From positions 1 through 63,400 of the forward strand of contig NZ_JAFBCZ010000034.1 in assembly GCF_016907925.1 (NCBI RefSeq): a DNA stretch of 63,400 bases, read 5' to 3'. The position numbers and the translations under genes are program-made. This stretch comes from Herpetosiphon giganteus (GTDB lineage: Bacteria; Chloroflexota; Chloroflexia; Chloroflexales; Herpetosiphonaceae). The notes under the pieces were generated by a model. It was not told the origin of the DNA and ran no database searches. It worked only from the letters and a program-made list of their open reading frames with translations. This document shows, one piece after another, positions 1 through 63,400 of this stretch (positions are counted from its first letter, which is position 1; every line of letters begins with the position of its first letter).

Positions 1-63
1 GACTTGCATGCATTAGGCACGCCGCCAGCGTTCGTCCTGAGCCAGGATCAAACTCGCCGACAA
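1..63 (-). rRNA. 16S ribosomal RNA, 5' end only
   Basis: Read on the minus strand, this is the conserved start of bacterial 16S rRNA: GAGTTTGATCCTGGCTCAG is present, followed by the conserved ACGAACGCTGGCGGC segment and the GCATGCAAGTC motif. The gene runs off the left edge, so only about the first 60 bases are in the window. The mature 5' end is placed near position 63 by analogy with E. coli numbering (primer 27F site begins at base 8). Two promoters and a leader lie immediately to the right. Confidence 0.97.
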
Positions 64-331
64 GTGACCGCAGTCACTGCGTGTGCTTCTGATTTTGAGA
101 GCGGAAGCACGGTCACTCTGTTTGGTGGTAGATCAACCACCAACGCATTGACGGTGACAAAAAGAAAACTATTGATGCATGGAATGTGCTGCGGACGCAG
201 CACCCATCAGTTGGAAAGGTGCAATTTTGGCGATAAAAAATCCGCTGATGCCAAACGAGCATCGGAGCGGAGCAGTATCATCAAATGTGTGATGTTGAGC
301 AAACATCGTGCTGTCGGTCAACAGCCTGAGG
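64..331 (-). other. 16S rRNA leader region
   Basis: This is the transcribed leader between the inner rRNA promoter and the 16S 5' end. Several perfect short hairpins are visible: arms 122-128/137-143 (TTGGTGG with CCACCAA) and 186-192/197-203 (GTGCTGC with GCAGCAC), plus the terminator-like hairpin listed separately. Some of these may form the RNase III processing stem with sequence 3' of the 16S, which lies outside the window. I could not recognise a convincing boxA. No protein-coding gene is supported here. Confidence 0.7.
235..271 (-). terminator. Terminator-like hairpin in the rRNA leader
   Basis: On the minus strand the RNA would fold TCCGCT-CC-GATGC (5' arm, 271-259) against GCATC-AGCGGA (251-241). 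That is 6 plus 5 base pairs, a two-base bulge and a seven-base loop, followed directly by six U residues (240-235). This is the form of an intrinsic terminator, yet it lies downstream of both rRNA promoters and upstream of the 16S. It may be an attenuator that ribosomal antitermination must override. Confidence 0.65.
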
Positions 332-360
332 ATTCTACCACAGCCATGCGTTCTTGTCAA
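332..360 (-). promoter_or_regulatory. rRNA promoter P2 (proximal)
   Basis: Minus-strand -35 TTGACA (355-360) and -10 TAGAAT (332-337) are separated by exactly 17 bases. It is almost a consensus sigma-70 type promoter, as expected for an rRNA operon. Confidence 0.85.
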
Positions 361-434
361 ATCGCGTGTCCGTGGGTGAAGGTCTCAGTTGGTGTGTCGT
401 GACTCGTTTCAAGTCATGCGTTGACAGCCCGAGG

Positions 435-463
435 ATTCTACCGCAGATCGGCAGCCTTGTCAA
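435..463 (-). promoter_or_regulatory. rRNA promoter P1 (distal)
   Basis: A second copy of the same layout: minus-strand -35 TTGACA (458-463), 17-base spacer, -10 TAGAAT (435-440). The bases just after the -10 (CCTC-GGG) also match P2, so the two look like a duplicated promoter unit about 103 bp apart. Confidence 0.85.
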
Positions 464-563
464 ATGCGACGAAGCACGGAACCGCGAAGCGCGCGAAGGA
501 ACACGAAGATGGGGCTATTGTCTATCGGCTGTGGGCTTCAGGTTTCTGCCTTTTGACTTCTGA

Positions 564-622
564 CTTCGGATTCATCCCTCATCCTTCATCCCTCATCCTT
601 CATCCCTCATCCCTCATCCTTA
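564..622. repeat. Short tandem CATCCTTCATCCCT repeat
   Basis: Head-to-tail copies of a 7-14 bp CATCC(T/C)T word. The same word, in both orientations (AAGGATGA), recurs in many other intergenic regions of the window. It lies between the rRNA promoter region and the end of the Sir2 gene. Confidence 0.7.
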
Positions 623-624
623 CT

Positions 625-1374
625 CTACTCTGGCCATGCTGCTTTGACTAAGGCTGGAAGGATGATGCCGCTCGCACCGCGCAAGCAACATTCAAAGGTA
701 TCGGAAAGATAGGTCTGATCGGTGTTGACTTCGATGCCATAGGCTCCATGCTCAATTGCGGTAACTGGCAACGTGGCTGCGGGCGGCACTAAGCCCGATG
801 TGCCAATCGAAAACACAACATCTGCTTGAATACAGGCTGCTTTGGCATGATTAAAGGTTTTGGTCGGCAAAACTTCGCCAAACCAGACAATATCAGGCCG
901 CAATAAGGCACGGCAGCGCGGACAGCGTGGCACACCAATTTCGTCGGCTGGCAACCAAGCCGATTCTTCGATGACCACATGTTCTTTGGAGCATTTGACG
1001 CGGCCAATGTTGCCATGAAGTTCCAAAACATTGGTCGAGCCAGCTCGTTGATGCAAACTATCAACATTTTGGGTTATCAAGGTCAACTGTGGCACATGCT
1101 CGGCCATTTTTACTAGGGCATAATGACCAGCATTTGGGCTAGCTTGCGCAACCAAGTCCCGCCGATAGCCATACCAATCCCAAACCAGCTTGGGATTACG
1201 CTCAAAGGCTTCGGGCGTGGCCAAATCTTCGGGCTTCATGCGCGCCCAAAAGCCAGTTTGGGCATCACGAAAGGTTGGAATTCCGCTCTCTGCCGAGATT
1301 CCAGCGCCAGTTAAAATTGCGATTCGTTCTGCTTGACGTAGACGTTGCAAAATTTCTTCGGGAAATTTGGCCAT
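625..1374 (-). CDS. Sir2-family NAD-dependent protein deacylase (sirtuin)
   Basis: Removes acyl groups from lysines using NAD+. Visible sirtuin motifs in order: GAGISAESGIPTFRD (NAD-binding loop, about residues 23-37), TQNVDSLHQRAG (nicotinamide pocket) and HGN with the catalytic histidine. A zinc-ribbon region follows with one clear CPRC pair; the first pair is reduced to a single Cys (VKCSKEH), so zinc binding may be atypical. At 249 residues it has the usual bacterial length. The start is the ATG at 1374, six bases after an AGAGGAG Shine-Dalgarno; an upstream TTG is less likely. Third gene of the minus-strand operon with the pseudokinase and the degenerate Sir2 paralogue. Confidence 0.9.
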   Translation of the reverse strand: MAKFPEEILQRLRQAERIAILTGAGISAESGIPTFRDAQTGFWARMKPEDLATPEAFERNPKLVWDWYGYRRDLVAQASPNAGHYALVKMAEHVPQLTLITQNVDSLHQRAGSTNVLELHGNIGRVKCSKEHVVIEESAWLPADEIGVPRCPRCRALLRPDIVWFGEVLPTKTFNHAKAACIQADVVFSIGTSGLVPPAATLPVTAIEHGAYGIEVNTDQTYLSDTFECCLRGASGIILPALVKAAWPE

Positions 1375-1397
1375 AACCAACTCCTCTCTCAATCTGC

Positions 1398-2138
1398 TTA
1401 TTCGAAAACTGCAACCAATTGGGGCAACAGCTCAGAGAGCGTGCCATGCAAGGTGTGATCGGTAAAAAAGCCAAAGGTTGAGGGCTGGCGGTTAATTTCA
1501 ATCACCGTTGCCCCATTGCGTTTGGCATGCAATGGTAATGATGCAGCTGGCTGCACCACCGACTCAGTGCCAATACACAGAAACACATCGCAAACCGTCG
1601 CTTGATCAGCTTCGCGCAAGCGTTCGCGCGGCACACCCTCGCCATACAACACCACATCGGGGCGTAAATAGCCACCAGTCCGTGGGCAGCGCGGCGGAAT
1701 TTCGTTCTCATCCCACGAATCGACCATACCGCCATCTTCGTAGGAGCGCATGCGCGCCAAATTGCCATGCAATTCGATCAACTCGCGGCTGCCAGCCCGC
1801 CAATGCAGGCCATCGGTGGCTTGGGTAATCAGTTTAAATTTGGGCACAAGTTGCTCTAAATCAACCAAGGCATAATGCGCTGCACTTGGTTCCGCAGCTT
1901 CGGCCAAGCCCCGACGATAGGCGAACCATTCCCAAACTAAGCGTGGATTGCGCAAGAATGCTTCAACCGTTGCCAATTCCTGCGGCTCATAACCAGCCCA
2001 ACGTTCTTCACGTTGCTGGGCCTCGCGAAAGCTGGGAATCCCACATTCTTGAGCCAAGCCGCCACCAGTCAGCACGGTAATTGATTGGGCATTGCGTAAG
2101 CGTTGCAACAAAACGTCTGGCAAATCGAACACGCTCAA
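1398..2138 (-). CDS. Degenerate Sir2-like protein
   Basis: Clearly related to the next gene over its whole length, but with the signature residues changed. The GAGIS loop reads GGGLA, TQNVD reads TQATD (the conserved Asn is lost), and only one zinc-type Cys remains (PRCPRTGG). HGN with the catalytic His and GIPSFRE are kept. It may bind NAD or a related ligand without being a normal deacylase. The likely start is TTG at 2138, seven bases after AGGAGG. Its TTGA overlaps the stop of the pseudokinase gene, so the two are probably translationally coupled. Confidence 0.8.
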   Translation of the reverse strand: MSVFDLPDVLLQRLRNAQSITVLTGGGLAQECGIPSFREAQQREERWAGYEPQELATVEAFLRNPRLVWEWFAYRRGLAEAAEPSAAHYALVDLEQLVPKFKLITQATDGLHWRAGSRELIELHGNLARMRSYEDGGMVDSWDENEIPPRCPRTGGYLRPDVVLYGEGVPRERLREADQATVCDVFLCIGTESVVQPAASLPLHAKRNGATVIEINRQPSTFGFFTDHTLHGTLSELLPQLVAVFE

Positions 2139-3919
2139 GGGGTTTCCTCCTGCTGCAAAAGATCACGCGAAATCCAACCGGTCATCGCTTGACCATCTTT
2201 TTCAAACACAATATTGATCCAGACAATGCCACCTTGGGTCACAATTGCATTTGGATCGGGCGCAACGACACGGGTATTGGCCGGAATTGACATGATGATG
2301 TTGCTACCATCATTTTTATATTCGGCGGTCGAACGCACGTTGCTTTCTTGCGAGGTCTTGAAAATCAACTCGCCAGCTGTCGTTGGCAAATCTGACTCGT
2401 CTGGCTTCACCGTCGGTTGCGGCTTGCCCATATTCAGGCTATCAATCCAGCCAGTAATCCGACGGCCTTGATAATCGTTAATTTCGATTTTGGCCCAACC
2501 ATTGCTGGTCATATTCGTTGCAGGATCGCGAATGATCACTTCGGTGTTACGCGGCAAGGTCACTACCAAGGCGCTATTGCGATCTTGGTTGGTATACACT
2601 GGCGTATTATCTTGAATGATCACATAGGTTTCGCTTTGGGTGCCAGGCAGCAAGTTACAGGCCCAGCCTGGAATATAGCCACAAGCCCAAGTTTTGGCGG
2701 CCCCGCTCAGCAGCCAATTGCGGCCAAAGGTAAAGCCCCAAACACAGCCAACCACTAATAAGGTGATTAATGTGAGGCCAAATGCTCGCCGCCAGATGAA
2801 ATTCAAGCAGCCACGGCGATAGGTTTCGCGCCGAATTTCGCTGCGCAATTCACTGCGCAATTCTTCGCGGCTAATCCCTTGTTGCACTGGCGGAGCTGGT
2901 TGCGGCGCATAATATTGAGCTGGTGGCTGTTGCACCGCTTGTTGCTGGATTGGTGGCGGCGCTTGGCGCGGTGGCATCATTGGCTTAGGAGGCGCAACAT
3001 TCCAATTGGGCGCAGCACTGGCCGATGGTGCTTGGCGTGGCGGTGGCGTGGGCGTTGGTTGGGTTCGGCGTTGGGTCAAATTTTGGCGCATATCGCGCAT
3101 GGTGTCGCGCAGCGCAGGCAATGGCCGCACCAATTGCTTGGTCGGTGCATCAGCAGCCGAATCAACCGCCGCTAAATCACGTGCCAAGGCCGCCACAGTC
3201 GCCGTGCGTTGATTGGGATCTTTGGCAGTTGCCACATGCAGCGCCGCCACCAATGATGGCACAAAACCATTGACCTGTTGATAGATCGATGGCAAATCTT
3301 TATTCGTTTGGTCAGGCGTAATGCCGGTCAGCAGTTCGTAGCCCAGTAAGCCAAGGCTATAGACCACCGAACGCTCATCAGGTGCGCCGCCATTCAAGCG
3401 TTCTGGCGCACGATAGGCCTGCATATCAGCCCGTAATTCTTCGTTGCTCAGCCACCAAGGTTCAATTAACACCGCCCGATCGGTGCTGGTCAGCAAAATC
3501 GCGCGCGAGCCAATCGGCGGCGTAGGCGTTTGGGTGGTAATCGTAATCGAAACCGCCCCAACCACTTGGCGCAGCACTTCCAGCGCTCGCTCGGCAGATA
3601 ACGGCAAGCGATCGCGCAATAATTCGCCATCGACATCCTCGGTAATCATGTAGGGCCGATTACCAACCTCGCCATTATCATAGACATCGAGCAAACCAGG
3701 ATGGGTGCGTTTGGCAAGGCCTTGAGCCTCATCATTAAAGCGCTTGCGTAATTGAGCGTTTTCTAACAAGTCGGGGCGCAGCAGATGGACTAAAACTGAA
3801 CGACTCAGCCGTTCGTCGGTTGCCCGAAACACCAATGCCAAGCGATTCTCGCCCAAACGGGCTTGAACGCGATAGCGGTTGTGGAGTAATGGTGTTGAAG
3901 GAGCAGCAGGTTGCGTCAT
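2135..3919 (-). CDS. Membrane pseudokinase with two SH3-like domains
   Basis: 594 residues. Residues ~15-250 have the Ser/Thr kinase fold (start RYRVQARLG; YRAPER near 169-174; SLGLLGYELLTG near 188-199). The glycine loop has lost its glycines, the VAIK lysine is absent (VLVHLL, ~42-47), and no HRD or DFG motif can be found, so it is probably catalytically dead. A proline/glutamine-rich linker (~285-350) leads to one transmembrane helix (~379-397) and two extracytoplasmic SH3b-like modules (~431-497 and ~518-590). This suggests a wall- or ligand-sensing receptor with a cytoplasmic scaffold. First gene of the operon with the two Sir2 proteins. Confidence 0.8.
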   Translation of the reverse strand: MTQPAAPSTPLLHNRYRVQARLGENRLALVFRATDERLSRSVLVHLLRPDLLENAQLRKRFNDEAQGLAKRTHPGLLDVYDNGEVGNRPYMITEDVDGELLRDRLPLSAERALEVLRQVVGAVSITITTQTPTPPIGSRAILLTSTDRAVLIEPWWLSNEELRADMQAYRAPERLNGGAPDERSVVYSLGLLGYELLTGITPDQTNKDLPSIYQQVNGFVPSLVAALHVATAKDPNQRTATVAALARDLAAVDSAADAPTKQLVRPLPALRDTMRDMRQNLTQRRTQPTPTPPPRQAPSASAAPNWNVAPPKPMMPPRQAPPPIQQQAVQQPPAQYYAPQPAPPVQQGISREELRSELRSEIRRETYRRGCLNFIWRRAFGLTLITLLVVGCVWGFTFGRNWLLSGAAKTWACGYIPGWACNLLPGTQSETYVIIQDNTPVYTNQDRNSALVVTLPRNTEVIIRDPATNMTSNGWAKIEINDYQGRRITGWIDSLNMGKPQPTVKPDESDLPTTAGELIFKTSQESNVRSTAEYKNDGSNIIMSIPANTRVVAPDPNAIVTQGGIVWINIVFEKDGQAMTGWISRDLLQQEETP

Positions 3920-3970
3920 ATATTACATTCACCTTGCAACGCCGAGCAAATCTCGACACTACGCCAAGGG

Positions 3971-4660
3971 CTACGGTTTGACCGCAATAACTAACTCATA
4001 AGCATCAGCTTGCCAAGGCCGAATTTCACAATCGCAGCAGCCAAAATGTTGTAATAATTGCTGCAATTGCTCAGCTGTCCAAGCTTTGCCTGGCAACCAA
4101 CGGGCATGCCGCGGTGTCCAAGTGCTGATGATTAATGTACCTTCTGGTTGTAAAACCCGCCACATTTCAGCGATTGCCCGCCGTGGACGGGGAAAATATT
4201 CCAACGCTTCTAAACATGTTACCACGCCAAAGCTTTGATCAGGCCAGCGTTGTAATTGATCGCCGCTGCCTTCGTGCCATTGGATGCGTTCGGCGAATCC
4301 TGCTTGCTGGGCTTTGTGTTTGGCTTGCGCCAACATCGCCGCCGTCAGATCAAGCCCATGAATCGCTCCAGCAAACCAAGTTTCGCGGGCAATCAATAAG
4401 GGAACCCGGCCCGTTCCAGTACCAACATCAAGCGTCGCCGCTTGGGGCAAGGCCATCAAAGCGACGCGCAACGGCCCGCCAAGATGCACCTCGTCGTGGA
4501 TTGTAACATTGCTACGCACCCGATCATAAATCGATGCACCGCGACTGTAAATCCAACGCACGACCCCACGCCCAAAATAGCTGCCTTCGCCAATAATAAT
4601 TAGCCAATACAGCAACCCGAGCAGAACAACGACACCACTTAGCAGCCAAATCCAAATCAT
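3971..4660 (-). CDS. SAM-dependent methyltransferase, class I, membrane-anchored
   Basis: 229 residues. A hydrophobic N-terminal helix (~1-24) probably anchors it in the membrane. The cytoplasmic part carries SAM motif I (LDVGTGTGRVPLLIA), a later acidic strand end (IHGLDLT) and a CLEALEYFPRPRRA stretch, typical of methyltransferases of the UbiE/BioC type. The substrate cannot be told. The ATG is only seven bases after a TGC-TATAAT extended -10 and there is no Shine-Dalgarno, so the mRNA may be leaderless. It shares its strand with the pseudokinase operon, 51 bp upstream of it. Confidence 0.85.
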   Translation of the reverse strand: MIWIWLLSGVVVLLGLLYWLIIIGEGSYFGRGVVRWIYSRGASIYDRVRSNVTIHDEVHLGGPLRVALMALPQAATLDVGTGTGRVPLLIARETWFAGAIHGLDLTAAMLAQAKHKAQQAGFAERIQWHEGSGDQLQRWPDQSFGVVTCLEALEYFPRPRRAIAEMWRVLQPEGTLIISTWTPRHARWLPGKAWTAEQLQQLLQHFGCCDCEIRPWQADAYELVIAVKP

Positions 4661-4667
4661 AGGCCCG

Positions 4668-4676
4668 ATTATAGCA
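4668..4676 (-). promoter_or_regulatory. Extended -10 promoter for the methyltransferase
   Basis: Minus strand TGC-TATAAT. The start codon begins eight bases past the last T of the -10 hexamer, where the first transcribed base is expected. No good -35 was found. Confidence 0.6.
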
Positions 4677-4769
4677 TAGCCCTCTTGTGGCTAGCAGCAT
4701 TCGCAGTCTATAATCAGCTATTCGGCAAACAACCATCGCTGGTCGCAACGCCGCGACTAAGGAGCGTGT

Positions 4770-6248
4770 ATGCACGAGCTTGTGAGCCACTTTGCAGCTT
4801 TCCGCCGTCAGATTGTTGGGATCGATCAGCATTTTATGACACCTTATGGCTCGCTGCCAATAGTCTACGCCGATTGGACGGCGAGCGGGCGTTTATATGC
4901 CCCAATTGAGCAGCAAATGTTGCAGGTTTTTGGGCCATTCGTCGGCAATACCCACTCCGAATCAAATGTCACTGGCACCTCGATGACCGAAGCCTACCAT
5001 TTTGCCCAACGCTTGATCAAGCAGCATGTCAACGCCGCCAGCGATGATGTGTTGATCTTGGCTGGCTCTGGCATGACCGCTGTCGTCAATAAGTTTCAGC
5101 GCATTTTGGGCTTACGCATGCCCGAACAATGGGCCGAGCAGATTAAATTCGCCAAACACGAGCGGCCTGTCGTCTTCATCTCGCATATGGAGCACCATTC
5201 CAACCATACCTCGTGGCTCGAAACCATCGCCGAGGTTGTGGTTGTGCCACCCGATGAGCAAGGCCTGATCGATCCGGCGAACTTGGATGCCTTGCTGCCA
5301 GCCTACGCCGAACGCAGCGTGAAAATCGGAGCCTTCACCGCATGCTCGAATGTTACTGGCATTCGCACGCCCTACTACGAATTGGCCAAAGTAATGCACG
5401 CTCACGGCGGGGTTTGCTTCGTCGATTTTTCTGCTTCTGCACCCTATGTTGCCATTGATATGCACCCAACTGACCCAGCAGCGGCGCTTGATGCGATTTA
5501 TTTCTCGCCACATAAATGTTTGGGCGGCCCAGCCACACCTGGCGTACTGGTTTTTAGCAGCAAGCTCTACCACAATCGTGTGCCCGACCAACCAGGCGGC
5601 GGCACGGTCAATTGGACCAACCCATGGATGGGCCATAGTTTTATCAGCGATATTGAGGCCCGCGAGGATGGCGGAACTCCAGCCTTTTTACAAACCATCA
5701 AGGCAGCATTGGCCTTGCAACTCAAGCAAACGATGGGCGTTGAACAGATCGAAGCCCGCGAGGCCCAGCTGACCCAGCGTTTATTCCACGGCTTGCGCTC
5801 GATCCAGCGCTTGCACATTCTCGCCGATCATGTGGAACAACGGCAGGGGATCTTTTCGTTCTATATCGAAAACCTGCACTACAACTTGGTGGTGCAACTG
5901 CTCAACGATCGTTTTGGGGTCCAAGTGCGCGGCGGATGTTCATGCGCTGGAACCTATGGCCACTATCTGTTGCACGTCGATCCCCAGCGTTCCAAACGGA
6001 TCACCGATCGAATTGATCAAGGCGATTTATCGGGCAAACCTGGCTGGGTGCGTCTATCGATTCATCCAACGACAACCGATCAGGAAGCAGATTATTTAAT
6101 TGATGCACTTGATCAGGTGGTGCGCAACAGCGATAATTGGGCTAACGATTATCAGTATTCCAACAAAACCAATGAATGGCGGCATCGCCAGCCAGTTCAA
6201 CAAGATATAGGAGCGTGGTTTCAGTGTTGCGATTTGGTCGAGCATTAA
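4770..6248 (+). CDS. Class V aminotransferase / cysteine desulfurase-like PLP enzyme
   Basis: 492 residues of the fold-type I PLP family. The Schiff-base lysine is K249 in YFSPHKCLGG. Upstream are the HMEHHSNHTSW segment and the VDFSASAPYV strand with the PLP-contacting Asp. A C-terminal GGCSCAG contains cysteines near the place of the desulfurase loop, so sulfur transfer is possible, but the true substrate is unknown. ATG at 4770 follows AAGGAG at six bases. Its last 25 bases overlap the start of the downstream hydrolase gene, suggesting co-expression. Confidence 0.85.
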   Translation: MHELVSHFAAFRRQIVGIDQHFMTPYGSLPIVYADWTASGRLYAPIEQQMLQVFGPFVGNTHSESNVTGTSMTEAYHFAQRLIKQHVNAASDDVLILAGSGMTAVVNKFQRILGLRMPEQWAEQIKFAKHERPVVFISHMEHHSNHTSWLETIAEVVVVPPDEQGLIDPANLDALLPAYAERSVKIGAFTACSNVTGIRTPYYELAKVMHAHGGVCFVDFSASAPYVAIDMHPTDPAAALDAIYFSPHKCLGGPATPGVLVFSSKLYHNRVPDQPGGGTVNWTNPWMGHSFISDIEAREDGGTPAFLQTIKAALALQLKQTMGVEQIEAREAQLTQRLFHGLRSIQRLHILADHVEQRQGIFSFYIENLHYNLVVQLLNDRFGVQVRGGCSCAGTYGHYLLHVDPQRSKRITDRIDQGDLSGKPGWVRLSIHPTTTDQEADYLIDALDQVVRNSDNWANDYQYSNKTNEWRHRQPVQQDIGAWFQCCDLVEH

Positions 6249-7294
6249 TTAAATTTGGGCGCGGGCTGCTTGGCTGGCTTGGCATCTTCAATCTGCTGAG
6301 CGCAATTGCGAATGCGCCCAACCTTGGCTGGCTAGCGCAACGCCGCAATGACGGCGTTCTTGGCGCATTGCTGGCAGTTTGGGGCTGGCGCGGCGGGCGC
6401 TGGCGCTGGCTAAGTGTTTGGTTGGCAGTGTCAATCCAATTAGGCTTGGCTTCGCTGCGCAGTTTGTGGCATAACCCGCTGCGCAATTTTGCTGCTGGCT
6501 CAAGCAGCTGCGAGCCAATCAAGATTATGCTCGATTCTGGCCAGCATGTGCCTGGTTTGTGGTATGCCAAATCGCACACCAATACCGCAATTCTCTATTT
6601 ACACGGCGCTGGCAACGATAAAACCCGCTACGCCACTCGCGCCATCGACCAATTGCAACAGGCTGGGTTTAGCGTTTTGGCAATCGATCTTGCTGGCCAA
6701 GGTGAAAACCCGCGAACCTTGGATGTACCCGATAGCAACACCGATGTCGCAGCAGGAGTGGCTTGGCTGCGCCAACATGCCCAAAAGGTGGTTGTGGTGG
6801 CGGTAAGTTTGGGCGGTTGTATTGGCTCGCGCGCGATTGCCGATGGAGTTGCGGTTGATGGTTTGGTGATTATTGGCTCGCCAGTTGTGCTCGATCTCGA
6901 GAGCAATCATTATATTCGCAGCGAAATACGCGCTTTTTTACGCCCAGCATTCTGGCAATACCCCGACCGTATGACGTTGTTTCAGCTGTGGCAGCAATGG
7001 CAAGCGCCGCCAATGCGGATCGCAATTGGCTTTAACCAGCTTTTCCCAACCCTGAATCTGAACGATTCGCTCAGTCGGATTCGTGCGCCAATCCTGTTGG
7101 TCTATGGCCAGCGCGACCGCATTGCACCCTATCAGGCAGTTTTGAGCAACCTCGCGACCATTCCTGACGTAACATTGCAACTGATGCCTGAACACAGCCA
7201 TCTGACGTTGCCAATGGAGAGCTTTCCGTTAAGCGCAATTACAACTTGGATTCACGAGAGAATCGAGTCGAGTGAAGGAGCAATCAATGTTTGA
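6224..7294 (+). CDS. Alpha/beta hydrolase, membrane-associated
   Basis: The N-terminal ~80 residues are hydrophobic with one or two membrane segments. The rest is an alpha/beta hydrolase: LYLHGAGNDK (oxyanion region), VAVSLGG (nucleophile Ser elbow), LVYGQRDRIAP (acid region) and a late EHSHL histidine. It resembles BAAT/serine-aminopeptidase-like esterases; the substrate is unknown. The start is GTG at 6224, ten bases after AGGAG; an in-frame ATG at 6176 lacks a ribosome site. It overlaps the aminotransferase gene upstream and the HEAT gene start downstream. Confidence 0.75.
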   Translation: MLRFGRALIKFGRGLLGWLGIFNLLSAIANAPNLGWLAQRRNDGVLGALLAVWGWRGGRWRWLSVWLAVSIQLGLASLRSLWHNPLRNFAAGSSSCEPIKIMLDSGQHVPGLWYAKSHTNTAILYLHGAGNDKTRYATRAIDQLQQAGFSVLAIDLAGQGENPRTLDVPDSNTDVAAGVAWLRQHAQKVVVVAVSLGGCIGSRAIADGVAVDGLVIIGSPVVLDLESNHYIRSEIRAFLRPAFWQYPDRMTLFQLWQQWQAPPMRIAIGFNQLFPTLNLNDSLSRIRAPILLVYGQRDRIAPYQAVLSNLATIPDVTLQLMPEHSHLTLPMESFPLSAITTWIHERIESSEGAINV

Positions 7295-8321
7295 CCTAGA
7301 AATGTGGCGCGCCGATATTTTGCAACGCCTGCGCCGCTTTGTACGCGCCCCGCAAACCGAAATGGGCATCTACGGAACTGAACGCTTAACCTATTATCTG
7401 AGCAGTTTGGTGCTTGAGCCGTTTTTTCAGGCTTTCAGCAATCAGCCTTTGCGCGCAGTCGTTACCTTGGCAACAATTACCCAAACCACGGGCACTAACT
7501 TTCTGATTCACAACGCCAGCACTCTACGCTATAGCCAGCAACTGCTTTGGAGCGAGTTTGAACATTCGCCCAGTTTGCGCTTGGTGATTGAGCAAATTTT
7601 GCTTAAACTCGATGTGATTGAACATCTGCTGCACACGCTCGATGATCCTGAAGCTCAATGGTTGCGCCAAAGTTTAAGCGATGAGATTGAGCCATATCGG
7701 CGCAATGGCGAATTAACTGAATTGCGCCACGCGCTGAACGAAGTGCCATGGCAAACCCGCTACAGCACCGTGCGCTCGTTACACACGCGCCGCGGCCATT
7801 ACACTGGCAGCGATTGGCAATTAATTGAACAAGCCTTGAGCGATCGCGTGGCGATGGTACGCGCTGCGGGAGCACGCCAGCTTGGCCGCTCCCAAAGCCC
7901 ACTTGCTAGCCATCTGCGCGAACGGCTCTTTCATGTGGCCTTGTATGATCGAGATTTGGGGGCGCGCTACGCTGCGGCACGTTCGATTGGCAGCTTGCGC
8001 AATCAATTGATCGATGGCTTGAGCCGCGAAGTGCTCACCACTGCACTGTTTCATGATGATAGTTTTGTGCGCTCGGCGGCATGTTTGGTGCTGGGCCAAT
8101 TGGGCAGCGCGATGGTCACGCCCAGCATTTTGGATAGCCTGATTACGGTGTTGCAGGATGCTGACCCCTACGCCCGCGAAGCGGCAGCCAATGCCCTCGC
8201 TGCCATGGGCCAAACTGCGGCAACCGCTGATGTCTTGGCTGCACTGCGCACCGCCGTTTTAGATAGCGACCAATATGTGCACGAAGCAGCTCTCGGCGCA
8301 GTTACCGCACTCAAAGATTAA
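7287..8321 (+). CDS. HEAT-repeat protein
   Basis: 344 residues. The C-terminal half (~180-344) has at least four helical repeats of the HEAT/PBS-lyase type, with recurrent alanine-rich helices (VAMVRAAGARQLGR, LGARYAAARSIGSL, SFVRSAACLVLGQLG, PYAREAAANALAAMG). Such domains are protein-binding scaffolds; no catalytic residues are seen. ATG at 7287 is six bases after AAGGAG, and its ribosome site lies inside the end of the hydrolase gene (8 bp overlap), so these are probably coupled. A strong hairpin terminator follows. Confidence 0.8.
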   Translation: MFDLEMWRADILQRLRRFVRAPQTEMGIYGTERLTYYLSSLVLEPFFQAFSNQPLRAVVTLATITQTTGTNFLIHNASTLRYSQQLLWSEFEHSPSLRLVIEQILLKLDVIEHLLHTLDDPEAQWLRQSLSDEIEPYRRNGELTELRHALNEVPWQTRYSTVRSLHTRRGHYTGSDWQLIEQALSDRVAMVRAAGARQLGRSQSPLASHLRERLFHVALYDRDLGARYAAARSIGSLRNQLIDGLSREVLTTALFHDDSFVRSAACLVLGQLGSAMVTPSILDSLITVLQDADPYAREAAANALAAMGQTAATADVLAALRTAVLDSDQYVHEAALGAVTALKD

Positions 8322-8329
8322 ACAAAAAA

Positions 8330-8360
8330 GGCCAGCGTTCAAACCCATTGAGCGCTGGCC
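8330..8360. terminator. Bidirectional terminator
   Basis: GGCCAGCG (8330-8337) pairs perfectly with CGCTGGCC (8353-8360). A run of A precedes it, which gives a U-run for the minus strand. It sits between the convergent HEAT and FKBP genes. Confidence 0.8.
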
Positions 8361-8366
8361 TGCTGA

Positions 8367-8705
8367 TTAACGAACCCCGATCAACTCCACATCGAAGATC
8401 AATTCTGCATTTGGTGGAATAACCCCAGGGTAGCCACGCTCGCCGTAGGCCAAATCGCCTGGAATGTACAATTTGCGCTTGCCACCAACATTCATCGTCG
8501 ATAAGCCTTCATCCCAGCCTTTGATCACTTGGCCAACGCCCAAAATGAATTCAAATGGCTCACCGCGATCAACCGAGCTATCGAATTTGGTTCCATTGGT
8601 GAGCGTCCCTGTATAGTGAACAATCACCGTTTGGCCCGCTTTAGGTTGTGCGCCGGTTCCGACAACCTGTTCTTCGTAGCGTAAGCCCGATGGAGTTGTT
8701 TGCAT
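8367..8705 (-). CDS. FKBP-type peptidyl-prolyl cis-trans isomerase
   Basis: 112 residues, a single FKBP domain with no signal peptide, so cytoplasmic. Signature segments: [49 protein letters not shown] and [14 protein letters not shown], matching the conserved active-site pattern of small FKBPs. It speeds prolyl isomerisation during folding. The ribosome site AGAGGAGG lies just upstream of the ATG. It has its own promoter (8738-8766), divergent from sbcC. Confidence 0.95.
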
Positions 8706-8737
8706 CGAAAGAGCCTCCTCTGAGAATTATTGCGCTT

Positions 8738-8766
8738 ATTATCAAGGAACATAGGAAAATTCGCAA
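8738..8766 (-). promoter_or_regulatory. Promoter of the FKBP gene
   Basis: Minus strand -35 TTGCGA (8761-8766), 17-base spacer, -10 GATAAT (8738-8743). It stands back-to-back with the sbcC -10. Confidence 0.65.
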
Positions 8767-8773
8767 TTCAGGC

Positions 8774-8779
8774 TATAAT
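8774..8779 (+). promoter_or_regulatory. -10 element upstream of sbcC
   Basis: A perfect TATAAT lies 41 bases before the sbcC ATG. No convincing -35 is present at the right distance. Confidence 0.5.
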
Positions 8780-8820
8780 AGAAACTAGCAAATTTGTACG
8801 CTTGGGTAGGAGTGCGCCGG

Positions 8821-11800
8821 ATGTTGCCAGAGAAGCTGCGTGTTCGTAATTTTATGTGTTATCGCGACGATGTTCCAACCCTCGATTTAGAGGGAATTCA
8901 CGTTGCTTGTTTGTCGGGCGAGAATGGCGCAGGCAAATCGGCCTTGCTCGATGCAATTACCTGGGCCTTGTGGGGCAAAGCCCGCGTCTCATCCGACGAC
9001 GAGTTGATTGCACTTGGCGCGCAAGAGATGGAAGTTGATTTGCAATTTAGCGTTGCAAATAATCGCTATCGGGTGCTGCGTCGCCGTTCATCAGCCAAAC
9101 GTGGCCAAACTATCCTCGAAGTGCAAGTCGAAACCAATGGCGGCTGGCGGGCAATTTCCGGCAATAGCATTCGCGAAACCCAAGAGGTGATTCACGATGT
9201 GCTGCGCATGGAATATGATACCTTCATCAACAGCGCCTTCTTGGTGCAAGGCAAAGCCGATGAGTTTACCCGCAAAGCGCCTGCTGAACGCAAACGCGTG
9301 CTGGCCGAAATTTTAGGCTTAGATGATTATGACAAGCTAGAAGCCCGCGCCAAAGAGCAAGTGCGCTACTTCAGCGATCGTGCCCAAGGCCTCGAAGGCA
9401 CGATCACTAGCTATCGCGAATGGGTCAACAAGCGTGATTTTTACCTCAGCCAAGAGGCCGAAGCCCAACAGCGGGTGCAACAACTTGGCCAGGAAATCGA
9501 GCAAGCTAGCACCATTTTTGAGCAAGCAGACCAGCAACGCCGCGTCTTGGAAACCCGCAAAGCTGAACGCGACCGCGAACTTGGCCGCAGCCGCGACCTC
9601 GAACGCCAAATTGCCGAAAGCGATGCAGATTATCGCCAACTTGCCCAAGATATTGGCGTGGCCCAAGCCATCGTTGAGCGCCAAAACGAAATCGAAACCA
9701 ATTTTCAGGCCTTAAAAACTGCCCGCGAAGATCTTGGCCTGCTCGATCAATTGCGCGAGCAAATCTTGCAACTCAACGATCAACGCAAAGAACAATTGGC
9801 CTTGGTTGAGCGCGAAGAAGTGACCTTGCAACATCAATTGCAACAGCACCAGCGCGATCAACAAACCAACGCCGAATTGATCGCTAATAAACCGAGCAAG
9901 CAAGCAGATTTAGCAGCACTCGCCGAACAATTGGCCAGCTTTGCCGATGCTCAAGAGCAGTTGCAACAAGCCCGTAGCCAACGCAACGAACTCGAACAAC
10001 AAAGCACCAATTTAACCCAATTGCACGTTGAAGTTCAACGCTTGCAAGGCCTCATCAATGTGCGCGGCGATTCGCTGATTGCCGCCCGCGAAGAGCAAAA
10101 TCGGCGCATTATCGAGGCCGACAACTTCTTGGCCAACGAATCGCGCTGGCGCAGCGAATTTGAAACCTCGATTGCCCAACAAAAAGCCCTAATTCGCGAT
10201 GAGCGCAAACTGCAAGAAATGCGCAGCCGCGACCAACAAGATGCCAAGCAACTTGGCGAACTCTCGGCCCAAGAAAGCAACTTACATCAGCTTGGCAAAC
10301 AAATTAATGTCAAAATCGATGAGCTTCGTGCAACTCACGATACCCATTGCCCGCTCTGTCGCAGCGATATTGGCCACAATGGCATTCAACAGGTCATTGA
10401 TCAATACACCATCGAGCGCGATGATATGCGCGATCAATACCGTGAAACAAGCCAAATTCGCAAGCAACTAAGCAACGAATACGAGGCTCGCCAGCGCGAA
10501 ATTCAAGGCCTCGAGCGCAAAGTTGGCCAACTCAGCACCTTGGCGGCCACGGTTGGTCGTTTGGAAGGTCAACTGAGCGAGGCCCAAGAGCAGCGCAACA
10601 AACGCAGCGAAGCCGAAAGCACGCTCCGCGATTTGAACCAACGGCTTGAACATGGCGATTTTGCCCACGAAGAACGCACATCCTTGGCTCAAGCCCAAGC
10701 CGAAATCGCCGAATTAGGCATTGATCAAAAAGCACTTGACGCGCAACGCCAAGCCAACAATCAATTAATTGCCCAACTTGAGCAGCGTTTGGCGCAACGT
10801 GGCTCAATCGAAGCCAAGGCTGCCGTGCTCCAAGAGCAACTTGAGCGGATTCAGGCCGCCGAAACCCACAATGCCGCCTTGCATGAAACCATTTTGAGCT
10901 TGCAAGTGCAGCTTGATAGCCGCCAATTTGCCCAAACCGCCCAACAACAAGCAGATGCAATTTATCAGCAAATGGCCGATTTGGGCTATGCCTCGCAACG
11001 CCACCAAGAAGTGCGCGAAGCAGTTGCCAGCCTTGGCCATTGGGAAGGCGAATATCATCAACTGCGTTCGGCCCAAACCAACTTGGCCAATAACCAACGC
11101 CAAGCCCAGCGTTTGGCCGAGTTGATCGAGCGCCAACGCCAAGATTTGGCTCAAGTTCAAGTCACCATTCAGCAACTTAACCAAGAGTTGGCCCAATTAC
11201 CAGCAGCCGTGCAAGCAGCAGAAAACGCCCAGCGTACAATCAACGAGTTTCGGGGCCGTTTGGCGGTTGCCCAAAAAGATTTGGGTGCAGCTCAACAAAA
11301 TGTTCAGCATGTGGCCCAAGTTGCCGAGCAATTGGCCGACGCTGAAAAAGAATTGCTCACGGTGCAAGAGCAACGCGATATTCATAACGAATTGGTCAAA
11401 GCGTTTGGCAAAAAAGGCATTCAAGCAATGCTGATCGAAACGGCGATTCCAGAGCTTGAGCGTGAAGCCAACGAATTGCTCAGCCGCATGACCGACAATC
11501 AAATGCACTTGCGCTTTGAAACCCAACGCGAAACCAAAAAAGGCGATACCAGCGAAACCCTCGATATTCAAATTGCCGACGAACAAGGCACACGCCGCTA
11601 CGATTTGTATAGCGGTGGCGAAGCCTTCCGCATCAATTTTGCCATTCGGATTGCCATGAGCAAAATGTTGGCCCGCCGCGCGGGCGCAAATTTGCAAACC
11701 TTGATTATCGACGAAGGTTTTGGCTCGCAAGATGGTCGCGGGCGAGAGCGCTTGGTTGAAGCAATTACCCAAGTTCAAGCAGATTTCAACCGAATTTTGG

Positions 11801-11892
11801 TCATCACCCACATTCAAGAATTGAAGGATCAATTCCCAGTTCAAATCGAAATCACCAAGTATGATGATGGCTCGCGCTGGGCAGTGAATTAG
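8821..11892 (+). CDS. sbcC: SbcC/Rad50-type nuclease-complex ATPase
   Basis: 1023 residues with the SMC/Rad50 layout: Walker A at the N-terminus (SGENGAGKSALLDAI), a long glutamine-rich coiled coil, a central zinc hook (CPLCRSD) and a second coiled coil. The ABC signature (YSGGEAFRINFA) and Walker B (TLIIDEGFGSQDG) are at the C-terminus. SbcC works with the SbcD nuclease on hairpins and DNA ends. No sbcD is next to it, which is unusual. ATG at 8821 follows AGGAG at eight bases. The very high Gln/Ala content of the coils is notable. Confidence 0.92.
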   Translation: MLPEKLRVRNFMCYRDDVPTLDLEGIHVACLSGENGAGKSALLDAITWALWGKARVSSDDELIALGAQEMEVDLQFSVANNRYRVLRRRSSAKRGQTILEVQVETNGGWRAISGNSIRETQEVIHDVLRMEYDTFINSAFLVQGKADEFTRKAPAERKRVLAEILGLDDYDKLEARAKEQVRYFSDRAQGLEGTITSYREWVNKRDFYLSQEAEAQQRVQQLGQEIEQASTIFEQADQQRRVLETRKAERDRELGRSRDLERQIAESDADYRQLAQDIGVAQAIVERQNEIETNFQALKTAREDLGLLDQLREQILQLNDQRKEQLALVEREEVTLQHQLQQHQRDQQTNAELIANKPSKQADLAALAEQLASFADAQEQLQQARSQRNELEQQSTNLTQLHVEVQRLQGLINVRGDSLIAAREEQNRRIIEADNFLANESRWRSEFETSIAQQKALIRDERKLQEMRSRDQQDAKQLGELSAQESNLHQLGKQINVKIDELRATHDTHCPLCRSDIGHNGIQQVIDQYTIERDDMRDQYRETSQIRKQLSNEYEARQREIQGLERKVGQLSTLAATVGRLEGQLSEAQEQRNKRSEAESTLRDLNQRLEHGDFAHEERTSLAQAQAEIAELGIDQKALDAQRQANNQLIAQLEQRLAQRGSIEAKAAVLQEQLERIQAAETHNAALHETILSLQVQLDSRQFAQTAQQQADAIYQQMADLGYASQRHQEVREAVASLGHWEGEYHQLRSAQTNLANNQRQAQRLAELIERQRQDLAQVQVTIQQLNQELAQLPAAVQAAENAQRTINEFRGRLAVAQKDLGAAQQNVQHVAQVAEQLADAEKELLTVQEQRDIHNELVKAFGKKGIQAMLIETAIPELEREANELLSRMTDNQMHLRFETQRETKKGDTSETLDIQIADEQGTRRYDLYSGGEAFRINFAIRIAMSKMLARRAGANLQTLIIDEGFGSQDGRGRERLVEAITQVQADFNRILVITHIQELKDQFPVQIEITKYDDGSRWAVN

Positions 11893-11975
11893 CAAGAACA
11901 AAGAACATAGAGCATAGAACATAGCCAAGCTAATGGCTTCTCTGCGGCTCTGCGTTTAACATAGAAATCAATCGC

Positions 11976-13907
11976 ATGCTAAAAATCGTTCTTCTCCAAC
12001 TTCCGGTGCCGAGCAATCCGGCGGCCAATGTGCCGCTAGCAGCGGGCTACCTCAAAGCATGGGCCTATCAGCAAGGCTTGCTTGAGCGCATGCAAATTGA
12101 CATTGTGCCGCGCGATATTGCTGATCGCGGCGGCGATGGCTTAATTTGCGATTGGATCAGCGGCCAAAATCCACATGTGTTGGGCATTTCGCTGTACACT
12201 TGGAATAGCGAACGCTCGTTGCAGCTTGCAAGCCTACTCAAACAAGCACTTCCTCAATTGATTGTGGTCGTTGGCGGCCCTGAAGTGCAGCGCAATAATG
12301 CTTGGGTTTTGGAGCATCCAGCGGTTGATATTGCGGTTGAGGGCGAGGGCGAGCAAACGTTTAGCGAATTGTTGCTGGCACTCGAACATCAGCAACAGCA
12401 AATTAGCTTGCCGATGCATAATCAGGTTGCGTTGCCATATCCTTTGGTTGCTGGCACATTGCAATATCATGCTGGCCAATTGCATGCTGGCTTGCCACGC
12501 CCAGCCATGGGCAGCCTTGATCCAATTCCATCGCCCTATTTGCTAGGCTTTTTGGAGCTGCGAGCTGGCGAAATTGCCTTTATCGAATGCTCGCGCTGGT
12601 GTCCCTATGGCTGTACATTTTGTTTATATGGGCGCAATTTGGGCACAAAACTTGGCGGGCGGATGTTTGGCAGCGAGCGGGTATTGGCCGAAGTGGCGTG
12701 GGCACGACAGCAAGGCGCACGCGCAATTCACTTTGTCGAAGCAAATCTTAATTTATTGCCCAATTTTCGCGAATTGATGCGCGGCCTACACACGATCAAT
12801 CAGCCTGAGCCAACCCCAATTTATGCTGAATTACGTGGCGAGCACCTTAAGCCAGAAAGTGTTGAGGCCATGGTTCAAGCGGGCCTGACGGTGGCCGAAG
12901 TTGGCTTGCAGAGCGCCAATCGCACAGCCTTGCAAGCAGTTGGCCGCCGCACCGACCTAGACAAATGGGCCGAGGGCACACGTCGTTTGTATCACCATGA
13001 TGTCGCTGTGTTGCTCGATGTGATTTTGGGCTTGCCCGAAGATGATGCCGTCAGCACCCACGCCACGATTGAATGGATTCAGCAACAGCAACTCGGCGAT
13101 TACGATATTTTCACCTTGCAAGTGCTACCTGGCACTGGCGTGCGCAACGAAGCTGAACGCTTTGGCATGCAATTTCAACTGCGGCCACCCTACTATATTT
13201 TGGCCAACAATTGGCTCAACTACCAACAACTCCGTGCTTTGCGCTGGGATTTGCGCGAACAAGCAGGGCTTGATCCATTGGCCATTGAAGGCATGCCCCA
13301 ACCACCAAGCGACGTTTGGCTACAAACCTGCGAGCAAGCAGTTCAGGTCAGCGATCAACCAATTCGCACGATCGTTTTAGATTGTGGGGCCGAATTAAGC
13401 GTGGAACAATGGCAAGCTCAAGGCCAACACTATGCGCAGCAGGTTGCAAGCCATGTTGTGGTTGTGGCCAAACAGAGCGATTTGGCGGTGCTTGAGGCGT
13501 TTTGTTGGCCGATTGCCCAAGCCAACCTGAGCATTCACTGGGATATTGTGCTCGATCAGCCGCTTGCGCCCACCGCATTACGTCAACTTCAACAACGCTG
13601 GCCACACACAATTGGCTACCTCGACCGGATTGCGGTCTATCGGCGCTGGCAAGCAGAGCCAGATTGGCTCCAAGTTACGCCGCGCTGGTGGATTAACTGC
13701 AATTGGCAAGAGCAAATTGATCCTTTGAGCTATGAAGGCATTGCCGAGGTCGTTTGGCGTGTGCCAGCCGATCAGGCAAATACGGCGATTCCAGCGCTGA
13801 ATCGGCGTGGCGGTACCGGAATTGTGCTTGAGGCTGAGCATTTGGAGCCAGCATGGCAAGCGCTGAGCGAGCATTTGCCAATTTTAGCGCCGCTAGCAGA
13901 TGGTTAA
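11976..13907 (+). CDS. B12-binding-domain radical SAM protein
   Basis: 643 residues. The first ~140 resemble a cobalamin-binding Rossmann domain (start LKIVLLQLPVPSNPAANVP; IVVVGGPEV). The radical SAM domain then has the CPYGCTFC cluster motif (Cx3Cx2C) near residue 212. It belongs to the broad B12-dependent radical SAM group (methylthiotransferase/methyltransferase-like), with a DUF4080-like look; the substrate is unknown. The C-terminal ~200 residues are not recognised. The gene follows sbcC after 83 bp of 'word' repeats and ends before a terminator. Confidence 0.85.
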   Translation: MLKIVLLQLPVPSNPAANVPLAAGYLKAWAYQQGLLERMQIDIVPRDIADRGGDGLICDWISGQNPHVLGISLYTWNSERSLQLASLLKQALPQLIVVVGGPEVQRNNAWVLEHPAVDIAVEGEGEQTFSELLLALEHQQQQISLPMHNQVALPYPLVAGTLQYHAGQLHAGLPRPAMGSLDPIPSPYLLGFLELRAGEIAFIECSRWCPYGCTFCLYGRNLGTKLGGRMFGSERVLAEVAWARQQGARAIHFVEANLNLLPNFRELMRGLHTINQPEPTPIYAELRGEHLKPESVEAMVQAGLTVAEVGLQSANRTALQAVGRRTDLDKWAEGTRRLYHHDVAVLLDVILGLPEDDAVSTHATIEWIQQQQLGDYDIFTLQVLPGTGVRNEAERFGMQFQLRPPYYILANNWLNYQQLRALRWDLREQAGLDPLAIEGMPQPPSDVWLQTCEQAVQVSDQPIRTIVLDCGAELSVEQWQAQGQHYAQQVASHVVVVAKQSDLAVLEAFCWPIAQANLSIHWDIVLDQPLAPTALRQLQQRWPHTIGYLDRIAVYRRWQAEPDWLQVTPRWWINCNWQEQIDPLSYEGIAEVVWRVPADQANTAIPALNRRGGTGIVLEAEHLEPAWQALSEHLPILAPLADG

Positions 13908-13914
13908 ACCTAAA

Positions 13915-13945
13915 GCCCCTCGCCCACACAATGCGGACGAGGGGC
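13915..13945. terminator. Terminator hairpin
   Basis: GCCCCTCG (13915-13922) pairs with CGAGGGGC (13938-13945) between convergent genes. The stem is the same CCCCTCG...CGAGGGG word used in the dispersed repeat family. Confidence 0.7.
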
Positions 13946-13958
13946 GCAGCAACAGAAT

Positions 13959-16025
13959 CTAGCGATTTGCTATCGGCACATAAATGTTTTTGATCTCAGA
14001 AAAGACGGCCACACCCAACGATGGCGTTGCGCCAACTTTGGTGAAATTGCCGCCAACGTACAAGTAATTGCGATCAACACTGAGCGAGGTTACAATGCCA
14101 TTGGGCGGGCTGACTAAACCACGGAAATCCGTGCCATCAAAGCGAGCGATTACCCCCGTTGCCACACCGTCAATTGCGCTGAAAGCGCCGCCAAGGTAGA
14201 GTGGGCCATTATCAAGACCAGTCATGGCATAAATCCCACCATTGGCAGCGGCGATCTGGTTCATATCGCCAGCGGGACTAATTTCATACAACTTACCATT
14301 CGTGCCTGCCATCAACAAGCGCTGATTCCAAAGCAAAAATTGATAGCCAGCCTGTGGTATCGACATAAATTTAATTGATTGCCACGATTGGCCATTCCAG
14401 CGCAGAATTTCCAAATAGTCTTCATACAAATCAGGCATTAGTTTGATTGCGTAAAAACTATTATTGAAGAAAACCACTTCGCTAAAGTGATCAAACCGGG
14501 TTGGTTGGAGCCGATGCTGCAAGCTTGAGCCATCGAATTCATAAATTCCCGTGATGGGCAACGTGGCTTGTGGCTCGGCGAGATAGGTAAATATCTGTGA
14601 GCCTGATGGATACCAACCAGACATACTGGGCAGATCAACCGCAATGGGGGTCAAGGCAGCACCATCAAAGCGCCAAACTTTACTGGCTGGCTGCCCTTGA
14701 ATAAATGCTTGTGGCTCATAGAAAAAGCTGAATAACTGATTGTTAACCCGATGCATCTTCATCCCACTAAATGTATAGGTGCTGGTCGTTGCAAGGGTTT
14801 GCCAACTTGTGCCATTCCAACGCCGAATCGAGGCATCGGGGCCATCTAATTGTTGCTGACTGATAACAATCGGTCGGCCAGCATCACCACTCACCATGCT
14901 TTTATCATCAATAACAAACAAGTTTGCTAAACTTTGCGTTTGCGTATCATTCCAAGCAATAATTTGGCTCGGATTGCCATTTAATTGAAATTCACCACCA
15001 AGGTAAAGCGTAGAATCATTGGCAGTCAGTGCAGTTAATCGATTAATCGTAAATGGCAAATTTGGTGCTTGCCATTGATTATTTGTCAATTTCAATAATT
15101 GACCACGGTTTTGAATATACAAATCAGAGCCGATACTAACCAGATTATCAATCGTCGAATTAAGTTGATTCCCGATCGTAATCGCGGTTGTACCTTCCAA
15201 ACGATAAAGCTGCGACTGATCTCTACCGTTGTTGGCTGATAAATAAATTATATTTTGAGTGTCAAATACCTTAATGAAGTTATTGCCAAGACCTACATCA
15301 AATGGTTCCCATTGATTATTAACCAAGCGCGCTAAATGAGCTGAAACCTTGCCAACTTGACTAAAACCGCCACCAGCAATGAAGTCGGTGCCATTTGAGG
15401 CGAAACTATCAACCGCCCACTCAAAACGAACAGGCTGGGCGATGACAGATCCATTCCACTGGCCAATCCCATAGGCAGGCTGAACATCAAGATGGGTAAA
15501 ATCGCCGCCCACAAACAACGTATCATTAAAGCTCGCTAGCGTCATAGCATAGGTTTCGATTGGATCACGGGTGAGATGACCGCTCAGACCAATGCCAATT
15601 GGTTGAAATCTTGTGCCATCCCAGCGAGCAATATTATTGCGGGCATTCTGCAATTCACTAAAGCTGCCAATCGCAAAAAGGCTATCATCAAAACTCAAAA
15701 CACTGCGAATTTTGCCGCTATCGGTTGGTTCAAGCCCATAACCGTTCCAGTTTGTGCCATCCCAACGCGCCAAGCCATTAACTTCGGTTTGGTTGATATA
15801 ATTAAAATCGCCAGCAACATACAAATTGTTGTCAGCATCGAGGCTCAACGAGTTGATCGCACCAGCCTTTTGAAAGCTATTGCCCAACGAGCCATCCCAC
15901 GTGCCATTAATTGGGGCCATGCTCGTAGGTTGCTGAGCCACAGCCGTCAACAAGGTGCTCGCCATTAACCCCATTGTGATCAGGCTTAAGCTAATCAGGG
16001 TTCGAAAATGTTTGCTTGCCAACAC
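13959..16025 (-). CDS. Secreted beta-propeller protein
   Basis: 688 residues with a signal peptide (~1-30, hydrophobic core then AVAQQ). The rest is made of repeated units of ~45-50 residues built around RWDGT-W or QWNGS followed by a LYVGGxF strand, as in Kelch-like or delta-60 propellers. Examples are LARWDGTNWNGYG, IARWDGTRFQPIG and RFDGTDFRGLV. No enzyme residues are recognised, so it is probably an exported binding protein. It stands alone on the minus strand, facing the radical SAM gene with a shared terminator between. A ribosome site AGGAGGAAG precedes the ATG. Confidence 0.7.
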   Translation of the reverse strand: MLASKHFRTLISLSLITMGLMASTLLTAVAQQPTSMAPINGTWDGSLGNSFQKAGAINSLSLDADNNLYVAGDFNYINQTEVNGLARWDGTNWNGYGLEPTDSGKIRSVLSFDDSLFAIGSFSELQNARNNIARWDGTRFQPIGIGLSGHLTRDPIETYAMTLASFNDTLFVGGDFTHLDVQPAYGIGQWNGSVIAQPVRFEWAVDSFASNGTDFIAGGGFSQVGKVSAHLARLVNNQWEPFDVGLGNNFIKVFDTQNIIYLSANNGRDQSQLYRLEGTTAITIGNQLNSTIDNLVSIGSDLYIQNRGQLLKLTNNQWQAPNLPFTINRLTALTANDSTLYLGGEFQLNGNPSQIIAWNDTQTQSLANLFVIDDKSMVSGDAGRPIVISQQQLDGPDASIRRWNGTSWQTLATTSTYTFSGMKMHRVNNQLFSFFYEPQAFIQGQPASKVWRFDGAALTPIAVDLPSMSGWYPSGSQIFTYLAEPQATLPITGIYEFDGSSLQHRLQPTRFDHFSEVVFFNNSFYAIKLMPDLYEDYLEILRWNGQSWQSIKFMSIPQAGYQFLLWNQRLLMAGTNGKLYEISPAGDMNQIAAANGGIYAMTGLDNGPLYLGGAFSAIDGVATGVIARFDGTDFRGLVSPPNGIVTSLSVDRNYLYVGGNFTKVGATPSLGVAVFSEIKNIYVPIANR

Positions 16026-16477
16026 GAACTTCCTCCTACTACAACGTACCGAGATGCTTTACTATACGCTAGTAAGGGCTTTTTGTGCGCACATTTTGCG
16101 ATTAACCCAGATAGCTGAGGGATGAAGAACATAGAACACAGAGCATAGAACATAATCCCAACAATCTGTGTCAATCTGTGGCTAAAACAGCCTTCACGAT
16201 CTTCGCGGTTTCTCCCCTTCGTGCACTTCGTGGATCAAGAGTTTAACGCAGCGGCGCAGAGCCATGAAATTATGAAGGATGAATTATGAAGGATGAAGCG
16301 CGATTATTCGGGCAATTCGTGGCTAAAAAACTTAACCTTCGCGTTCTTCGCGTTCTTCGCGGTTTCTCCCCTTCGTGCGCTTCGTGGATCAAAAACCGAT
16401 CCCCGATCCCCATCAACCGATCCCCAATATGGTATGATGACTGACGTTATCCGCGATTGAATGCCGCAGGAAGATAC
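16026..16477. repeat. Intergenic mosaic of short dispersed words
   Basis: No gene is seen. The stretch holds recurring words found in other gaps: AACATAGAACACAGAGCATAG, ATGAAGGATGAATTATGAA, CTTCGCGGTTTCTCCCCTTCG, GTGCGCTTCGTGGATCAA and GTTTAACGCAGCGGCGCAG. A possible -10 (TATGAT, 16432-16437) for the MutS-like gene lies near its end. Confidence 0.7.
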
Positions 16478-18334
16478 ATGTCAAGCTCAATTCAGGCCAC
16501 CCCAATCGAACTCTATCGCCAACGCAGCGCTAGCTATCAAGCAGCATTAACCCAACTCCGCCAACGCTCCGATCGCTTTGCCAATCTGCGCTTGCTCCTA
16601 TTTGGTGCTGCCCTCTTTGCCGTGATTTTTGGCTTTGCCAACGCCCCGTGGTGGTTTGGCGTAGCAGCAGCATTGTTGGTTGGCTTTGTTTGGATTTTGA
16701 TTCAGCACAATAGCGTTGAAGAACAACGCCAACGCACTGAAGCGTTGTATCAATTAAATCAATTTGGGGTGCTACGCCTAGAGCGCGATTGGGCCAATTT
16801 GCCCTTGCGCCTGCCAAGCCTAGAAATTCCCGCCGATTCGTATGCGAACGATTTAGATTTGGTTGGGCGGGCTTCGTTATTGCACTTGCTTGGCCATTTG
16901 CCCACCGCCTTGGGCCTCGATACGCTGCTAACTTGGCTTTTGGCTCCTGCGCAACCAAATACGATTAAGGCCCGCCAACAGGCGATTGCTGAGCTAGCCC
17001 AAAACGTCCAATTTCGCGAAGAATTACACGTGGCGGCGCATCATGTCAGCGCCGAACGCCAAGATTTTGAGCAATTTTTGCTTTGGACAGAACAGCCACC
17101 GCGCGTGCTCAGACGTATGTGGGTGGTTTGGCTCGCGCGTTTGTTGCCAATCGGGCCAATTGCTGGCTTGGTCGCCTATTTGGCGGGCTGGACGAATGTG
17201 CCTTATTGGTTGATTTTATTTATTTTCAATATCATTGTGAGCAACGGCTTAGGTTTATGGGCCAATCAGGTGATTATGGCGGTGAGTGCGCGGCGCAAAG
17301 GCTTTGCTGGCTTCGGCGCGCTGTTTCGGGCCATCAACGAGCCACAATTTCAAGCAGAATTGTTGGGCCAAGCGCAAAGCCAATTAACCGCCAACGGCGT
17401 GCGTGCCGATCAGCAAATGGCCCGTTTAAGTCGCTTGCTGAGCCTCGCCGATCAGCGATTTAGCTATTTTTATATTGTGCTGCAAGGCTTTAGCCTGTGG
17501 AATATTCACATTGGCTGGTTGTTGGAGCGCTGGCAACGCGACGTGCGTGGCCAAGCTCGCAACTGGCTCACGACCTTGGGCGAAGTTGAATCCTTGGCGG
17601 CACTCGCCACCTTGCAGGCCGACCATCCAAACTGGAGCCAAGCCCAAATCCATGCCAACGATCAGGTTGTCGCAACTGGCATGGCCCATCCCTTGTTGCG
17701 CCCAGATAAAGCTGTGGCCAACGATTTGAGCATCGGGCCAGCAGGCACGCTATTTTTGATCACTGGCTCGAATATGGCAGGCAAAAGCACATTGATGCGC
17801 GCCATTGGCCTGAATATCGTGCTAGCTCAAACTGGCAGCGTGGTCTGTGCCAGCAATTTGCAACTGCCAGTGTTGCGCTTGGCCACCAGCATGCGCATCA
17901 ACGACTCGCTTGAGCAAGGCGTTTCATACTATATGGCCGAATTGCTGCGGCTCAAAATGGTCTTGAATGAAGTTGAGCAAGCGCGGGCAGCTGGCCAAAA
18001 GGCCTTATTTTTGTTGGATGAAATTTTGCATGGCACCAACACCCGCGAGCGAACCGTTGCTGCGCGCCATATCATTGCCCGCTTGATTGGTTTGGGCGCA
18101 ATTGGCGCGGTTTCAACCCACGATTTATCGCTGGCAACCGCTCCCGATATTGCTGCCATCAGCCAGCCATGGTATCTCACCGAGCACTTTGAGCGCGGCG
18201 AAAACGGCCCAACCATGACCTTCGATTATCAATTGCGGGCTGGCTTAGCGCCAAGCACCAACGCGCTCAAATTAATGGAAATCGTAGGCTTAGTTGATCA
18301 AGATGTGCCGTTAAGTGCCGCCACTAGCGAGTAG
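16478..18334 (+). CDS. MutS-like ATPase with membrane segments
   Basis: 618 residues. The C-terminal third is the MutS ATPase: Walker A GSNMAGKSTLMRAIG (~430), NDSLEQGVSYYMAEL, Walker B FLLDEILHGTNTRER and the STHDLSLA switch. The N-terminal part has no mismatch-recognition domain but hydrophobic segments (~35-75 and ~220-265), matching the membrane-bound 'MutS-related' family rather than MutS1/MutS2. Its role is unknown; it is probably not mismatch repair. ATG at 16478 is four bases after AGGAAG. The solute-binding gene follows after seven bases. Confidence 0.85.
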   Translation: MSSSIQATPIELYRQRSASYQAALTQLRQRSDRFANLRLLLFGAALFAVIFGFANAPWWFGVAAALLVGFVWILIQHNSVEEQRQRTEALYQLNQFGVLRLERDWANLPLRLPSLEIPADSYANDLDLVGRASLLHLLGHLPTALGLDTLLTWLLAPAQPNTIKARQQAIAELAQNVQFREELHVAAHHVSAERQDFEQFLLWTEQPPRVLRRMWVVWLARLLPIGPIAGLVAYLAGWTNVPYWLILFIFNIIVSNGLGLWANQVIMAVSARRKGFAGFGALFRAINEPQFQAELLGQAQSQLTANGVRADQQMARLSRLLSLADQRFSYFYIVLQGFSLWNIHIGWLLERWQRDVRGQARNWLTTLGEVESLAALATLQADHPNWSQAQIHANDQVVATGMAHPLLRPDKAVANDLSIGPAGTLFLITGSNMAGKSTLMRAIGLNIVLAQTGSVVCASNLQLPVLRLATSMRINDSLEQGVSYYMAELLRLKMVLNEVEQARAAGQKALFLLDEILHGTNTRERTVAARHIIARLIGLGAIGAVSTHDLSLATAPDIAAISQPWYLTEHFERGENGPTMTFDYQLRAGLAPSTNALKLMEIVGLVDQDVPLSAATSE

Positions 18335-18341
18335 GTTTCGC

Positions 18342-19112
18342 ATGCGCCGTTTGTTCGATATTCTGGCAATTTGCATTCTATTGGGCTATGCCTGGCTGGC
18401 AACCCGCAGCCAAGGCGGCGCTGATGATCCGGTGTGGCAACGTGCCAAGGCCCGTGGCGTTTTGGTCGTTGGCACCGATTTTGGCTTTCTGCCATTTGCC
18501 CAATTGGATGGCCAAACGCCAATCGGCTACGATGTCGATCTGGTCGAAGAATTGGCGCGGCGGCTCGATTTAGAGGTTGAATGGCGACAAATTGGCTATG
18601 ATGGCTTGTTTCCGGCAATCGATCCGGCCAATCCCAATCAAGTTGATCTAATTGCAGCGGGCATTATTCAAAATCCCGCCGAGGCTTGGCGCGCCCGTTA
18701 TAGCCAAGCCTACCTCGATGGCGGCCAACAATTATTGGTCAGTAATACCAATCCCATCACCCAACAAAGCCAATTAAGCGGCTTGATTGCGGTGCAACTT
18801 GGCTCGCCAGGCGAGAGCCTTGCCCGCCAATTGTTCAGCCCCCAACGCATCGTCAACAGCCCCTATACCGAAATTGCCGCCGCCGATCAAGTGGTGCGTG
18901 GCTTTGCTGATGGTGCGATTGTCAGCAATTTGACTGCCCTAGAAACCAATAATCGCCAACAAACGCGCACGCTTGCCAGCCTCAGCTACGAGCCATTTGT
19001 GCTGGCGATGCCAATCACCGCCTACGAATTGCACAATCAAATTAACCATGAGCTTGGCCAACTCCACGCCGAGGGCTGGATCGCCAAGCTCAATCAAAAA
19101 TGGTTTCCCTAA
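18342..19112 (+). CDS. Amino-acid-type ABC solute-binding protein (family 3)
   Basis: 256 residues with an N-terminal hydrophobic segment and no lipobox Cys, so it is either secreted or held by its signal anchor. The family 3 pattern is clear: VLVVGTDFGFLPFAQLDG, PIGYDVDLVEELARRL, VEWRQIGYDGLFPAI and a late VRGFADGAIVSN. Family 3 proteins bind polar amino acids, but no permease or ATPase gene is nearby. The ATG at 18342 is preferred over an in-frame GTG within the MutS-like gene. Its stop TAA overlaps the stop of the convergent gene. Confidence 0.85.
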   Translation: MRRLFDILAICILLGYAWLATRSQGGADDPVWQRAKARGVLVVGTDFGFLPFAQLDGQTPIGYDVDLVEELARRLDLEVEWRQIGYDGLFPAIDPANPNQVDLIAAGIIQNPAEAWRARYSQAYLDGGQQLLVSNTNPITQQSQLSGLIAVQLGSPGESLARQLFSPQRIVNSPYTEIAAADQVVRGFADGAIVSNLTALETNNRQQTRTLASLSYEPFVLAMPITAYELHNQINHELGQLHAEGWIAKLNQKWFP

Positions 19113-19894
19113 CGCAACCGCGCCACCAGGGTGCTAACCCCAATCACTAAGAAAATAATTAACCCAATATTGAAACCAACTGCAAAAAAAGCTGCCAGAA
19201 TCGCCCCTAGTGCAAAGGCCCCAGCCCCAGCAATCTGCATCACTAAGCCCCGTTTCCGCGTGGCCCAATCTATCACCCGCATAATTGTTTCGCCAATCAC
19301 AGCACCCATAAAAAAGAAGAGAAACAGCGGGAAAAAGCTACAAATATAGGCTCCAATTCCACCAATCACGAGGCTAATCGCCCCAGCCTTCACCGCATCA
19401 AGCGGCTCAACTTGGTAAATTGGCGAACGGCGCTCTTTACGACATTCAGGGCAAATAAAGCCAACTGGCGTGCGTTCGCTACATTTCGAGCAAATTGGCC
19501 GTGCACATTGAATACAGCGTAAGCCGGTTTCGACCGTCGGGTGGCGATAGCAATACAGCGTCTCGCTGGTGGGAGCCATCAAGGGCGTTGGGTCGATTGG
19601 CGGCACATTCACCGCTGGATGCGGATTGGCCGCGCCACTTTTGAGCGCCGCCAAAGCACCTTGGGCCGCAATATTTTCTGGTTCTAGCTTCAGGGCTTGT
19701 TCAAGCAATAAACGCCGCTCGTTGAAGGTGCCAACCACCTCGGCCAAGGCAAGCAACACATGAACATCATTTGGTGCAATTCGATTGGCTTTGCGCAACG
19801 CATTGCGGGCAGCAGTTTTATCGCCGCGCTGAGCAGCCTCGCGTCCAGCGCTGAGTAACGTTCCTACATCATCAATTTGTTCAAGATCAAGCAC
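19109..19894 (-). CDS. TPR, B-box zinc-finger, membrane protein
   Basis: 261 residues. An N-terminal TPR-like helical pair (~10-75: AALRNALRKANRIAPNDVHV, LLEQALKLEPENIAAQGAL) is followed by a linker. A B-box type zinc finger follows (CYRHP, LRCIQCARPICSKCSERT, GFICPECRKE), then two or three transmembrane helices. This is a frequent Chloroflexota/Actinobacteria layout of unknown function. The GTG at 19894 is chosen because GGGGA sits six bases upstream; a longer reading lacks such a site. It converges on the solute-binding gene with a four-base stop overlap and no terminator. Confidence 0.75.
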   Translation of the reverse strand: MLDLEQIDDVGTLLSAGREAAQRGDKTAARNALRKANRIAPNDVHVLLALAEVVGTFNERRLLLEQALKLEPENIAAQGALAALKSGAANPHPAVNVPPIDPTPLMAPTSETLYCYRHPTVETGLRCIQCARPICSKCSERTPVGFICPECRKERRSPIYQVEPLDAVKAGAISLVIGGIGAYICSFFPLFLFFFMGAVIGETIMRVIDWATRKRGLVMQIAGAGAFALGAILAAFFAVGFNIGLIIFLVIGVSTLVARLR

Positions 19895-20015
19895 AAAAAT
19901 TCCCCTTTCATGGCCTCCACAACCATCCAGCGCACGAGTATCCGCGTAGCATGGCATAGAATGCGCTTATTAGCGTGCATGATACCGTTTTTTTGGTTGT
20001 TTGAGGAATATTTCC

Positions 20016-21497
20016 ATGCGAATTGTTGTGATTGGTAGTGGGTTTGGCGGTTTGGGCGCAGCTATTCGGTTACAGGCCAAAGGCCACGAGGTAACAATTG
20101 TTGAAAAACGCGATAAGCCAGGCGGGCGCGCTTATGTCTATGAACAAGATGGCTTTAAATTCGACGGTGGGCCAACCGTCATCACCGCGCCATTTATGAT
20201 TGACGATTTATTTACTTTGGCTGGCCGCAAAACCGAAGATTATGTCACGATGATGCCAGTCAGCCCGTTTTACCGCATCTTTTTCCACGATCAAAGCCAT
20301 TTCGATTATTCCGACGATTTGCCAAGCATGGTGCGCCAAATTCGCGAATGGAATCCAGACGATGTTGATGGCTATTTGGAATTTGTGCGCCGCGCTGAGC
20401 AAATTTTCAACAAAGGCTTCACCGAATTAGCCGATCAGCCATTTTTGAAATTAACCGATATGCTCAAAATTGTGCCCGATATGGTCAAACTTGAATCGTA
20501 TCGCACGGTTTATGGCTTCGTTTCTAAATTTGTGCAAGATGAGCGTTTGCGCCAAGTGCTGAGCTTTCACCCGCTGTTGGTCGGCGGCAATCCCTTCCAA
20601 ACCACCAGCATCTACACCTTGATCAACTTCCTCGAACGCAAATGGGGCGTGTGGTTTGCCAAAGGCGGCACTGGGGCCTTAGTGCAGGCCTTGGTCAAAT
20701 TATTCGAAGATTTGGGCGGTAAGCTCGAACTTAATCGCGATGTGGCCGAAATTACGACCTACAACGGCAAGGCCACCGGCGTGCGCCTACGCGATGGCAG
20801 CGAAATCAAAGCCGATGCGGTGGTCTGCAATAGCGAAGTTGCGTGGGCCTACCAAAACCTCTTGCCGAGCAGCCTGCGCAAAAAATACACCGACCGCAAA
20901 TTGGCCCGCATGCGCTATTCAATGTCGCTCGTGGTGATTTATTTTGGCACCGATCGTCAATATCGCGGCCAAGATGGGCCGAAACTCGCCCATCACGACA
21001 TTATTTTGGGGCCACGCTACCAGCCATTGCTTGATGATATTTTCAGCAAAAAACAGCTGGCCGATGATTTCTCGCTGTATTTGCACATGCCAACCTTGAC
21101 CGATCCATCGTTAGCTCCAGAAGGTTGCGAAGCGTTTTATGTGCTCTCACCAGTGCCACACCTTGGCTCGGGCACCGATTGGCGACAGGCAGCCAAGCCC
21201 TATCGCGATCGGATTATGAACTTTTTAGAAGAACGCTATTTGCCCAATTTATCCAAGCACATCGTAAGCGAGCATATGATTACGCCCTTGCATTTTGCCG
21301 AAACCCTGAACAGCTATCAAGGCAGTGCCTTCTCAGTCGAGCCAATTTTGACCCAATCGGCATGGTTTCGCCCGCACAATCGCTCGGAAGAAATTCCTAA
21401 TCTCTATTTTGTCGGTGCTGGCACGCACCCCGGTGCAGGCTTGCCCGGCGTATTATCCAGCGCCAAAATCGTCGAAGATTTGATTGGAGCCTCGTAA
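20016..21497 (+). CDS. crtI: Phytoene desaturase-type carotenoid oxidoreductase
   Basis: 493 residues. The N-terminal FAD fold (VVIGSGFGGLGAAIRL, EKRDKPGGRAYV, FDGGPTVITAP) and the C-terminal signature (GAGTHPGAGLPGVLSSAKI) are those of CrtI-family enzymes, which desaturate phytoene to coloured carotenoids at the membrane. CrtN- or CrtO-like roles cannot be excluded. ATG at 20016 follows TGAGGAA. It is not beside crtB or other carotenoid genes in this window. A strong terminator follows. Confidence 0.88.
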   Translation: MRIVVIGSGFGGLGAAIRLQAKGHEVTIVEKRDKPGGRAYVYEQDGFKFDGGPTVITAPFMIDDLFTLAGRKTEDYVTMMPVSPFYRIFFHDQSHFDYSDDLPSMVRQIREWNPDDVDGYLEFVRRAEQIFNKGFTELADQPFLKLTDMLKIVPDMVKLESYRTVYGFVSKFVQDERLRQVLSFHPLLVGGNPFQTTSIYTLINFLERKWGVWFAKGGTGALVQALVKLFEDLGGKLELNRDVAEITTYNGKATGVRLRDGSEIKADAVVCNSEVAWAYQNLLPSSLRKKYTDRKLARMRYSMSLVVIYFGTDRQYRGQDGPKLAHHDIILGPRYQPLLDDIFSKKQLADDFSLYLHMPTLTDPSLAPEGCEAFYVLSPVPHLGSGTDWRQAAKPYRDRIMNFLEERYLPNLSKHIVSEHMITPLHFAETLNSYQGSAFSVEPILTQSAWFRPHNRSEEIPNLYFVGAGTHPGAGLPGVLSSAKIVEDLIGAS

Positions 21498-21515
21498 GCT
21501 ACGATTTCTCACCCC

Positions 21516-21546
21516 AACCCCTCGCCATCAGCGTGGACGAGGGGTT
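21516..21546 (+). terminator. Terminator after crtI
   Basis: AACCCCTCG (21516-21524) pairs with CGAGGGGTT (21538-21546), then T-rich sequence (TTTGAGTTTTTTT). The stem uses the common CCCCTCG/CGAGGGG word. Confidence 0.85.
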
Positions 21547-21615
21547 TTTGAGTTTTTTTGAGTAATCATTTTTCGTTGCGAGCCAAACTATGCTAGGTTC
21601 ATTATTGTATCCCTG

Positions 21616-21700
21616 CCCACCACTAATTGCCCTTGAGGGGGTGCAGGGGGCTTTAATCCCCCTGCGTTTCCCGCCTTGAGGCGGGACGGAAGGGTGGTGA
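21616..21700. repeat. Compact multi-hairpin element
   Basis: Two perfect hairpins stand side by side: GCAGGGGG-loop-CCCCCTGC (21643-21665) and CCCGCC-TT-GA-GGCGGG (21670-21685). They are enclosed by short outer complements (CACCAC near 21618-21623, GTGGTG near 21694-21699). It could be a REP/MITE-like unit or a structured RNA. The rest of the 21547-21855 gap shows no gene. Confidence 0.55.
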
Positions 21701-21810
21701 AAACTCATGAATACCAATTTCCAAGGATGAGGTTAAAGATCAACGACCCAAAGCCATAAGGCTAAGGATTCTCTCAACCAAATTTCAGCAGCGATTAACC
21801 AGAATAGGTG

Positions 21811-21819
21811 TGCTATAAT
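21811..21819 (+). promoter_or_regulatory. Extended -10 promoter of the ParB-like gene
   Basis: TGC-TATAAT, with the hexamer at 21814-21819, 36 bases before the ATG at 21856. The -35 is weak. Confidence 0.6.
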
Positions 21820-21855
21820 CACGGTGTTTAGCCAAATCAAATGAGGCTCCAACCT

Positions 21856-22908
21856 ATGCAATTACTCTACTTAAACCTAAATCAATTAGAAGCCGATCCA
21901 ACTGGAATTCGCCAAGATCAGGGCGATATTGCCGCGCTCGCAGCGACAATTAGCGAACAAGGTCTGTTGCAACCCTTGGGCGTAATTGGCATTGGCGGCG
22001 ATCGCTATCGGGTGGTCTATGGCGGGCGACGCTTGGCGGCAATTACCTCGTTGGGCTACGAACGCGTGCCCTGCATCAAGCTCGATCTGCAAGAATCCGA
22101 CCGCCTGACCCAGCAATTGGCTGAAAACGTCGCGCGCTTGGATCTGAATGATTTAGAAAAAGCTGTGGCCTTCAAACGCCTACGCGATCAACTGAGCGAA
22201 GTTGGCGTAAACGGCGACCTCGATGAAGAAGTTGGCAAGCGGGTTGGCTTGGTTGGCCGCTCAGTGCGCCGCTATTTGAGCCTGCTCGATTTGCCCGAAG
22301 AAGTGCAAGCGTTGCTGCGCAATGGCGATTTGAATGTAACCCAAGCCCAGCATATTCGGCGCTTGCCCAACGAACGCCGCCAAGTTGAGCTAGCCCGTTA
22401 TGCCGCCGATGAAGGCATGTCGGCAGCCCAAATTAGTGGCTTGGCCGCCTATTTGACCGCCAACCCAGAGCTTTCGGTAGAAGCTGCGCTCGATGCCTTG
22501 GAAGGCGGTTTGGAGCTACGCACCGAACGGATTGGCGAAGTTGAGCAAAGCGGCGGGCGCTTGAGCCGTGGCTCAACCGAAAGCGTTGGCCTCGACGACA
22601 ACGATTCAGATATTTGGGATGATGAGGACGATCGCATTCAACAAGAGCATGATCAATTTTTCGCTGTGGTTGAGGAAGCAGAAGCCAAGAAAAATAAATC
22701 GCGCGTGTTCCGCATTCGCTCGCTCGACCAGATGGTCGATGAAACCGACCGCATTTCGCGCGCAGTCCACGAGGGCGATTTCAGCAAATGGCTCGAAAGC
22801 GATGAAAACGCACCCTTCAAAGTGCGGCTGGTGCTCAAACAAATCGAAACTCTCAGCAAAGCCCTGCGCAACACCCTGCAAAACCAAGGCTGGACAGACG
22901 AGGAGTAG
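21856..22908 (+). CDS. ParB/Spo0J-like nuclease-fold DNA-binding protein
   Basis: 350 residues. The N-terminal ParB CTP-binding domain shows RQDQGDIAALAATISEQGLLQPLGV and YGGRRLAAI (in place of the usual GERR), then QLAENVARLDLNDLEKA. A helix-turn-helix region follows (KRVGLVGRSVRRYLSLLDLP). The C-terminal third is acidic and unrecognised. No ParA is adjacent and there are no parS-like palindromes that I could see, so it may be an orphan regulator rather than the chromosome-partition ParB. The start ATG at 21856 has GAGG nine bases upstream; the earlier ATG at 21841 has none. Confidence 0.85.
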   Translation: MQLLYLNLNQLEADPTGIRQDQGDIAALAATISEQGLLQPLGVIGIGGDRYRVVYGGRRLAAITSLGYERVPCIKLDLQESDRLTQQLAENVARLDLNDLEKAVAFKRLRDQLSEVGVNGDLDEEVGKRVGLVGRSVRRYLSLLDLPEEVQALLRNGDLNVTQAQHIRRLPNERRQVELARYAADEGMSAAQISGLAAYLTANPELSVEAALDALEGGLELRTERIGEVEQSGGRLSRGSTESVGLDDNDSDIWDDEDDRIQQEHDQFFAVVEEAEAKKNKSRVFRIRSLDQMVDETDRISRAVHEGDFSKWLESDENAPFKVRLVLKQIETLSKALRNTLQNQGWTDEE

Positions 22909-23338
22909 ACCGAAGGATGAATTATGAGGGATGAAGAGCAAGGATGAATTATGAGGGATGAAGGATGAAGAGCGAGGAGTTAGGGATCAGGATTCAGGGG
23001 CCAGGTTTAACGCAGAGGCGCAGAGCGTTGAGAAGGATGAAGGAGGAAGAGCGAGGAGTAGTGGCTAGGTGTAATGATTTATTGCCTTAACAACGGTTTT
23101 CCCCCTCACCCCTCACCTGCCTGCAGGTGAGGGGGGAACCACAAGACCATTGCTCCCCTCGCCCGCGTTCAGTGGGAGAGGGGCTGGAGGTGAGGGCATG
23201 CCAAATGATCTTCGATAGCCAAAAGCCCATAGCCTATAGCCCCATCTTCGTGCTCTTCGCGCGCTTCGCGGTTCCTATCCTTCGTGTCCTTCTCGGTTGC
23301 TGGCCCCTGATCCCTAAAACCTAGCCCCTCAGCAAAAA
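22909..23338. repeat. Intergenic repeat mosaic with a decayed inverted-repeat element
   Basis: No gene. It contains GAAGGATGAATTATGAGGGA words, then (about 23066-23218) a decayed copy of the ~180 bp element. The flank TGCCTTAACAACGG and the CCCTCACC...GGTGAGGG core are kept while the terminal repeats have diverged. CTTCGCGCGCTTCGCGGTTC words follow. Confidence 0.65.
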
Positions 23339-23339
23339 A

Positions 23340-23375
23340 CAAAGGCGGCTACAAGTTTGCTTGCAACCGCCTTTG
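23340..23375 (-). terminator. Terminator of pckG
   Basis: CAAAGGCGG (23340-23348) pairs with CCGCCTTTG (23367-23375), with inner pairing CAAG/CTTG. An A-run (U-run on the minus strand) lies beyond. Confidence 0.8.
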
Positions 23376-23407
23376 ACGATTAAGGATTATGGCTGATCAA
23401 GCCAACG

Positions 23408-25237
23408 CTACTCGAACGCTTCCCAGTGTTCTGGCGACCGCCACAAGCTCGAAAGAATCAGCTCGCGAATCGAGAGAAATTCTTTGGGCATGCGGTCGTA
23501 AAGTTTGATGAACAATTCTTCGTGCGAAAGAATTTCCTTATTCCAATCATCGCGATCAACCGACATCAGCTCATGGAATTGGTCTTCGCTAAAGTTGAGG
23601 CCGCTCCAATCCAAATCTTGGTAGCGTGGCATCCAGCCAATTGGGCTTTCGATGGCCACTGCATGGCCGTGAGCACGCTCGACCACCCACTTGAGCACCC
23701 GCATATTTTCGCCAAAGCCTGGCCACAGGAACTTGCCATTTTTATCCTTGCGGAACCAGTTGACACTGAAGATCCGTGGTGGATTGGGAATCGTGCGGCC
23801 AAACTGCAACCAGTGGTTGAAGTAATCGGCCATATGGTAGCCCACAAATGGAAGCATTGCCATTGGGTCGCGCCGCACTTCGCCAACTGCCGACATCGCT
23901 GCTGCCGTGGTTTCCGAACCCATCGTTGCTGCTTGATACACCCCATACGTCCAGTTGAAGGCTTGGTAAACCAATGGCATCAAGGTGCTACGACGGCCAC
24001 CAAAGATAAAGGCTTCAATCGGCACACCTTGGGGATCTTCCCAAGCTGGGTCGATACTTGGGCACTGGCTGGCTGGAGCAGTAAAGCGCGCATTGGCGTG
24101 AGCTGCTTTGCGGCCACAATCTGGTGTCCATTCTTGGCCCGTCCAGTCGATAGCCTTGGCTGGTGGAGTTTTGGTCATGCCTTCCCACCAAATATCGCCA
24201 TCAGGCGTGAGCGCTACGTTGGTAAAGATCGTATTTTTGCTCAAGGCCGCCATCGCATTTGGATTCGTTTCCTCGGATGTGCCAGGTGCGACACCAAAAT
24301 AGCCACTTTCTGGATTGATTGCATACAGTTTGCCATCTTTGCCAGGCTTGATCCAAGCAATGTCATCGCCAACCGTGGTGACTTTCCAGCCATCCATCGC
24401 TGTTGGTGGAATCAACATTGCAAAGTTGGTTTTGCCACAAGCGCTTGGGAAGGCAGCAGCCACATAGGTTTTTTCACCAACCGGCGATTCAACCCCAAGT
24501 ACCAGCATATGTTCGGCCAACCAGCCTTCGTCGCGAGCCATATTCGAGGCAATCCGCAGGGCGAAGCATTTCTTGCCGAGCAAAGCATTGCCACCATAGC
24601 CGCTACCATACGACCAAATCGAGCGTTCTTCGGGGAAGTGCACGATATATTTTTCTTTTTCGTTGCACGGCCACGAAACATCAGCTTGGCCTGGTTGCAG
24701 TGGCGCACCAACCGAGTGCAAACAAGGAATAAAGTGACCATTATCGCCCAGCACAGCATAGACATCGCTGCTCATGCGGGTCATAATTTTCATATTGACC
24801 ACAACATAGGGCGAGTCGGTCAATTCGACCCCAATGTGAGCGATTGGCGAGCCAAGTGGCCCCATGCTGAATGGCACAACATACATGGTGCGGCCACGCA
24901 TTGAGCCATCAAACAAACCGGTCAATTTTTCCTTCATTTCCTTCGGCTGCATCCAGTTATTGGTTGGGCCGGCATCGCCTTTGCTCAAACTACAAATATA
25001 GGTGCGATCTTCGACCCGGGCCACGTCGGAAGGATTTGAACGAGCCAAAAAGCTATTGGGGCGTTTTTCGGGATTCAATGGAATAAAAGTTCCAGACTCA
25101 ACCAAGCGCCCGCACATCAAAGCATATTCTTCGTCAGAACCATCACACCAATACACATCGTCGGGCTTGCACAAGGCAACCATTTCATCGACCCAACGTT
25201 TGAGTTCTTGATTGCGTACATAGGCTGGTGCGTTCAT
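23408..25237 (-). CDS. pckG: Phosphoenolpyruvate carboxykinase, GTP type
   Basis: 609 residues, the usual length. It interconverts oxaloacetate and PEP with GTP/GDP, the entry point to gluconeogenesis. Seen: the kinase loop [13 protein letters not shown] (P-loop with the essential Cys-Gly-Lys-Thr), [20 protein letters not shown] and the [18 protein letters not shown] stretch, all characteristic of the GTP-dependent family and not of the ATP type. ATG at 25237 is preceded by GGAGGAAT; an upstream in-frame extension has no support. Single gene with its own terminator. Confidence 0.97.
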
Positions 25238-25668
25238 AATACTGATTCCTCCAATGCTTCGCGATGTCGGGTTTTCATTGAACCCCCTGCACGCCATCGC
25301 GAACCTGTCTATAGAATACCAGCCAGCCCTGAAACTTAAGGAAAAACTTCACAACCTAAGACAGAGGGATGACAACAAACGATAAAATTATGAAGGATGA
25401 GGGATGAAGGCTGAAATATCCACGAAGCATGAAAACCGCGAAGAACGCGAAGGTTAATTTTTTTAGTCACAGATTCCCACAGATTTCCCTAATTATGTTT
25501 CCCATAGCCTCATCCCTCTGCGCCTCTGCGTTAAAAATCCGATCCACGAAGGACACGAAGGGTTGAAACCGCGAAGGGCGCAAAGATCGCGAAGCGCTGT
25601 AAGCTTTGGGATCTAGGCTCTCTGTTCTTTTTGATTTTTGACTTCTGACTTTTGATTTTCATCCCTAA
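25238..25668. repeat. Intergenic word mosaic
   Basis: No gene. It presumably holds the pckG promoter near the right side of the start. The rest is recurring words (CACGAAGGACACGAAGGGTT, AACCGCGAAGGGCGC, TCTGCGCCTCTGCGTTAAAA, CACAGATTCCCACAGATTT). Its last 100 bp belong to the 120 bp repeat shared with 26494-26613. Confidence 0.65.
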
Positions 25669-25686
25669 TTAGGGCGTTGCGGTTGG
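25567..25686. repeat. 120 bp direct repeat, copy 1
   Basis: Runs from AACCGCGAAGGGCGC through CTAGGCTCTCTGTTCTTTTT to the GGGCGTTGCGGTTGG that ends the lipoprotein gene. Copy 2 (26494-26613) has the same length and nearly the same sequence. Confidence 0.8.
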
Positions 25687-26439
25687 AGTAAATGTTGGCG
25701 TTAAGCTCAGAAGCACGGTTCCCAGTGGATCAAGCCACTGGCGCGTTTCGAGGTTAAACCGCAGAACTACGCTGCTGGCATCGGTAATGGTTGCAAAATA
25801 AATCTGCGCACCATCCGTATGATGAATATATAAGGGTTCTATTGTGCGGGGAGAACTATAGCGTGCCGCAACATCCTGTGTTTGGATCGTCTGCGTTTCC
25901 ACCAGTATATACGATACGCTAGGGTCAGCATCTTTTGTATAGAGTACCAATTCATATTGGGAGAGCGTATCGACCATGAACCAACAATCATGGACGGTTA
26001 TCGTTCGATCAGGAATATCAAAACATCCATAATGCCGCCCAATACCTCTTAGCACTGGTGACAAAAATGGGGTGAGACAAGTACCATTGGCTTTTGAGGT
26101 AGCAATTGCTGCAAAATCAGGGCTGAGCGTGCGAGTAGGCCCACCCGCCGCGACGGTCGCTTCATAATATTCTGATTCGCGATCACGGTCGGCCCAATAG
26201 GTTGCCGCAGCCGCTGGTTCAAGAGTTGGGCTTTGGGCAAAAGCCGTGGCTTGGGCATGCAGGGTTGCATTAATCGCATCCACCGTTTCGGTTGGATGAA
26301 TCGTGATCGATGGAATTGTTAAGGCTCCTTGGCCACGCTGCGCTGGCGACGCAGCTGGCTGATTAATGGTTTGGCCACAGGCGGCGAGGACGAGCAACAA
26401 TCCAACACTCAGATTGATCGTTCGCTGAAGGCTACGCAT
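25669..26439 (-). CDS. Putative lipoprotein, duplicated family member A
   Basis: 256 residues, not recognised as a known enzyme. The N-terminus is a lipoprotein signal (MRSLQRTINLSVGLLLVLAA then Cys), so it is anchored outside the membrane. A Ser/Thr/Pro-rich stretch follows, then a region with FNLETRQWLDPLGT near the C-terminus and a TPTFTPTATP tail. The neighbouring gene B has almost the same signal sequence, the same FNLETRQWLD motif and tail. ATG at 26439 is preceded by GGAGC at about seven bases. The stop falls inside the direct repeat. Confidence 0.7.
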   Translation of the reverse strand: MRSLQRTINLSVGLLLVLAACGQTINQPAASPAQRGQGALTIPSITIHPTETVDAINATLHAQATAFAQSPTLEPAAAATYWADRDRESEYYEATVAAGGPTRTLSPDFAAIATSKANGTCLTPFLSPVLRGIGRHYGCFDIPDRTITVHDCWFMVDTLSQYELVLYTKDADPSVSYILVETQTIQTQDVAARYSSPRTIEPLYIHHTDGAQIYFATITDASSVVLRFNLETRQWLDPLGTVLLSLTPTFTPTATP

Positions 26440-26493
26440 CAAAAGCTCCACACACTGAATTAATCGTGATCCACGAAGCGCAAGAAGAATGGG

Positions 26494-26613
26494 AACCGCG
26501 AAGGGCGCGAAGATCGCGAAGGGCTGTAGGCTTTGAGACCTAGGCTCTCTGTTCTTTTTGATTTTTGCCTTCTGACTTTTGATTTCCATCCTTGGTTAGG
26601 GCGTTGCGGTTGG
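26494..26613. repeat. 120 bp direct repeat, copy 2
   Basis: Second copy of the 25567-25686 repeat. It covers the 3' end of lipoprotein gene B and the space before gene A, as expected if gene plus flank were duplicated together. Confidence 0.8.
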
Positions 26614-27183
26614 CAGCGGCGTGCCATCTACATCGAGCCATTGACGCGTTTCAAGATTGAATAATAAGTGGGTTGTATTGGTATACAGATCAACGATTGG
26701 ATAATTAACTGTATGGATTTTGATTGATCCTATGCGTTGCGGTGTATCATATATTGCTCTTCCATCGTTGAAAACAAGAATTCTGCCTTGCTGGGGATAG
26801 ACGGTTTTTGATCCAGAATGAACACCTAAATTTCTCCGTTCACTCAACCAACAGTTTCTAGGAATGAAACCGCGAAACGGCTCACAGGAATTAGACAGAA
26901 CATCTGGGTACAAGGTTGGCGATGGCGGAAATGTCAGGATTGGCGGCTGGGATGTTGGTGATAGCGCAAGCTCGGTTGCAATGCTTCTCGCTACTTGAGT
27001 ATCAAACACAAATTTTTTCGCCAAGGTCGGGCTAGGGACAATGGCGGTAGCCGTATTCACGACCGATCCTTGGCCACTTTGACTTGCTGGTTGCACTGCT
27101 GGCTGGGTGTTAGTTCGGCCACAGGCGGCGAGGATGAGCAATAAACCGAGGCTAAAAATGATCGTTCGCTGAAGGCTACGCAT
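26596..27183 (-). CDS. Putative lipoprotein, duplicated family member B
   Basis: 195 residues, function unknown. The lipobox signal MRSLQRTIIFSLGLLLILAA-Cys is nearly identical to gene A, and the C-terminal LFNLETRQWLDVDGTPLPT and PTATP tail also match. The middle is shorter and diverged. ATG at 27183 lies behind the same GGAGCTTTTG ribosome-site context as gene A, showing that the upstream flank was copied too. Confidence 0.68.
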   Translation of the reverse strand: MRSLQRTIIFSLGLLLILAACGRTNTQPAVQPASQSGQGSVVNTATAIVPSPTLAKKFVFDTQVARSIATELALSPTSQPPILTFPPSPTLYPDVLSNSCEPFRGFIPRNCWLSERRNLGVHSGSKTVYPQQGRILVFNDGRAIYDTPQRIGSIKIHTVNYPIVDLYTNTTHLLFNLETRQWLDVDGTPLPTATP

Positions 27184-27710
27184 CAAAAGCTCCACACTCT
27201 CTAAAAAGGCTTTGCTCGCCATCATTGCACAGGCGAGTGAATTGTCTCAATGATAAGCAACTGAAAGTTGTCTGAGGTTATCGATGTTGATCCACGAAGG
27301 ACACGAAGGACACGAAGGGTTGAAACCGCGAAAATCGCGAAGCACGATTGTTTAGCCACGAATTCCACGAAGCTTTTTAGCCACAGATTCCACAGATTTG
27401 TTTGATTCTTGTTCCCTTAGCCACGAGCCAAGAGCCTTCCTCTGCGCCTCTGCGTTAAAAGTGCGCTCTATAAATTAAGTTTTTCGCCACAGATTATTAT
27501 TCTCATAGCCTATGGTCAATAGCCACATCCCCTCGCACTTTATGCTCTCTGCTCTATGTTCTATGTTCTTCATCCTTCATCCTTCATCCATTCTCTTTTT
27601 GACTTTTGATTTTTGCCTTCTGCCTTCTGATTTTCATCCCTCATCCTTCATACTTCATCCTTCTATATCGGTGCTATCATAGCAAGCGGCTTTGTTTCAG
27701 AGGATTTGCC
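27184..27710. repeat. Intergenic word mosaic between lipoprotein B and the SpoU gene
   Basis: No gene. It contains CACGAAGGACACGAAGG tandem units, CCACGAATTCCACGAAG, CCACAGATTCCACAGATTTG, CTCTGCGCCTCTGCGTTAA, CTCTGCTCTATGTTCTATG and CATCCTTCATCC words. A possible extended -10 TGC-TATCAT (near 27672-27680) could serve the SpoU gene. Confidence 0.65.
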
Positions 27711-28439
27711 GTGAGTTCAACGATTTTTTCCAACGTGATAACGGTTTTGCACGAGCCTCAGCGCGAGGTCAATATTGGCTCGACAGTGCGGGCCTTGCTC
27801 AACACTGGGTTTCAACGCTTGCGCTTGGTTCAGCCAGTCGCCTACTCGGTCGAACGGCTTGATGACATGGCGCATCGCAGTAGCCCATTGGTTGAGCAGA
27901 TTGAAATCTATACCAGCCTTGGCGAGGCCTTAGCCAATATTCCCTATGTGGTGGGGTTTAGTGGTCGCGCTCGTGGCGAACGGCGGGCCGTCAGTTTGCC
28001 CGAATTCGCCCCAACTTTAGCCGCATTGGCGGCGAACGCACCGCTGGCATTGGTGTTTGGCCGTGAAGATCGCGGGCTGGATAACGCAGCGCTTGAGCAA
28101 TGCAGCCAATTAATCAGCATTCCGGTCGATCCTAGCTATCCATCGTTGAACTTGGCCGATGCCGTGCTGGTGGCGTTGTACACGCTGCGCGGCTTGGCAA
28201 CTTCAGCCGAAGCCTTGCCCAAGGTTGAATTAGCCGACCAAGCAGCCCACGATCGCTTGCTCAATTTGCTTGATCAATTGTTGAGCCAGCTAAAATTCTC
28301 GCGAACTGCTGGTCAACAAGCGAGTTCCGTGCGCACAGTGCGCGATTTGCTAGCTCGCGCAACCCCAAACCCCAGCGAAATTGCCCTCGTTACCGCGATG
28401 TGCCGCAAAATGCTGGCAGCCTTGCAAAATAATGAATGA
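27711..28439 (+). CDS. SpoU/TrmH-family RNA 2'-O-methyltransferase (TrmJ-like)
   Basis: 242 residues. The SPOUT knot motifs are clear: REVNIGSTVRALLNTGF, LALVFGREDRGLDNAAL and IPVDPSYPSLNLADAVLVAL. The N-terminal position of the fold and the C-terminal helical part fit the TrmJ/LasT type, which methylates tRNA position 32; an rRNA target is also possible. The GTG at 27711 has AGAGG at seven bases; the longer reading is repeat sequence. A dispersed-repeat core right after the stop may end transcription. Confidence 0.85.
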   Translation: MSSTIFSNVITVLHEPQREVNIGSTVRALLNTGFQRLRLVQPVAYSVERLDDMAHRSSPLVEQIEIYTSLGEALANIPYVVGFSGRARGERRAVSLPEFAPTLAALAANAPLALVFGREDRGLDNAALEQCSQLISIPVDPSYPSLNLADAVLVALYTLRGLATSAEALPKVELADQAAHDRLLNLLDQLLSQLKFSRTAGQQASSVRTVRDLLARATPNPSEIALVTAMCRKMLAALQNNE

Positions 28440-28449
28440 TTGCTAGGTT

Positions 28450-28495
28450 CCCTCACCCCAACCCCTCTCCCACTGAACGCGGGCGAGGGGCTTTT
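28450..28495 (+). terminator. Dispersed palindromic core used as terminator
   Basis: CCCCTCTCCC pairs with GGGCGAGGGG (one mismatch), followed by CTTTTGATT. It starts eleven bases after the SpoU stop. Same family as the cores at 31467, 32923, 46672 and 55843. Confidence 0.65.
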
Positions 28496-28520
28496 GATTC
28501 TGTTGTAATCCGGTGTTTTC

Positions 28521-28549
28521 TTGCAAAAAGCCGACAATTGCTCTACACT
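28521..28549 (+). promoter_or_regulatory. Promoter of the histidine kinase gene
   Basis: TTGCAA (28521-28526), 17-base spacer, TACACT (28544-28549), with the ATG 37 bases further on. Confidence 0.5.
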
Positions 28550-28585
28550 CATTCGGCACGACGACTGCAATGAGGCACGCTGGTT

Positions 28586-30493
28586 ATGATCGATACAGAC
28601 GCTCCAAACGCGGCAATTCTCGCGATTTTGCAAAATGATAATGCTGTGGCTCAAGCCCAGGAGCTGCGAGCGTTTGGCGCAACGTGGCAAAGCCAAAACG
28701 CTGATCCTCAAATGTTGACCAAACTTGGCATCGATGCCGCTACCCAAGCTCGGCTTGATCCCAGTGCCGTGGTAACTGATTTGCTGCTTGGCTATGCCGC
28801 TGCCCGCGAGGAACAGCGCACCCGCCATTGGCAAAACCACTTGATGCGCCGCGTGCAACAGCTCGATGGCTTGCATCGCATTATTAGCGCCGCCAACTCA
28901 ACCCTCGATATTGATGCCTCGCTACAAACGGTGGTCGATACGGTTAGCGATGTGATGCGGGTCGATGTTTGTTCGATTTATCTTTTCGATCAGCATCGGC
29001 GCATGCTGCGTTTGGTCGCGACCCGTGGGCTGAATCCCAAGGCAATTGGCACGGTTGAGGTTGAAATTGGGGTTGGCGTAACTGGTTGGGCTGGCGAATT
29101 GGGCAAGCCGGTGGCGATTTTCGATGTGCGCAACGAGCCACGCTACCAGCTTGAGCCGCTGCTCGAAGAATGGCATTTCCGCTCGCTGCTAGCCGTTCCA
29201 GTGATTTTATTTGCCAGCGAGCGCCACCATATCGAAACCCTGCAAGGCGTGATTACGGTGCAGAATCGCGATCCGCATGAGTTTTCGCAAGAGCAAACCT
29301 CGTATCTCGAAGTGGTGGCGGGCGAAATTGCACTCTCAATTGCCAATGCGCAAATGTATCAACAAACCGATGCCCGTTTGCACCAAAAAATTCGTGAATT
29401 AACCACCTTGCAGCGCGTAACGGCGGCCTTGGCTTCAACCTTAGATGTTGATAATTTGCTGCATTTGATTGTTGAGCAAGCTGTCAAAATTGCCGATGTT
29501 GATCGCACCGATATTTTCCAAGTGCGACCAAATAACAAAGTTAAGATGTTGGCTTCGTATGGCCCAGGCCGCACTTCCGGCGTAGAAGATATGATTGTGC
29601 AGGTGATTCGTGAGCATCGGGCGATTGCTGTACCCAATGCCTACACCGACGAGCGTTGGTCAGGCGTGCAGGCAATTGCCTATCGCGAGGGCTTTCACTC
29701 GTTGTTTGCGCTGCCGATGCGCACTGGCAATCGAATTATCGGGGCCTTGTGTTTTTATAGTTATGCGCCGCGCCACATCGAATACGAACAAGTGCAGTTG
29801 CTCACCACGTTTGCCGATGAAGGTGCAATTGCAATCGAAAATGCCCGTTTGTATGAAGAAACTCAGCGCAATCTGACGATCAAATCGACCTTGCTGCAAG
29901 AGATTCATCATCGCGTGCGCAACAATTTGCAAACGATCTCGGCCTTGCTGCGAATGCAGGCCCGCCGTTTGAACACCGAAACCGAGGGTCGGCAGGCACT
30001 TGATGATAGTGTGCGCCGCATCCATGCGATTGCTGCTGTGCACAATTTGCTCAGCCACGACGGCGAAGGCCAAACCACCGTTCAAGATATTGCCAAGCAA
30101 ATTGCCGAAAATATTCAGATGAGCTTGCCAACCGAAACCCCAGTCGAATTTTTGATCACTGGCGATTCGGTGTTGGTCAATGCGCGGGCGGCAACGGTGC
30201 TTGCCATCGTAATCAATGAATTAGTGCATAATGCGCTTGATCATGGCCTGAGCGCCGAAGGCGGCATTATTGGCATCGATGGCTGGCTGGAAGCAGAACA
30301 CGCTTGGGTGCAAGTGCGTGACGATGGCCCAACCAGGCCAGAGCCGGTTAAACGCCGCGTCAGCACTGGGCTGGGGCTTGGCATTATCGAAACCTTGGTC
30401 AACACCGACCTTGGTGGCAGCTTTGAGTTCAAACGCGAAACCGAATGGACTCGCGCACTGATTAAATTTAGCCCTGATGAATTAGATGATTGA
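28586..30493 (+). CDS. Soluble sensor histidine kinase with two GAF domains
   Basis: 635 residues, no transmembrane segment. An N-terminal helical part (~1-95) precedes GAF 1 (~100-255) and GAF 2 (~270-420). A HisKA_2-type dimerisation box follows with LQEIHHRVRNNLQTISALL (phospho-acceptor His near 440), then an ATPase domain with the N-box INELVHNALDHG and STGLGLGIIETLV. HisKA_2 kinases usually sense light, redox or small molecules in the cytoplasm. No response regulator is adjacent. The GT2 gene follows after six bases. Confidence 0.9.
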   Translation: MIDTDAPNAAILAILQNDNAVAQAQELRAFGATWQSQNADPQMLTKLGIDAATQARLDPSAVVTDLLLGYAAAREEQRTRHWQNHLMRRVQQLDGLHRIISAANSTLDIDASLQTVVDTVSDVMRVDVCSIYLFDQHRRMLRLVATRGLNPKAIGTVEVEIGVGVTGWAGELGKPVAIFDVRNEPRYQLEPLLEEWHFRSLLAVPVILFASERHHIETLQGVITVQNRDPHEFSQEQTSYLEVVAGEIALSIANAQMYQQTDARLHQKIRELTTLQRVTAALASTLDVDNLLHLIVEQAVKIADVDRTDIFQVRPNNKVKMLASYGPGRTSGVEDMIVQVIREHRAIAVPNAYTDERWSGVQAIAYREGFHSLFALPMRTGNRIIGALCFYSYAPRHIEYEQVQLLTTFADEGAIAIENARLYEETQRNLTIKSTLLQEIHHRVRNNLQTISALLRMQARRLNTETEGRQALDDSVRRIHAIAAVHNLLSHDGEGQTTVQDIAKQIAENIQMSLPTETPVEFLITGDSVLVNARAATVLAIVINELVHNALDHGLSAEGGIIGIDGWLEAEHAWVQVRDDGPTRPEPVKRRVSTGLGLGIIETLVNTDLGGSFEFKRETEWTRALIKFSPDELDD

Positions 30494-30499
30494 GCCAGC

Positions 30500-31450
30500 A
30501 TGACCCAACTATCGCTCATTTGCACCGTCAAAAACGAAGCCGATACCATTGCCGATTTGCTCGATTCGATGTTGGCCCAAAGCCGCCAGCCCGATGAGAT
30601 TGTTGTCAACGATTGTGGCTCGACCGATGCTACTGCGGCAATTGTGCAAAGCTATATCGATCGCGGCGCAGCAATTCGATTGGTTCAAGGTGGTTTTAAT
30701 ATCTCTTCTGGCCGCAATAATGCGATTATGCATGCCCAAGGCCGCTTGATTGCCTCCACCGATGCGGGGTTAGCGCTCGATCGCGAATGGCTTGAACGGA
30801 TTGTCGCGCCACTAGAAGCAGATCAAGCAGATTTAGTGGCGGGCTTTTATCAAGCAGCGCCGCGCAGCGACCTCGAAACCGCAATTGGCGCAACCAACTA
30901 TCCACTAGCCGCAGAAGTTGATCCCAGTCGTTTTTTGGCGGCTGGCCAATCGGTGGCGTTTCGCAAAGTTGTGTGGGAAACCGTCGGCGGCTATCCCGAA
31001 TGGCTCGACCACTGCGAAGATTTAGTGTTTGATCAAGCGGCAACTGCGGCGGGTTTCCGCAGCACAGCGGTGCTTGATGCAGTTGTACATTTCCAGCCGC
31101 GCTCAAGTTTTCGCGCCCTCTTTCGCCAATATTTCTTTTATGCCCGCGGCGATGGCGTTGCCAACCTCTGGCCATTGCGCCATGCGATTCGTTATGCAAC
31201 CTATTTTGGTTTGTTAGTTTTGCTGCGCAACCTGCCCCAACGCCCATGGCTTGGCGCTTTATTGGGCCTCGGCCTTGCTGGCTACACCCGCAAACCCTAT
31301 CGCCGCTTGTGGCGGGCAACCAAAGGCTGGCCATTCGCTCGTCGGCTCAAAACCCTCAGTTTACCGCCAGTTATTCGCGTGGTTGGCGATGTCGCCAAAA
31401 TGGTTGGCTATCCGGTTGGTTGGCTGGTGCGGCTGCGTAAATTCAAATAA
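30500..31450 (+). CDS. Family 2 glycosyltransferase
   Basis: 316 residues. The GT2 start LSLICTVKNEADTIADLLDS, the EIVVNDCGSTDAT nucleotide-binding strand, an STDAGL metal-binding position and a CEDLVFDQ acceptor-side acidic motif are present. The C-terminal part (~215-316) is basic and amphipathic, suggesting membrane association. It probably adds sugars to a lipid- or wall-linked glycan; the donor is unknown. It is co-transcribed with the upstream kinase. A repeat core with U-rich tail lies directly after it. Confidence 0.88.
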   Translation: MTQLSLICTVKNEADTIADLLDSMLAQSRQPDEIVVNDCGSTDATAAIVQSYIDRGAAIRLVQGGFNISSGRNNAIMHAQGRLIASTDAGLALDREWLERIVAPLEADQADLVAGFYQAAPRSDLETAIGATNYPLAAEVDPSRFLAAGQSVAFRKVVWETVGGYPEWLDHCEDLVFDQAATAAGFRSTAVLDAVVHFQPRSSFRALFRQYFFYARGDGVANLWPLRHAIRYATYFGLLVLLRNLPQRPWLGALLGLGLAGYTRKPYRRLWRATKGWPFARRLKTLSLPPVIRVVGDVAKMVGYPVGWLVRLRKFK

Positions 31451-31466
31451 TCGGGGTTGTAAGCTT

Positions 31467-31597
31467 CCCTCACCCCAACCCCGCTCCCGTGACGCGGGCG
31501 AGGGGCTTTAATCTGGTGGTTCGCTCCCAATTCCTTGGTAAAAACGGGTACTCCCCCTCGCCCGCGTTTTCGTGGGCAAGGGGGCTGGGGGTGAAGG
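31467..31597. repeat. Paired palindromic core repeat
   Basis: Two copies of the core in opposite orientation, CCCTCACCCCAACCC...CGGGCGAGGGG and CCCCCTCGCCCGCG...GGGGGCTGGGGGTG, which can fold on each other. It begins 17 bp after the GT2 stop. Confidence 0.7.
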
Positions 31598-31703
31598 AAT
31601 ACTCTCCTACACACTAAAACCCACCAAATGGCTGATTGACAAGCCTTAAGCACCTTTGATAGCATCGGATTCTCTGGATTCTAGAAGATATAGGAGTGAT
31701 GTG

Positions 31704-32915
31704 ATGCGTTATCGTCGAGGGTTAGCTTGGTTATTGTTGGGTTTGGTTGGCTGTAGTAGCGCCAGCAACCAACCACAGCCAAGCGCCAATGTGATTGCCG
31801 CCGAGCCAAGCGCAATTCCTGCCGCAACCAGTGTTCCAACTGTTGCTGCCACCCTGCAACCAAGCCCAACCGTGAGCAGCCAATTATTGCCTCAGCCGTT
31901 GTATGCGCTTTCATCGCAACCAAATGGCGTGCAGATTGTGCGCCTCGAAACTGATGGCAAAACCCTTACGCCAATTACCAGCGAGCAAAATGGGGTCTTC
32001 GATTATCAGATCAGCAACCTCGGCCAAATTGCCTACATCGCCAACAACGATTTAATTTTGGTTGATGCGCTGGGCCAAAATCGCGAGATCTTGGTCGATG
32101 GGCCAACCATCGATCCCCAAGCAGATACCAATGTCTTTCATCGTGATCAGCTCAATACGCCGCGCTGGTCGCCCGATGGCAGTTCGATTGCCTTTAGTTG
32201 GGGCGGTTTGCAAGTGCTCAGCCTGATTGATCGTAAGCAAACGATGCTTCAACCGCACACCAGCAACACAGATGCAGCCCTCGCCGATATTTACGATTAT
32301 TCGGTGTTATATGGGCCAAATAGTTGGTCGCCCGATGGCAGCAAAATTTTGGCTGCGGCAGGATTTGTGCCCGAGGGTGGCAATTTAGTCTTGTTTGATT
32401 TGGCTACATCTGCGCCCTTAACGATTACGATCAATGGCAATTATCCATGTTGTCATGTAAGCTGGGAGCCAGATGGCAGTGCAATTAACGTCACGAACGA
32501 GGTTTTTGGCATGTTTCCAACTGGTTGGTGGCATATCAACCCCAGCACAGGCGAATCGAAGGCGTTGATCGATGGCGATAATGTTGCGCCATTCCAGCCA
32601 GTTTCAAGTGTTTTCATGCAGCCCGATGGCAGCCATTTGGCCTTTGTTGGCACGGCCAGCGGCAACGATCCGATGGAAGTGGCGGTTCCCTTGACCCTCA
32701 GCCAAATTGGCTTGGATGGCAGCATCACGCCATTGCGCCAAGATAGCCAGACCATTGGCAGCGTCTTGTGGTCGCCTGATGGCAGCGGCGCAGTCATCGT
32801 CCCATCAATTATGGCCGAAACGCAATTGCAATGGATTCCCAGCAATGGCAGCGCGATCGCCGATTTGGCATTAAGCGGGGCCAATATGCAATGGGCCATC
32901 GCACTCGATCAATAG
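31704..32915 (+). CDS. TolB-like beta-propeller lipoprotein
   Basis: 403 residues. The lipobox LLLGLVGCSS (~10-19) marks an exported, lipid-anchored protein. After a Ser/Pro/Thr linker come at least five WSPDGS-type propeller strands (WSPDGSSIAF, WSPDGSKIL, WEPDGSAIN, MQPDGSHLAF, WSPDGSGAVI), as in TolB/PD40 domains. It is probably a binding protein; no enzyme signature is seen. The ATG at 31704 follows AGGAG at seven bases. It stands alone between two repeat blocks. Confidence 0.78.
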   Translation: MRYRRGLAWLLLGLVGCSSASNQPQPSANVIAAEPSAIPAATSVPTVAATLQPSPTVSSQLLPQPLYALSSQPNGVQIVRLETDGKTLTPITSEQNGVFDYQISNLGQIAYIANNDLILVDALGQNREILVDGPTIDPQADTNVFHRDQLNTPRWSPDGSSIAFSWGGLQVLSLIDRKQTMLQPHTSNTDAALADIYDYSVLYGPNSWSPDGSKILAAAGFVPEGGNLVLFDLATSAPLTITINGNYPCCHVSWEPDGSAINVTNEVFGMFPTGWWHINPSTGESKALIDGDNVAPFQPVSSVFMQPDGSHLAFVGTASGNDPMEVAVPLTLSQIGLDGSITPLRQDSQTIGSVLWSPDGSGAVIVPSIMAETQLQWIPSNGSAIADLALSGANMQWAIALDQ

Positions 32916-32922
32916 TTATATT

Positions 32923-33178
32923 CCCTCACCCCCAACCCCTCTCCCGTCCAACGGGCGAGGGGCTTTAACGCCGTGGTTCGTGCAAAAATCCTTGCAAAAA
33001 CGGGTGCTCCTCCTCGCGCGCGTTCAGTGGGAGAGGGGGTTGGGGGGTGAGGGAACGCTCCACCGCCGACCAATCGCTCAAAACCGACCCTTGAAAGGAG
33101 GGGGCTGGGGGGTGAGGGACGCTACAAACCACCAATTCTTTAAAATCTACCCTTGCCTTGAAAGGCTGGGGGTGAAGG
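32923..33178. repeat. Palindromic core repeat cluster
   Basis: A full inverted pair (32923-33053: CCCTCACCCCC... and ...GGGGGGTGAGGG) is followed by two partial cores (about 33080-33119 and 33152-33178, each with GCTGGGGG-GTGA). Repeated insertion or gene conversion at this site is likely. No gene. Confidence 0.7.
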
Positions 33179-33185
33179 AACAATC

Positions 33186-33404
33186 CTAGTCATCCTCACG
33201 CCGCTCATTTGGATTTGGCTCATCGAGAGGAAGCGGCGCAACCTGCAAGCCATCGCGATCGACATACAGCGGCGGCGTTGGCATCACCCCATTTTCAAAG
33301 GCTGGGTTTGGTGCAACCGGCGGCACAACCGTAGCGTCGGATGCTTGATCGCCAACATAGGTACGCTCAAATTCATCAGCATCTTTAAATAATTGGTCAC
33401 TCAT
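33186..33404 (-). CDS. Small acidic protein, unknown function
   Basis: 72 residues, start MSDQLFKDADEFERTYVGDQ, with a proline-rich middle (VPPVAPNP) and an acidic-basic end (NERREDD). No membrane segment or known domain. The ATG at 33404 is five bases after TTAGGAG, and an extended -10-like TGC-TATAGC lies upstream on the minus strand (about 33445-33453). It is transcribed away from the DUF4230 gene. It is probably real because of its ribosome site, but homologues would be needed. Confidence 0.5.
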   Translation of the reverse strand: MSDQLFKDADEFERTYVGDQASDATVVPPVAPNPAFENGVMPTPPLYVDRDGLQVAPLPLDEPNPNERREDD

Positions 33405-33528
33405 ACAAACTCCTAACACAAATATCATCGCCCTACGCCCTAGGCTATAGCAGAAAATGCACCACGCCAGCATTTTTCGGCTATACTACCAAGTACCTAT
33501 GATTGAGCTTCGCCAAAGGAGGCTCCAA

Positions 33529-34347
33529 ATGTACCGTCAACGGAATTCTGGCTGTATAAGTAGTTTGTTTTTTCTGCTCATCGGAGCACTTGGAATTATG
33601 GTTGTGCTTTCGATAACTGGCCTTTTTGACCCAATTGGCATGTGGTTCAGCAAGCCACAAACCGTCAACAATGCCCAAGGCCCAGCAATTGTGCAACAAT
33701 TACGTGCTCGTAACGAGTGGATCACCTTTTCATATCAGGCCGATCAAGTGATTGAGGCCCGCAACGAAGGCAACTTCTTCCAAGAGTTGCTGTATGGCGA
33801 TCGGATTTTGCTGCAAGCCCGCGGCGAGGTCGGGCTTGGCATCGATATGAGCGAATTGCGCGATGATCAAATTGTGATCGACGGCAAATCGATTAACATT
33901 ACCTTGCCACCAACCCGCATCATCTACTCGCGCTTGGATAACCAAGCCACACGGGTCTATGATCGTGAGCAGGGTTGGCTGAGTCGAGGCGATGTTAATT
34001 TAGAAAGTAATGCCCGTAGTTTCGCTGAACAATCAATTATTCAGAGTGCTTGCGAAAATGGCGTGCTTGATCGCGCTGCAATCGAAGCGCAAAAAAATGT
34101 CAGTGATTTATTGTATTCACTCGACTATACCAATGTGACAGTGAATGTGAGCAAAGTTGGCGATTGTGCTGGCAGCGCCAATCAAACGGCTCCCCAACAG
34201 CCAAATGTGATGGAGCCAACCGCGCCAGCCAGTGTCCCGACCAATAGCACCGCCCAACCAAGCGTTGCGCCCCAACCAAACCTTGCGCCAACGCCAACCA
34301 GCAGCGGCGGTAGTCTTTCCGGAACTGCGGTTCCAATTAACCCTTAA
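33529..34347 (+). CDS. DUF4230 membrane-anchored protein
   Basis: 272 residues. One N-terminal transmembrane helix (~12-32, FFLLIGALGIMVVLSI) is followed by an exported domain (~50-205). Its pattern fits DUF4230: LLYGDRILLQARGEVGLGID, ITLPPTRIIYSRLDN, REQGWLSRGDVNLE. The tail is Pro/Ala/Ser/Gln-rich and disordered. The family function is unknown. The ATG at 33529 has AAAGGAGG six bases upstream; -10 TATACT at 33482-33487. The era gene follows after 29 bases. Confidence 0.78.
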   Translation: MYRQRNSGCISSLFFLLIGALGIMVVLSITGLFDPIGMWFSKPQTVNNAQGPAIVQQLRARNEWITFSYQADQVIEARNEGNFFQELLYGDRILLQARGEVGLGIDMSELRDDQIVIDGKSINITLPPTRIIYSRLDNQATRVYDREQGWLSRGDVNLESNARSFAEQSIIQSACENGVLDRAAIEAQKNVSDLLYSLDYTNVTVNVSKVGDCAGSANQTAPQQPNVMEPTAPASVPTNSTAQPSVAPQPNLAPTPTSSGGSLSGTAVPINP

Positions 34348-34376
34348 AGTGATTAACACTAGAATTTGATGGAGCT

Positions 34377-35861
34377 ATGTTAGAACTTACTTTTGATGCT
34401 GATGCACGGGCTTTATATGCCTACTTTACCGATATTAACGAAGGCGATGACGCGAGCCAGCTGGAAATTCCAGGGGTCTTTTTATTAGATGCCGCTGGGC
34501 AGATCGTTGGCGTGCAGTTGCAATTGGCTTCAGCACCGAAAAAAAGCTTTTTGCAATATGCCCAAGGCTTCGAAGAGCTGCACTACGACGAAGAAAATCG
34601 CCAATTAACCCTGAGTTTCGGCCAGCACGAAGTCGCCACCAGCGAAGAACTGCCCTACGAGGCGATTGTTGATCTCGACCGCAAAGGCCGCGCCTTGGGC
34701 ATCGAAATCCAAGCTATGATCGAGTTTGGTATCAACGATCGGCTTGAAGCGCTCAACCCTTGGTTGGTTGCTTTCGATGAAGATGGCGACGCTGAGTTCG
34801 ACGACGACGATGAAGCTGACGACGAGCAACCAGAAGTCAAGCTCGCGCCAAAGGCCAAAGTTGAGGCCGATGCCGAGGTTGAGGACGAGGACGAAGACGG
34901 GCCAGTCGTGCATCAACTGCCAGTCAAACTCAACCCAAATTTACCCAAGCCCTTGCTGCCAACCGATCAGGAAGTTCATAGTGGTTTCGTGGCCTTGGTC
35001 GGCAAGCCGAACGTCGGCAAATCGACCTTGTTGAATGCCTATCTTGGCCAAAAAGTCTCGATTGTTTCGCCGAAACCGCAAACCACCCGTGTACCAGTGC
35101 GTGGCATTCTCAACGGCCCCGATGCCCAGATTATTTTCGTCGATACGCCAGGGATTCACAAACCACGGCATAAACTTGGCAATTTTATGGTCGATGTGGC
35201 CAAAAAGGCCGTGCCAAACGCCGATGTGATCTGCTTTATGGTCGATATTACGGTGCCACCCAACCGCATGGATCGCGAAATTGCCCAAATGGTTTTGCTC
35301 TCGCGCAAGCCGCATATTTTGGTGCTCAACAAAGTCGATGCCACCGACGAGGCCGATAAGCATTTGCAAGAATATCGCGACCTCGCGCCATGGGAAATGG
35401 AAGTTGCCGTTTCAGCTCGCGATAAGCTTGGCATGGAAACCTTGCTCGAAGAAATCGTCAAGCGTTTGCCAGTCGGCCATCGCCTGTACCCAGAAGATCA
35501 ACTTTCCGATGTTTCCGAGCGCACCTTGGTCGCCGAGATGATTCGCGAAAAGGTTATGCTCAACACCGAGGAAGAAATTCCGCACTCGGTCGCGGTCGAA
35601 GTTGAAGAATGGGAAGATCGCGGCAAGGTGATTTACATTCGAGCCAATATCTCGGTCGAAAAAGACTCGCAAAAAGGCATCATCATTGGGGCCGGTGGCT
35701 CGATGCTGCGCAAAATCGGCGCAACTTCACGCTTTGAAATCGAGCGCTCAATTGGCCGCCAAATCTATCTCGACCTGTGGATCAAGGTGCGTGAAAATTG
35801 GCGACAAAAGCCCAATGAGCTGCGCTGGCTCGGCTATGACGTAAAGTACTATAGGGATTAA
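34377..35861 (+). CDS. era: Era GTPase with N-terminal DUF2283-like extension
   Basis: 494 residues, about 190 more than usual for Era. Residues ~1-125 look like two DUF2283 units (LTFDADARALYAYF, VFLLDAAGQIVGVQLQL; EAIVDLDRKGRALGIEI). An acidic linker (~140-180) follows, then Era proper. Its G1 GKPNVGKST (~209) precedes a switch region PKPQTTR, then G3 DTPG, G4 NKVD and the C-terminal KH domain with its GAGGSMLRKIG loop. Era assists 30S maturation by binding the 3' end of 16S rRNA. One uninterrupted frame spans both parts, so this is a true fusion. Confidence 0.92.
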   Translation: MLELTFDADARALYAYFTDINEGDDASQLEIPGVFLLDAAGQIVGVQLQLASAPKKSFLQYAQGFEELHYDEENRQLTLSFGQHEVATSEELPYEAIVDLDRKGRALGIEIQAMIEFGINDRLEALNPWLVAFDEDGDAEFDDDDEADDEQPEVKLAPKAKVEADAEVEDEDEDGPVVHQLPVKLNPNLPKPLLPTDQEVHSGFVALVGKPNVGKSTLLNAYLGQKVSIVSPKPQTTRVPVRGILNGPDAQIIFVDTPGIHKPRHKLGNFMVDVAKKAVPNADVICFMVDITVPPNRMDREIAQMVLLSRKPHILVLNKVDATDEADKHLQEYRDLAPWEMEVAVSARDKLGMETLLEEIVKRLPVGHRLYPEDQLSDVSERTLVAEMIREKVMLNTEEEIPHSVAVEVEEWEDRGKVIYIRANISVEKDSQKGIIIGAGGSMLRKIGATSRFEIERSIGRQIYLDLWIKVRENWRQKPNELRWLGYDVKYYRD

Positions 35862-35891
35862 CCCCAATAGGCTAACCCTTTATGGACAAAT

Positions 35892-35915
35892 GGCAGGGGA
35901 TACGCATCCCCTGCC
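35892..35915 (+). terminator. Terminator after era
   Basis: GGCAGGGGA (35892-35900) pairs perfectly with TCCCCTGCC (35907-35915), then TTAGTGATTTT. Confidence 0.75.
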
Positions 35916-35975
35916 TTAGTGATTTTATGCCATACTACAGTGTGTGGTATTTTTTTGTAATCCATGAGGCGGCCT

Positions 35976-38849
35976 ATGCACGATGTTGAGCGAATCCGTC
36001 AGAAAATTATCAACCTCCAAGCCCGCCGCGCCCAAGAGAACGACCAAGATCTGATCGAAGCCCTCGATCAAATGATTGGCCAACATCAACAGCAACTGAG
36101 CCAAATCGCCCAACAAGCTGCCATCGTTGCCGAACCGCCAGCCCCTGCTGCTAGCCAAGGCCAAGTGTATGGTTCCAGCGTTATGACCAACCTTGGGCAT
36201 GTTTGGATCAATCAGGTATTTAATGCGCCACTAAGCACTGGCGAACGCACCGATCAATTAATTCTGCACTATCTGGCCCATATTCAGGGCAACGCCGATC
36301 GCTTGGTGCTTGGCACCGATGTGCAGGATAGCGATCAAGAGCGTATGTCGTTGCAGCGAGTTTTTACCATGCTGCAAGCTGATTTTTATGGGCCAATTGC
36401 TGGCGATGCCTTGTTGCAATCGTTGCTCTTGGGCAGCCCACAGCCGCGTCCGCAACTACAAGATTCAATTCTCAAGGCGCTGAACCAAATTCAACACCAA
36501 AAAGCTGTGATTTTGGGCGTGCCAGGCGGCGGCAAAACTACCGTGGTTTCGTATTTGGCCTCTGCCCAAGCGGCGGCCCTGCTCGACCCTGGCAAAGCTG
36601 AGTTTTTGCATAGCCAAGGTTGGATGCATACCAAACTTGTGCCAGTGCGCGTGCGACTCAAACATGTGCAACCGCCAGCCAACCCAGAGCAACAAACTGC
36701 CGACGCATTTTGGGAAGTTGTGACCGAGCTGCAATTGGCTGGACGCTTCGGCCAGCGTTCGATCAACAGCGATGTTGGCTTTCAGCGCGTCGAGATCGAG
36801 CGCCAACAACGCCTGCAAGATGCGATTGAGGAATTGTTGATCAACGGCAATGGCTTGCTGCTGCTCGATGGCCTCGATGAAGTGCAGCCCGAACATCTGG
36901 CCGCAGTCAAGCGCTGCATCGAACATGCTCAGCGTATGTTTCACAAAAGTCGGATTATCGTTACCTGTCGGGTTTTTGATTATGAGCATCCGCTGCCGCC
37001 GCCGTTTCCCTCGCGCCAGCTCTACGATTGGCCAACAATTCAATTGATGCCGTTTGATCTGACGGCGCAGCACGTCTATATCACCAATTACTATAGCGAA
37101 TTGGGCCGCTTGCATGCCTCGCATGCCGATATTGTGAGCATTCGCAAAAAACACGCCAAACTGCACGCCGAGCTGATGAAATCGGGAATGTTGCATGAAC
37201 TAACGCGCACACCGCTGCTGCTGGCGCTGACCGTGCATGTCAATATGGTGCATACCGATTTGCCTGAGAGCGAAGGCAAATTATTGCACATTTGTATCGA
37301 CGAATTGCTCAAACGCCGCGCGCCCGAAGCAATCGCAGTTTCGCTCGAAGATCTGTACGATTTGGTGGCCTTGTTGGGCTATTATGCCCACAGCCAAGAG
37401 GAAATTCAGGGCAAAGCGTTGCTCAGTTTGCAGCAAATTAACACCGTCGTGCAGCGCTATTACAGCGATCGCTACCCGCATCCTAATCAAATTCATATGC
37501 TCTCGCAGGCAGTAGGCAATGCAACCTTGCGGCTGATCAATAGCAATGGCTTGTTGCAAGAAGCCAGCAACAATCAACAAGATAATCCGCATTATGATTT
37601 TGCTCATCGCTTGTTTCAGCAATTTTTGGCTGGGATGTATTTACTCAATCAAGAGCGCCACGATGAATGTATTGAACGCTCTGGCAGCGAGCATTGGCGG
37701 GTTTGCTTGCATTACATGGCCAATTTTGCGCCCTACATTCAAAAGCAAAGCTTCATTTTTGGGGTCATTCAAGATTTGCTTGGTGGCATGCCCGATGAAC
37801 AGGTGCAAGGCTCGCATTTGCTCTTGGCGATTGGCAAGGCCAAAGTCGCAAGCGCAGGGCGGCGCAATCTCTGGCAACAAGCGATTAATCATCTCAAAAA
37901 TATCGGCGGCCTAAGCGGCAGCAGTCGTGGTGTGCGGCGTTGGGCACCACCACGCATTGCCTTTCCAACTCGTATGCGCGCGGCCATGGTGTTGGGCGCA
38001 ATTGGCGACACGCGCTTTATCGGCGAAGATGGAGCCTTGATTGCGCTCACAGAGCGGGTTGTCTGCATTAATCCTGGCAGCGTTGAGATTGAAGATCCCC
38101 ATGCACGGCCCCAAACCTATAGCGTTGAGCGCTTTTGGATGAGCCGCTATTTGCTGACCAACCTTGAATATAGCCAATTTATCGCGGCCCGTGGCTACTT
38201 GGATGATCAATGGTGGCAACACGATGATGCCCGTCACTGGCGACGCGGCGACCCTTCGTGGTTGCATGGGTTGCCGCCATGGGCCGCGCCACGACGCTTG
38301 CCCGATTTATGGCATAACGAACGTTTTAATCACCCAAACCAGCCAATCGTCGGCATCAATTGGTATGAAGCCAATGCCTTTTGTGCTTGGCTAACCCAAC
38401 AACTGCGGCCCCAACTCGATGCGCTTGGCCACAACTTGGTGGTGCGCTTGCCAAGCGAGGCTGAATGGCAACTAGCAGCCAGCCAACAGAGCAACCGCGA
38501 ATATCCATGGGGCGATGAATGGCGCAATGATCATGCCAACACCAGCGAAAGCGATCTTGAGCAACCAACGCCGGTTGGCATGTTTCCCTATGGCACGTGG
38601 AGCGATGGCCCGATGGATTTGGCGGGCAACGTTTGCGAATGGACAAATAGCGTTAATCGCGACCCTGAGCTTGATCCGCAAATAACCCGCAATCGTCGTT
38701 TACAACATCGTGATTTGGTGGTGGCAGTGCGTGGTGGCTCGTGGTTTCATAATCGCTATTTTGCCCGTTGCCGGTCGCGGCTGCATCACCGCCCATTTAG
38801 CCATGGCCCCAACATTGGCGTGCGCTTAATTATTGGCCACGCAGAATAA
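35976..38849 (+). CDS. NACHT NTPase with C-terminal FGE-like (catalytically altered) domain
   Basis: 957 residues. Residues ~1-50 form a helical, Gln-rich segment, followed by a Pro/Ala linker and a short glycine/beta motif (QVYGSSVMTNLGHVWINQ). The NACHT core has Walker A GVPGGGKTT (~181-189) and Walker B LLLLDGLDEV (~294-303), then a helical arm. Residues ~680-957 are a sulfatase-modifying-factor fold (YLLTNLEYSQF, LPSEAEWQLAA, YPWGDEW, LAGNVCEW, VRGGSW). The two catalytic Cys positions of FGE are His (~925) and Ala (~930), so it is probably a sensor or binding domain. It belongs to the STAND NTPases often used in biological conflict. ATG 35976 has GAGGCGG upstream. The partner gene begins nine to twelve bases later. 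Confidence 0.85.
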   Translation: MHDVERIRQKIINLQARRAQENDQDLIEALDQMIGQHQQQLSQIAQQAAIVAEPPAPAASQGQVYGSSVMTNLGHVWINQVFNAPLSTGERTDQLILHYLAHIQGNADRLVLGTDVQDSDQERMSLQRVFTMLQADFYGPIAGDALLQSLLLGSPQPRPQLQDSILKALNQIQHQKAVILGVPGGGKTTVVSYLASAQAAALLDPGKAEFLHSQGWMHTKLVPVRVRLKHVQPPANPEQQTADAFWEVVTELQLAGRFGQRSINSDVGFQRVEIERQQRLQDAIEELLINGNGLLLLDGLDEVQPEHLAAVKRCIEHAQRMFHKSRIIVTCRVFDYEHPLPPPFPSRQLYDWPTIQLMPFDLTAQHVYITNYYSELGRLHASHADIVSIRKKHAKLHAELMKSGMLHELTRTPLLLALTVHVNMVHTDLPESEGKLLHICIDELLKRRAPEAIAVSLEDLYDLVALLGYYAHSQEEIQGKALLSLQQINTVVQRYYSDRYPHPNQIHMLSQAVGNATLRLINSNGLLQEASNNQQDNPHYDFAHRLFQQFLAGMYLLNQERHDECIERSGSEHWRVCLHYMANFAPYIQKQSFIFGVIQDLLGGMPDEQVQGSHLLLAIGKAKVASAGRRNLWQQAINHLKNIGGLSGSSRGVRRWAPPRIAFPTRMRAAMVLGAIGDTRFIGEDGALIALTERVVCINPGSVEIEDPHARPQTYSVERFWMSRYLLTNLEYSQFIAARGYLDDQWWQHDDARHWRRGDPSWLHGLPPWAAPRRLPDLWHNERFNHPNQPIVGINWYEANAFCAWLTQQLRPQLDALGHNLVVRLPSEAEWQLAASQQSNREYPWGDEWRNDHANTSESDLEQPTPVGMFPYGTWSDGPMDLAGNVCEWTNSVNRDPELDPQITRNRRLQHRDLVVAVRGGSWFHNRYFARCRSRLHHRPFSHGPNIGVRLIIGHAE

Positions 38850-38857
38850 GGAGCTTT

Positions 38858-39472
38858 ATGATGCAACTTTCGATGTTAGAGCAAATGAGCACCCAAAGCT
38901 TATACGATTTACGCGAACAGCACCGCAAAAATTTGAATATTTTAGCGCAGCAGGCTGGCCAATGGGGCGCTGGCAGTGTTCCGCCCGAAACTCAAGCCCA
39001 AATTAGCCAAACCCAAGCCATGCTCGAACAAATTAATCTAGTGCTAGGCCAACGAGGGCATAGCAACCAAAGCGATCCAGCTCGCGGAGCCTCGTTACAA
39101 ACTGTGCTTGAGCATTATCGCCAGCAAGCGCCTGTGCAAAATACAGGCACGGTCAATCTCAATAACAGTTCGGTTTACGGCGTGGTAACCGGAGTTAATA
39201 CAGGCACGATTACGGTCAATCAGCACACAGGCCAAACATCTTCAAGCCTGCAACAAGCAGCTCAGATGATCCAACATTTGTTGCCCATGGCCCGTAGCCA
39301 ACGCAGCCCGTTTCGCCATGCCCTGAGCGATGCAGAATTAACAATCGCTGATGCGCTGAGTGCGCAACGCAATGGCAACGATCCCCAGCCATTAATTCAA
39401 CAGGCTCGCGCTGATTTACAAGCGTTTGGCGAATATCCAGAGATTCAGCAAGTATTGGGGTTGTTGCGGTAG
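38858..39472 (+). CDS. Partner of the NACHT protein: helical protein with shared linker motif
   Basis: 204 residues, not a known enzyme. An N-terminal helical hairpin (YDLREQHRKNLNILAQQAGQ, then VPPETQAQI and LEQINLVLGQRG) has the 'R-NL--L--QA---G...PP' look of adaptor domains in bacterial NTPase conflict proteins. The middle (~95-130) is a glycine/Asn beta-strand motif, NSSVYGVVTGVNTGTITVNQ. It resembles the linker of the NACHT protein (VYG--V---N-G---VNQ). The C-terminal ~75 residues are helical. AAGGAG overlaps the end of the NACHT gene, so the pair is surely co-translated. The first or second of two adjacent ATGs (38858 or 38861) is the start. Confidence 0.72.
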   Translation: MMQLSMLEQMSTQSLYDLREQHRKNLNILAQQAGQWGAGSVPPETQAQISQTQAMLEQINLVLGQRGHSNQSDPARGASLQTVLEHYRQQAPVQNTGTVNLNNSSVYGVVTGVNTGTITVNQHTGQTSSSLQQAAQMIQHLLPMARSQRSPFRHALSDAELTIADALSAQRNGNDPQPLIQQARADLQAFGEYPEIQQVLGLLR

Positions 39473-39935
39473 GAGTTGAAGGTCGAGATTCAGGGGCTAG
39501 GGGTCAGGAGCTTAACGCAGCGGCGCAGAGCTACGAAAGGATGAAGGATGAGGGATGAAGGATGAAATCAAAAGGCAGAAGGCAAAAGCTGTTTTAACCA
39601 CGAAGAGCACGAAGAAATAGGATTATGGGCTGTTGGCTTTTGGCTAGCGGAACATGATTCGGGCAATTCGTGGCATTCGTGGCGAAGAATGTTCATGACT
39701 TTTGGCTAGCGGAACAAATAATCACAACAATCTGTGCCAATCTGTGGCGAAAAATCGCTATCCGTGGAATTCGTGGAGTAATTTAACGCAGAGGCGCAGA
39801 TTACAGAGGGCTAGGGGCCAAGGATCAGATACATAACTGATGCCCACCCCCTAGCCAAAAACCTTACTATCTCAGCATCTCTGCGTTAAACTGTACCTTG
39901 GCAGTTCCCGATCCCCAACAACCGATCCCCAATTA
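39473..39935. repeat. Intergenic word mosaic
   Basis: No gene. Words seen: TTAACGCAGCGGCGCAGAG, AAGGATGAGGGATGAAGGAT, CCACGAAGAGCACGAAG, TTCGGGCAATTCGTGGC, ATCTGTGCCAATCTGTGGCG and CAGGGGCTAGGGGTCAGG. It is the only feature between the convergent NACHT unit and Nif3-like gene; no good terminator was found. Confidence 0.65.
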
Positions 39936-40652
39936 CTACTGACCCCGATCTTCGAAGATGGCGGTGCGCACACCAGCCCAGCGTTCGCGGATCATGCCTG
40001 CGAGGGTGCGCAAACCCCAGTGTTCAGCGCGTTTAATGCCTGTACTAAATGCGGCGATGTTATTAGCGCGGCAGCTCGCTTGGGACGATTCGCGCAAAAT
40101 TGGCGTGAGAAAGGCTTGAGCACCGCGATTGGCGGCCTCTTGCACGAGCGTTGGGGTAATTTGATTAACAATCGCTACCTTACGGATCGACTGCACGTTA
40201 TTTTCCCAGACCTCATCAACCCCGCCATACATATCCATCACCAAGCGTCGCCATTCGGCAGGCGTTACTGGCTTGGGCAAATCGCCGACCATGCCTAAGG
40301 GACGGCCACTTTTATCGGCCATGGGCGAGCGCCCGCGCAAACCCAAGACCTCGGCCAAACGTGGCACAAAGCCAATCGTCAAGCGTTCGTCAAAGGGTGC
40401 GCCTGCATATAACACCCCACGAGTTGGTGGCACCGTATCACGATCGAGGTGTTGCGGGCGATGCAAAAAGATCGCATCAAGATCCTCATGTTCGAGCCAC
40501 GATGGCAAGGTTGGCCATGGATCGAGCGCAAAGCCCATGCGGCGAATTGGCCGCACCGACGATATATAGATCGTACCCCGTTCTTCACTTGGAAAGTACT
40601 CGGTCTCTAGAATGGTTTGCAAGAAGGTAGAAAGTTCAGCGAGGTTTGGCAT
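39936..40652 (-). CDS. Nif3-like (DUF34) family protein, tentative
   Basis: 238 residues, soluble. The overall course resembles Nif3/YbgI-like dinuclear-metal proteins: an early LDAIFLHRPQHLD strand with candidate metal ligands, GVLYAGAPFDERLTIGF, AEVLGLRGRS, and a late EAANRGAQAFLT...EHWGLRTLAGMI region. The family's usual HHP motif is not plainly present, so the call is tentative. ATG at 40652 follows TTGGAG at nine bases. It lies downstream of the NYN/trpF/Trm112 operon, but a terminator (40679-40697) separates them. Confidence 0.45.
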   Translation of the reverse strand: MPNLAELSTFLQTILETEYFPSEERGTIYISSVRPIRRMGFALDPWPTLPSWLEHEDLDAIFLHRPQHLDRDTVPPTRGVLYAGAPFDERLTIGFVPRLAEVLGLRGRSPMADKSGRPLGMVGDLPKPVTPAEWRRLVMDMYGGVDEVWENNVQSIRKVAIVNQITPTLVQEAANRGAQAFLTPILRESSQASCRANNIAAFSTGIKRAEHWGLRTLAGMIRERWAGVRTAIFEDRGQ

Positions 40653-40678
40653 GATGCAGACTCCAAGTAACAACAAAA

Positions 40679-40697
40679 GGAAGCCCGGAGGGCTTCC
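40679..40697 (-). terminator. Terminator of the NYN/trpF/Trm112-like operon
   Basis: GGAAGCCC (40679-40686) pairs with GGGCTTCC (40690-40697) around a three-base loop. On the minus strand it is followed by TTTTGTTG. Confidence 0.8.
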
Positions 40698-40726
40698 CTT
40701 CCGTAATAGGGTTCCACGCTGGAAAA

Positions 40727-41086
40727 TTAGGCCCGAATCAGGCTGGTATCTTTGTGCTTTTCGCCTTCATCGATCAACATAATTGGAATCCCATCTTCAA
40801 TTGGGTAGCGGTAGCCATTCCGTGGATTGAGCAACCATTCTTTGCCATTGGCATCGCTGTACAATTCAACTGGCTTTTTATCGACAGGGCAAGCCAAAAT
40901 TTCCAGCAACTCTGGGCTAATTGAACGTTTGGTGTTGCCTGCGCTGACGGCAGTGGTGTTTGAAGCCAAATTGCTGACCGGAGCCAACTCAAATGCTTGA
41001 TCAGCCTTATATTGTTTATAAACCCGATAAACCAAGGCCCCTGCACCAGCGATGATACCGAAGCGCAACAATTTACCAAATTTCAT
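40727..41086 (-). CDS. Trm112-like protein with membrane anchor
   Basis: 119 residues. The N-terminus (~1-22, LLRFGIIAGAGALVYRVY) is a likely membrane helix, which typical Trm112/YcaR proteins lack. The C-terminal half has the fold signature LLEILACPVDKKPVEL and YRYPIEDGIPIMLIDEGE. Of the usual zinc cysteines only one remains (CPVD in place of CPxC). Trm112 proteins activate partner methyltransferases; here the partner is not evident. The start overlaps the trpF stop by four bases. Confidence 0.8.
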   Translation of the reverse strand: MKFGKLLRFGIIAGAGALVYRVYKQYKADQAFELAPVSNLASNTTAVSAGNTKRSISPELLEILACPVDKKPVELYSDANGKEWLLNPRNGYRYPIEDGIPIMLIDEGEKHKDTSLIRA

Positions 41087-41754
41087 GCATTCCTCCTAGC
41101 AACACGCAGCGCATTCAAGGCTTGCTGCGCGGTTTTCACAAATTGAATTATTTTGTTGAGATCTTTGTTTCCAGCGGTTTCGATGCCGCTGCTTACATCA
41201 ACGCCCCATGGTTCAACTGCTTGAATTGCTTGGGCGACGTTGGTTGGTTCAAGCCCACCAGCGAGCAATAATGGCGTTGTTTGCGCTAATCGCCGCGCTG
41301 CTTCCCAATCGGCTAATACACCAGCCCCACCGTATGAGCCTGGCACATGGGCATCGACCACCAAGCGAATTCGCTGCTGGTCTTGGGCTATATCATACCA
41401 TGCTTGCTCGCTGTTTTGATTGCTTAAACGCACAGCTTTCAGCAATGGCAGCTCAATGTGCTCGCTGATGGCAATTGGTTCATCGCCGCTCAGCTGCACC
41501 ACATCGAGGCCAACTGCTTGAGCAATTGCTTGAATCTCACTTGCAGACGCATTAGCAAATACGCCGACCAACCGACAATCAGTTTCGGTCGCGCGCACTG
41601 CTTGGGCAATTTCCTGCGCTAAACTCACCTCAATCTGGCGTTTGCTGGGCGCGAAGATCATGCCAATCAGGTCTGCGCCTGCCGAAGCCGCTGTAACAGC
41701 GGCCTCGACACTACGCACACCACAGATTTTAATCGCCTGCTGCGGCCAACTCAC
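41083..41754 (-). CDS. trpF: Phosphoribosylanthranilate isomerase
   Basis: 223 residues, a single TIM barrel, cytoplasmic. It converts N-(5'-phosphoribosyl)anthranilate to CdRP in tryptophan synthesis. Motifs: KICGVRS (catalytic Cys), DLIGMIFAPSKR, LVGVFANAS, VVQLSGDEP, VVDAHVPGSYGG (catalytic Asp), LLLAGGLEP and GVDVSSGIE. It is separated from other trp genes and lies in an operon with an RNA-binding NYN protein (four-base overlap upstream) and a Trm112-like protein (four-base overlap downstream). Confidence 0.95.
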   Translation of the reverse strand: MSWPQQAIKICGVRSVEAAVTAASAGADLIGMIFAPSKRQIEVSLAQEIAQAVRATETDCRLVGVFANASASEIQAIAQAVGLDVVQLSGDEPIAISEHIELPLLKAVRLSNQNSEQAWYDIAQDQQRIRLVVDAHVPGSYGGAGVLADWEAARRLAQTTPLLLAGGLEPTNVAQAIQAVEPWGVDVSSGIETAGNKDLNKIIQFVKTAQQALNALRVARRNA

Positions 41755-44066
41755 GCTTGTTCTCCGCTTTCGCTGGGCGTGACTTTTTTGCGGCGGCGCG
41801 GCTTGGCTGGCTCAGCAGGAGCTGGTGCTTCGGCGACTGGCTCAGCTTTTTTGCGGCGGGTGGTTTTCTTGGGTTTTTCTTCGACAACTTCTGCTGGCTC
41901 AGCAGCTTTGCGCTTGCCACCACGCTTCTTGGGCTTTTCAGCCACTGGTTCGGCCACAGCTTCAACTACTGGCTCAGCCACAATTTCGGCCACAGGCTCG
42001 CTGATGACTTCGCCAACCGGCTCGGTTACAGCTTCAACCACTGGCTCGGCAACTGGCTCAGCCTGATTATTGGCAGCAATCGCTTCGGCCACACTCAGTG
42101 GCACAATCGATTTGCGGCGGCGGCTTGGCTTGCGTGGCTTGATTGCTGGATTGGTTGCAGCGCCCACCGGAGCTTCATAATCGATTGGCTCAGCAAACGA
42201 ATAATCTGCATCGTTATCAGGCAATGGCTGCTCTTCAAAGCTTTCGGGCAAGGCCACTTCATCGATTGGCGCAGTGTAATCGTCGTCAATCGCAATCGCC
42301 TGACCACCAATCATCGCAGGTAACAAGCGTGGCTCTTCGTCAACCAAATCGGGCAAGTTTGGGCCATCATCGAAGGCAGTATGTTCGCTTGGCTCAAAGT
42401 TCGAGCCAGCAGCATCATGCTGTTCTGGATTGAGCACAAGCCGATAGTGGGCTTTGGCACCGCGGTTTGAGCGTTGCACTTTGCCTTCATTAATCGCCTG
42501 CTTGATCAATTCCTTCAAGGCATTATTGGTCAATTCAAGTTCTGCGGTATTGCGCATTTCGCGCAAATCGTTAAAGATGTCGGCAAACGGCACAGGCTCG
42601 CTGTAAACACCCATCACTTGGTAGAACAATTGCCATTCGCGCTCGCCAAAGCTAAAGCCTTCGGGTAACGCGGGAACCAAGACCGTTTCGCTCAATTCAT
42701 CAGGCACAATATCGGCGGTTGGTTGCTCGCTGCGGCTGCTGCCACGGCGGCGACGGCGGCGGCCATTACGATCGCCACGATCGCTGCTTGCAGCTGCATC
42801 TTCGCCTTCGCTCAATTCCATTGGCTCGTCGGCAATGCCAATCGTTTCGATTGTAATTGGCGCAATTGCTTCTGCTTGCAATTCAAGCTCTTGTTCAAGC
42901 TCGCGTTCTGCTTCAACCGACGGCAGATCTTCGGCAAATTGTGAAAGCTTGTAGGGATCTTCATCGGGCAAGAACACTTCGTTGACCGTGCCACTGGTGA
43001 AGATTTGAATCTTGCCGAGGCGTTCAGCTTCGCGCACAAAATCGGTAAACTTGGTAAATGGTTTGCCCTGAACGTCGCGATAGCGGCTTTCCTTGAAGTT
43101 GGGCATCAACTCTTTCATCAAGACTTTGAGCGAGCCAAACGAGGTGACATAGCCGCGTTTGCGGGCTAAGTGCAAGGCCTCGACCAACTTATCGTAGATC
43201 GCTGCATCGGGGTTGCTTGGGGTAGTGGCCACGACTGGCGTAATGCTTGGCGCTGGCCGCACAACAATTTCGGCTGGCTTTTCAACTGGCTTTTCAGTGC
43301 GTGGCTCTGATTTTTCAGCCCGCGAATCAAGCCGCTCGAAATGTGGCTCGGCATGCTTTTCTGGGCGTTCGCTGCGATCGCGGCGGCGTTCATCGCGGCC
43401 ATTGCGTTCGCCACGTTCGCTGCTGCGGTCGTTGCGCTCATTGCGTTCGCTGCTGCGTTCTGGGCGTTCTGCTCGGTCGTTGCGCTCAACCCGTTCTGGG
43501 CGCTCAACGCGCTCGAAGGTTTTTTCGCTGCGATCATGGCGTTCGTTGCGGCGGCCACCCATTGGGCGAATATCGACAATTTGTTCGTAGAACAAAAATT
43601 CATCGGCGCTTTGGGCAAGGTGGCTCGAAGCAGCGCCGCCAATGCCAACGATAATCACATCTTTGCCTTCTTGGCGCACACAGTTGACCAAAGCGATAAA
43701 ATCGCGGTCGCCGGTGATAAAGATATAGGCTCCGATGTTGGTGCGAGTGTAGAGCGTGCGCATGGCATCGATACACATGTGCATATCAACACTATTTTTG
43801 ATTGGACGGCCCATACGGCCTTCGTCCTTATCGTAATAGTAGGTTGGCACATACATCGGCTCAATATTATTGGCAAATAAGGCGCTAGTAATGCGTGGGT
43901 AACGATACCAATCGGCGTAAGCGCGGGCTACAACAACACGGCCATAGTCTTCGCAGCGTTCCATCAAGGCTTCGAAATTGGGGGTAGCGTCGAACTTCTC
44001 TCGAACTGAAACATAAATGTTCTCGAAGTCGATAAAAACCGCAACATCCTGCTTGGGTTTGTTCAT
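41751..44066 (-). CDS. NYN ribonuclease-like protein with LOTUS/OST-HTH domains
   Basis: 771 residues. The N-terminal NYN/PIN-like domain (~1-165) carries the acidic residues of a metal nuclease: VAVFIDFENIYVS, KNSVDMHMCIDAM, FITGDRDFIALV. A highly charged Arg/Glu/Asn stretch follows (~170-250). A LOTUS/OST-HTH-like domain (~290-370, LVEALHLARKRGYVTSFGSL) and a second similar domain (~470-555) follow. The tail (~620-771) is low-complexity Glu-Pro-Val-Ala repeats with Lys/Arg blocks, probably RNA-binding. It likely cleaves or silences RNA. First gene of an operon with trpF and the Trm112-like gene. Confidence 0.85.
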   Translation of the reverse strand: MNKPKQDVAVFIDFENIYVSVREKFDATPNFEALMERCEDYGRVVVARAYADWYRYPRITSALFANNIEPMYVPTYYYDKDEGRMGRPIKNSVDMHMCIDAMRTLYTRTNIGAYIFITGDRDFIALVNCVRQEGKDVIIVGIGGAASSHLAQSADEFLFYEQIVDIRPMGGRRNERHDRSEKTFERVERPERVERNDRAERPERSSERNERNDRSSERGERNGRDERRRDRSERPEKHAEPHFERLDSRAEKSEPRTEKPVEKPAEIVVRPAPSITPVVATTPSNPDAAIYDKLVEALHLARKRGYVTSFGSLKVLMKELMPNFKESRYRDVQGKPFTKFTDFVREAERLGKIQIFTSGTVNEVFLPDEDPYKLSQFAEDLPSVEAERELEQELELQAEAIAPITIETIGIADEPMELSEGEDAAASSDRGDRNGRRRRRRGSSRSEQPTADIVPDELSETVLVPALPEGFSFGEREWQLFYQVMGVYSEPVPFADIFNDLREMRNTAELELTNNALKELIKQAINEGKVQRSNRGAKAHYRLVLNPEQHDAAGSNFEPSEHTAFDDGPNLPDLVDEEPRLLPAMIGGQAIAIDDDYTAPIDEVALPESFEEQPLPDNDADYSFAEPIDYEAPVGAATNPAIKPRKPSRRRKSIVPLSVAEAIAANNQAEPVAEPVVEAVTEPVGEVISEPVAEIVAEPVVEAVAEPVAEKPKKRGGKRKAAEPAEVVEEKPKKTTRRKKAEPVAEAPAPAEPAKPRRRKKVTPSESGEQA

Positions 44067-44408
44067 AGGGATTCCAATGTGCTCCTGGGTAGTTCTTTGT
44101 TTCTTGGCATGCCATTAAATTTCTGGCGAGTGATCGAGTACGGTCACCCATTACCGCTTAAAACTACCAACAATTAGACAAATACAATTTGATATGTGAC
44201 GACATCAAACCAGTTGGAATGATGTATTGCGTGGGCGGCATCGCCTCTCATGGGATACTCAACGCGGCTAGTATACCATATCATCGCTGTCTGTATAGCC
44301 CTGAATTTGTGCACAAGGGTTCAGGGGCTAGGAGTCAGGGTTCAGGGACTAGGCTATTGGCTATAGGATGACAAATCATGATCATAGCAACATATCCGCC
44401 GCTAGTTC
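44067..44408. other. Upstream region of the NYN gene
   Basis: No gene. It holds the likely NYN operon promoter (44270-44278) and a block of TCAGGGGCTAGGAGTCAGGG-type words (44328-44360). Confidence 0.5.
44270..44278 (-). promoter_or_regulatory. Extended -10 promoter of the NYN operon
   Basis: Minus strand TGG-TATACT about 200 bases before the NYN start codon. There is no strong -35. Confidence 0.5.
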
Positions 44409-44589
44409 ATAGCTGTACTGGTACATTGCGTTAACCACCATCTGATTCCCTCACCCCCTAGCCCCCTCTCCCGTCGAACGGGCGAGGGGGAACCACGGAG
44501 TCGGACTCCCCTCGCCCGCGTTCAGTGGGAGCGGGGCTGGGGGTGAGGGCATGTCCTTGGTTGCCAATCGAATGAACCAATACACATAG
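44409..44589. mobile_element. MITE-like inverted-repeat element, copy 1
   Basis: 181 bp. The ends are inverted repeats: left ATAGCTGTACTGGTACATT (44409-44427) and right, read in reverse, CTATGTGTATTGGTTCATT (44571-44589). Inside is the palindromic CCCTCACCCC...CGGGCGAGGGG / CCCCTCGCCCG...GGGGTGAGGG core. No coding capacity. Copies 2 and 3 have the same plan and length. Confidence 0.75.
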
Positions 44590-44670
44590 CCTAAAGCATT
44601 TAGTTTTCATACGACTATTTGGTTAAATCCTAGCTCCTGATAACTGACCTCTGATCCCCCATAGTAACGT

Positions 44671-44699
44671 TTGACGCACATGCAATGGGTAGGTAGAAT
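44671..44699 (+). promoter_or_regulatory. Promoter of the UbiA-family gene cluster
   Basis: TTGACG (44671-44676), 17-base spacer, TAGAAT (44694-44699), 53 bases before the ATG. Confidence 0.75.
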
Positions 44700-44752
44700 G
44701 ATCACTGCTAGGCGAAAGCGATTCGTCAGGCTCAAGGAGTAGAGTAATTTGT

Positions 44753-45685
44753 ATGCAACAGCCCTATAAAATAGCCCAACCGCAACTCTCAAAAATGCCC
44801 AAATATCTGTTTTTGACGATGCGGCCCAAACAGTGGGTCAAGAATATTTTTGTCTTTGCAGGCTTAATTTTTGCCAACGATATGCTCTTGACCAATCCCC
44901 AGAGCTTATTACGGGTGCTCGCAACCTTTGGCCTGTGGTGTTTAATCGCTAGCTCAATTTATCTCATCAACGATTTGGTCGATATTGAAAAAGATCGCGA
45001 TCATCCCAAAAAGCGCTATCGCCCGCTGGCGAGTGGCCATCTTGCCCCAAGCAGCGCAATTATTGCGACGCTGATCTTTTTGGGCATTGGCTTGCCTTTG
45101 GCTTGGATGCTGAGCCGTGGCGTAGCAATTATTCTGGCCGTCTATGTCGTGATGCAATTAGCCTATTCGTTTCGGCTCAAGCATGTCGTGATTCTCGATG
45201 TGTTTATCATTGCCGCAGGCTTTGTCTTTCGCACAGTTTCGGGCGCGGTGGTATTGCGCATTGATATTTCGCCCTGGTTGTTGATTTGTACTGGGCTGTT
45301 GTCGTTGTTTCTGGCGCTGGCCAAACGTCGCCACGAGTTGGTTTTGCTTGAAAGTGGCGCTGGCAGCCATCGCCGTGTGCTCGAAGAATATTCAACCGAG
45401 CTGCTGCAAGAAATGATTTCGCTGATTACCGCCAGCACCTTGATTGCCTATATTTTGTATACACTTAACCCAACCAATCCTCATGTGCCAACTAGTCCTT
45501 TTCCTTTGATGTTGATCACCGTGCCATTTGTGATTTATGGTATTTTCCGCTACCTCTATTTGGTCTATAAAAAAGATGAAGGCGGTAGCCCAGAAGAATT
45601 GTTGCTTAAAGATTTGCCAATGTTAGCCGATATTGTGCTTTGGGGCATAACGGTTGTGGCAATTATGTATATCTTTCGCCAATAG
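44753..45685 (+). CDS. UbiA-family transferase, decaprenyl-phosphate phosphoribosyltransferase-like
   Basis: 310 residues with seven to nine transmembrane helices. The UbiA motif is NDLVDIEKDRDHPKKRYRP (~74), with HPxKxxRP typical of the group that moves phosphoribose from PRPP to polyprenyl phosphate (the mycobacterial Rv3806c type). The start RPKQWVKNIFVFAGL also fits that subgroup. The product would feed synthesis of an activated sugar-lipid for envelope glycans; a quinone- or lipid-prenylating role is the alternative. It leads a close-packed cluster with the ABA4-like and thioesterase genes. Confidence 0.85.
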   Translation: MQQPYKIAQPQLSKMPKYLFLTMRPKQWVKNIFVFAGLIFANDMLLTNPQSLLRVLATFGLWCLIASSIYLINDLVDIEKDRDHPKKRYRPLASGHLAPSSAIIATLIFLGIGLPLAWMLSRGVAIILAVYVVMQLAYSFRLKHVVILDVFIIAAGFVFRTVSGAVVLRIDISPWLLICTGLLSLFLALAKRRHELVLLESGAGSHRRVLEEYSTELLQEMISLITASTLIAYILYTLNPTNPHVPTSPFPLMLITVPFVIYGIFRYLYLVYKKDEGGSPEELLLKDLPMLADIVLWGITVVAIMYIFRQ

Positions 45686-45694
45686 GAGTTGGTT

Positions 45695-46159
45695 ATGCAA
45701 ACACCTCGTTCACCGTGGTTGGATCGCCTGTTTAGCCTCGCAAACCTCGCGGTTATCCCAGGTTGGCTGTTGATGATCGGCGCACCACGTTCACGCTGGA
45801 CACAACGGGTGATCAACGATGATCGCTTTTTTATTGGGATGGGCGGTCTCTATGCAGCCATGTTGGGTGGCGCACTGGCTGAAAACGATGGCAAAGGCTT
45901 CAATTTCAGCGCAATGCTCAATCCAACCCTCGATTCGATTGGCAAATTGTTTCAAGAAGGCGGCCCCAAGGGCACGTTTGCTGGCTGGACACATTATTTA
46001 ATCTTTGATTTCTTCGTTGGGCGGGCAATTTTGCGCGATGCTCAAGAGAAAAATATTCCACACTGGTTGATTGTGCCAGCCTTGATTTGCACCCTAATGA
46101 GCGGGCCATTGGGTTTGGCCTATTATCAAGTGCTGTTACGCGTGCGGGGTGCAGCGTGA
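45695..46159 (+). CDS. ABA4-like (DUF4281) membrane protein
   Basis: 154 residues with about four hydrophobic segments. The family pattern is visible: LFSLANLAVIPGWLLMI, a GWTHYLIFDFFVGRAI block and SGPLGLAYYQVLL near the end. In plants ABA4 is needed for neoxanthin formation; the bacterial role is not established. The ATG at 45695 is six bases after TAGGAG. It sits nine bases after the UbiA-family gene and its TGA overlaps the GTG of the thioesterase gene. Confidence 0.78.
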   Translation: MQTPRSPWLDRLFSLANLAVIPGWLLMIGAPRSRWTQRVINDDRFFIGMGGLYAAMLGGALAENDGKGFNFSAMLNPTLDSIGKLFQEGGPKGTFAGWTHYLIFDFFVGRAILRDAQEKNIPHWLIVPALICTLMSGPLGLAYYQVLLRVRGAA

Positions 46160-46662
46160 ACGAACGCCCAATTCGGCGCACGCCGCTGATTCGTATGTCG
46201 GATATTGTGCTGCCTGGCCAGACCAATAACCATGGCACGATGTTTGGTGGTGAAGTGTTGGCGATGATGGACCGCGCGGCGGCGATTGCCGCGATTCGCT
46301 TTTGCCGCCAACAAGTCGTCACTGCTTCGACCGAACGAATCGATTTTCGCACGCCGATTCATCATGGCGATTTGGTTGATATGCTGGCCAAAGTAATTTA
46401 CACCGGTACGACTTCGCTAATTGTACGGATCGATGCCTGGGCCGAAGACCCCATTTCTGGCGAACGGCGCTGGTGTACGACCGGCTTCTATTCGATGGTT
46501 TCGGTGGGCATTGATGGCCGTCCAACTGCGATTCCGCGTTTGTTGGTCGAAACCCCAACCGAACAAGCCGATTGGGAGCATGGTGCGAAGATCAAGGCCT
46601 TGATTAGCGAACGGCTCAAAGCCAACGATGCGCCGATTCCTGCTGATCCGCTGACGTTCTAA
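46156..46662 (+). CDS. Hotdog-fold acyl-CoA thioesterase (YciA-like)
   Basis: 168 residues, one hotdog domain. Signature: LPGQTNNHGTMFGGEVLAMMD (active-site loop with Asn/His/Gly), STERIDFRTPIHHGDLVDM and TTGFYSMVSVG. Such enzymes hydrolyse acyl-CoA thioesters in the cytoplasm. The GTG at 46156 overlaps the preceding stop (GTGA), pointing to coupled translation. A dispersed-repeat terminator follows after nine bases. Confidence 0.88.
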   Translation: MNERPIRRTPLIRMSDIVLPGQTNNHGTMFGGEVLAMMDRAAAIAAIRFCRQQVVTASTERIDFRTPIHHGDLVDMLAKVIYTGTTSLIVRIDAWAEDPISGERRWCTTGFYSMVSVGIDGRPTAIPRLLVETPTEQADWEHGAKIKALISERLKANDAPIPADPLTF

Positions 46663-46671
46663 AATTTCATG

Positions 46672-46721
46672 CCCTCACCCAAGCCCCTCTCCCACTCAAC
46701 GCGGGCGAGGGGAATTTTTTT
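46672..46721 (+). terminator. Dispersed palindromic core used as terminator
   Basis: CCCCTCTCCC pairs with GGGCGAGGGG, then AATTTTTTT. It lies right after the thioesterase stop; this is the clearest case of a core with a full U-run. Confidence 0.75.
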
Positions 46722-46750
46722 GAAGCGTTTTTATATCGATGAGGTGAATT

Positions 46751-47731
46751 ATGCAAGCGATTGTGTTTGATCAAGCTGGCGATGCTGAGGTCTTACGCTT
46801 GGCCGAAGTTGCCGATTTGCAGCCGCAAGCTGGCGAATTGTTGATTCGGGTGCATGCGACCGCCGTCAACCGTGCCGATATTTTGCAGCGCCGTGGGATG
46901 TATCCAGCGCCAGCGGGAGCCTCGGAGATTTTGGGGTTGGAAATTGCTGGCGAAGTGATTGGCCATAGCGCAGGAGTTAGCGCGCCAGCACTTGGCACGC
47001 GAATTTGTGCATTATTGCCAGGCGGCGGCTATGCCCAACAAGTCGTGATTCCGGCAGAGTTGGCAATGCAAATTCCCGATAGCTTGAGCTACGAACAAGC
47101 AGCTGCTATTCCCGAAGTCTGGATGACTGCTTATGACAACTTGTTTAACTGGGGTCGTTTGAGCGCTGGCGAACGCTTGTTGGTGCATGGCGGCAGCTCA
47201 GGCATTGGCACGGCGGCGATTCAACTGGCAGGTTGGCGCGGCGCTGAAGTGATCATCACTGCTGGCTCGGCAGCAAAAATTGAGCGTTGCCGCGAGTTGG
47301 GTGCGCTTGCTGGCATCAATTATCGGACTGAAAATTGGCCTGAACGCCTGCAAGAATTGACTGATCACCAAGGCGTTGACGTGGTGTTGGATATGCTCGG
47401 AGCCAGCTATTTCAACGCTAACTTGGCCAGCTTGCGGGTTGGCGGGCGTTTGGTGATTATTGCAACTATGGGCGGGGCGCAAACCGAGCTTGATCTGCGC
47501 ACGCTGATGCTCAAACGCTTGACGGTGTGTGGCACGACCTTGCGCGCGCGTCCGATTGCCGCCAAAGCTGCGCTGACTCAGCAAGTGCTTCAAGATGTAT
47601 TGCCACGCTTTGCAGATGGCACATTTAAGCCAGTGATTGAAGCGGTGTTTGATTTGGCCGAAGCCAGCGCCGCCCATCGTTTGCTAGAATCGAGCCAGCA
47701 CGTAGGCAAAATTGTGTTGCGAGTTAAGTAG
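46751..47731 (+). CDS. NAD(P)H:quinone oxidoreductase, zinc-free MDR family
   Basis: 326 residues of the medium-chain dehydrogenase family. Seen: VNRADILQRRGMYPAP, GLEIAGEVIGHS, the cofactor loop LVHGGSSGIGTAAIQLA, ITAGSAAKIERCRELGA and DVVLDMLGASY. There are no zinc-ligand cysteines, as in quinone oxidoreductases of the PIG3/QorA type. It reduces quinones or enones with NAD(P)H in the cytoplasm. A GAGGTG ribosome site precedes the ATG. Followed by a long repeat region. Confidence 0.92.
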   Translation: MQAIVFDQAGDAEVLRLAEVADLQPQAGELLIRVHATAVNRADILQRRGMYPAPAGASEILGLEIAGEVIGHSAGVSAPALGTRICALLPGGGYAQQVVIPAELAMQIPDSLSYEQAAAIPEVWMTAYDNLFNWGRLSAGERLLVHGGSSGIGTAAIQLAGWRGAEVIITAGSAAKIERCRELGALAGINYRTENWPERLQELTDHQGVDVVLDMLGASYFNANLASLRVGGRLVIIATMGGAQTELDLRTLMLKRLTVCGTTLRARPIAAKAALTQQVLQDVLPRFADGTFKPVIEAVFDLAEASAAHRLLESSQHVGKIVLRVK

Positions 47732-47861
47732 AAGAGCATAGAGCAAAGAACATAGAACATAGTTTGATCCACAAAGCGCACGAAGAACGGAAACCGCGAA
47801 GAGCGCGAAGAGCACGAAGAACGGAAACCGCGAAGAGCGCGAAGGCTGATGTGGCTATGGG
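47732..47861. repeat. Word mosaic before MITE copy 2
   Basis: Tandem-like AACCGCGAAGAGCGCGAAG and GCACGAAGAACGGA units plus AGAGCATAGAGCAAAGAACAT. No gene in 47732-48249. Confidence 0.65.
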
Positions 47862-48040
47862 CTATGTGTACTGGTACATTGCGTTAACGACGGTTTTCTC
47901 CCTCACCCCCTAGCCCCCTCTCCCGTCGAACGGGCGAGGGGAACCGCTGGATCAGGGTTCCCCTCGCCCGCGTTCAGTGGGAGCGGGGCTGGGGATGAGG
48001 GCATGCACATGGTTGCCAACCAATGAGCCAATACAGCTAT
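47862..48040. mobile_element. MITE-like inverted-repeat element, copy 2
   Basis: 179 bp. The left end is CTATGTGTACTGGTACATT (47862-47880) and the right end (48022-48040), reversed, is ATAGCTGTATTGGCTCATT. The core matches copy 1 almost base for base, including CGAACGGGCGAGGGGAACC and CGCCCGCGTTCAGTGGGAG. Confidence 0.75.
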
Positions 48041-48249
48041 GGGCTATGGAGATTCTTGAGTTACTACCCATGTTCCGATAGCCTATAGCCATCAGCCAAA
48101 AGCCATCGTTCCTCTGCGCCTCTGCGTTAAATGCTGATCCACGAAGGGCACGAAGGCTGTTTTCGCCACAGATTGGCACAGATTCGGAGAATGAGGCTTT
48201 TAACTTCATCCCTCATCCTTCATAATTCATAATTTCGTGGCTCTATGTT
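48041..48249. repeat. Word mosaic after MITE copy 2
   Basis: CTATAGCCATCAGCCAAAAG, CTCTGCGCCTCTGCGTTAA, CACGAAGGGCACGAAGG, CCACAGATTGGCACAGATT and CATCCCTCATCCTTCATAAT words, ending at the DUF2071 gene stop. No gene. Confidence 0.6.
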
Positions 48250-48960
48250 CTATGCATTGGGCAACTTTTGATGTGGAAATACCTTAACCACCGAGCCTTT
48301 GGCCAAAACGACTGAATAGGGCCTTTCATTGGCGAGCCATGCCCACTGCGGGCCATAGATCGCGCCCCAATCGAAGTGCAATTGGTAACGCTCCACGGGA
48401 TACACATCCCACTCAGGGTGCTCAACCCGATAGACAATTGGCTTACCATTGCGCCTGCGCCCAAAGCCCCATTCGTGCTCTTTGAAAAAATGTTCAGTTC
48501 TTGCAGCATCAGGGTGATAGAGCTGATTGCTGGCGGTCAGCTTGACCAAATTGGTTTGGCCTTGCCAGTATAACGTGTGCTCAACCGTGATTTGGCCTGC
48601 GCTGTGTTGGGTTTGGCTCTGCAAAGGCGCGGCCACATATGGCTCGTTGTAGAGCACATTGGCTAAACTTGCAACCAGCCATTGAGGCACGATTTCGCGT
48701 ATAAACACTACGCCACGTTGCTGGCCACGGCGCACATAAAAGCGCAAATTCATTTCGGCAAAATTGCGAAAGCCGGGCCAAGCCACGCCTAAAACCTTGG
48801 TTTGCAGAAAATCAAATACTACCAAACTCACAAACGCCGAGCCATCACGCCGATCAAGCTCTAAGCCATGTGGCAAATAGGGCAGCAAAAGTTGATCTGG
48901 CACGGCATACGAGATCAAGCCAAGATTGGCCCATTGGGCCGCTAAAAACGCGAAGCTCAT
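48250..48960 (-). CDS. DUF2071 (YqjF-like) protein
   Basis: 236 residues, soluble. DUF2071 pattern: an early YAVPDQLLLPYLPHGLELD, SLVVFDFLQTKVLGV, FAEMNLRFYVRR and VVFIREIVPQW, and a late WDVYPVERYQLHFDWG. Proteins of this family have an acetoacetate-decarboxylase-like barrel but no proven activity. ATG at 48960 has AAGGAG six bases upstream. A single gene set between two repeat regions. Confidence 0.82.
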   Translation of the reverse strand: MSFAFLAAQWANLGLISYAVPDQLLLPYLPHGLELDRRDGSAFVSLVVFDFLQTKVLGVAWPGFRNFAEMNLRFYVRRGQQRGVVFIREIVPQWLVASLANVLYNEPYVAAPLQSQTQHSAGQITVEHTLYWQGQTNLVKLTASNQLYHPDAARTEHFFKEHEWGFGRRRNGKPIVYRVEHPEWDVYPVERYQLHFDWGAIYGPQWAWLANERPYSVVLAKGSVVKVFPHQKLPNA

Positions 48961-49151
48961 GCTTGCTCCTTGGTGGATTAGGGATCGGGGTTCAGGGGCT
49001 GGGGATTGGTAGCTTGTGCTGGCTAATAGCTCGTCGGCAATCATCCAAACCCTAATCCCTATTTTGCCACAGATGTTGAGAATTAGGCCATGGGCTATTG
49101 GCTATTGGCTTTTGGATTGAATTTAGGATAAGGAAATCATTCCGTTAGCTT
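48961..49151. repeat. Repeat words upstream of the DUF2071 gene
   Basis: ATCGGGGTTCAGGGGCTGGGG and TGGGCTATTGGCTATTGGC-type words. No gene is seen. Confidence 0.55.
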
Positions 49152-49329
49152 ATAGCTGTAATAGTTCATTGCGTTAACCATGGCCTGATCCCCTCACCCC
49201 CTAGCCCCCTCTCCCGCCCGCGAGGCGAGGGGGAACCGTGCAGTCAGTGCTCCCATCGCCCGCGTTCTGTGGGAGCGGGGCTGGGGGTGAGGGAACACGG
49301 TTTCCAATCCAATGAACCAGTACACATAG
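49152..49329. mobile_element. MITE-like inverted-repeat element, copy 3
   Basis: 178 bp. The left end is ATAGCTGTAATAGTTCATT (49152-49170) and the right end (49311-49329), reversed, is CTATGTGTACTGGTTCATT. The inner core is CCCCTCACCCCCTAG...GGCGAGGGGG and CGCCCGCGTTCTGTGGGAG...GGGGGTGAGGG. Confidence 0.75.
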
Positions 49330-49423
49330 CCTAGAGCCAAATCTTTGTGTGCTAAACCCTGACCCCTAGCCCTTTCATCCTTCATCCCTCATCCTTCGTC
49401 CTTCACTCTGTTCTCTGTTCGTC

Positions 49424-49432
49424 TGCTATACT
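49424..49432 (+). promoter_or_regulatory. Extended -10 promoter of the GT4 gene
   Basis: TGC-TATACT, 36 bases before the ATG at 49469. There is no clear -35. Confidence 0.55.
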
Positions 49433-49468
49433 GAGGCCAATGGTTCTTTAGCTTCGGTAGGCCGATTG

Positions 49469-50638
49469 ATGCAACCTGCAAGCCTCAGTATTTTGACCCC
49501 AACCCCGCTGTATCCAGCCCATGCTGGCGCGAAAACCCATAGTCTCAATGCTTTACGTCAACTAAGTCAATATTATACCGTCGATAGTTATTGTTTAACC
49601 AAGCAACCTGAAAGCGTCGATTGGGGGCCATTGCCGCAATGGTGCCGCGATCTGCGGGCATTCGCGCCAACTAAGCCAACGCGACGCAACCTCGACCCGC
49701 CAGCGGTTGATTTGGAGTTTTCGCAGCCGATGTTGAATTATATGCAGCAACGCTGGCTACAAGCGGCCCCAAATTTGCTCCAACTTGAGGGCACAACGAT
49801 GGCCCAATATGCGCCGTTTGCACGACGTTTGGGTGTGCAGGCAACTATTTGTACCGTGCACCAAGTTGGGTTTGTGGCCCAATGGCGACGTTTGCAACGC
49901 GAAAAAAGTTGGCCATTGCGTGCTCGCCGCTTAGCAGGTTTGCTCAGTTTGTGGCTGTATGAGCAGCGAGCGTTGCGCCATTGCGATTTGCTCGTAACCT
50001 TGAGCGAAACCGATCAACAGACCTTGGAGCGTTGGCAGCCCAAATTAAACATCGTAACCGTGCCTTCGGGCGTTGATTTAACTGAATGGCCATTATGTCG
50101 GCAGCCTCAAGCACCACAGCAAGTGCTCTTTGTGGGCAACTATTTTCACCCGCCAAATGTCGAAGGTGCTTTGTGGTTGGCGCGTGAGGTTTGGCCATTG
50201 GTTCAAGCCCAAATCCCTGAGGCGCGTTTGATGCTGGCAGGCCGTAGCCCTACGCCTGAAATTCAACAACTGGCGAGTGCTACAATTGAAGTGCCAGGCA
50301 CAGTCGATGATTTGCGTGCAGTCTATCGCCAAAGTCGGGTGGTGGCAGCGCCAATTTTCTGGGGCAGTGGCGTGCGGATTAAAATTCTCGAAGGCTTGGC
50401 GGCGGGCTTGCCGTTGGTAACCACCGCGCTTGCTGCGGAAGGCTTACCACTTAAACCCGAAGAACATGCCCTGTTTGCCGAACGCCCAGCAGATTTTGCC
50501 GCAGCGCTTGTCCGCATCTTGCAAGCGCCAGCCTTGGGCGCACAACTTGGCGATGCAGGCCGCCAGTTAATTGCCGAGCGCTACGATTGGCGCGCTATTG
50601 GCCTGCAACTACAGCAACACTATCAGGCCTTACTTTAG
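49469..50638 (+). CDS. Family 4 glycosyltransferase
   Basis: 389 residues, GT-B fold. N-terminal LTPTPLYPAHAGAKTHSLNAL; the C-terminal nucleotide-sugar domain has NIVTVPSGVDL, VLFVGNYFHPPNVEGAL, RLMLAGRSPTPEI and VVAAPIFWGSGVRIKILEGLAAGLP in two overlapping parts, with the E-x7-E type region. It probably builds an exopolysaccharide or surface glycan. ATG at 49469 is seven bases after GGTAGG. The VOC gene follows after 14 bases. Confidence 0.9.
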   Translation: MQPASLSILTPTPLYPAHAGAKTHSLNALRQLSQYYTVDSYCLTKQPESVDWGPLPQWCRDLRAFAPTKPTRRNLDPPAVDLEFSQPMLNYMQQRWLQAAPNLLQLEGTTMAQYAPFARRLGVQATICTVHQVGFVAQWRRLQREKSWPLRARRLAGLLSLWLYEQRALRHCDLLVTLSETDQQTLERWQPKLNIVTVPSGVDLTEWPLCRQPQAPQQVLFVGNYFHPPNVEGALWLAREVWPLVQAQIPEARLMLAGRSPTPEIQQLASATIEVPGTVDDLRAVYRQSRVVAAPIFWGSGVRIKILEGLAAGLPLVTTALAAEGLPLKPEEHALFAERPADFAAALVRILQAPALGAQLGDAGRQLIAERYDWRAIGLQLQQHYQALL

Positions 50639-50652
50639 CCAGGAGCTTGAGC

Positions 50653-50991
50653 ATGGAAATGGATCATGTCGCGGTTGTTGTCAACAATATCGCTGAATCC
50701 ACCGCGTGGTATGTTGAGCAATGTGGAGCACAGGTCTTGTATGCTGACGATACATGGGCTTTTTTGCGGATTGGCCAAGGCAAGTTGGCCTTAGTCATGG
50801 CCTATCAACACCCGCCGCATGTGGCGGTGCGCGTTGATGAAACCCAGTTGAATGCCCTTGCAGCGCAGCACAATCAGCCGATTGATCGCCATCGCGATGG
50901 AACCAAAGGCTTTTATCTGCGCGATCCAAACGCGAATGTGATCGAAGTTATTTGCTATCCACCAGCAGAAACGGTTTACACTGGGGGCTAG
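50653..50991 (+). CDS. VOC-family (glyoxalase-like) protein
   Basis: 112 residues, one VOC domain: MDHVAVVVNNIAESTAWYVE at the start and GFYLRDPNANVIEVICYP at the end, with His and Glu in the places of metal ligands. Members are lyases, dioxygenases or resistance proteins; which one cannot be told. The ATG at 50653 follows AGGAG at seven bases. It is in the same transcript as the GT4 gene. Confidence 0.85.
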   Translation: MEMDHVAVVVNNIAESTAWYVEQCGAQVLYADDTWAFLRIGQGKLALVMAYQHPPHVAVRVDETQLNALAAQHNQPIDRHRDGTKGFYLRDPNANVIEVICYPPAETVYTGG

Positions 50992-51182
50992 AGTTCAGGG
51001 TTCAGGGTTCAGGGTTTAGGCTATGGGCAATGGGGAACACAATCAACATAATCGGTGCAATCTGTGGCTAAAAATAATCATTCGGGCAATCTATGGCTAA
51101 AAACTGAACCTTCGCGCTCTTCGCGATCTTCGCGGTTTCAAGCCTTCGTGGTGCTTAGTAGTACTTCATGAATCAACTTTAC
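50992..51182. repeat. Word mosaic before the carbonic anhydrase gene
   Basis: GTTCAGGGTTCAGGGTTCAGG tandem 7-mers at 50994-51015, then CAATCTGTGGCTAAAAA and CGCGCTCTTCGCGATCTTCG words. No gene. Confidence 0.6.
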
Positions 51183-51192
51183 GAGGAGCATG

Positions 51193-51909
51193 ATGACTGA
51201 TTTTGCTGATGAAAACAAGGATCGCCAACTGCTTGATGCCATTCGTGGCCGAGCCTCAATGGAAGATATTGCCAACCTGCGCAGCCCTGAAGTCAGTACG
51301 CCTGCGGCAGCAATTGAGGCGCTGAAACTGGGCAACGAACGCTTTTTTAGTGGCGAAACCCAGCGCACAGTGGTTAGCGTCAATCAACGCCGCTCACAAA
51401 TTATTAGCCAAACTCCATTTTCGGTAATTCTTGGCTGCTCGGATAGCCGCGTACCACCGCAGATGATTTTCGACTGTAATTTAGGCGATTTGTTTGTGGT
51501 GCGGGTAGCTGGCCAAATTGTCGATCAAGCAACCCAAGGCAGCATTGAATATGCGATCTCGCATCTTAAGTGCAAGTTGATTGTGGTAATGGGCCATGAA
51601 GGCTGTGGCGCAGTGAAAGCAGCGCTTGCCAGCGACGAGCAAATTGCCAAAGAATCAGCCAATATTCGCTACCTGATCGACCAAATTCGGCCTGTGTGTC
51701 AGCGTTTACCAGCAATTCGCGACGAAAAAGCCCGCATGCGCGAAGCCGTAACCCAGCATGTGCGCGCCCAAGTAGCGCTTTTACGCCAAAATCCGGTTGT
51801 GGCGGCCTACGAAGCGGCTGGCACCATTGCCGTGATTGGAGCCTACTATGAGATTGGCAGCGGTGCTGTTGATTTCTTCGTCACCCCCGATGAACTAGCG
51901 TTTGATTAG
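51193..51909 (+). CDS. Beta-class carbonic anhydrase
   Basis: 238 residues. It catalyses CO2 + H2O to bicarbonate in the cytoplasm. The zinc site is complete: CSDSR (Cys ~82, Asp-Arg dyad) and the later HEGCGA (His ~139, Cys ~142), with FVVRVAGQIVD between. Beta class is certain from CxDSR...HxxC. ATG at 51193 has GAGGAG four bases upstream; the ATG one codon earlier lies too close to it. Single gene flanked by repeat words. Confidence 0.95.
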   Translation: MTDFADENKDRQLLDAIRGRASMEDIANLRSPEVSTPAAAIEALKLGNERFFSGETQRTVVSVNQRRSQIISQTPFSVILGCSDSRVPPQMIFDCNLGDLFVVRVAGQIVDQATQGSIEYAISHLKCKLIVVMGHEGCGAVKAALASDEQIAKESANIRYLIDQIRPVCQRLPAIRDEKARMREAVTQHVRAQVALLRQNPVVAAYEAAGTIAVIGAYYEIGSGAVDFFVTPDELAFD

Positions 51910-52125
51910 CAACGAGCGTTCAGGGGTTAGGGGTCAGGGGCCAGGAATAGCGAAAAGGGATTGATGAAGAATCGCAACGTGGTGTATAGGTTTATGTTCT
52001 ATGTTCTATGCTCTTCTGACCCCTGACCCCTGACCCCTTGTCCCTATTCTTCATTTGCACAATGGAGTGCTATCCGTAATAATGCAGCGTTAAAGCTACT
52101 CCAGTCATGGAAGGACACCTCGGAT
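51910..52125. other. Gap before the cyanophycin genes
   Basis: CAGGGGTTAGGGGTCAGGGG and TATGTTCTATGTTCTATGCTC words fill the first ~140 bp. The ribosome site of the cyanophycinase gene is at its end. No gene. Confidence 0.55.
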
Positions 52126-53010
52126 ATGCCTTCGCCAGTGCCAGATGGACACGTTCGCGGCGCGTTGCTGCCAATTGGCGGTGCAATGGATTTGCAGCGC
52201 AGACGGTTAATTTTATTCCGCTTCTTCGACCTCGCAGGCGGCACCAATGCCCGCATCGTGGTCATTCCCACTGCCTCGGAACTGCCTGATGGTGGCCGCG
52301 AATACCTTGAGGTTTTTGGCAACTTAGGCGTTGCCAGCGTCGATCTGCTGCCAGTGCGCGAACGGATCAACGCCAATGATCCCAAGGCGCTGGAAATTAT
52401 TTCCCACGCAACCGGCATTTTCATGACCGGCGGCAATCAATTGAAGCTCACAGCGGTGCTTGGTGGCACACCAGTTGCCACTGCTATTCGGCGAGCTAAC
52501 GCGCGGGGGGTTCCGGTGGCGGGCACCAGTGCAGGTGCGTCGGCGATGAGCGCCCATATGATTGCCTATGGAGCGAAGGGGCTTGTGCCACGGTATGGCA
52601 TGGTCCAGTTTGGCCCAGGCCTTGGGCTAACTAATCGCGTCGTGCTTGACCAACACTTTGGCGCACGCCATCGGCTTGGGCGCTTGATCGCGGCAGTCAG
52701 CTTTAATCCATTTCTGATTGGGCTGGGCCTCGATGAGAACACCGCCGCCGAGATCGATGATGATCATCTGATGCAGGTGATTGGCGAAGGCTCAGTGACG
52801 GTGGTCGATGGCTCTGGAATTACCTATAGCAACATTCACCAGCTGAAAGTTGGCCAAAAAGAGGCCATCGTTGGCGTGAAATTGCATGTGCTGACCAGAG
52901 GTTGGTCGTATGATCTGATCAAACGTGAGGTCATTCCGCCAGTGGTGATGCCGCCCTTGCCTGTGGCTCCACGGCTTGAACAACCAGATGCTGATAGCGA
53001 TAGTGCCTAA
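52126..53010 (+). CDS. cphB: Cyanophycinase
   Basis: 294 residues of peptidase family S51. It degrades cyanophycin (a multi-Arg poly-Asp storage polymer) to beta-Asp-Arg dipeptides. Seen: PIGGAMD, VVIPTASELPDGGREYL, MTGGNQLKL, the nucleophile elbow GTSAGASAMS (Ser ~134), and DQHFGARHRLGRL with a catalytic His candidate. No signal peptide, so the cytoplasmic storage-use form. It lies directly before the cyanophycin synthetase gene in the same direction, the usual arrangement. Confidence 0.93.
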   Translation: MPSPVPDGHVRGALLPIGGAMDLQRRRLILFRFFDLAGGTNARIVVIPTASELPDGGREYLEVFGNLGVASVDLLPVRERINANDPKALEIISHATGIFMTGGNQLKLTAVLGGTPVATAIRRANARGVPVAGTSAGASAMSAHMIAYGAKGLVPRYGMVQFGPGLGLTNRVVLDQHFGARHRLGRLIAAVSFNPFLIGLGLDENTAAEIDDDHLMQVIGEGSVTVVDGSGITYSNIHQLKVGQKEAIVGVKLHVLTRGWSYDLIKREVIPPVVMPPLPVAPRLEQPDADSDSA

Positions 53011-53032
53011 ACCTTAGTACGTTAGCCGCTCG

Positions 53033-53041
53033 TGGTACAAT
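53033..53041 (+). promoter_or_regulatory. Extended -10 between cphB and cphA
   Basis: TGG-TACAAT about 95 bases before the cphA ATG. It suggests that cphA also has its own promoter. Confidence 0.45.
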
Positions 53042-53135
53042 ATGGCGCAACGTGGTTCAACGCTGCGCCACCCACTTTCCCTATTTCCCCAAAATTCTCG
53101 CCTACCCATTGCCACTATTCTGTGGAGGTTTCCCG

Positions 53136-55820
53136 ATGAAAATTCTCGACACGCGCGTCTATCGTGGGCCGAATTATTGGTTGTATAAGCCAGCCATCAA
53201 CATGACGGTTGATCTGGAGGAACTTGAGGCTTATCCAACCGATGTATTGGGTGATTTTGTTGATCGGTTGTTGGCGCTCGTGCCAAGTCTCGATGATCAT
53301 CATTGTTCGTTGGGACGACCAGGTGGCTTTGTGGAACGGCTGCGCAATGGCACATGGCTTGGTCATGTGATGGAGCATTTGGCGCTCGAATTGCAGTGTT
53401 TGGCTGGAACATACGTCACCCAAGGCAAAACCCGTGGTACAGGCCAAGAGGGGCAGTATTTTGTTATTTTTCAATATGGCCAAGAGGATGTTGGCATCGA
53501 GGCCGCCAATTTGGCGCTGCGCTTAATTCAATTTTTGCTGCCAGCAGAATTGCCCTCAGCCATGCCCGCTGCCGAACGCGTGACCTTCGATCTGGTGCGT
53601 GAAAAGGAAGATCTGGCTCGCATGGCGGTACGCTTGGCCTTTGGCCCTTCAACGGCCTCATTGGTCAAGGCCGCAGAGGAGCGCGGGATTCCATGGTTGC
53701 GCCTGAACCAACATTCATTGGTGCAATTTGGCCATGGCAAATATCAAAAACGCATTCAAGCAACCATCACCTCGCAAACCAGTCATATTGGGGTCGAAGT
53801 TGCCCAAGATAAGCAATTGACCAACAAATTGCTTGAGGATGCTGGCCTGCCTGTGCCCCGCCAACGCGTGGTACGTTCAGCCGAGGGTGCGGTTGAAGCA
53901 GCGCGACGCTTACGCTATCCCTTGGTGGTCAAGCCCTTGGATGCCTCGCATGGACGCGGGATTTCGATTGGCCTGACCACCGAGGCCGAAGTTGAAGTTG
54001 CTTTTGCCCAAGCCCAAGAGCATCGCTCGTATGTGATTGTTGAAGAATTAGTGCCCGGCAGCGATCATCGGGTGTTGGTGATTAATGGCGAGGTCGTCGC
54101 GGTTTCAGAGCGTGTGCCGGGCCATGTGGTTGGCGATGGTCAACACACGGTTGCCGAATTAGTCGAGATCGTCAATAGCGATCCACGGCGCGGCGTTGGC
54201 CACGAAAACGTGTTGACGCGGCTTGAAATTGATCATCAAGCTGAACGCTGCATGGAAAAAGCTGGCGTGAGCTTGGAAACGGTGCTTGAGGCAGGCCAAT
54301 TGCTCTATTTGCGCTCAACTGGCAATCTTTCAACTGGCGGCACGGCGATCGATCGCACCGATATGATTCATTATGAAAATGCCCAAATTGCGATTCGCGC
54401 CGCTAAAATCGTGGGCTTAGATGTGGCTGGGATCGATTTTATCATTCCCGACATTAGCCGTCCGGTCAGCGAAGTTGGTGGCGGAATTGTTGAAGTGAAT
54501 GCAGCGCCGGGCTTTCGCATGCACGTTGCCCCATCAGAAGGCACACCACGCGATGCTGCTGGGCCAGTTATCGATATGCTGTTTCCAGCAGGCACGCCCA
54601 GCCGCATACCCTTGGCTGCATTAACTGGCACCAACGGCAAAACCACGACCGCGCGTATGACCGCCCACATTCTCAAAATGGCGGGCTACCACGTTGGCAT
54701 GACCAGCACCGACGGGATTTATATCGACGGCGAGCGCGTGTTGCGCGGCGATATGACTGGGCCAAAATCGGCGCGCATGGTGCTGCGCGACCCAACCGTT
54801 GATGCAGCAGTGCTCGAAACAGCGCGTGGCGGCATTTTGCGCGAAGGCTTGGGCTACGACGAGGTGGATGTTGGCGCAATCCTCAATATCAGCGCCGATC
54901 ATCTTGGCTTACGGGGGATTGATACGCTTGAAGAGATGGCCAAAGTTAAATCGCTGATCATCGAAGTGATTAAGCGTGATGGCTGGGCCGTTTTGAATGC
55001 AGATGATCCGCTGGTGGTCAAAATGATCAAACGCACCCGCGCCAAGCCCTTCTACTTCAGCTTTGACCCTGCCAATCCCTTGGTGCGCGAACAAGTGCAA
55101 AATGGCGGACGGGCAATTGTGGTCGAAAAAGGGGTCAACGGCGATATGGTGACGCTCTACGACAAGGGTCGGCATATTCCGCTCTTGTGGACGCACCTCA
55201 TTCCTGCAACCTTGGAAGGCCGCGCTAAATTTAATGTTGCGAATGCCATGGCAGCGGCGGCAATGGCTTATAGCTTAGGCATTAGCATCGAAAATATTCG
55301 CCAAGGCCTGCGCACCTTCACAACGTCGTTCTACCAAACCCCAGGCCGCTTGAACGTTTTTGATGAGCATCCATTCCGCGTGATTTTGGATTATGGGCAT
55401 AATCCGGCGGCGGTCGGTAATCTGGTTGATGTTGTGCGCCAATTGCCCCGCGAAGGCAAAGCAATTTGTGTTATTTCGGTGCCTGGTGATCGGCGCGAAG
55501 TTGATGCGCGTGAGATTGGGCGCTTGCTCGGCTCAGGGGTGTTCGATCAGATCATTATCAAAGAAGATACCAGCTTGCGCGGACGCAAAGAGGGCGAAAT
55601 GCCTGGCTACATTCGCGAGGGCTTGCTTGAGGCTGGCTTTGCTGAGAGCAACATTCAATATCACCGCCAAGAGCGCGAGGCTATTGCCTTGGCCTTAGAT
55701 TCGGCGCAGCGTGGCGATTTGCTGATGATTTTTGCCGACGAGCCAACCGATGCTTGGAAGCAAATTATCTATTGGGGCAAGCCCCGCGATGCTCAAAGCA
55801 AAGTCGGGCGTGTGATTTAA
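53136..55820 (+). CDS. cphA: Cyanophycin synthetase
   Basis: 894 residues, the usual length. It polymerises Asp and Arg with ATP. The N-terminal part starts MKILDTRVYRGPNYW. The ATP-grasp domain (~215-475) shows PLVVKPLDASHGRGISIGL and VEVNAAPGFRMH. The Mur-ligase-like domain has its P-loop ALTGTNGKTTTARM near 498, ARGGILREGLGYD and ILDYGHNPAAVGNL. All three modules are intact. ATG at 53136 follows TGGAGG. Paired with cyanophycinase upstream. An inverted repeat after the stop may end the transcript. Confidence 0.96.
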   Translation: MKILDTRVYRGPNYWLYKPAINMTVDLEELEAYPTDVLGDFVDRLLALVPSLDDHHCSLGRPGGFVERLRNGTWLGHVMEHLALELQCLAGTYVTQGKTRGTGQEGQYFVIFQYGQEDVGIEAANLALRLIQFLLPAELPSAMPAAERVTFDLVREKEDLARMAVRLAFGPSTASLVKAAEERGIPWLRLNQHSLVQFGHGKYQKRIQATITSQTSHIGVEVAQDKQLTNKLLEDAGLPVPRQRVVRSAEGAVEAARRLRYPLVVKPLDASHGRGISIGLTTEAEVEVAFAQAQEHRSYVIVEELVPGSDHRVLVINGEVVAVSERVPGHVVGDGQHTVAELVEIVNSDPRRGVGHENVLTRLEIDHQAERCMEKAGVSLETVLEAGQLLYLRSTGNLSTGGTAIDRTDMIHYENAQIAIRAAKIVGLDVAGIDFIIPDISRPVSEVGGGIVEVNAAPGFRMHVAPSEGTPRDAAGPVIDMLFPAGTPSRIPLAALTGTNGKTTTARMTAHILKMAGYHVGMTSTDGIYIDGERVLRGDMTGPKSARMVLRDPTVDAAVLETARGGILREGLGYDEVDVGAILNISADHLGLRGIDTLEEMAKVKSLIIEVIKRDGWAVLNADDPLVVKMIKRTRAKPFYFSFDPANPLVREQVQNGGRAIVVEKGVNGDMVTLYDKGRHIPLLWTHLIPATLEGRAKFNVANAMAAAAMAYSLGISIENIRQGLRTFTTSFYQTPGRLNVFDEHPFRVILDYGHNPAAVGNLVDVVRQLPREGKAICVISVPGDRREVDAREIGRLLGSGVFDQIIIKEDTSLRGRKEGEMPGYIREGLLEAGFAESNIQYHRQEREAIALALDSAQRGDLLMIFADEPTDAWKQIIYWGKPRDAQSKVGRVI

Positions 55821-55842
55821 TCGAGGGGTCAGTAGCAAGGTT

Positions 55843-55962
55843 CCCTCACCCCAACCCCCTCTCCCACTGGACGCGGGCGAGGGGGAGTCAACGATGGTTT
55901 CCCAACGATCTGGGTGAAAAAGCCCCTCGCCCGCGCCACGGGAGAGGGGTTGGGGTGAGGGG
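55843..55962. repeat. Long palindromic core pair after cphA
   Basis: 120 bp: CCCTCACCCCAACCCC... (55843 on) is the near-perfect reverse complement of ...GGGGTTGGGGTGAGGGG (to 55962), with CGCGGGCGAGGGG / CCCCTCGCCCGCG inside. It lies between convergent genes and is likely a two-way terminator. Confidence 0.75.
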
Positions 55963-56009
55963 ATCTTAACAACCGATCCTCAAATGTTCTATGTTCTATG
56001 TTCTATGCT

Positions 56010-57746
56010 CTATGTTCTTTTCTGCTCTTTCTTAGGCTCAACCCGCAAGGTACGTTCGGCGGTGTAGCGCACCAAGCCTGGCGGGCCGCCTTTGATTTTG
56101 CGCACATGTTTGCGCAGCGAAATATCAACTTCAACTGCGCCATCGTTGCGGGCCGATGAATAGTAGGCTGCCAGTTGGGCCGCCTGTTCGAGGGTACGCG
56201 GTGGTACATTCGCCGCTTGCATACGGATAATCACATGACCGCCGGTGCGTTCGCGGGCGTGCAGCCAATAATCTTCTGGCTGGCCAAGTTTGAAGGTCAC
56301 TTCATCGTTTTGGTCGGCGCTACGGCCCACGAAAATCGTCCAGCCATCGGGCGAAATGACCCGCAACGGGCCTCGGCCAACGCTCGAATTGGGCTTGCTC
56401 TTGGCTTTGCCAATGGTTTGGCGCAACCAACCGCCAGCAATCAACTCGCGCTCAAATTGCTCGATTTCCGCAAAACTCTCGGCCAAACTTAGCAAATCGT
56501 TGGTTTGTTGCAGATATTCTGCTTGGGCCTCGGTTTGCTCCAACAGCTGTGGCACGTCTTCCAACGCGCCTTTGGCTTTGTCGTACTCGCGAAAACGCGC
56601 TTGAGCGTTCTCCACCGCAGACAATTTTGGGTCAAGCGTGATTACGCCTTGGTCAAGCAATAATTCGCTTTGGCCTGGCTTAATCGCGTAAATATAGCCA
56701 AAAATCATCTCGCCTTCCCAGCGCAATTGTTCAAGTTGTTCGACGCGCGCCAGTTGGGTGCGCAATTGATCGGCCTTAGTTTTGGTGCGGCGCTGCGCTT
56801 CGGCCACCCGTTCGAGCAAGGCATCGCGACGTTGCGCATGAGCTGTCACTTGATCAAGCTCGGCAAAGGCGGTTGCCAACGCCTCATTCATGCTTGGGTA
56901 AGCTTCGGTGTTTGCTTGGTGCTGCAACGCAAAGGCAGCGATGCCAATTGGCGTGCCTTCGGCATTGCGGGCCAAGGTTGGCTCAATTGTCGCGAGGCTG
57001 GTCAATTCGCGCAGCTGTTTAGCGATCTGCTCAAAATCAAGCTCGGGCGTAATTTCGACGCTGGTTGCACCAGCCGCTCGCCAAGCAATTTCGCGCCCGG
57101 TTTGTGGCGAAACCCCACTATATTCAGTTACCAAGGCTTTGGCCAAATCGCCACCCAAAGCCGCAATCGCGGCGGAGGTTGCCGTGCGCGGGTCGCTTTT
57201 GCCTTGGCTCGGTGGCCCTTCATAGATGCTGCGTGGCATAATTGGGCGCTGCGAACGCTGCGGGTTATAGTGGCGAATGCTTTCCAAAACCAAGCCATTA
57301 TCATCAACCAAAATAATATTTGATGAATGGCCGATAATTTCTAGGACCAATTCACTATAACGTGGCGTAAGCATCACCTCATCGTCGTCGTCCTCATCAG
57401 GCTCTAGTTCCTTGCGAGGAATTGGCATCTTGGCTATACTGAGCGAAATAACCCGTTCCAATGGCGCAGATTCGATCTTTGTGATTCGTCCGCCGCGAAC
57501 ATATTTGCGTAACAACAATAACAAAGGCGAATCGGCATTGGGGTCACGGGTTAGTTTGGTTGGCATGGTATGCAGGCGGGCAAATTTGGGATTGGCCGAA
57601 AGCAACAGCTGATGCCGCACGCCATCGGCATAGACTTCAAAGCCCACGCTATCGGGATTTGGCAAAACCACCTGTTGAATTTTGCCGCCAACCAAGATCT
57701 GTAATTCAGCGACAATCGCTGCTACAACAAGCGCATCAATGTGCAT
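56010..57746 (-). CDS. rqcH: NFACT protein, RqcH/Rqc2 homologue
   Basis: 578 residues. The NFACT-N domain begins HIDALVVAAIVAELQ with GGKIQQVVLPNPD. A helical coiled region lies in the middle (~270-430). The NFACT-R domain at the end has YWLHARERTGGHVIIRM. RqcH binds stalled 50S subunits and adds C-terminal Ala tails (ribosome-associated quality control); in some bacteria the family is called a fibronectin-binding protein. ATG at 57746 is eight bases after AAGGAG, with its own promoter and divergent from gmk. Confidence 0.92.
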   Translation of the reverse strand: MHIDALVVAAIVAELQILVGGKIQQVVLPNPDSVGFEVYADGVRHQLLLSANPKFARLHTMPTKLTRDPNADSPLLLLLRKYVRGGRITKIESAPLERVISLSIAKMPIPRKELEPDEDDDDEVMLTPRYSELVLEIIGHSSNIILVDDNGLVLESIRHYNPQRSQRPIMPRSIYEGPPSQGKSDPRTATSAAIAALGGDLAKALVTEYSGVSPQTGREIAWRAAGATSVEITPELDFEQIAKQLRELTSLATIEPTLARNAEGTPIGIAAFALQHQANTEAYPSMNEALATAFAELDQVTAHAQRRDALLERVAEAQRRTKTKADQLRTQLARVEQLEQLRWEGEMIFGYIYAIKPGQSELLLDQGVITLDPKLSAVENAQARFREYDKAKGALEDVPQLLEQTEAQAEYLQQTNDLLSLAESFAEIEQFERELIAGGWLRQTIGKAKSKPNSSVGRGPLRVISPDGWTIFVGRSADQNDEVTFKLGQPEDYWLHARERTGGHVIIRMQAANVPPRTLEQAAQLAAYYSSARNDGAVEVDISLRKHVRKIKGGPPGLVRYTAERTLRVEPKKEQKRT

Positions 57747-57769
57747 AGACGATTCTCCTTCATGGCTCA

Positions 57770-57798
57770 ATCGTACTCAAGCATTGGCGGATCGTCAA
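57770..57798 (-). promoter_or_regulatory. Promoter of rqcH
   Basis: Minus strand TTGACG (57793-57798), 17-base spacer, TACGAT (57770-57775), 23 bases from the start codon. Confidence 0.65.
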
Positions 57799-57829
57799 TA
57801 ATTTAGCAACCCTTAGTTTAGGAGGTATT

Positions 57830-58462
57830 GTGTCACACCCAGAACTCAACCCGATTTTGCACAACCAAGCTCCTGTACCGCTGCTCGTCATTATTTCAGG
57901 CCCATCAGGGGTTGGCAAAGATACGGTGTTGATGCGGATGCGCGAATTTGGCATGCCCTTTCATTTTGTGGTCACCACGACCAGCCGTGGCCAACGTCCA
58001 GGCGAAGTAGAGGGCTTTGATTATAATTTTATCTCCAAAGATGAATTTGAAACCATGATTGCCAACAACGATTTGTTGGAGCATGCCGTGGTCTATGGCG
58101 AATACAAGGGCATTCCCAAATCGCAGGTGCGCGATGCGCTTGCAAGTGGCAAAGATGTGATTTTGCGGATCGACGTGCAGGGCGCTGCGACCATGCGCAA
58201 ATTAGTACCCGATGCAGTGTTGATCTTCATTGTGCCACCATCGAGCGCCGAATTGGCCAACCGCCTGCGCCTGCGCCGCACCGAATCGGCGGAAGGTTTA
58301 GAGCGCCGCATGGCCTTGGCCGAAGAAGAAATGGGCCGCGTCGATGAATTTGATTATGTCGTGATGAACCCAGAATCACGGCCTGACGAAGCAGCCAGTA
58401 TGATTCAAGCCATTATTCGAGCTGAAAAATCGCGCATTCGTCCGCGCCGGATTAAACTCTAA
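57830..58462 (+). CDS. gmk: Guanylate kinase
   Basis: 210 residues. It phosphorylates GMP to GDP. P-loop SGPSGVGKDTVLMRM, GMP-binding TTTSRGQRPGEVEGFDYNF, the EHAVVYGEYKG stretch and the lid RLRRTESAEGLERRM are all present. The GTG at 57830 lies four bases after GGAGG. A perfect hairpin terminator follows. RqcH lies divergently upstream. Confidence 0.97.
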   Translation: MSHPELNPILHNQAPVPLLVIISGPSGVGKDTVLMRMREFGMPFHFVVTTTSRGQRPGEVEGFDYNFISKDEFETMIANNDLLEHAVVYGEYKGIPKSQVRDALASGKDVILRIDVQGAATMRKLVPDAVLIFIVPPSSAELANRLRLRRTESAEGLERRMALAEEEMGRVDEFDYVVMNPESRPDEAASMIQAIIRAEKSRIRPRRIKL

Positions 58463-58471
58463 AACCCCGAT

Positions 58472-58507
58472 TGGGCTTAATCGGCCAAACGTGGCTGGTT
58501 AAGCCCA
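58472..58507 (+). terminator. Terminator after gmk
   Basis: TGGGCTTAA (58472-58480) pairs with TTAAGCCCA (58499-58507), with inner GGCC/GGCT pairing, then TTTCC. Confidence 0.7.
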
Positions 58508-58561
58508 TTTCCTCAGCATCTCTTCATCAAAGTAGCACTTTCGGGCAAACCAAAAAACCTC

Positions 58562-58567
58562 TATAAT
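58562..58567 (+). promoter_or_regulatory. -10 element upstream of the DegV gene
   Basis: A perfect TATAAT 69 bases before the ATG; the -35 is weak. Confidence 0.45.
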
Positions 58568-58635
58568 ACTTATTAATCTATGCTCCACCGCAGGGTTGCA
58601 TTGGAGTGTCTGTGTGGCTCCGAGGATTGAACAAC

Positions 58636-59481
58636 ATGACCACTGCATTGGTTACCGCCTCTACATCGAGCTTGCCAATGGAGCTTATTCAGCGCTATGG
58701 CATTGAATTAATTCCATTTACCATTCAGTTTGTCGATGGCAATCTGCGCGAAAGCGAAGATGTTTCACTCGATGAATTTTATCGCCGTTTAGTTCATGAA
58801 GATGTCATTCCTACAACTGCGCCTTCATCGGCAGGCCAGTTTATTAATTATTTTCGTCAACACCCAGCCGATGACATCATTGTGATTCATGTTGGGTCGA
58901 TGCTGAGCCAAAGCTATGCCAACGCCATGCAAGCAGCTTCACGGGTTCAAGGCCGCATGATTTATAACATCGATTCGCGCCAATTTGCGCTTGGCACCGG
59001 TTTATTGGTGCTCGAAGCCGCCGAAGCCATGGCCAACGGAGCTAGCGCCGCAGCGGTCGTTTCGCAAATCGAACATCAAATTCCGAATATTTTGACCGTG
59101 GCCTCGCTCGAAACTGTGCGCTATTTGCGGCTGAGCGGTCGCTTGGGCCGCATCGGTGCAATGGCAGCTTCGCTCTTGGGTATCTACCCAATTTTGGGCC
59201 TCGACCGCAAAGGCCAAGCCGAAATGGTTGGTCGCGCGCGCTCACGCGCCGATTCGCTCACCATGATGATTCAACAAGCAAAAGAGTTTGTGGGCAAGGC
59301 CAAAATTCGGCGCATGGGCATTTTGCACACCAACGTGCAAGCAGAAGCAGAGGCCTTTGCCAAACAGGTTGCCGAGCATTTCCCAGGCATTCCCTTGTTG
59401 ATCTCCGATGCTGGCCCAGTTTTGGCTGTGCACGGCGGGCCGGGCGCGTTGGGCATTTCGGTCTTGCGAGAAGAAGCCTAA
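58636..59481 (+). CDS. DegV-family fatty-acid-binding protein (FakB-like)
   Basis: 281 residues. DegV signature: ALVTASTSSLPMELIQRY, ELIPFTIQF, TTAPSSAGQF, IHVGSMLSQSYANAM, NIDSRQFALGTGLLVLEAA and RYLRLSGRLGRIGAM. FakB/DegV proteins carry a fatty acid to the kinase FakA; no fakA is in the window. ATG at 58636 has GAGG ten bases upstream; the earlier in-frame GTG is less likely. First gene of a five-gene run, three bases before the GNAT gene. Confidence 0.9.
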   Translation: MTTALVTASTSSLPMELIQRYGIELIPFTIQFVDGNLRESEDVSLDEFYRRLVHEDVIPTTAPSSAGQFINYFRQHPADDIIVIHVGSMLSQSYANAMQAASRVQGRMIYNIDSRQFALGTGLLVLEAAEAMANGASAAAVVSQIEHQIPNILTVASLETVRYLRLSGRLGRIGAMAASLLGIYPILGLDRKGQAEMVGRARSRADSLTMMIQQAKEFVGKAKIRRMGILHTNVQAEAEAFAKQVAEHFPGIPLLISDAGPVLAVHGGPGALGISVLREEA

Positions 59482-59484
59482 ATT

Positions 59485-60369
59485 ATGCATTTGTTTCGGC
59501 GCGTGCCCAGCATTCACGATTTGGCGATGCGGCCACTAGTTGAGAGCGATCTCGCACCGCTCATGGGTTTGCTTGAGCAAACACCATGGGCTTCGCTTTC
59601 GATTCCCCACGATGAGTTTGGCCTAACCCTCAGCGATCAGCTTAGCATTGTTTTGGAATACAACGGCAAATTGTGGGGCTGCGTGCTGATGGGCTACGCA
59701 GTTGGCCCCATTGCTTGGATTCGCGCGCTAATCGTGCATCATTCGCTGCGCCCCGCCGAGGCAGTAACGACCTTTTTGCAGGCCGCCGAAGGCTATGCCA
59801 AGGCCCGAGGAGTTGAGCGCTTGCTGCTGATGAGCGACGAACGCGATGCAAGCTGGCTTTTGCCATGGGTCTTGCACGAAGGCTATCAACAACAACTCGA
59901 TGTGGTCGGCTACGAAAAACGGTCGATGCAGATTCCTGCTTGGGGCAATACTGGGGCGTGGATTCGGCCAGCAACGCCTGCCGACGTGCCTATGATCGCC
60001 AAAATCGACGCTGCTGCCTTTGCTGCCGAATGGGTCAAAAGTAGCACAATTCTGGCTGGTGTTTTTCCGGTTGCGCCATTCTACATCGTGGCCGAACTCA
60101 ACCAAACGATTGTGGGCTATGCCTTTGCAACCGTGCATCATGGCGGCATCATGGCTCATCTGGTGCGGATTGCGGTCGATCCAGCGCTGCAAGGCCAAGG
60201 CATTGGGGTGCGGCTGTTGGCCGAACTGGTCGATTGGTGTAGTTTAAACGGCGTACAGTTGCTTTCGCTGAATACCCAAAATACCAACCAACATGCCCAG
60301 CGGCTCTACGAGTGGTTTGGGTTTATGCGCAACGGCGAACGCCAAACTGTTTTAGTCAAAGATCTCTAA
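59485..60369 (+). CDS. GNAT N-acetyltransferase with two GNAT-like halves
   Basis: 294 residues. The C-terminal half (~150-294) is a normal GNAT domain: IRPATPADVPMIAKID, HLVRIAVDPALQGQGIGVRLL (acetyl-CoA loop Q-x-x-G-I-G) and LNTQNTNQHAQRLYEWFGF. The N-terminal half (~10-145) looks like a second, weaker GNAT fold (IRALIVHHSLRPAEAVTTFL). Its substrate is unknown. It is three bases after the DegV gene. Confidence 0.85.
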   Translation: MHLFRRVPSIHDLAMRPLVESDLAPLMGLLEQTPWASLSIPHDEFGLTLSDQLSIVLEYNGKLWGCVLMGYAVGPIAWIRALIVHHSLRPAEAVTTFLQAAEGYAKARGVERLLLMSDERDASWLLPWVLHEGYQQQLDVVGYEKRSMQIPAWGNTGAWIRPATPADVPMIAKIDAAAFAAEWVKSSTILAGVFPVAPFYIVAELNQTIVGYAFATVHHGGIMAHLVRIAVDPALQGQGIGVRLLAELVDWCSLNGVQLLSLNTQNTNQHAQRLYEWFGFMRNGERQTVLVKDL

Positions 60370-60399
60370 GCGTGGCTCTGTTTTCGGGAGGATTTTGAA

Positions 60400-61383
60400 A
60401 TGAAACATGTGCAAGATATAGCGCAGCGGCTGGCGGCCAACGTCGAAAAGGTGATCATCGGCAAACGTGCTGCGGTGGATTTAACCCTGATTGCCTTGTT
60501 GTGTCGCGGCCATGTGCTGTTGGAAGATGTGCCTGGCGTGGGCAAAACCACCCTTGCCAAAGCAATTGCCCGCAGCATTGGCTGTAGCTTCAAGCGCATT
60601 CAGTTCACCCCCGATCTCTTGCCAACCGATGTTAGCGGGGTTTCGATTTTCAACCAGAAATCGGGCGAGTTTGAGTTTCGGCCTGGGCCAATTATCGCCA
60701 ACTTAGTGCTGGCCGATGAAATTAATCGCGCTACGCCCAAAACCCAATCGGCCTTGCTCGAAAGCATGGAAGAAGGCCAATTGACTGTCGATGGCATCAC
60801 CCGCCCATTGCCCCAGCCCTTCATCGTGCTTGCCACCCAAAATCCCATCGAATACGAAGGCACCTTTCCCTTGCCCGAAGCCCAACTCGACCGCTTTTTG
60901 CTGCGCATTACCTTGGGCTATCCGGCCAAGGCCGATGAATTGGCGATCTTGGAGAGCCAACGCAAAGCGCACCCAATCGATGCTTTAGAACAAGTCGTGA
61001 CGATTGAAGAATTGCAACAGCTACAAGCTGAAATTCGCGATGTCTATGTCGATGAGCAGATCAAAGAATATATTGTGGCGATTACCACCGCCACCCGCAA
61101 CAATAGCGATGTCTATCTCGGCGCTAGCCCGCGTGGCTCGTTGGCGCTCTATCGCACTGCCCAAGCCTTAGCAGCCTTGCAAGGCCGCGATTATGTCATC
61201 CCTGATGATATTAAAGTTTTGGTCAAACCGGTGTTAGCACACCGCATGATCATCAGCCCAGCAGCGCGAATTCGCAACATTCATGCAGACGAATTGATTC
61301 ACCAAATTGTGAGCCAAGTGCCAGTACCAGGCGCACGCGCTGGGCGACGATATGAGCGGCAGCAGCCAGCGGTTGCACAATAG
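60400..61383 (+). CDS. MoxR-family AAA+ ATPase
   Basis: 327 residues. Walker [13 protein letters not shown], the [19 protein letters not shown] segment, Walker [19 protein letters not shown], the [21 protein letters not shown] sensor region split over two lines of conserved sequence, and the C-terminal lid [10 protein letters not shown] are all typical. MoxR ATPases act as chaperones, usually with VWA proteins and a DUF58 protein; the DUF58 gene follows after nine bases, but no VWA gene is in the window. A ribosome site GGGAGG precedes the ATG. Confidence 0.93.
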
Positions 61384-61392
61384 GGGCAGCAT

Positions 61393-62652
61393 ATGCGGGC
61401 ATTAGGCATTCTCAGCTTGGCCGTCGTTCTATTTCTGACTGGGCTTTCGAGTAATATTCCCTTCTTTTATTACTTGACCTACACCCTGCTTGGGTTGCTG
61501 GTCATTGCCTATGCTTGGGCTTGGAGCAACCTCGAAGGCCTCGAGATTGAGCGCGAATCGAGCACCACCCGCGCCCAAGTTGGCGAAACAGTGCGCGAAC
61601 GGATCACCATTTACAATACCTGGCCATTGCCCAAACTCTGGGTCGAAGTACGCGATCACTCCGATTTGCCGTCGCATGGTTCGGGCTTTGTAAGCTATAT
61701 TCCAGGCCGCGAGAAACGGCGCTGGATGGTGCGCACGCCCTGCACGTTGCGCGGCAAATGGCGCTTGGGGCCGGTTTCGGTGCGCAGCGGCGATCCCTTT
61801 GGTATCTTCCAACTGCACAAAATGGTCGATCTGACCCACGATCTCTTGGTTTATCCAGCAACCGTCGATTTGCCTAAATTCGAGCTACCAACTGCTGAGC
61901 TAATTGGTGGCCAAGATGTGCGTTCGCGCACGTTTCACGTTACGCCGAATGTTTCGACCGTGCGCCAATATGTGCCAGGCGATAGTTTCAACCGCATTCA
62001 CTGGCGTTCAACCGCCCGAACTGGCGCGTTGATGGTCAAGGAGTTCGAGCTTGATCCCTCAGCAGATGTGTGGATCATCTTGGATATGGAAGAGCGTTTT
62101 CACCATGGCCAGCCCGATGCAGCGATTCCGGCGATTATCAAAAGCTTGCAAGGCAAAATTGCGATTCCCAATACGACTGAGGAATATAGCATTACCTTGG
62201 CGGCTTCGCTGGCCCGCCACTTGTTGCGGCTCAATCGCAGCGTTGGCTTATTGACCTACGGGGCGCAACGGGAAATTATTCTCCCTGAGCGCGAAGCTCG
62301 CCAGCTATATAAAATTTTAGAGCCATTGGCGATGCTGCATGCCACCAGCAATACCTCATTAGCCGAATTATTGGCCGCTGAAAGCCAACGTTTTGGCCGT
62401 AATTCCTCGTTGTTGATCATCACAGCGGCGCTTGATGAGCGCTGGGTAGCGGCGGTACAACGCTTGGTCTATCGCGGTGCCCGAGCTTCAATTATGTTTC
62501 TCGATGGCAAATCGTTTGGCGGCTGGCGCGACCCTGAGCCAACCTTTGCGCGCTTGGCCGAACTACGGGTGCCGGTTTATCGAATTCATGCTGGCGATGG
62601 CTTAGATAGCGCCTTGGCCGAGCCAGCGATTCGCGCCATGGGTCGGAGTTAG
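61393..62652 (+). CDS. DUF58 membrane protein
   Basis: 419 residues. Two N-terminal transmembrane helices (~1-45) precede an extended beta region and the DUF58 domain: YVPGDSFNRIHWRSTARTG (the family hallmark), LMVKEFELDPSADVW and a VWA-like second half (ITAALDERWVAAVQRL). It functions with the MoxR ATPase next to it, often in wall or surface-protein assembly. ATG at 61393; two bases separate it from the next GNAT gene. Confidence 0.92.
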   Translation: MRALGILSLAVVLFLTGLSSNIPFFYYLTYTLLGLLVIAYAWAWSNLEGLEIERESSTTRAQVGETVRERITIYNTWPLPKLWVEVRDHSDLPSHGSGFVSYIPGREKRRWMVRTPCTLRGKWRLGPVSVRSGDPFGIFQLHKMVDLTHDLLVYPATVDLPKFELPTAELIGGQDVRSRTFHVTPNVSTVRQYVPGDSFNRIHWRSTARTGALMVKEFELDPSADVWIILDMEERFHHGQPDAAIPAIIKSLQGKIAIPNTTEEYSITLAASLARHLLRLNRSVGLLTYGAQREIILPEREARQLYKILEPLAMLHATSNTSLAELLAAESQRFGRNSSLLIITAALDERWVAAVQRLVYRGARASIMFLDGKSFGGWRDPEPTFARLAELRVPVYRIHAGDGLDSALAEPAIRAMGRS

Positions 62653-62654
62653 CA

Positions 62655-63302
62655 ATGACACACAATCAACCAACCGTAGAATTACGCCCAGCCAACGCCA
62701 ACGATTTAGCCATTTTGGGTGAATTGTTGCTCGATTTATATGATGCTGAGTTGCCCGATTCGTTACGTGGAGCCGATAGCCAACGCCAAGCCTTATTGCG
62801 CTACACCTTGCACGCCAATAATTTTGCTGGCGTGCGCGGACGCTATATCGTGCGCAATCAAGCAGGCGATGTTGTCGGCATGGCAGGCATTCAATTCCCC
62901 AACGAGCCAGCCCCTGATCGAGTGCCACGCGGCACGCTAAATATGGCGGTGCAATTGATTGGCCTGAAGCATACGCTGCATCTATTGAGCACCGTCGCAG
63001 CCTCGATGCTGATGCCACCACCAAAATTCAACCCCGACTATGCCTACATTCATGGGATTGTGGTACGCGCCCAGCAACGCGGCCAAGGCTATGGCGCGGC
63101 AATTATGCAAGCAGTTGAGCAGCAATTAGCTGCGCGCAAGGTTGCTGGCGCACAACTACAAGTTATCGTCGATAACCAGCAAGCGGCGAAATTATACGAG
63201 CGTTTGGGCTATCGCACAGTCTATCGCTCGCCCAAATGGCTCGATCGCGTGACGATTCCGAATATTTTGATGCAAAAACCGTTAGTAATAAGTAAGGAAT
63301 AA
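62655..63302 (+). CDS. GNAT N-acetyltransferase
   Basis: 215 residues. N-terminal VELRPANANDLAILGELL, then YIHGIVVRAQQRGQGYGAAIM (acetyl-CoA loop QRGQGYG) and LQVIVDNQQAAKLYERLGY. A typical single-domain acetyltransferase of unknown substrate. It ends the DegV-to-GNAT run; its ATG follows the DUF58 stop by two bases. The remaining ~98 bases of the window hold no gene. Confidence 0.88.
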   Translation: MTHNQPTVELRPANANDLAILGELLLDLYDAELPDSLRGADSQRQALLRYTLHANNFAGVRGRYIVRNQAGDVVGMAGIQFPNEPAPDRVPRGTLNMAVQLIGLKHTLHLLSTVAASMLMPPPKFNPDYAYIHGIVVRAQQRGQGYGAAIMQAVEQQLAARKVAGAQLQVIVDNQQAAKLYERLGYRTVYRSPKWLDRVTIPNILMQKPLVISKE

Positions 63303-63400
63303 TAAATAACCACTGTTGCTAGTTAAATGAACGGATTGTGATGATGCATGCCGAAAGGATGAACCCTAAACCCCTTGGCTTAACGCAGAACGTCCTCGAT

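Follow-up and report, generated by a model that had tools for sequence, protein, structure and literature searches.

Three related elements without genes lie close together in a 63,400-nucleotide stretch of Herpetosiphon giganteus DNA (hereafter the window), and they raise the question of whether such units are mobile in their own right, and by which enzyme, or are hairpin repeats of the REP/BIME kind. The initial annotation had offered both readings, a family of miniature inverted-repeat transposable elements (MITEs) mobilised by a transposase encoded elsewhere and a REP/BIME-like family. Each of these proves apt at its own level. The MITE reading holds for the whole unit and is well supported by target duplications, by empty sites and by an insertion sequence (IS) with matching ends in a sister species, and the REP/BIME-like reading is right for the core, which is a BIME-like inverted pair of a published triplex motif.

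Re-reading of the sequence located the three elements where they had been reported (Table 1). Their sizes had been given as 181, 179 and 178 bp, figures that take in roughly 5 bp of the target duplication at either end, and the elements proper measure 171, 169 and 168 bp. They are bounded by TGTA...TACA and have imperfect terminal inverted repeats (TIRs) of ~25 bp, rather than the 19 bp initially proposed, with the consensus TGTA(C/A)TGGTTCATTG(G/C)(G/A)TT(A/G)(A/G)CAAC. Copy 1 has an R-type end on its left and an L-type end on its right. Target duplications of 6 bp surround the copies, two of them exact and one matching at 5/6 positions. The suspected decayed fourth copy is also present and retains the core and a left end with 2 mismatches in 15 bases; its right end is gone. 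That the elements carry no open reading frame (ORF) holds at a threshold of at least 80 aa with a single exception, a mechanical 85-aa ORF that overlaps copy 2. Divergent genes flank two of the three copies. Single-strand folding gave z values of -5.85 for copy 1 and -5.26 for copy 3 (from 49158), and the sole Rfam match in the window was a 16S rRNA end.

Table 1. Coordinates of the features discussed in the text (window positions, except for the partner IS, which is placed within its own locus)
Feature	Position	Strand	Remarks
MITE copy 1	44414..44584	+	171 bp; ends TGTACTGGTACATTGCGTTAAC / TGTATTGGTTCATTCGATTGGCAAC
Copy 1 target-site duplication, left	44408..44413	.	CATAGC
Copy 1 target-site duplication, right	44585..44590	.	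CATAGC
Motif unit 1, copy 1	44448..44488	-	exact fit, loop 7, spacer 7
Motif unit 2 (inverted), copy 1	44509..44547	+	fuzzy match
MITE copy 2	47867..48035	+	169 bp
Copy 2 target-site duplication, left	47861..47866	.	GCTATG
Copy 2 target-site duplication, right	48036..48041	.	GCTATG
Motif unit 1, copy 2	47900..47940	-	exact fit
Motif unit 2, copy 2	47961..48001	+	fuzzy match
MITE copy 3	49157..49324	+	168 bp
Copy 3 target-site duplication, left	49151..49156	.	TATAGC; 5/6 vs right copy
Copy 3 target-site duplication, right	49325..49330	.	CATAGC
Motif unit 1, copy 3	49193..49231	-	fuzzy match
Motif unit 2, copy 3	49253..49293	+	fuzzy match
Decayed fourth copy	23070..23218	+	end coordinate approximate
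Stand-alone motif	28450..28489	-	10 bp after stop codon
Stand-alone motif	46672..46711	-	9 bp after stop codon, then T run; without transposon ends
Inverted motif pair	31467..31597	.	without transposon ends; 16 bp after stop codon
Inverted motif-hairpin pair	32923..33045	.	without transposon ends; 7 bp after stop codon
Inverted motif pair	55843..55961	.	without transposon ends; between convergent genes
Partner IS	L184:408-1397		990 bp; sister genome G002, intact-looking copy

The genome-wide search with the terminal repeats that had been recommended as a check returned 154 matches to the 25-base end at up to 3 mismatches, versus 0 for the reversed pattern. Three contigs contain 10, 7 and 4 pairs of ends spaced as in the elements, one element in the set of 4 being counted again through a second left end, whereas five shuffles of each contig contain none. 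TIR matches are present in all six genomes of the genus; outside the genus, single matches were obtained in only 7 of 295 genomes sampled from the phylum. Loci fetched from the genus provided 62 TIR-bounded candidates, with at least one place counted twice through a second left end, and these are 137-263 bp long, mostly 164-201. An L end is combined with an R end in 37 of them, two ends are alike in 5, and 20 are undecided. Their flanking hexamers are exact duplications in 25 cases, agree at 5/6 positions in 14 and agree less well in 23, some of which are chance or mis-paired ends, versus 0/62 reaching 5/6 among control hexamers taken 6 bp further outward. A TA-centred target is present in 24 of the 25 exact duplications.

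Relatives of H. giganteus also provide the empty sites expected of a mobile element. The copy 1 site is empty in 5/5 relatives, and the sites of copies 2 and 3 are each empty in 4/4 syntenic relatives, H. aurantiacus being excluded at both as non-syntenic there. The element is absent in all 13 syntenic site-by-genome comparisons, and no compared relative shares any of the three window insertions. The initial annotation had held that a lack of empty sites and freely varying ends would refute its reading; both points were checked, and the sites are empty in relatives and the ends do not vary freely among copies.

A candidate for the anticipated transposase with matching ends was located in sister species, where it belongs to an IS481-like IS. 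Compared with the MITE end consensus, the intact-looking G002 copy has 6/25 mismatches at its left end and 3/25 at its right end, a decayed full-length copy in G004 has 3 and 2 of 25, and two further G002 copies have right ends that differ by 1 mismatch. The latter two are split at contig ends, and each has identical hexamers at its two flanks (CATAGA in one and GCTACC in the other), of which GCTACC is the better evidence for duplication because CATAGA is itself frequent in the repeat DNA around the first of these copies. Two overlapping ORFs in locus L184 (460-831 and 810-1388) are joined at an A8 run, which is also present in the G004 copy. IS481 (NF033577) is the best NCBIfam family for both, and rve_3 integrase core and HTH domains of Pfam were recognised in them. 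Taken apart, the ORFs score 112.5 and 57.8 bits, below the 224-bit cut-off, and for this reason we call the partner IS481-like. As its transposase is divided between two frames, even the intact-looking copy may be inactive. No PDB entry matched the sequence of the second transposase ORF. Literature searches yielded nothing relevant on Herpetosiphon repeats, insertion sequences or transposases and only general work on IS481 together with MITEs, and a search by the letters of the motif brought up only papers with unrelated titles.

Several other candidates were set aside during this search. The resident IS481-like elements L091 and L093 were rejected as mobilisers, as each is present in one copy with other ends and 5-bp duplications (CTGAG and CGACC). 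Four loci considered as autonomous copies (L122, L202, L193 and L207) have spans of 1.5-1.6 kb from one matching end to the other that hold another inserted IS, with ends GTTTAAGGGCGGACAGG and a PF01609-type transposase, inside the hairpins of a MITE or motif. Additionally, the ORFs in the supposed long elements L102/L146, L083, L089 and L151 resemble, by eye, host genes beside one end.

It is also conceivable, and in our judgment unlikely, that the ends are those of another transposase, one that escaped the search, and that the sister-species element only has similar ends. Consistent with this, neither this genome nor G003 nor G005 contains a match to the partner IS, and two of these three are rich in end matches, the left end of the intact-looking copy is divergent, and the scan for ends covered loci of three transposase models only (NF033577, 6 loci of this genome; PF00665, 27/27 matches of the genus; PF01609, 30/57 matches of the genus). 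However, TGTA...TACA ends, a 6-bp duplication and a TA-centred target are all shared with the IS, its right ends lie within 1-3 mismatches of the MITE consensus, and end matches in the wider phylum are as sparse as described above. We infer that the IS481-like transposase moved the MITEs. Since no partner IS was found in this genome, its MITE copies look orphaned. No recent activity is seen there either, as the closest full-length pair among its 38 candidates is only 93.5% identical (a second close pair has 94.9% identity over 137 bp), and these copies probably no longer move.

The core of the elements had been described as a shared palindrome, which is correct but can be stated more exactly as two inverted, head-to-head copies of the intrastrand triplex motif. 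This motif is known as TM, BoxC or PIT element (Holder et al. 2015, PMC4666352), and that report describes its hairpin from many phyla and includes inverted pairs. The pattern used here was CCCTCNCCC-loop-GGGNGAGGG-spacer-GGGNGAGGG, with three matched G/C-rich blocks, and on the basis of this pattern we assign the Herpetosiphon motif to TM, with triplex folding as a prediction. Of the six units that the MITEs carry in the window, two fit exactly and four fit only a fuzzy pattern; the 7 exact matches in the window have loops of 7 or 9 and spacers of 4-7. Three contigs of this genome, 770,206 bases in all, contain 50 exact matches, whereas 10 dinucleotide shuffles per contig (30 shuffled contigs) contain none. 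The E. coli-form lengths (3-6 and 3) gave 0 exact matches in the same 770,206 bases. The loop-closing pairs fall into a few fixed types.

This core invites the view that the elements are BIME/REPIN-like repeats whose hairpins allow an enzyme such as a RAYT (Y1) transposase to mobilise them, with the ends being merely conserved flanks. The inverted pair of imperfect palindromes resembles the arrangement in BIMEs, and the same units occur alone after stop codons, but the 6-bp duplications adjoin the TGTA/TACA ends and not the hairpins. Mobilisation of the core by RAYT was rejected for this genome, where PF01797 (Y1) has no match; it is likewise unmatched in G004, these being two of the three end-richest genomes, and the other four genus genomes have 1-2 matches each. 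The duplications largely refute this alternative, which we consider highly improbable.

Of the 50 motif loci in the 770-kb sample, 15 lie in MITEs and 32 stand alone. A different proposal is that selection keeps the MITEs for a role as portable terminators acting in both directions or as hairpins at mRNA ends, their mobility being incidental. It draws on the stand-alone loci, 18/32 of which have an ORF 3' end no more than 30 bp away, and on the motif at 46672, where motif and T run replace another hairpin and T run seen by eye in G002 and G005. In the MITEs themselves, however, 0/15 motif loci fall within 30 bp of ORF ends. Additionally, the divergent genes around two of the window copies, the absence of all three window insertions from the compared relatives and the reported lack of terminator activity of the E. 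coli motif (PMC4666352) all count against this proposal, and we regard it as very unlikely.

Taken together, the elements are very probably MITEs, that is, non-autonomous derivatives of an IS481-like IS in which a motif pair has replaced the transposase gene. According to this model, the MITEs would retain the left and right ends of the IS (TGTA...TACA) without its transposase gene, the place of which would have been taken by the inverted triplex-motif pair. An IS481-like transposase supplied in trans would have recognised the ~25-bp ends and directed insertion at N(C/A)TA(T/G)N sites with duplication of 6 bp, and the dispersed CATAG/CTATG repeats in the intergenic DNA of the genus offer many such targets. 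The core was probably captured and not built in place. As MITE ends enclose an inner hairpin pair, the elements show one way in which the hairpin can move. The means by which the triplex motif spread across bacteria had been unexplained, and the Herpetosiphon MITEs provide one route. A candidate transposase, duplications and empty sites make this route concrete and testable, and gains of the motif can be traced site by site across this genus.

Motif-bearing loci from other bacteria give a lead that transposable elements could be a general vehicle of the motif. In a cross-genome tally the motif fits in 115 of 119 cases. A strict scan for TIRs plus duplication was passed by 3/100 motif loci from many genomes versus 0/500 random positions, and therefore unrelated mobile elements may have acquired the motif repeatedly. 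The three passers, from a cyanobacterium, a Pirellula and a Methylococcaceae bacterium, carry the motif between other ends with 8- or 9-bp duplications. Sensitivity of the strict scan is low (0/6 pass among the 6/100 loci that are from Herpetosiphon), and it is the only setting that we trust, looser settings having given 7/100 vs 14/500, 5/100 vs 10/500 and 8/100 vs 3/500. Searches of plasmids returned only partial matches confined to the motif core. We advance, tentatively and as a rather doubtful generalisation, that the motif may have spread through bacteria by repeated capture into unrelated transposable elements, often as an inverted pair forming a MITE core, with the IS481-type family of Herpetosiphon as one case for which documentation is good. 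Stand-alone motifs would then be relics with decayed ends or secondary settlers kept behind genes.

Bacterial MITEs are short, gene-less elements with TIRs, target duplications, the ends of an autonomous IS and many dispersed copies. The Herpetosiphon elements share all of these features but differ in that their core is an inverted pair of an independently living motif and not an IS remnant. Members of the IS481 family have ends of the TG...CA type and generate a 6-bp duplication. The partner IS agrees with them in its best NCBIfam family, its TG...CA ends and its 6-bp duplication, and departs from them in scoring below the curated cut-off and in having its gene in two overlapping frames. As in BIMEs and REPINs, two inverted palindromic units are separated by a short spacer in intergenic DNA; unlike them, the unit is bounded by IS ends and duplications, and PF01797 has no match in this genome. 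GTAG/CGTC tags are described as a BIME/REPIN feature in PMC3733652. For the E. coli triplex motif, with a loop of 3-6 and a spacer of 3, PMC4666352 reports that the surroundings of the copies hold neither transposase nor integrase remnants and no mobility functions. The Herpetosiphon motif has the same block pattern as TM and is mostly intergenic here, but in contrast to its E. coli counterpart it has longer loops and spacers and is carried between transposon ends.

By the sequence features that we tested, the elements of the window are MITEs, one of the two readings that the initial annotation had suggested. The three related elements that it claimed are real and lie at the named places; their limits did not stand, as about 5 bp of duplicated target had been included on each side. 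The proposed decayed fourth copy is also present. MITE ends each start with TGTA and are directly adjoined by 6-bp duplications. Among 62 TIR-bounded candidates from fetched loci (38 from this genome and 24 from relatives, with at least one place counted twice through a second left end), the duplication is exact over 6 bp in 25, agrees at 5/6 positions in 14 and is lower in 23, and control hexamers 6 bp farther out reach 5/6 or 6/6 in none of the 62. All but one of the 25 exact duplications are TA-centred, mostly CATAG/CTATG, which is part of dispersed repeats in intergenic DNA. The empty sites in relatives for which the annotation had proposed looking were likewise found, with exact junctions being approximate because of flanking repeats. 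Of the five relatives compared, all are empty at the site of copy 1, and four of four are empty at each of sites 2 and 3, where the right-hand neighbour differs in H. aurantiacus; emptiness of site 3 in G003 and G005 was judged from alignment spans together with a scan for ends, and the clearest cases come from G004 at site 2 and from G002 at site 3.

Coordinates of the elements and related features (L-numbers are fetched loci; other positions are in the window)
Feature	Position	Length	Structure	Duplication or flanks
MITE copy 1	44414-44584	171 bp	exact ends	CATAGC
MITE copy 2	47867-48035	169 bp	exact ends	GCTATG
MITE copy 3	49157-49324	168 bp	exact ends	TATAGC/CATAGC (5/6)
Decayed MITE copy	start at 23070			
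Triplex pair	31479-31583		no transposon ends	
Triplex pair	32936-33038		no transposon ends	
Triplex pair	55856-55949		no transposon ends	
Candidate partner IS, G002	L184:408-1397	990 bp	TGTA...TACA ends	TCTATG/TCTATA
Partner IS ORFs, G002	L184:460-1388		two overlapping ORFs	
IS in hairpin, G001	L122:1571-2875	~1.3 kb	inside MITE/motif hairpin	
Cyanobacterium	L258:4270-4414	145 bp	inverted motif pair	ATTACCTCC
Pirellula	L287:5914-6213	300 bp	inverted motif pair	CGTCTCGC
Same Pirellula genome, other contig	L357:6196-6495		copy 96% identical to L287 element	no clear duplication
Methylococcaceae MAG	L313:5102-5178	77 bp	one motif	GCCTAATC

A BLAST search with copy 1 against its own genome (6.16 Mb; same genus as G001) gave at least 76 matches, with 40 of 336 first-look candidates scored; since many matches are one place on both strands, abundance is better judged from the ends. 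The genome-wide search with the terminal repeats, using a 25-base end and up to three mismatches, found 154 matches in this genome and 107, 35, 85, 137 and 2 in five other species of the genus, versus none for the reversed pattern. Outside the genus, a single match occurs in each of 7 of 295 sampled Chloroflexota genomes. These abundance figures derive from searches and a 12.5% sample of the genome. Copies in this genome have diverged, the closest full-length pair being 93.5% identical.

A second MITE type has the same ends around a different core (GGGGGTGCAGGGGGATTAAAGCCCCCTGCG...) and spans ~225-263 bp (L064, L067, L075, L098, L103, L108, L113, L118). It comprises all five G002 loci and 3 of 30 own loci of the fetched sets, and two insertions look common to this genome and G002 (L064/L098 and L075/L113, identical 12-base flank). 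Dispersed short repeat families (GAACATAGAGCATAG, GGCTATGGGCTATTGG, CTTCGTGTCCTTCGTGG, CCTCTGCGCCTCTGCGTTAAA, TTCATCCTTCATCC, TTTTGACTTTTGAC) also crowd intergenic DNA, in the window at 11894-11968, 16125-16392, 25385-27663, 47732-47844, 48111-48235 and elsewhere.

The common palindromic core was borne out as two inverted copies of CCCTCNCCC-loop-GGGNGAGGG-spacer-GGGNGAGGG, which is the intrastrand triplex motif, formerly BoxC or PIT, of PMC4666352. That source places the motif in more than 260 genomes, terms its origin unclear and states that transposase or integrase remnants were not found around E. coli copies. In 770,206 bases (contigs C1 and C2 and the window, itself contig C34 of this genome) there are 50 exact matches (20 + 23 + 7), ten shuffles of each giving none, and the motif with E. 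coli loop lengths has none in the same bases. Two of the six MITE-borne units in the window fit exactly and four with mismatches. Fuzzy matching over these contigs gave 91 hits at 50 loci, of which 15 are within TIR-bounded elements, 3 next to a single end and 32 alone, and a paired-end rule found 21 pairs (one element twice) versus none in five shuffles of each. Near site 1, H. aurantiacus has a motif pair without MITE ends.

The search for a transposase with matching ends succeeded in part: an end screen of transposase loci covering three transposase models yielded a candidate partner IS in G002, and searches of this genome, G003 and G005 gave no match to it. Ends of the G002 element differ from the MITE consensus at 6 and 3 of 25 positions; the G004 copy is decayed (967 bp; 3 and 2 of 25; flanks CATAGC/CATAGA), a remnant is present in G004 as well, and G001 holds a fragment. 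Two more G002 copies lie at contig ends, and because flank hexamers agree exactly (CATAGA, C34/C30; GCTACC, C22/C7), we infer a single insertion per pair. IS481 is the top NCBIfam family for both ORFs, with a score under its cut-off. The ORFs join at an A8 run that is kept in the decayed G004 copy, which suggests programmed frameshifting; in L184 and L210, from two species, the transposase frames are split at this A8, which makes the IS481-like element a candidate for programmed -1 frameshifting. The partner IS has asymmetric ends, as do the MITEs (one of each end type in 37 of the 62 candidates, two R in 2, two L in 3 and 20 undecided).

Four long spans between matching ends (L122, L207, L202, L193) were rejected as autonomous copies, being a different IS inserted within a MITE or motif. 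This ~1.3-kb IS lies inside MITE or motif hairpins of three species (G001 for L122 and L207, G002 for L202, G004 for L193), carries a PF01609-type transposase and ends GTTTAAGGGCGGACAGG, and may be hairpin-targeting, like the REP-targeting ISs described in PMC1525189.

Beyond the genus, the exact hairpin pattern matched at least 113 stretches of GTDB genomes, and record titles among the matches listed include Chloroflexota, Planctomycetota, Cyanobacteria, Proteobacteria, Acidobacteria, Armatimonadetes and others. Of 119 places in these listed matches, 115 conform to the triplex motif, and at 8 an inverted partner lies no more than 250 bp downstream. A strict scan, which required inverted repeats of 14 bp with at most 2 mismatches and exact 5-9 bp duplications around the motif, passed 3 of 100 motif loci versus 0 of 500 random positions of the same stretches, not matched in composition, and the excess weakened at looser settings. 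None of the six Herpetosiphon loci among the 100 passed, so the strict scan misses much. L258, L287 and L313 are thus leads, rather than proof, for motif-bearing TIR elements elsewhere; L265 holds a relative (87%) of the L287 element, whose duplication may be part of a recurrent target sequence.

As far as the open-access full text searched goes, the link between the triplex motif and transposon ends is new, as is the candidate partner IS. Most likely, IS481-like ends captured a motif pair, perhaps aided by the motif's own proneness to breakage and recombination; the resulting hybrid would then have multiplied by transposition within the genus. Spacers of the three window pairs that have no transposon ends resemble, by eye, those of a ~200-bp MITE subtype (L072, L074, L081, L082, L087), as if cores had been exchanged between stand-alone pairs and MITEs.

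Stand-alone motifs lie near ORF 3' ends, as called by a simple longest-ORF heuristic (18 of 32 within 30 bp and 29 within 100 bp, versus 0 and 5 of 15 MITE-borne loci). The stand-alone motif at 46672, with its T run, occupies by eye the place of a different hairpin and T run in G002 and G005; G004 has the motif there and H. aurantiacus a related hairpin. These findings suggest that stand-alone motifs here may be terminators, a role that would run counter to the report on the E. coli triplex motif.
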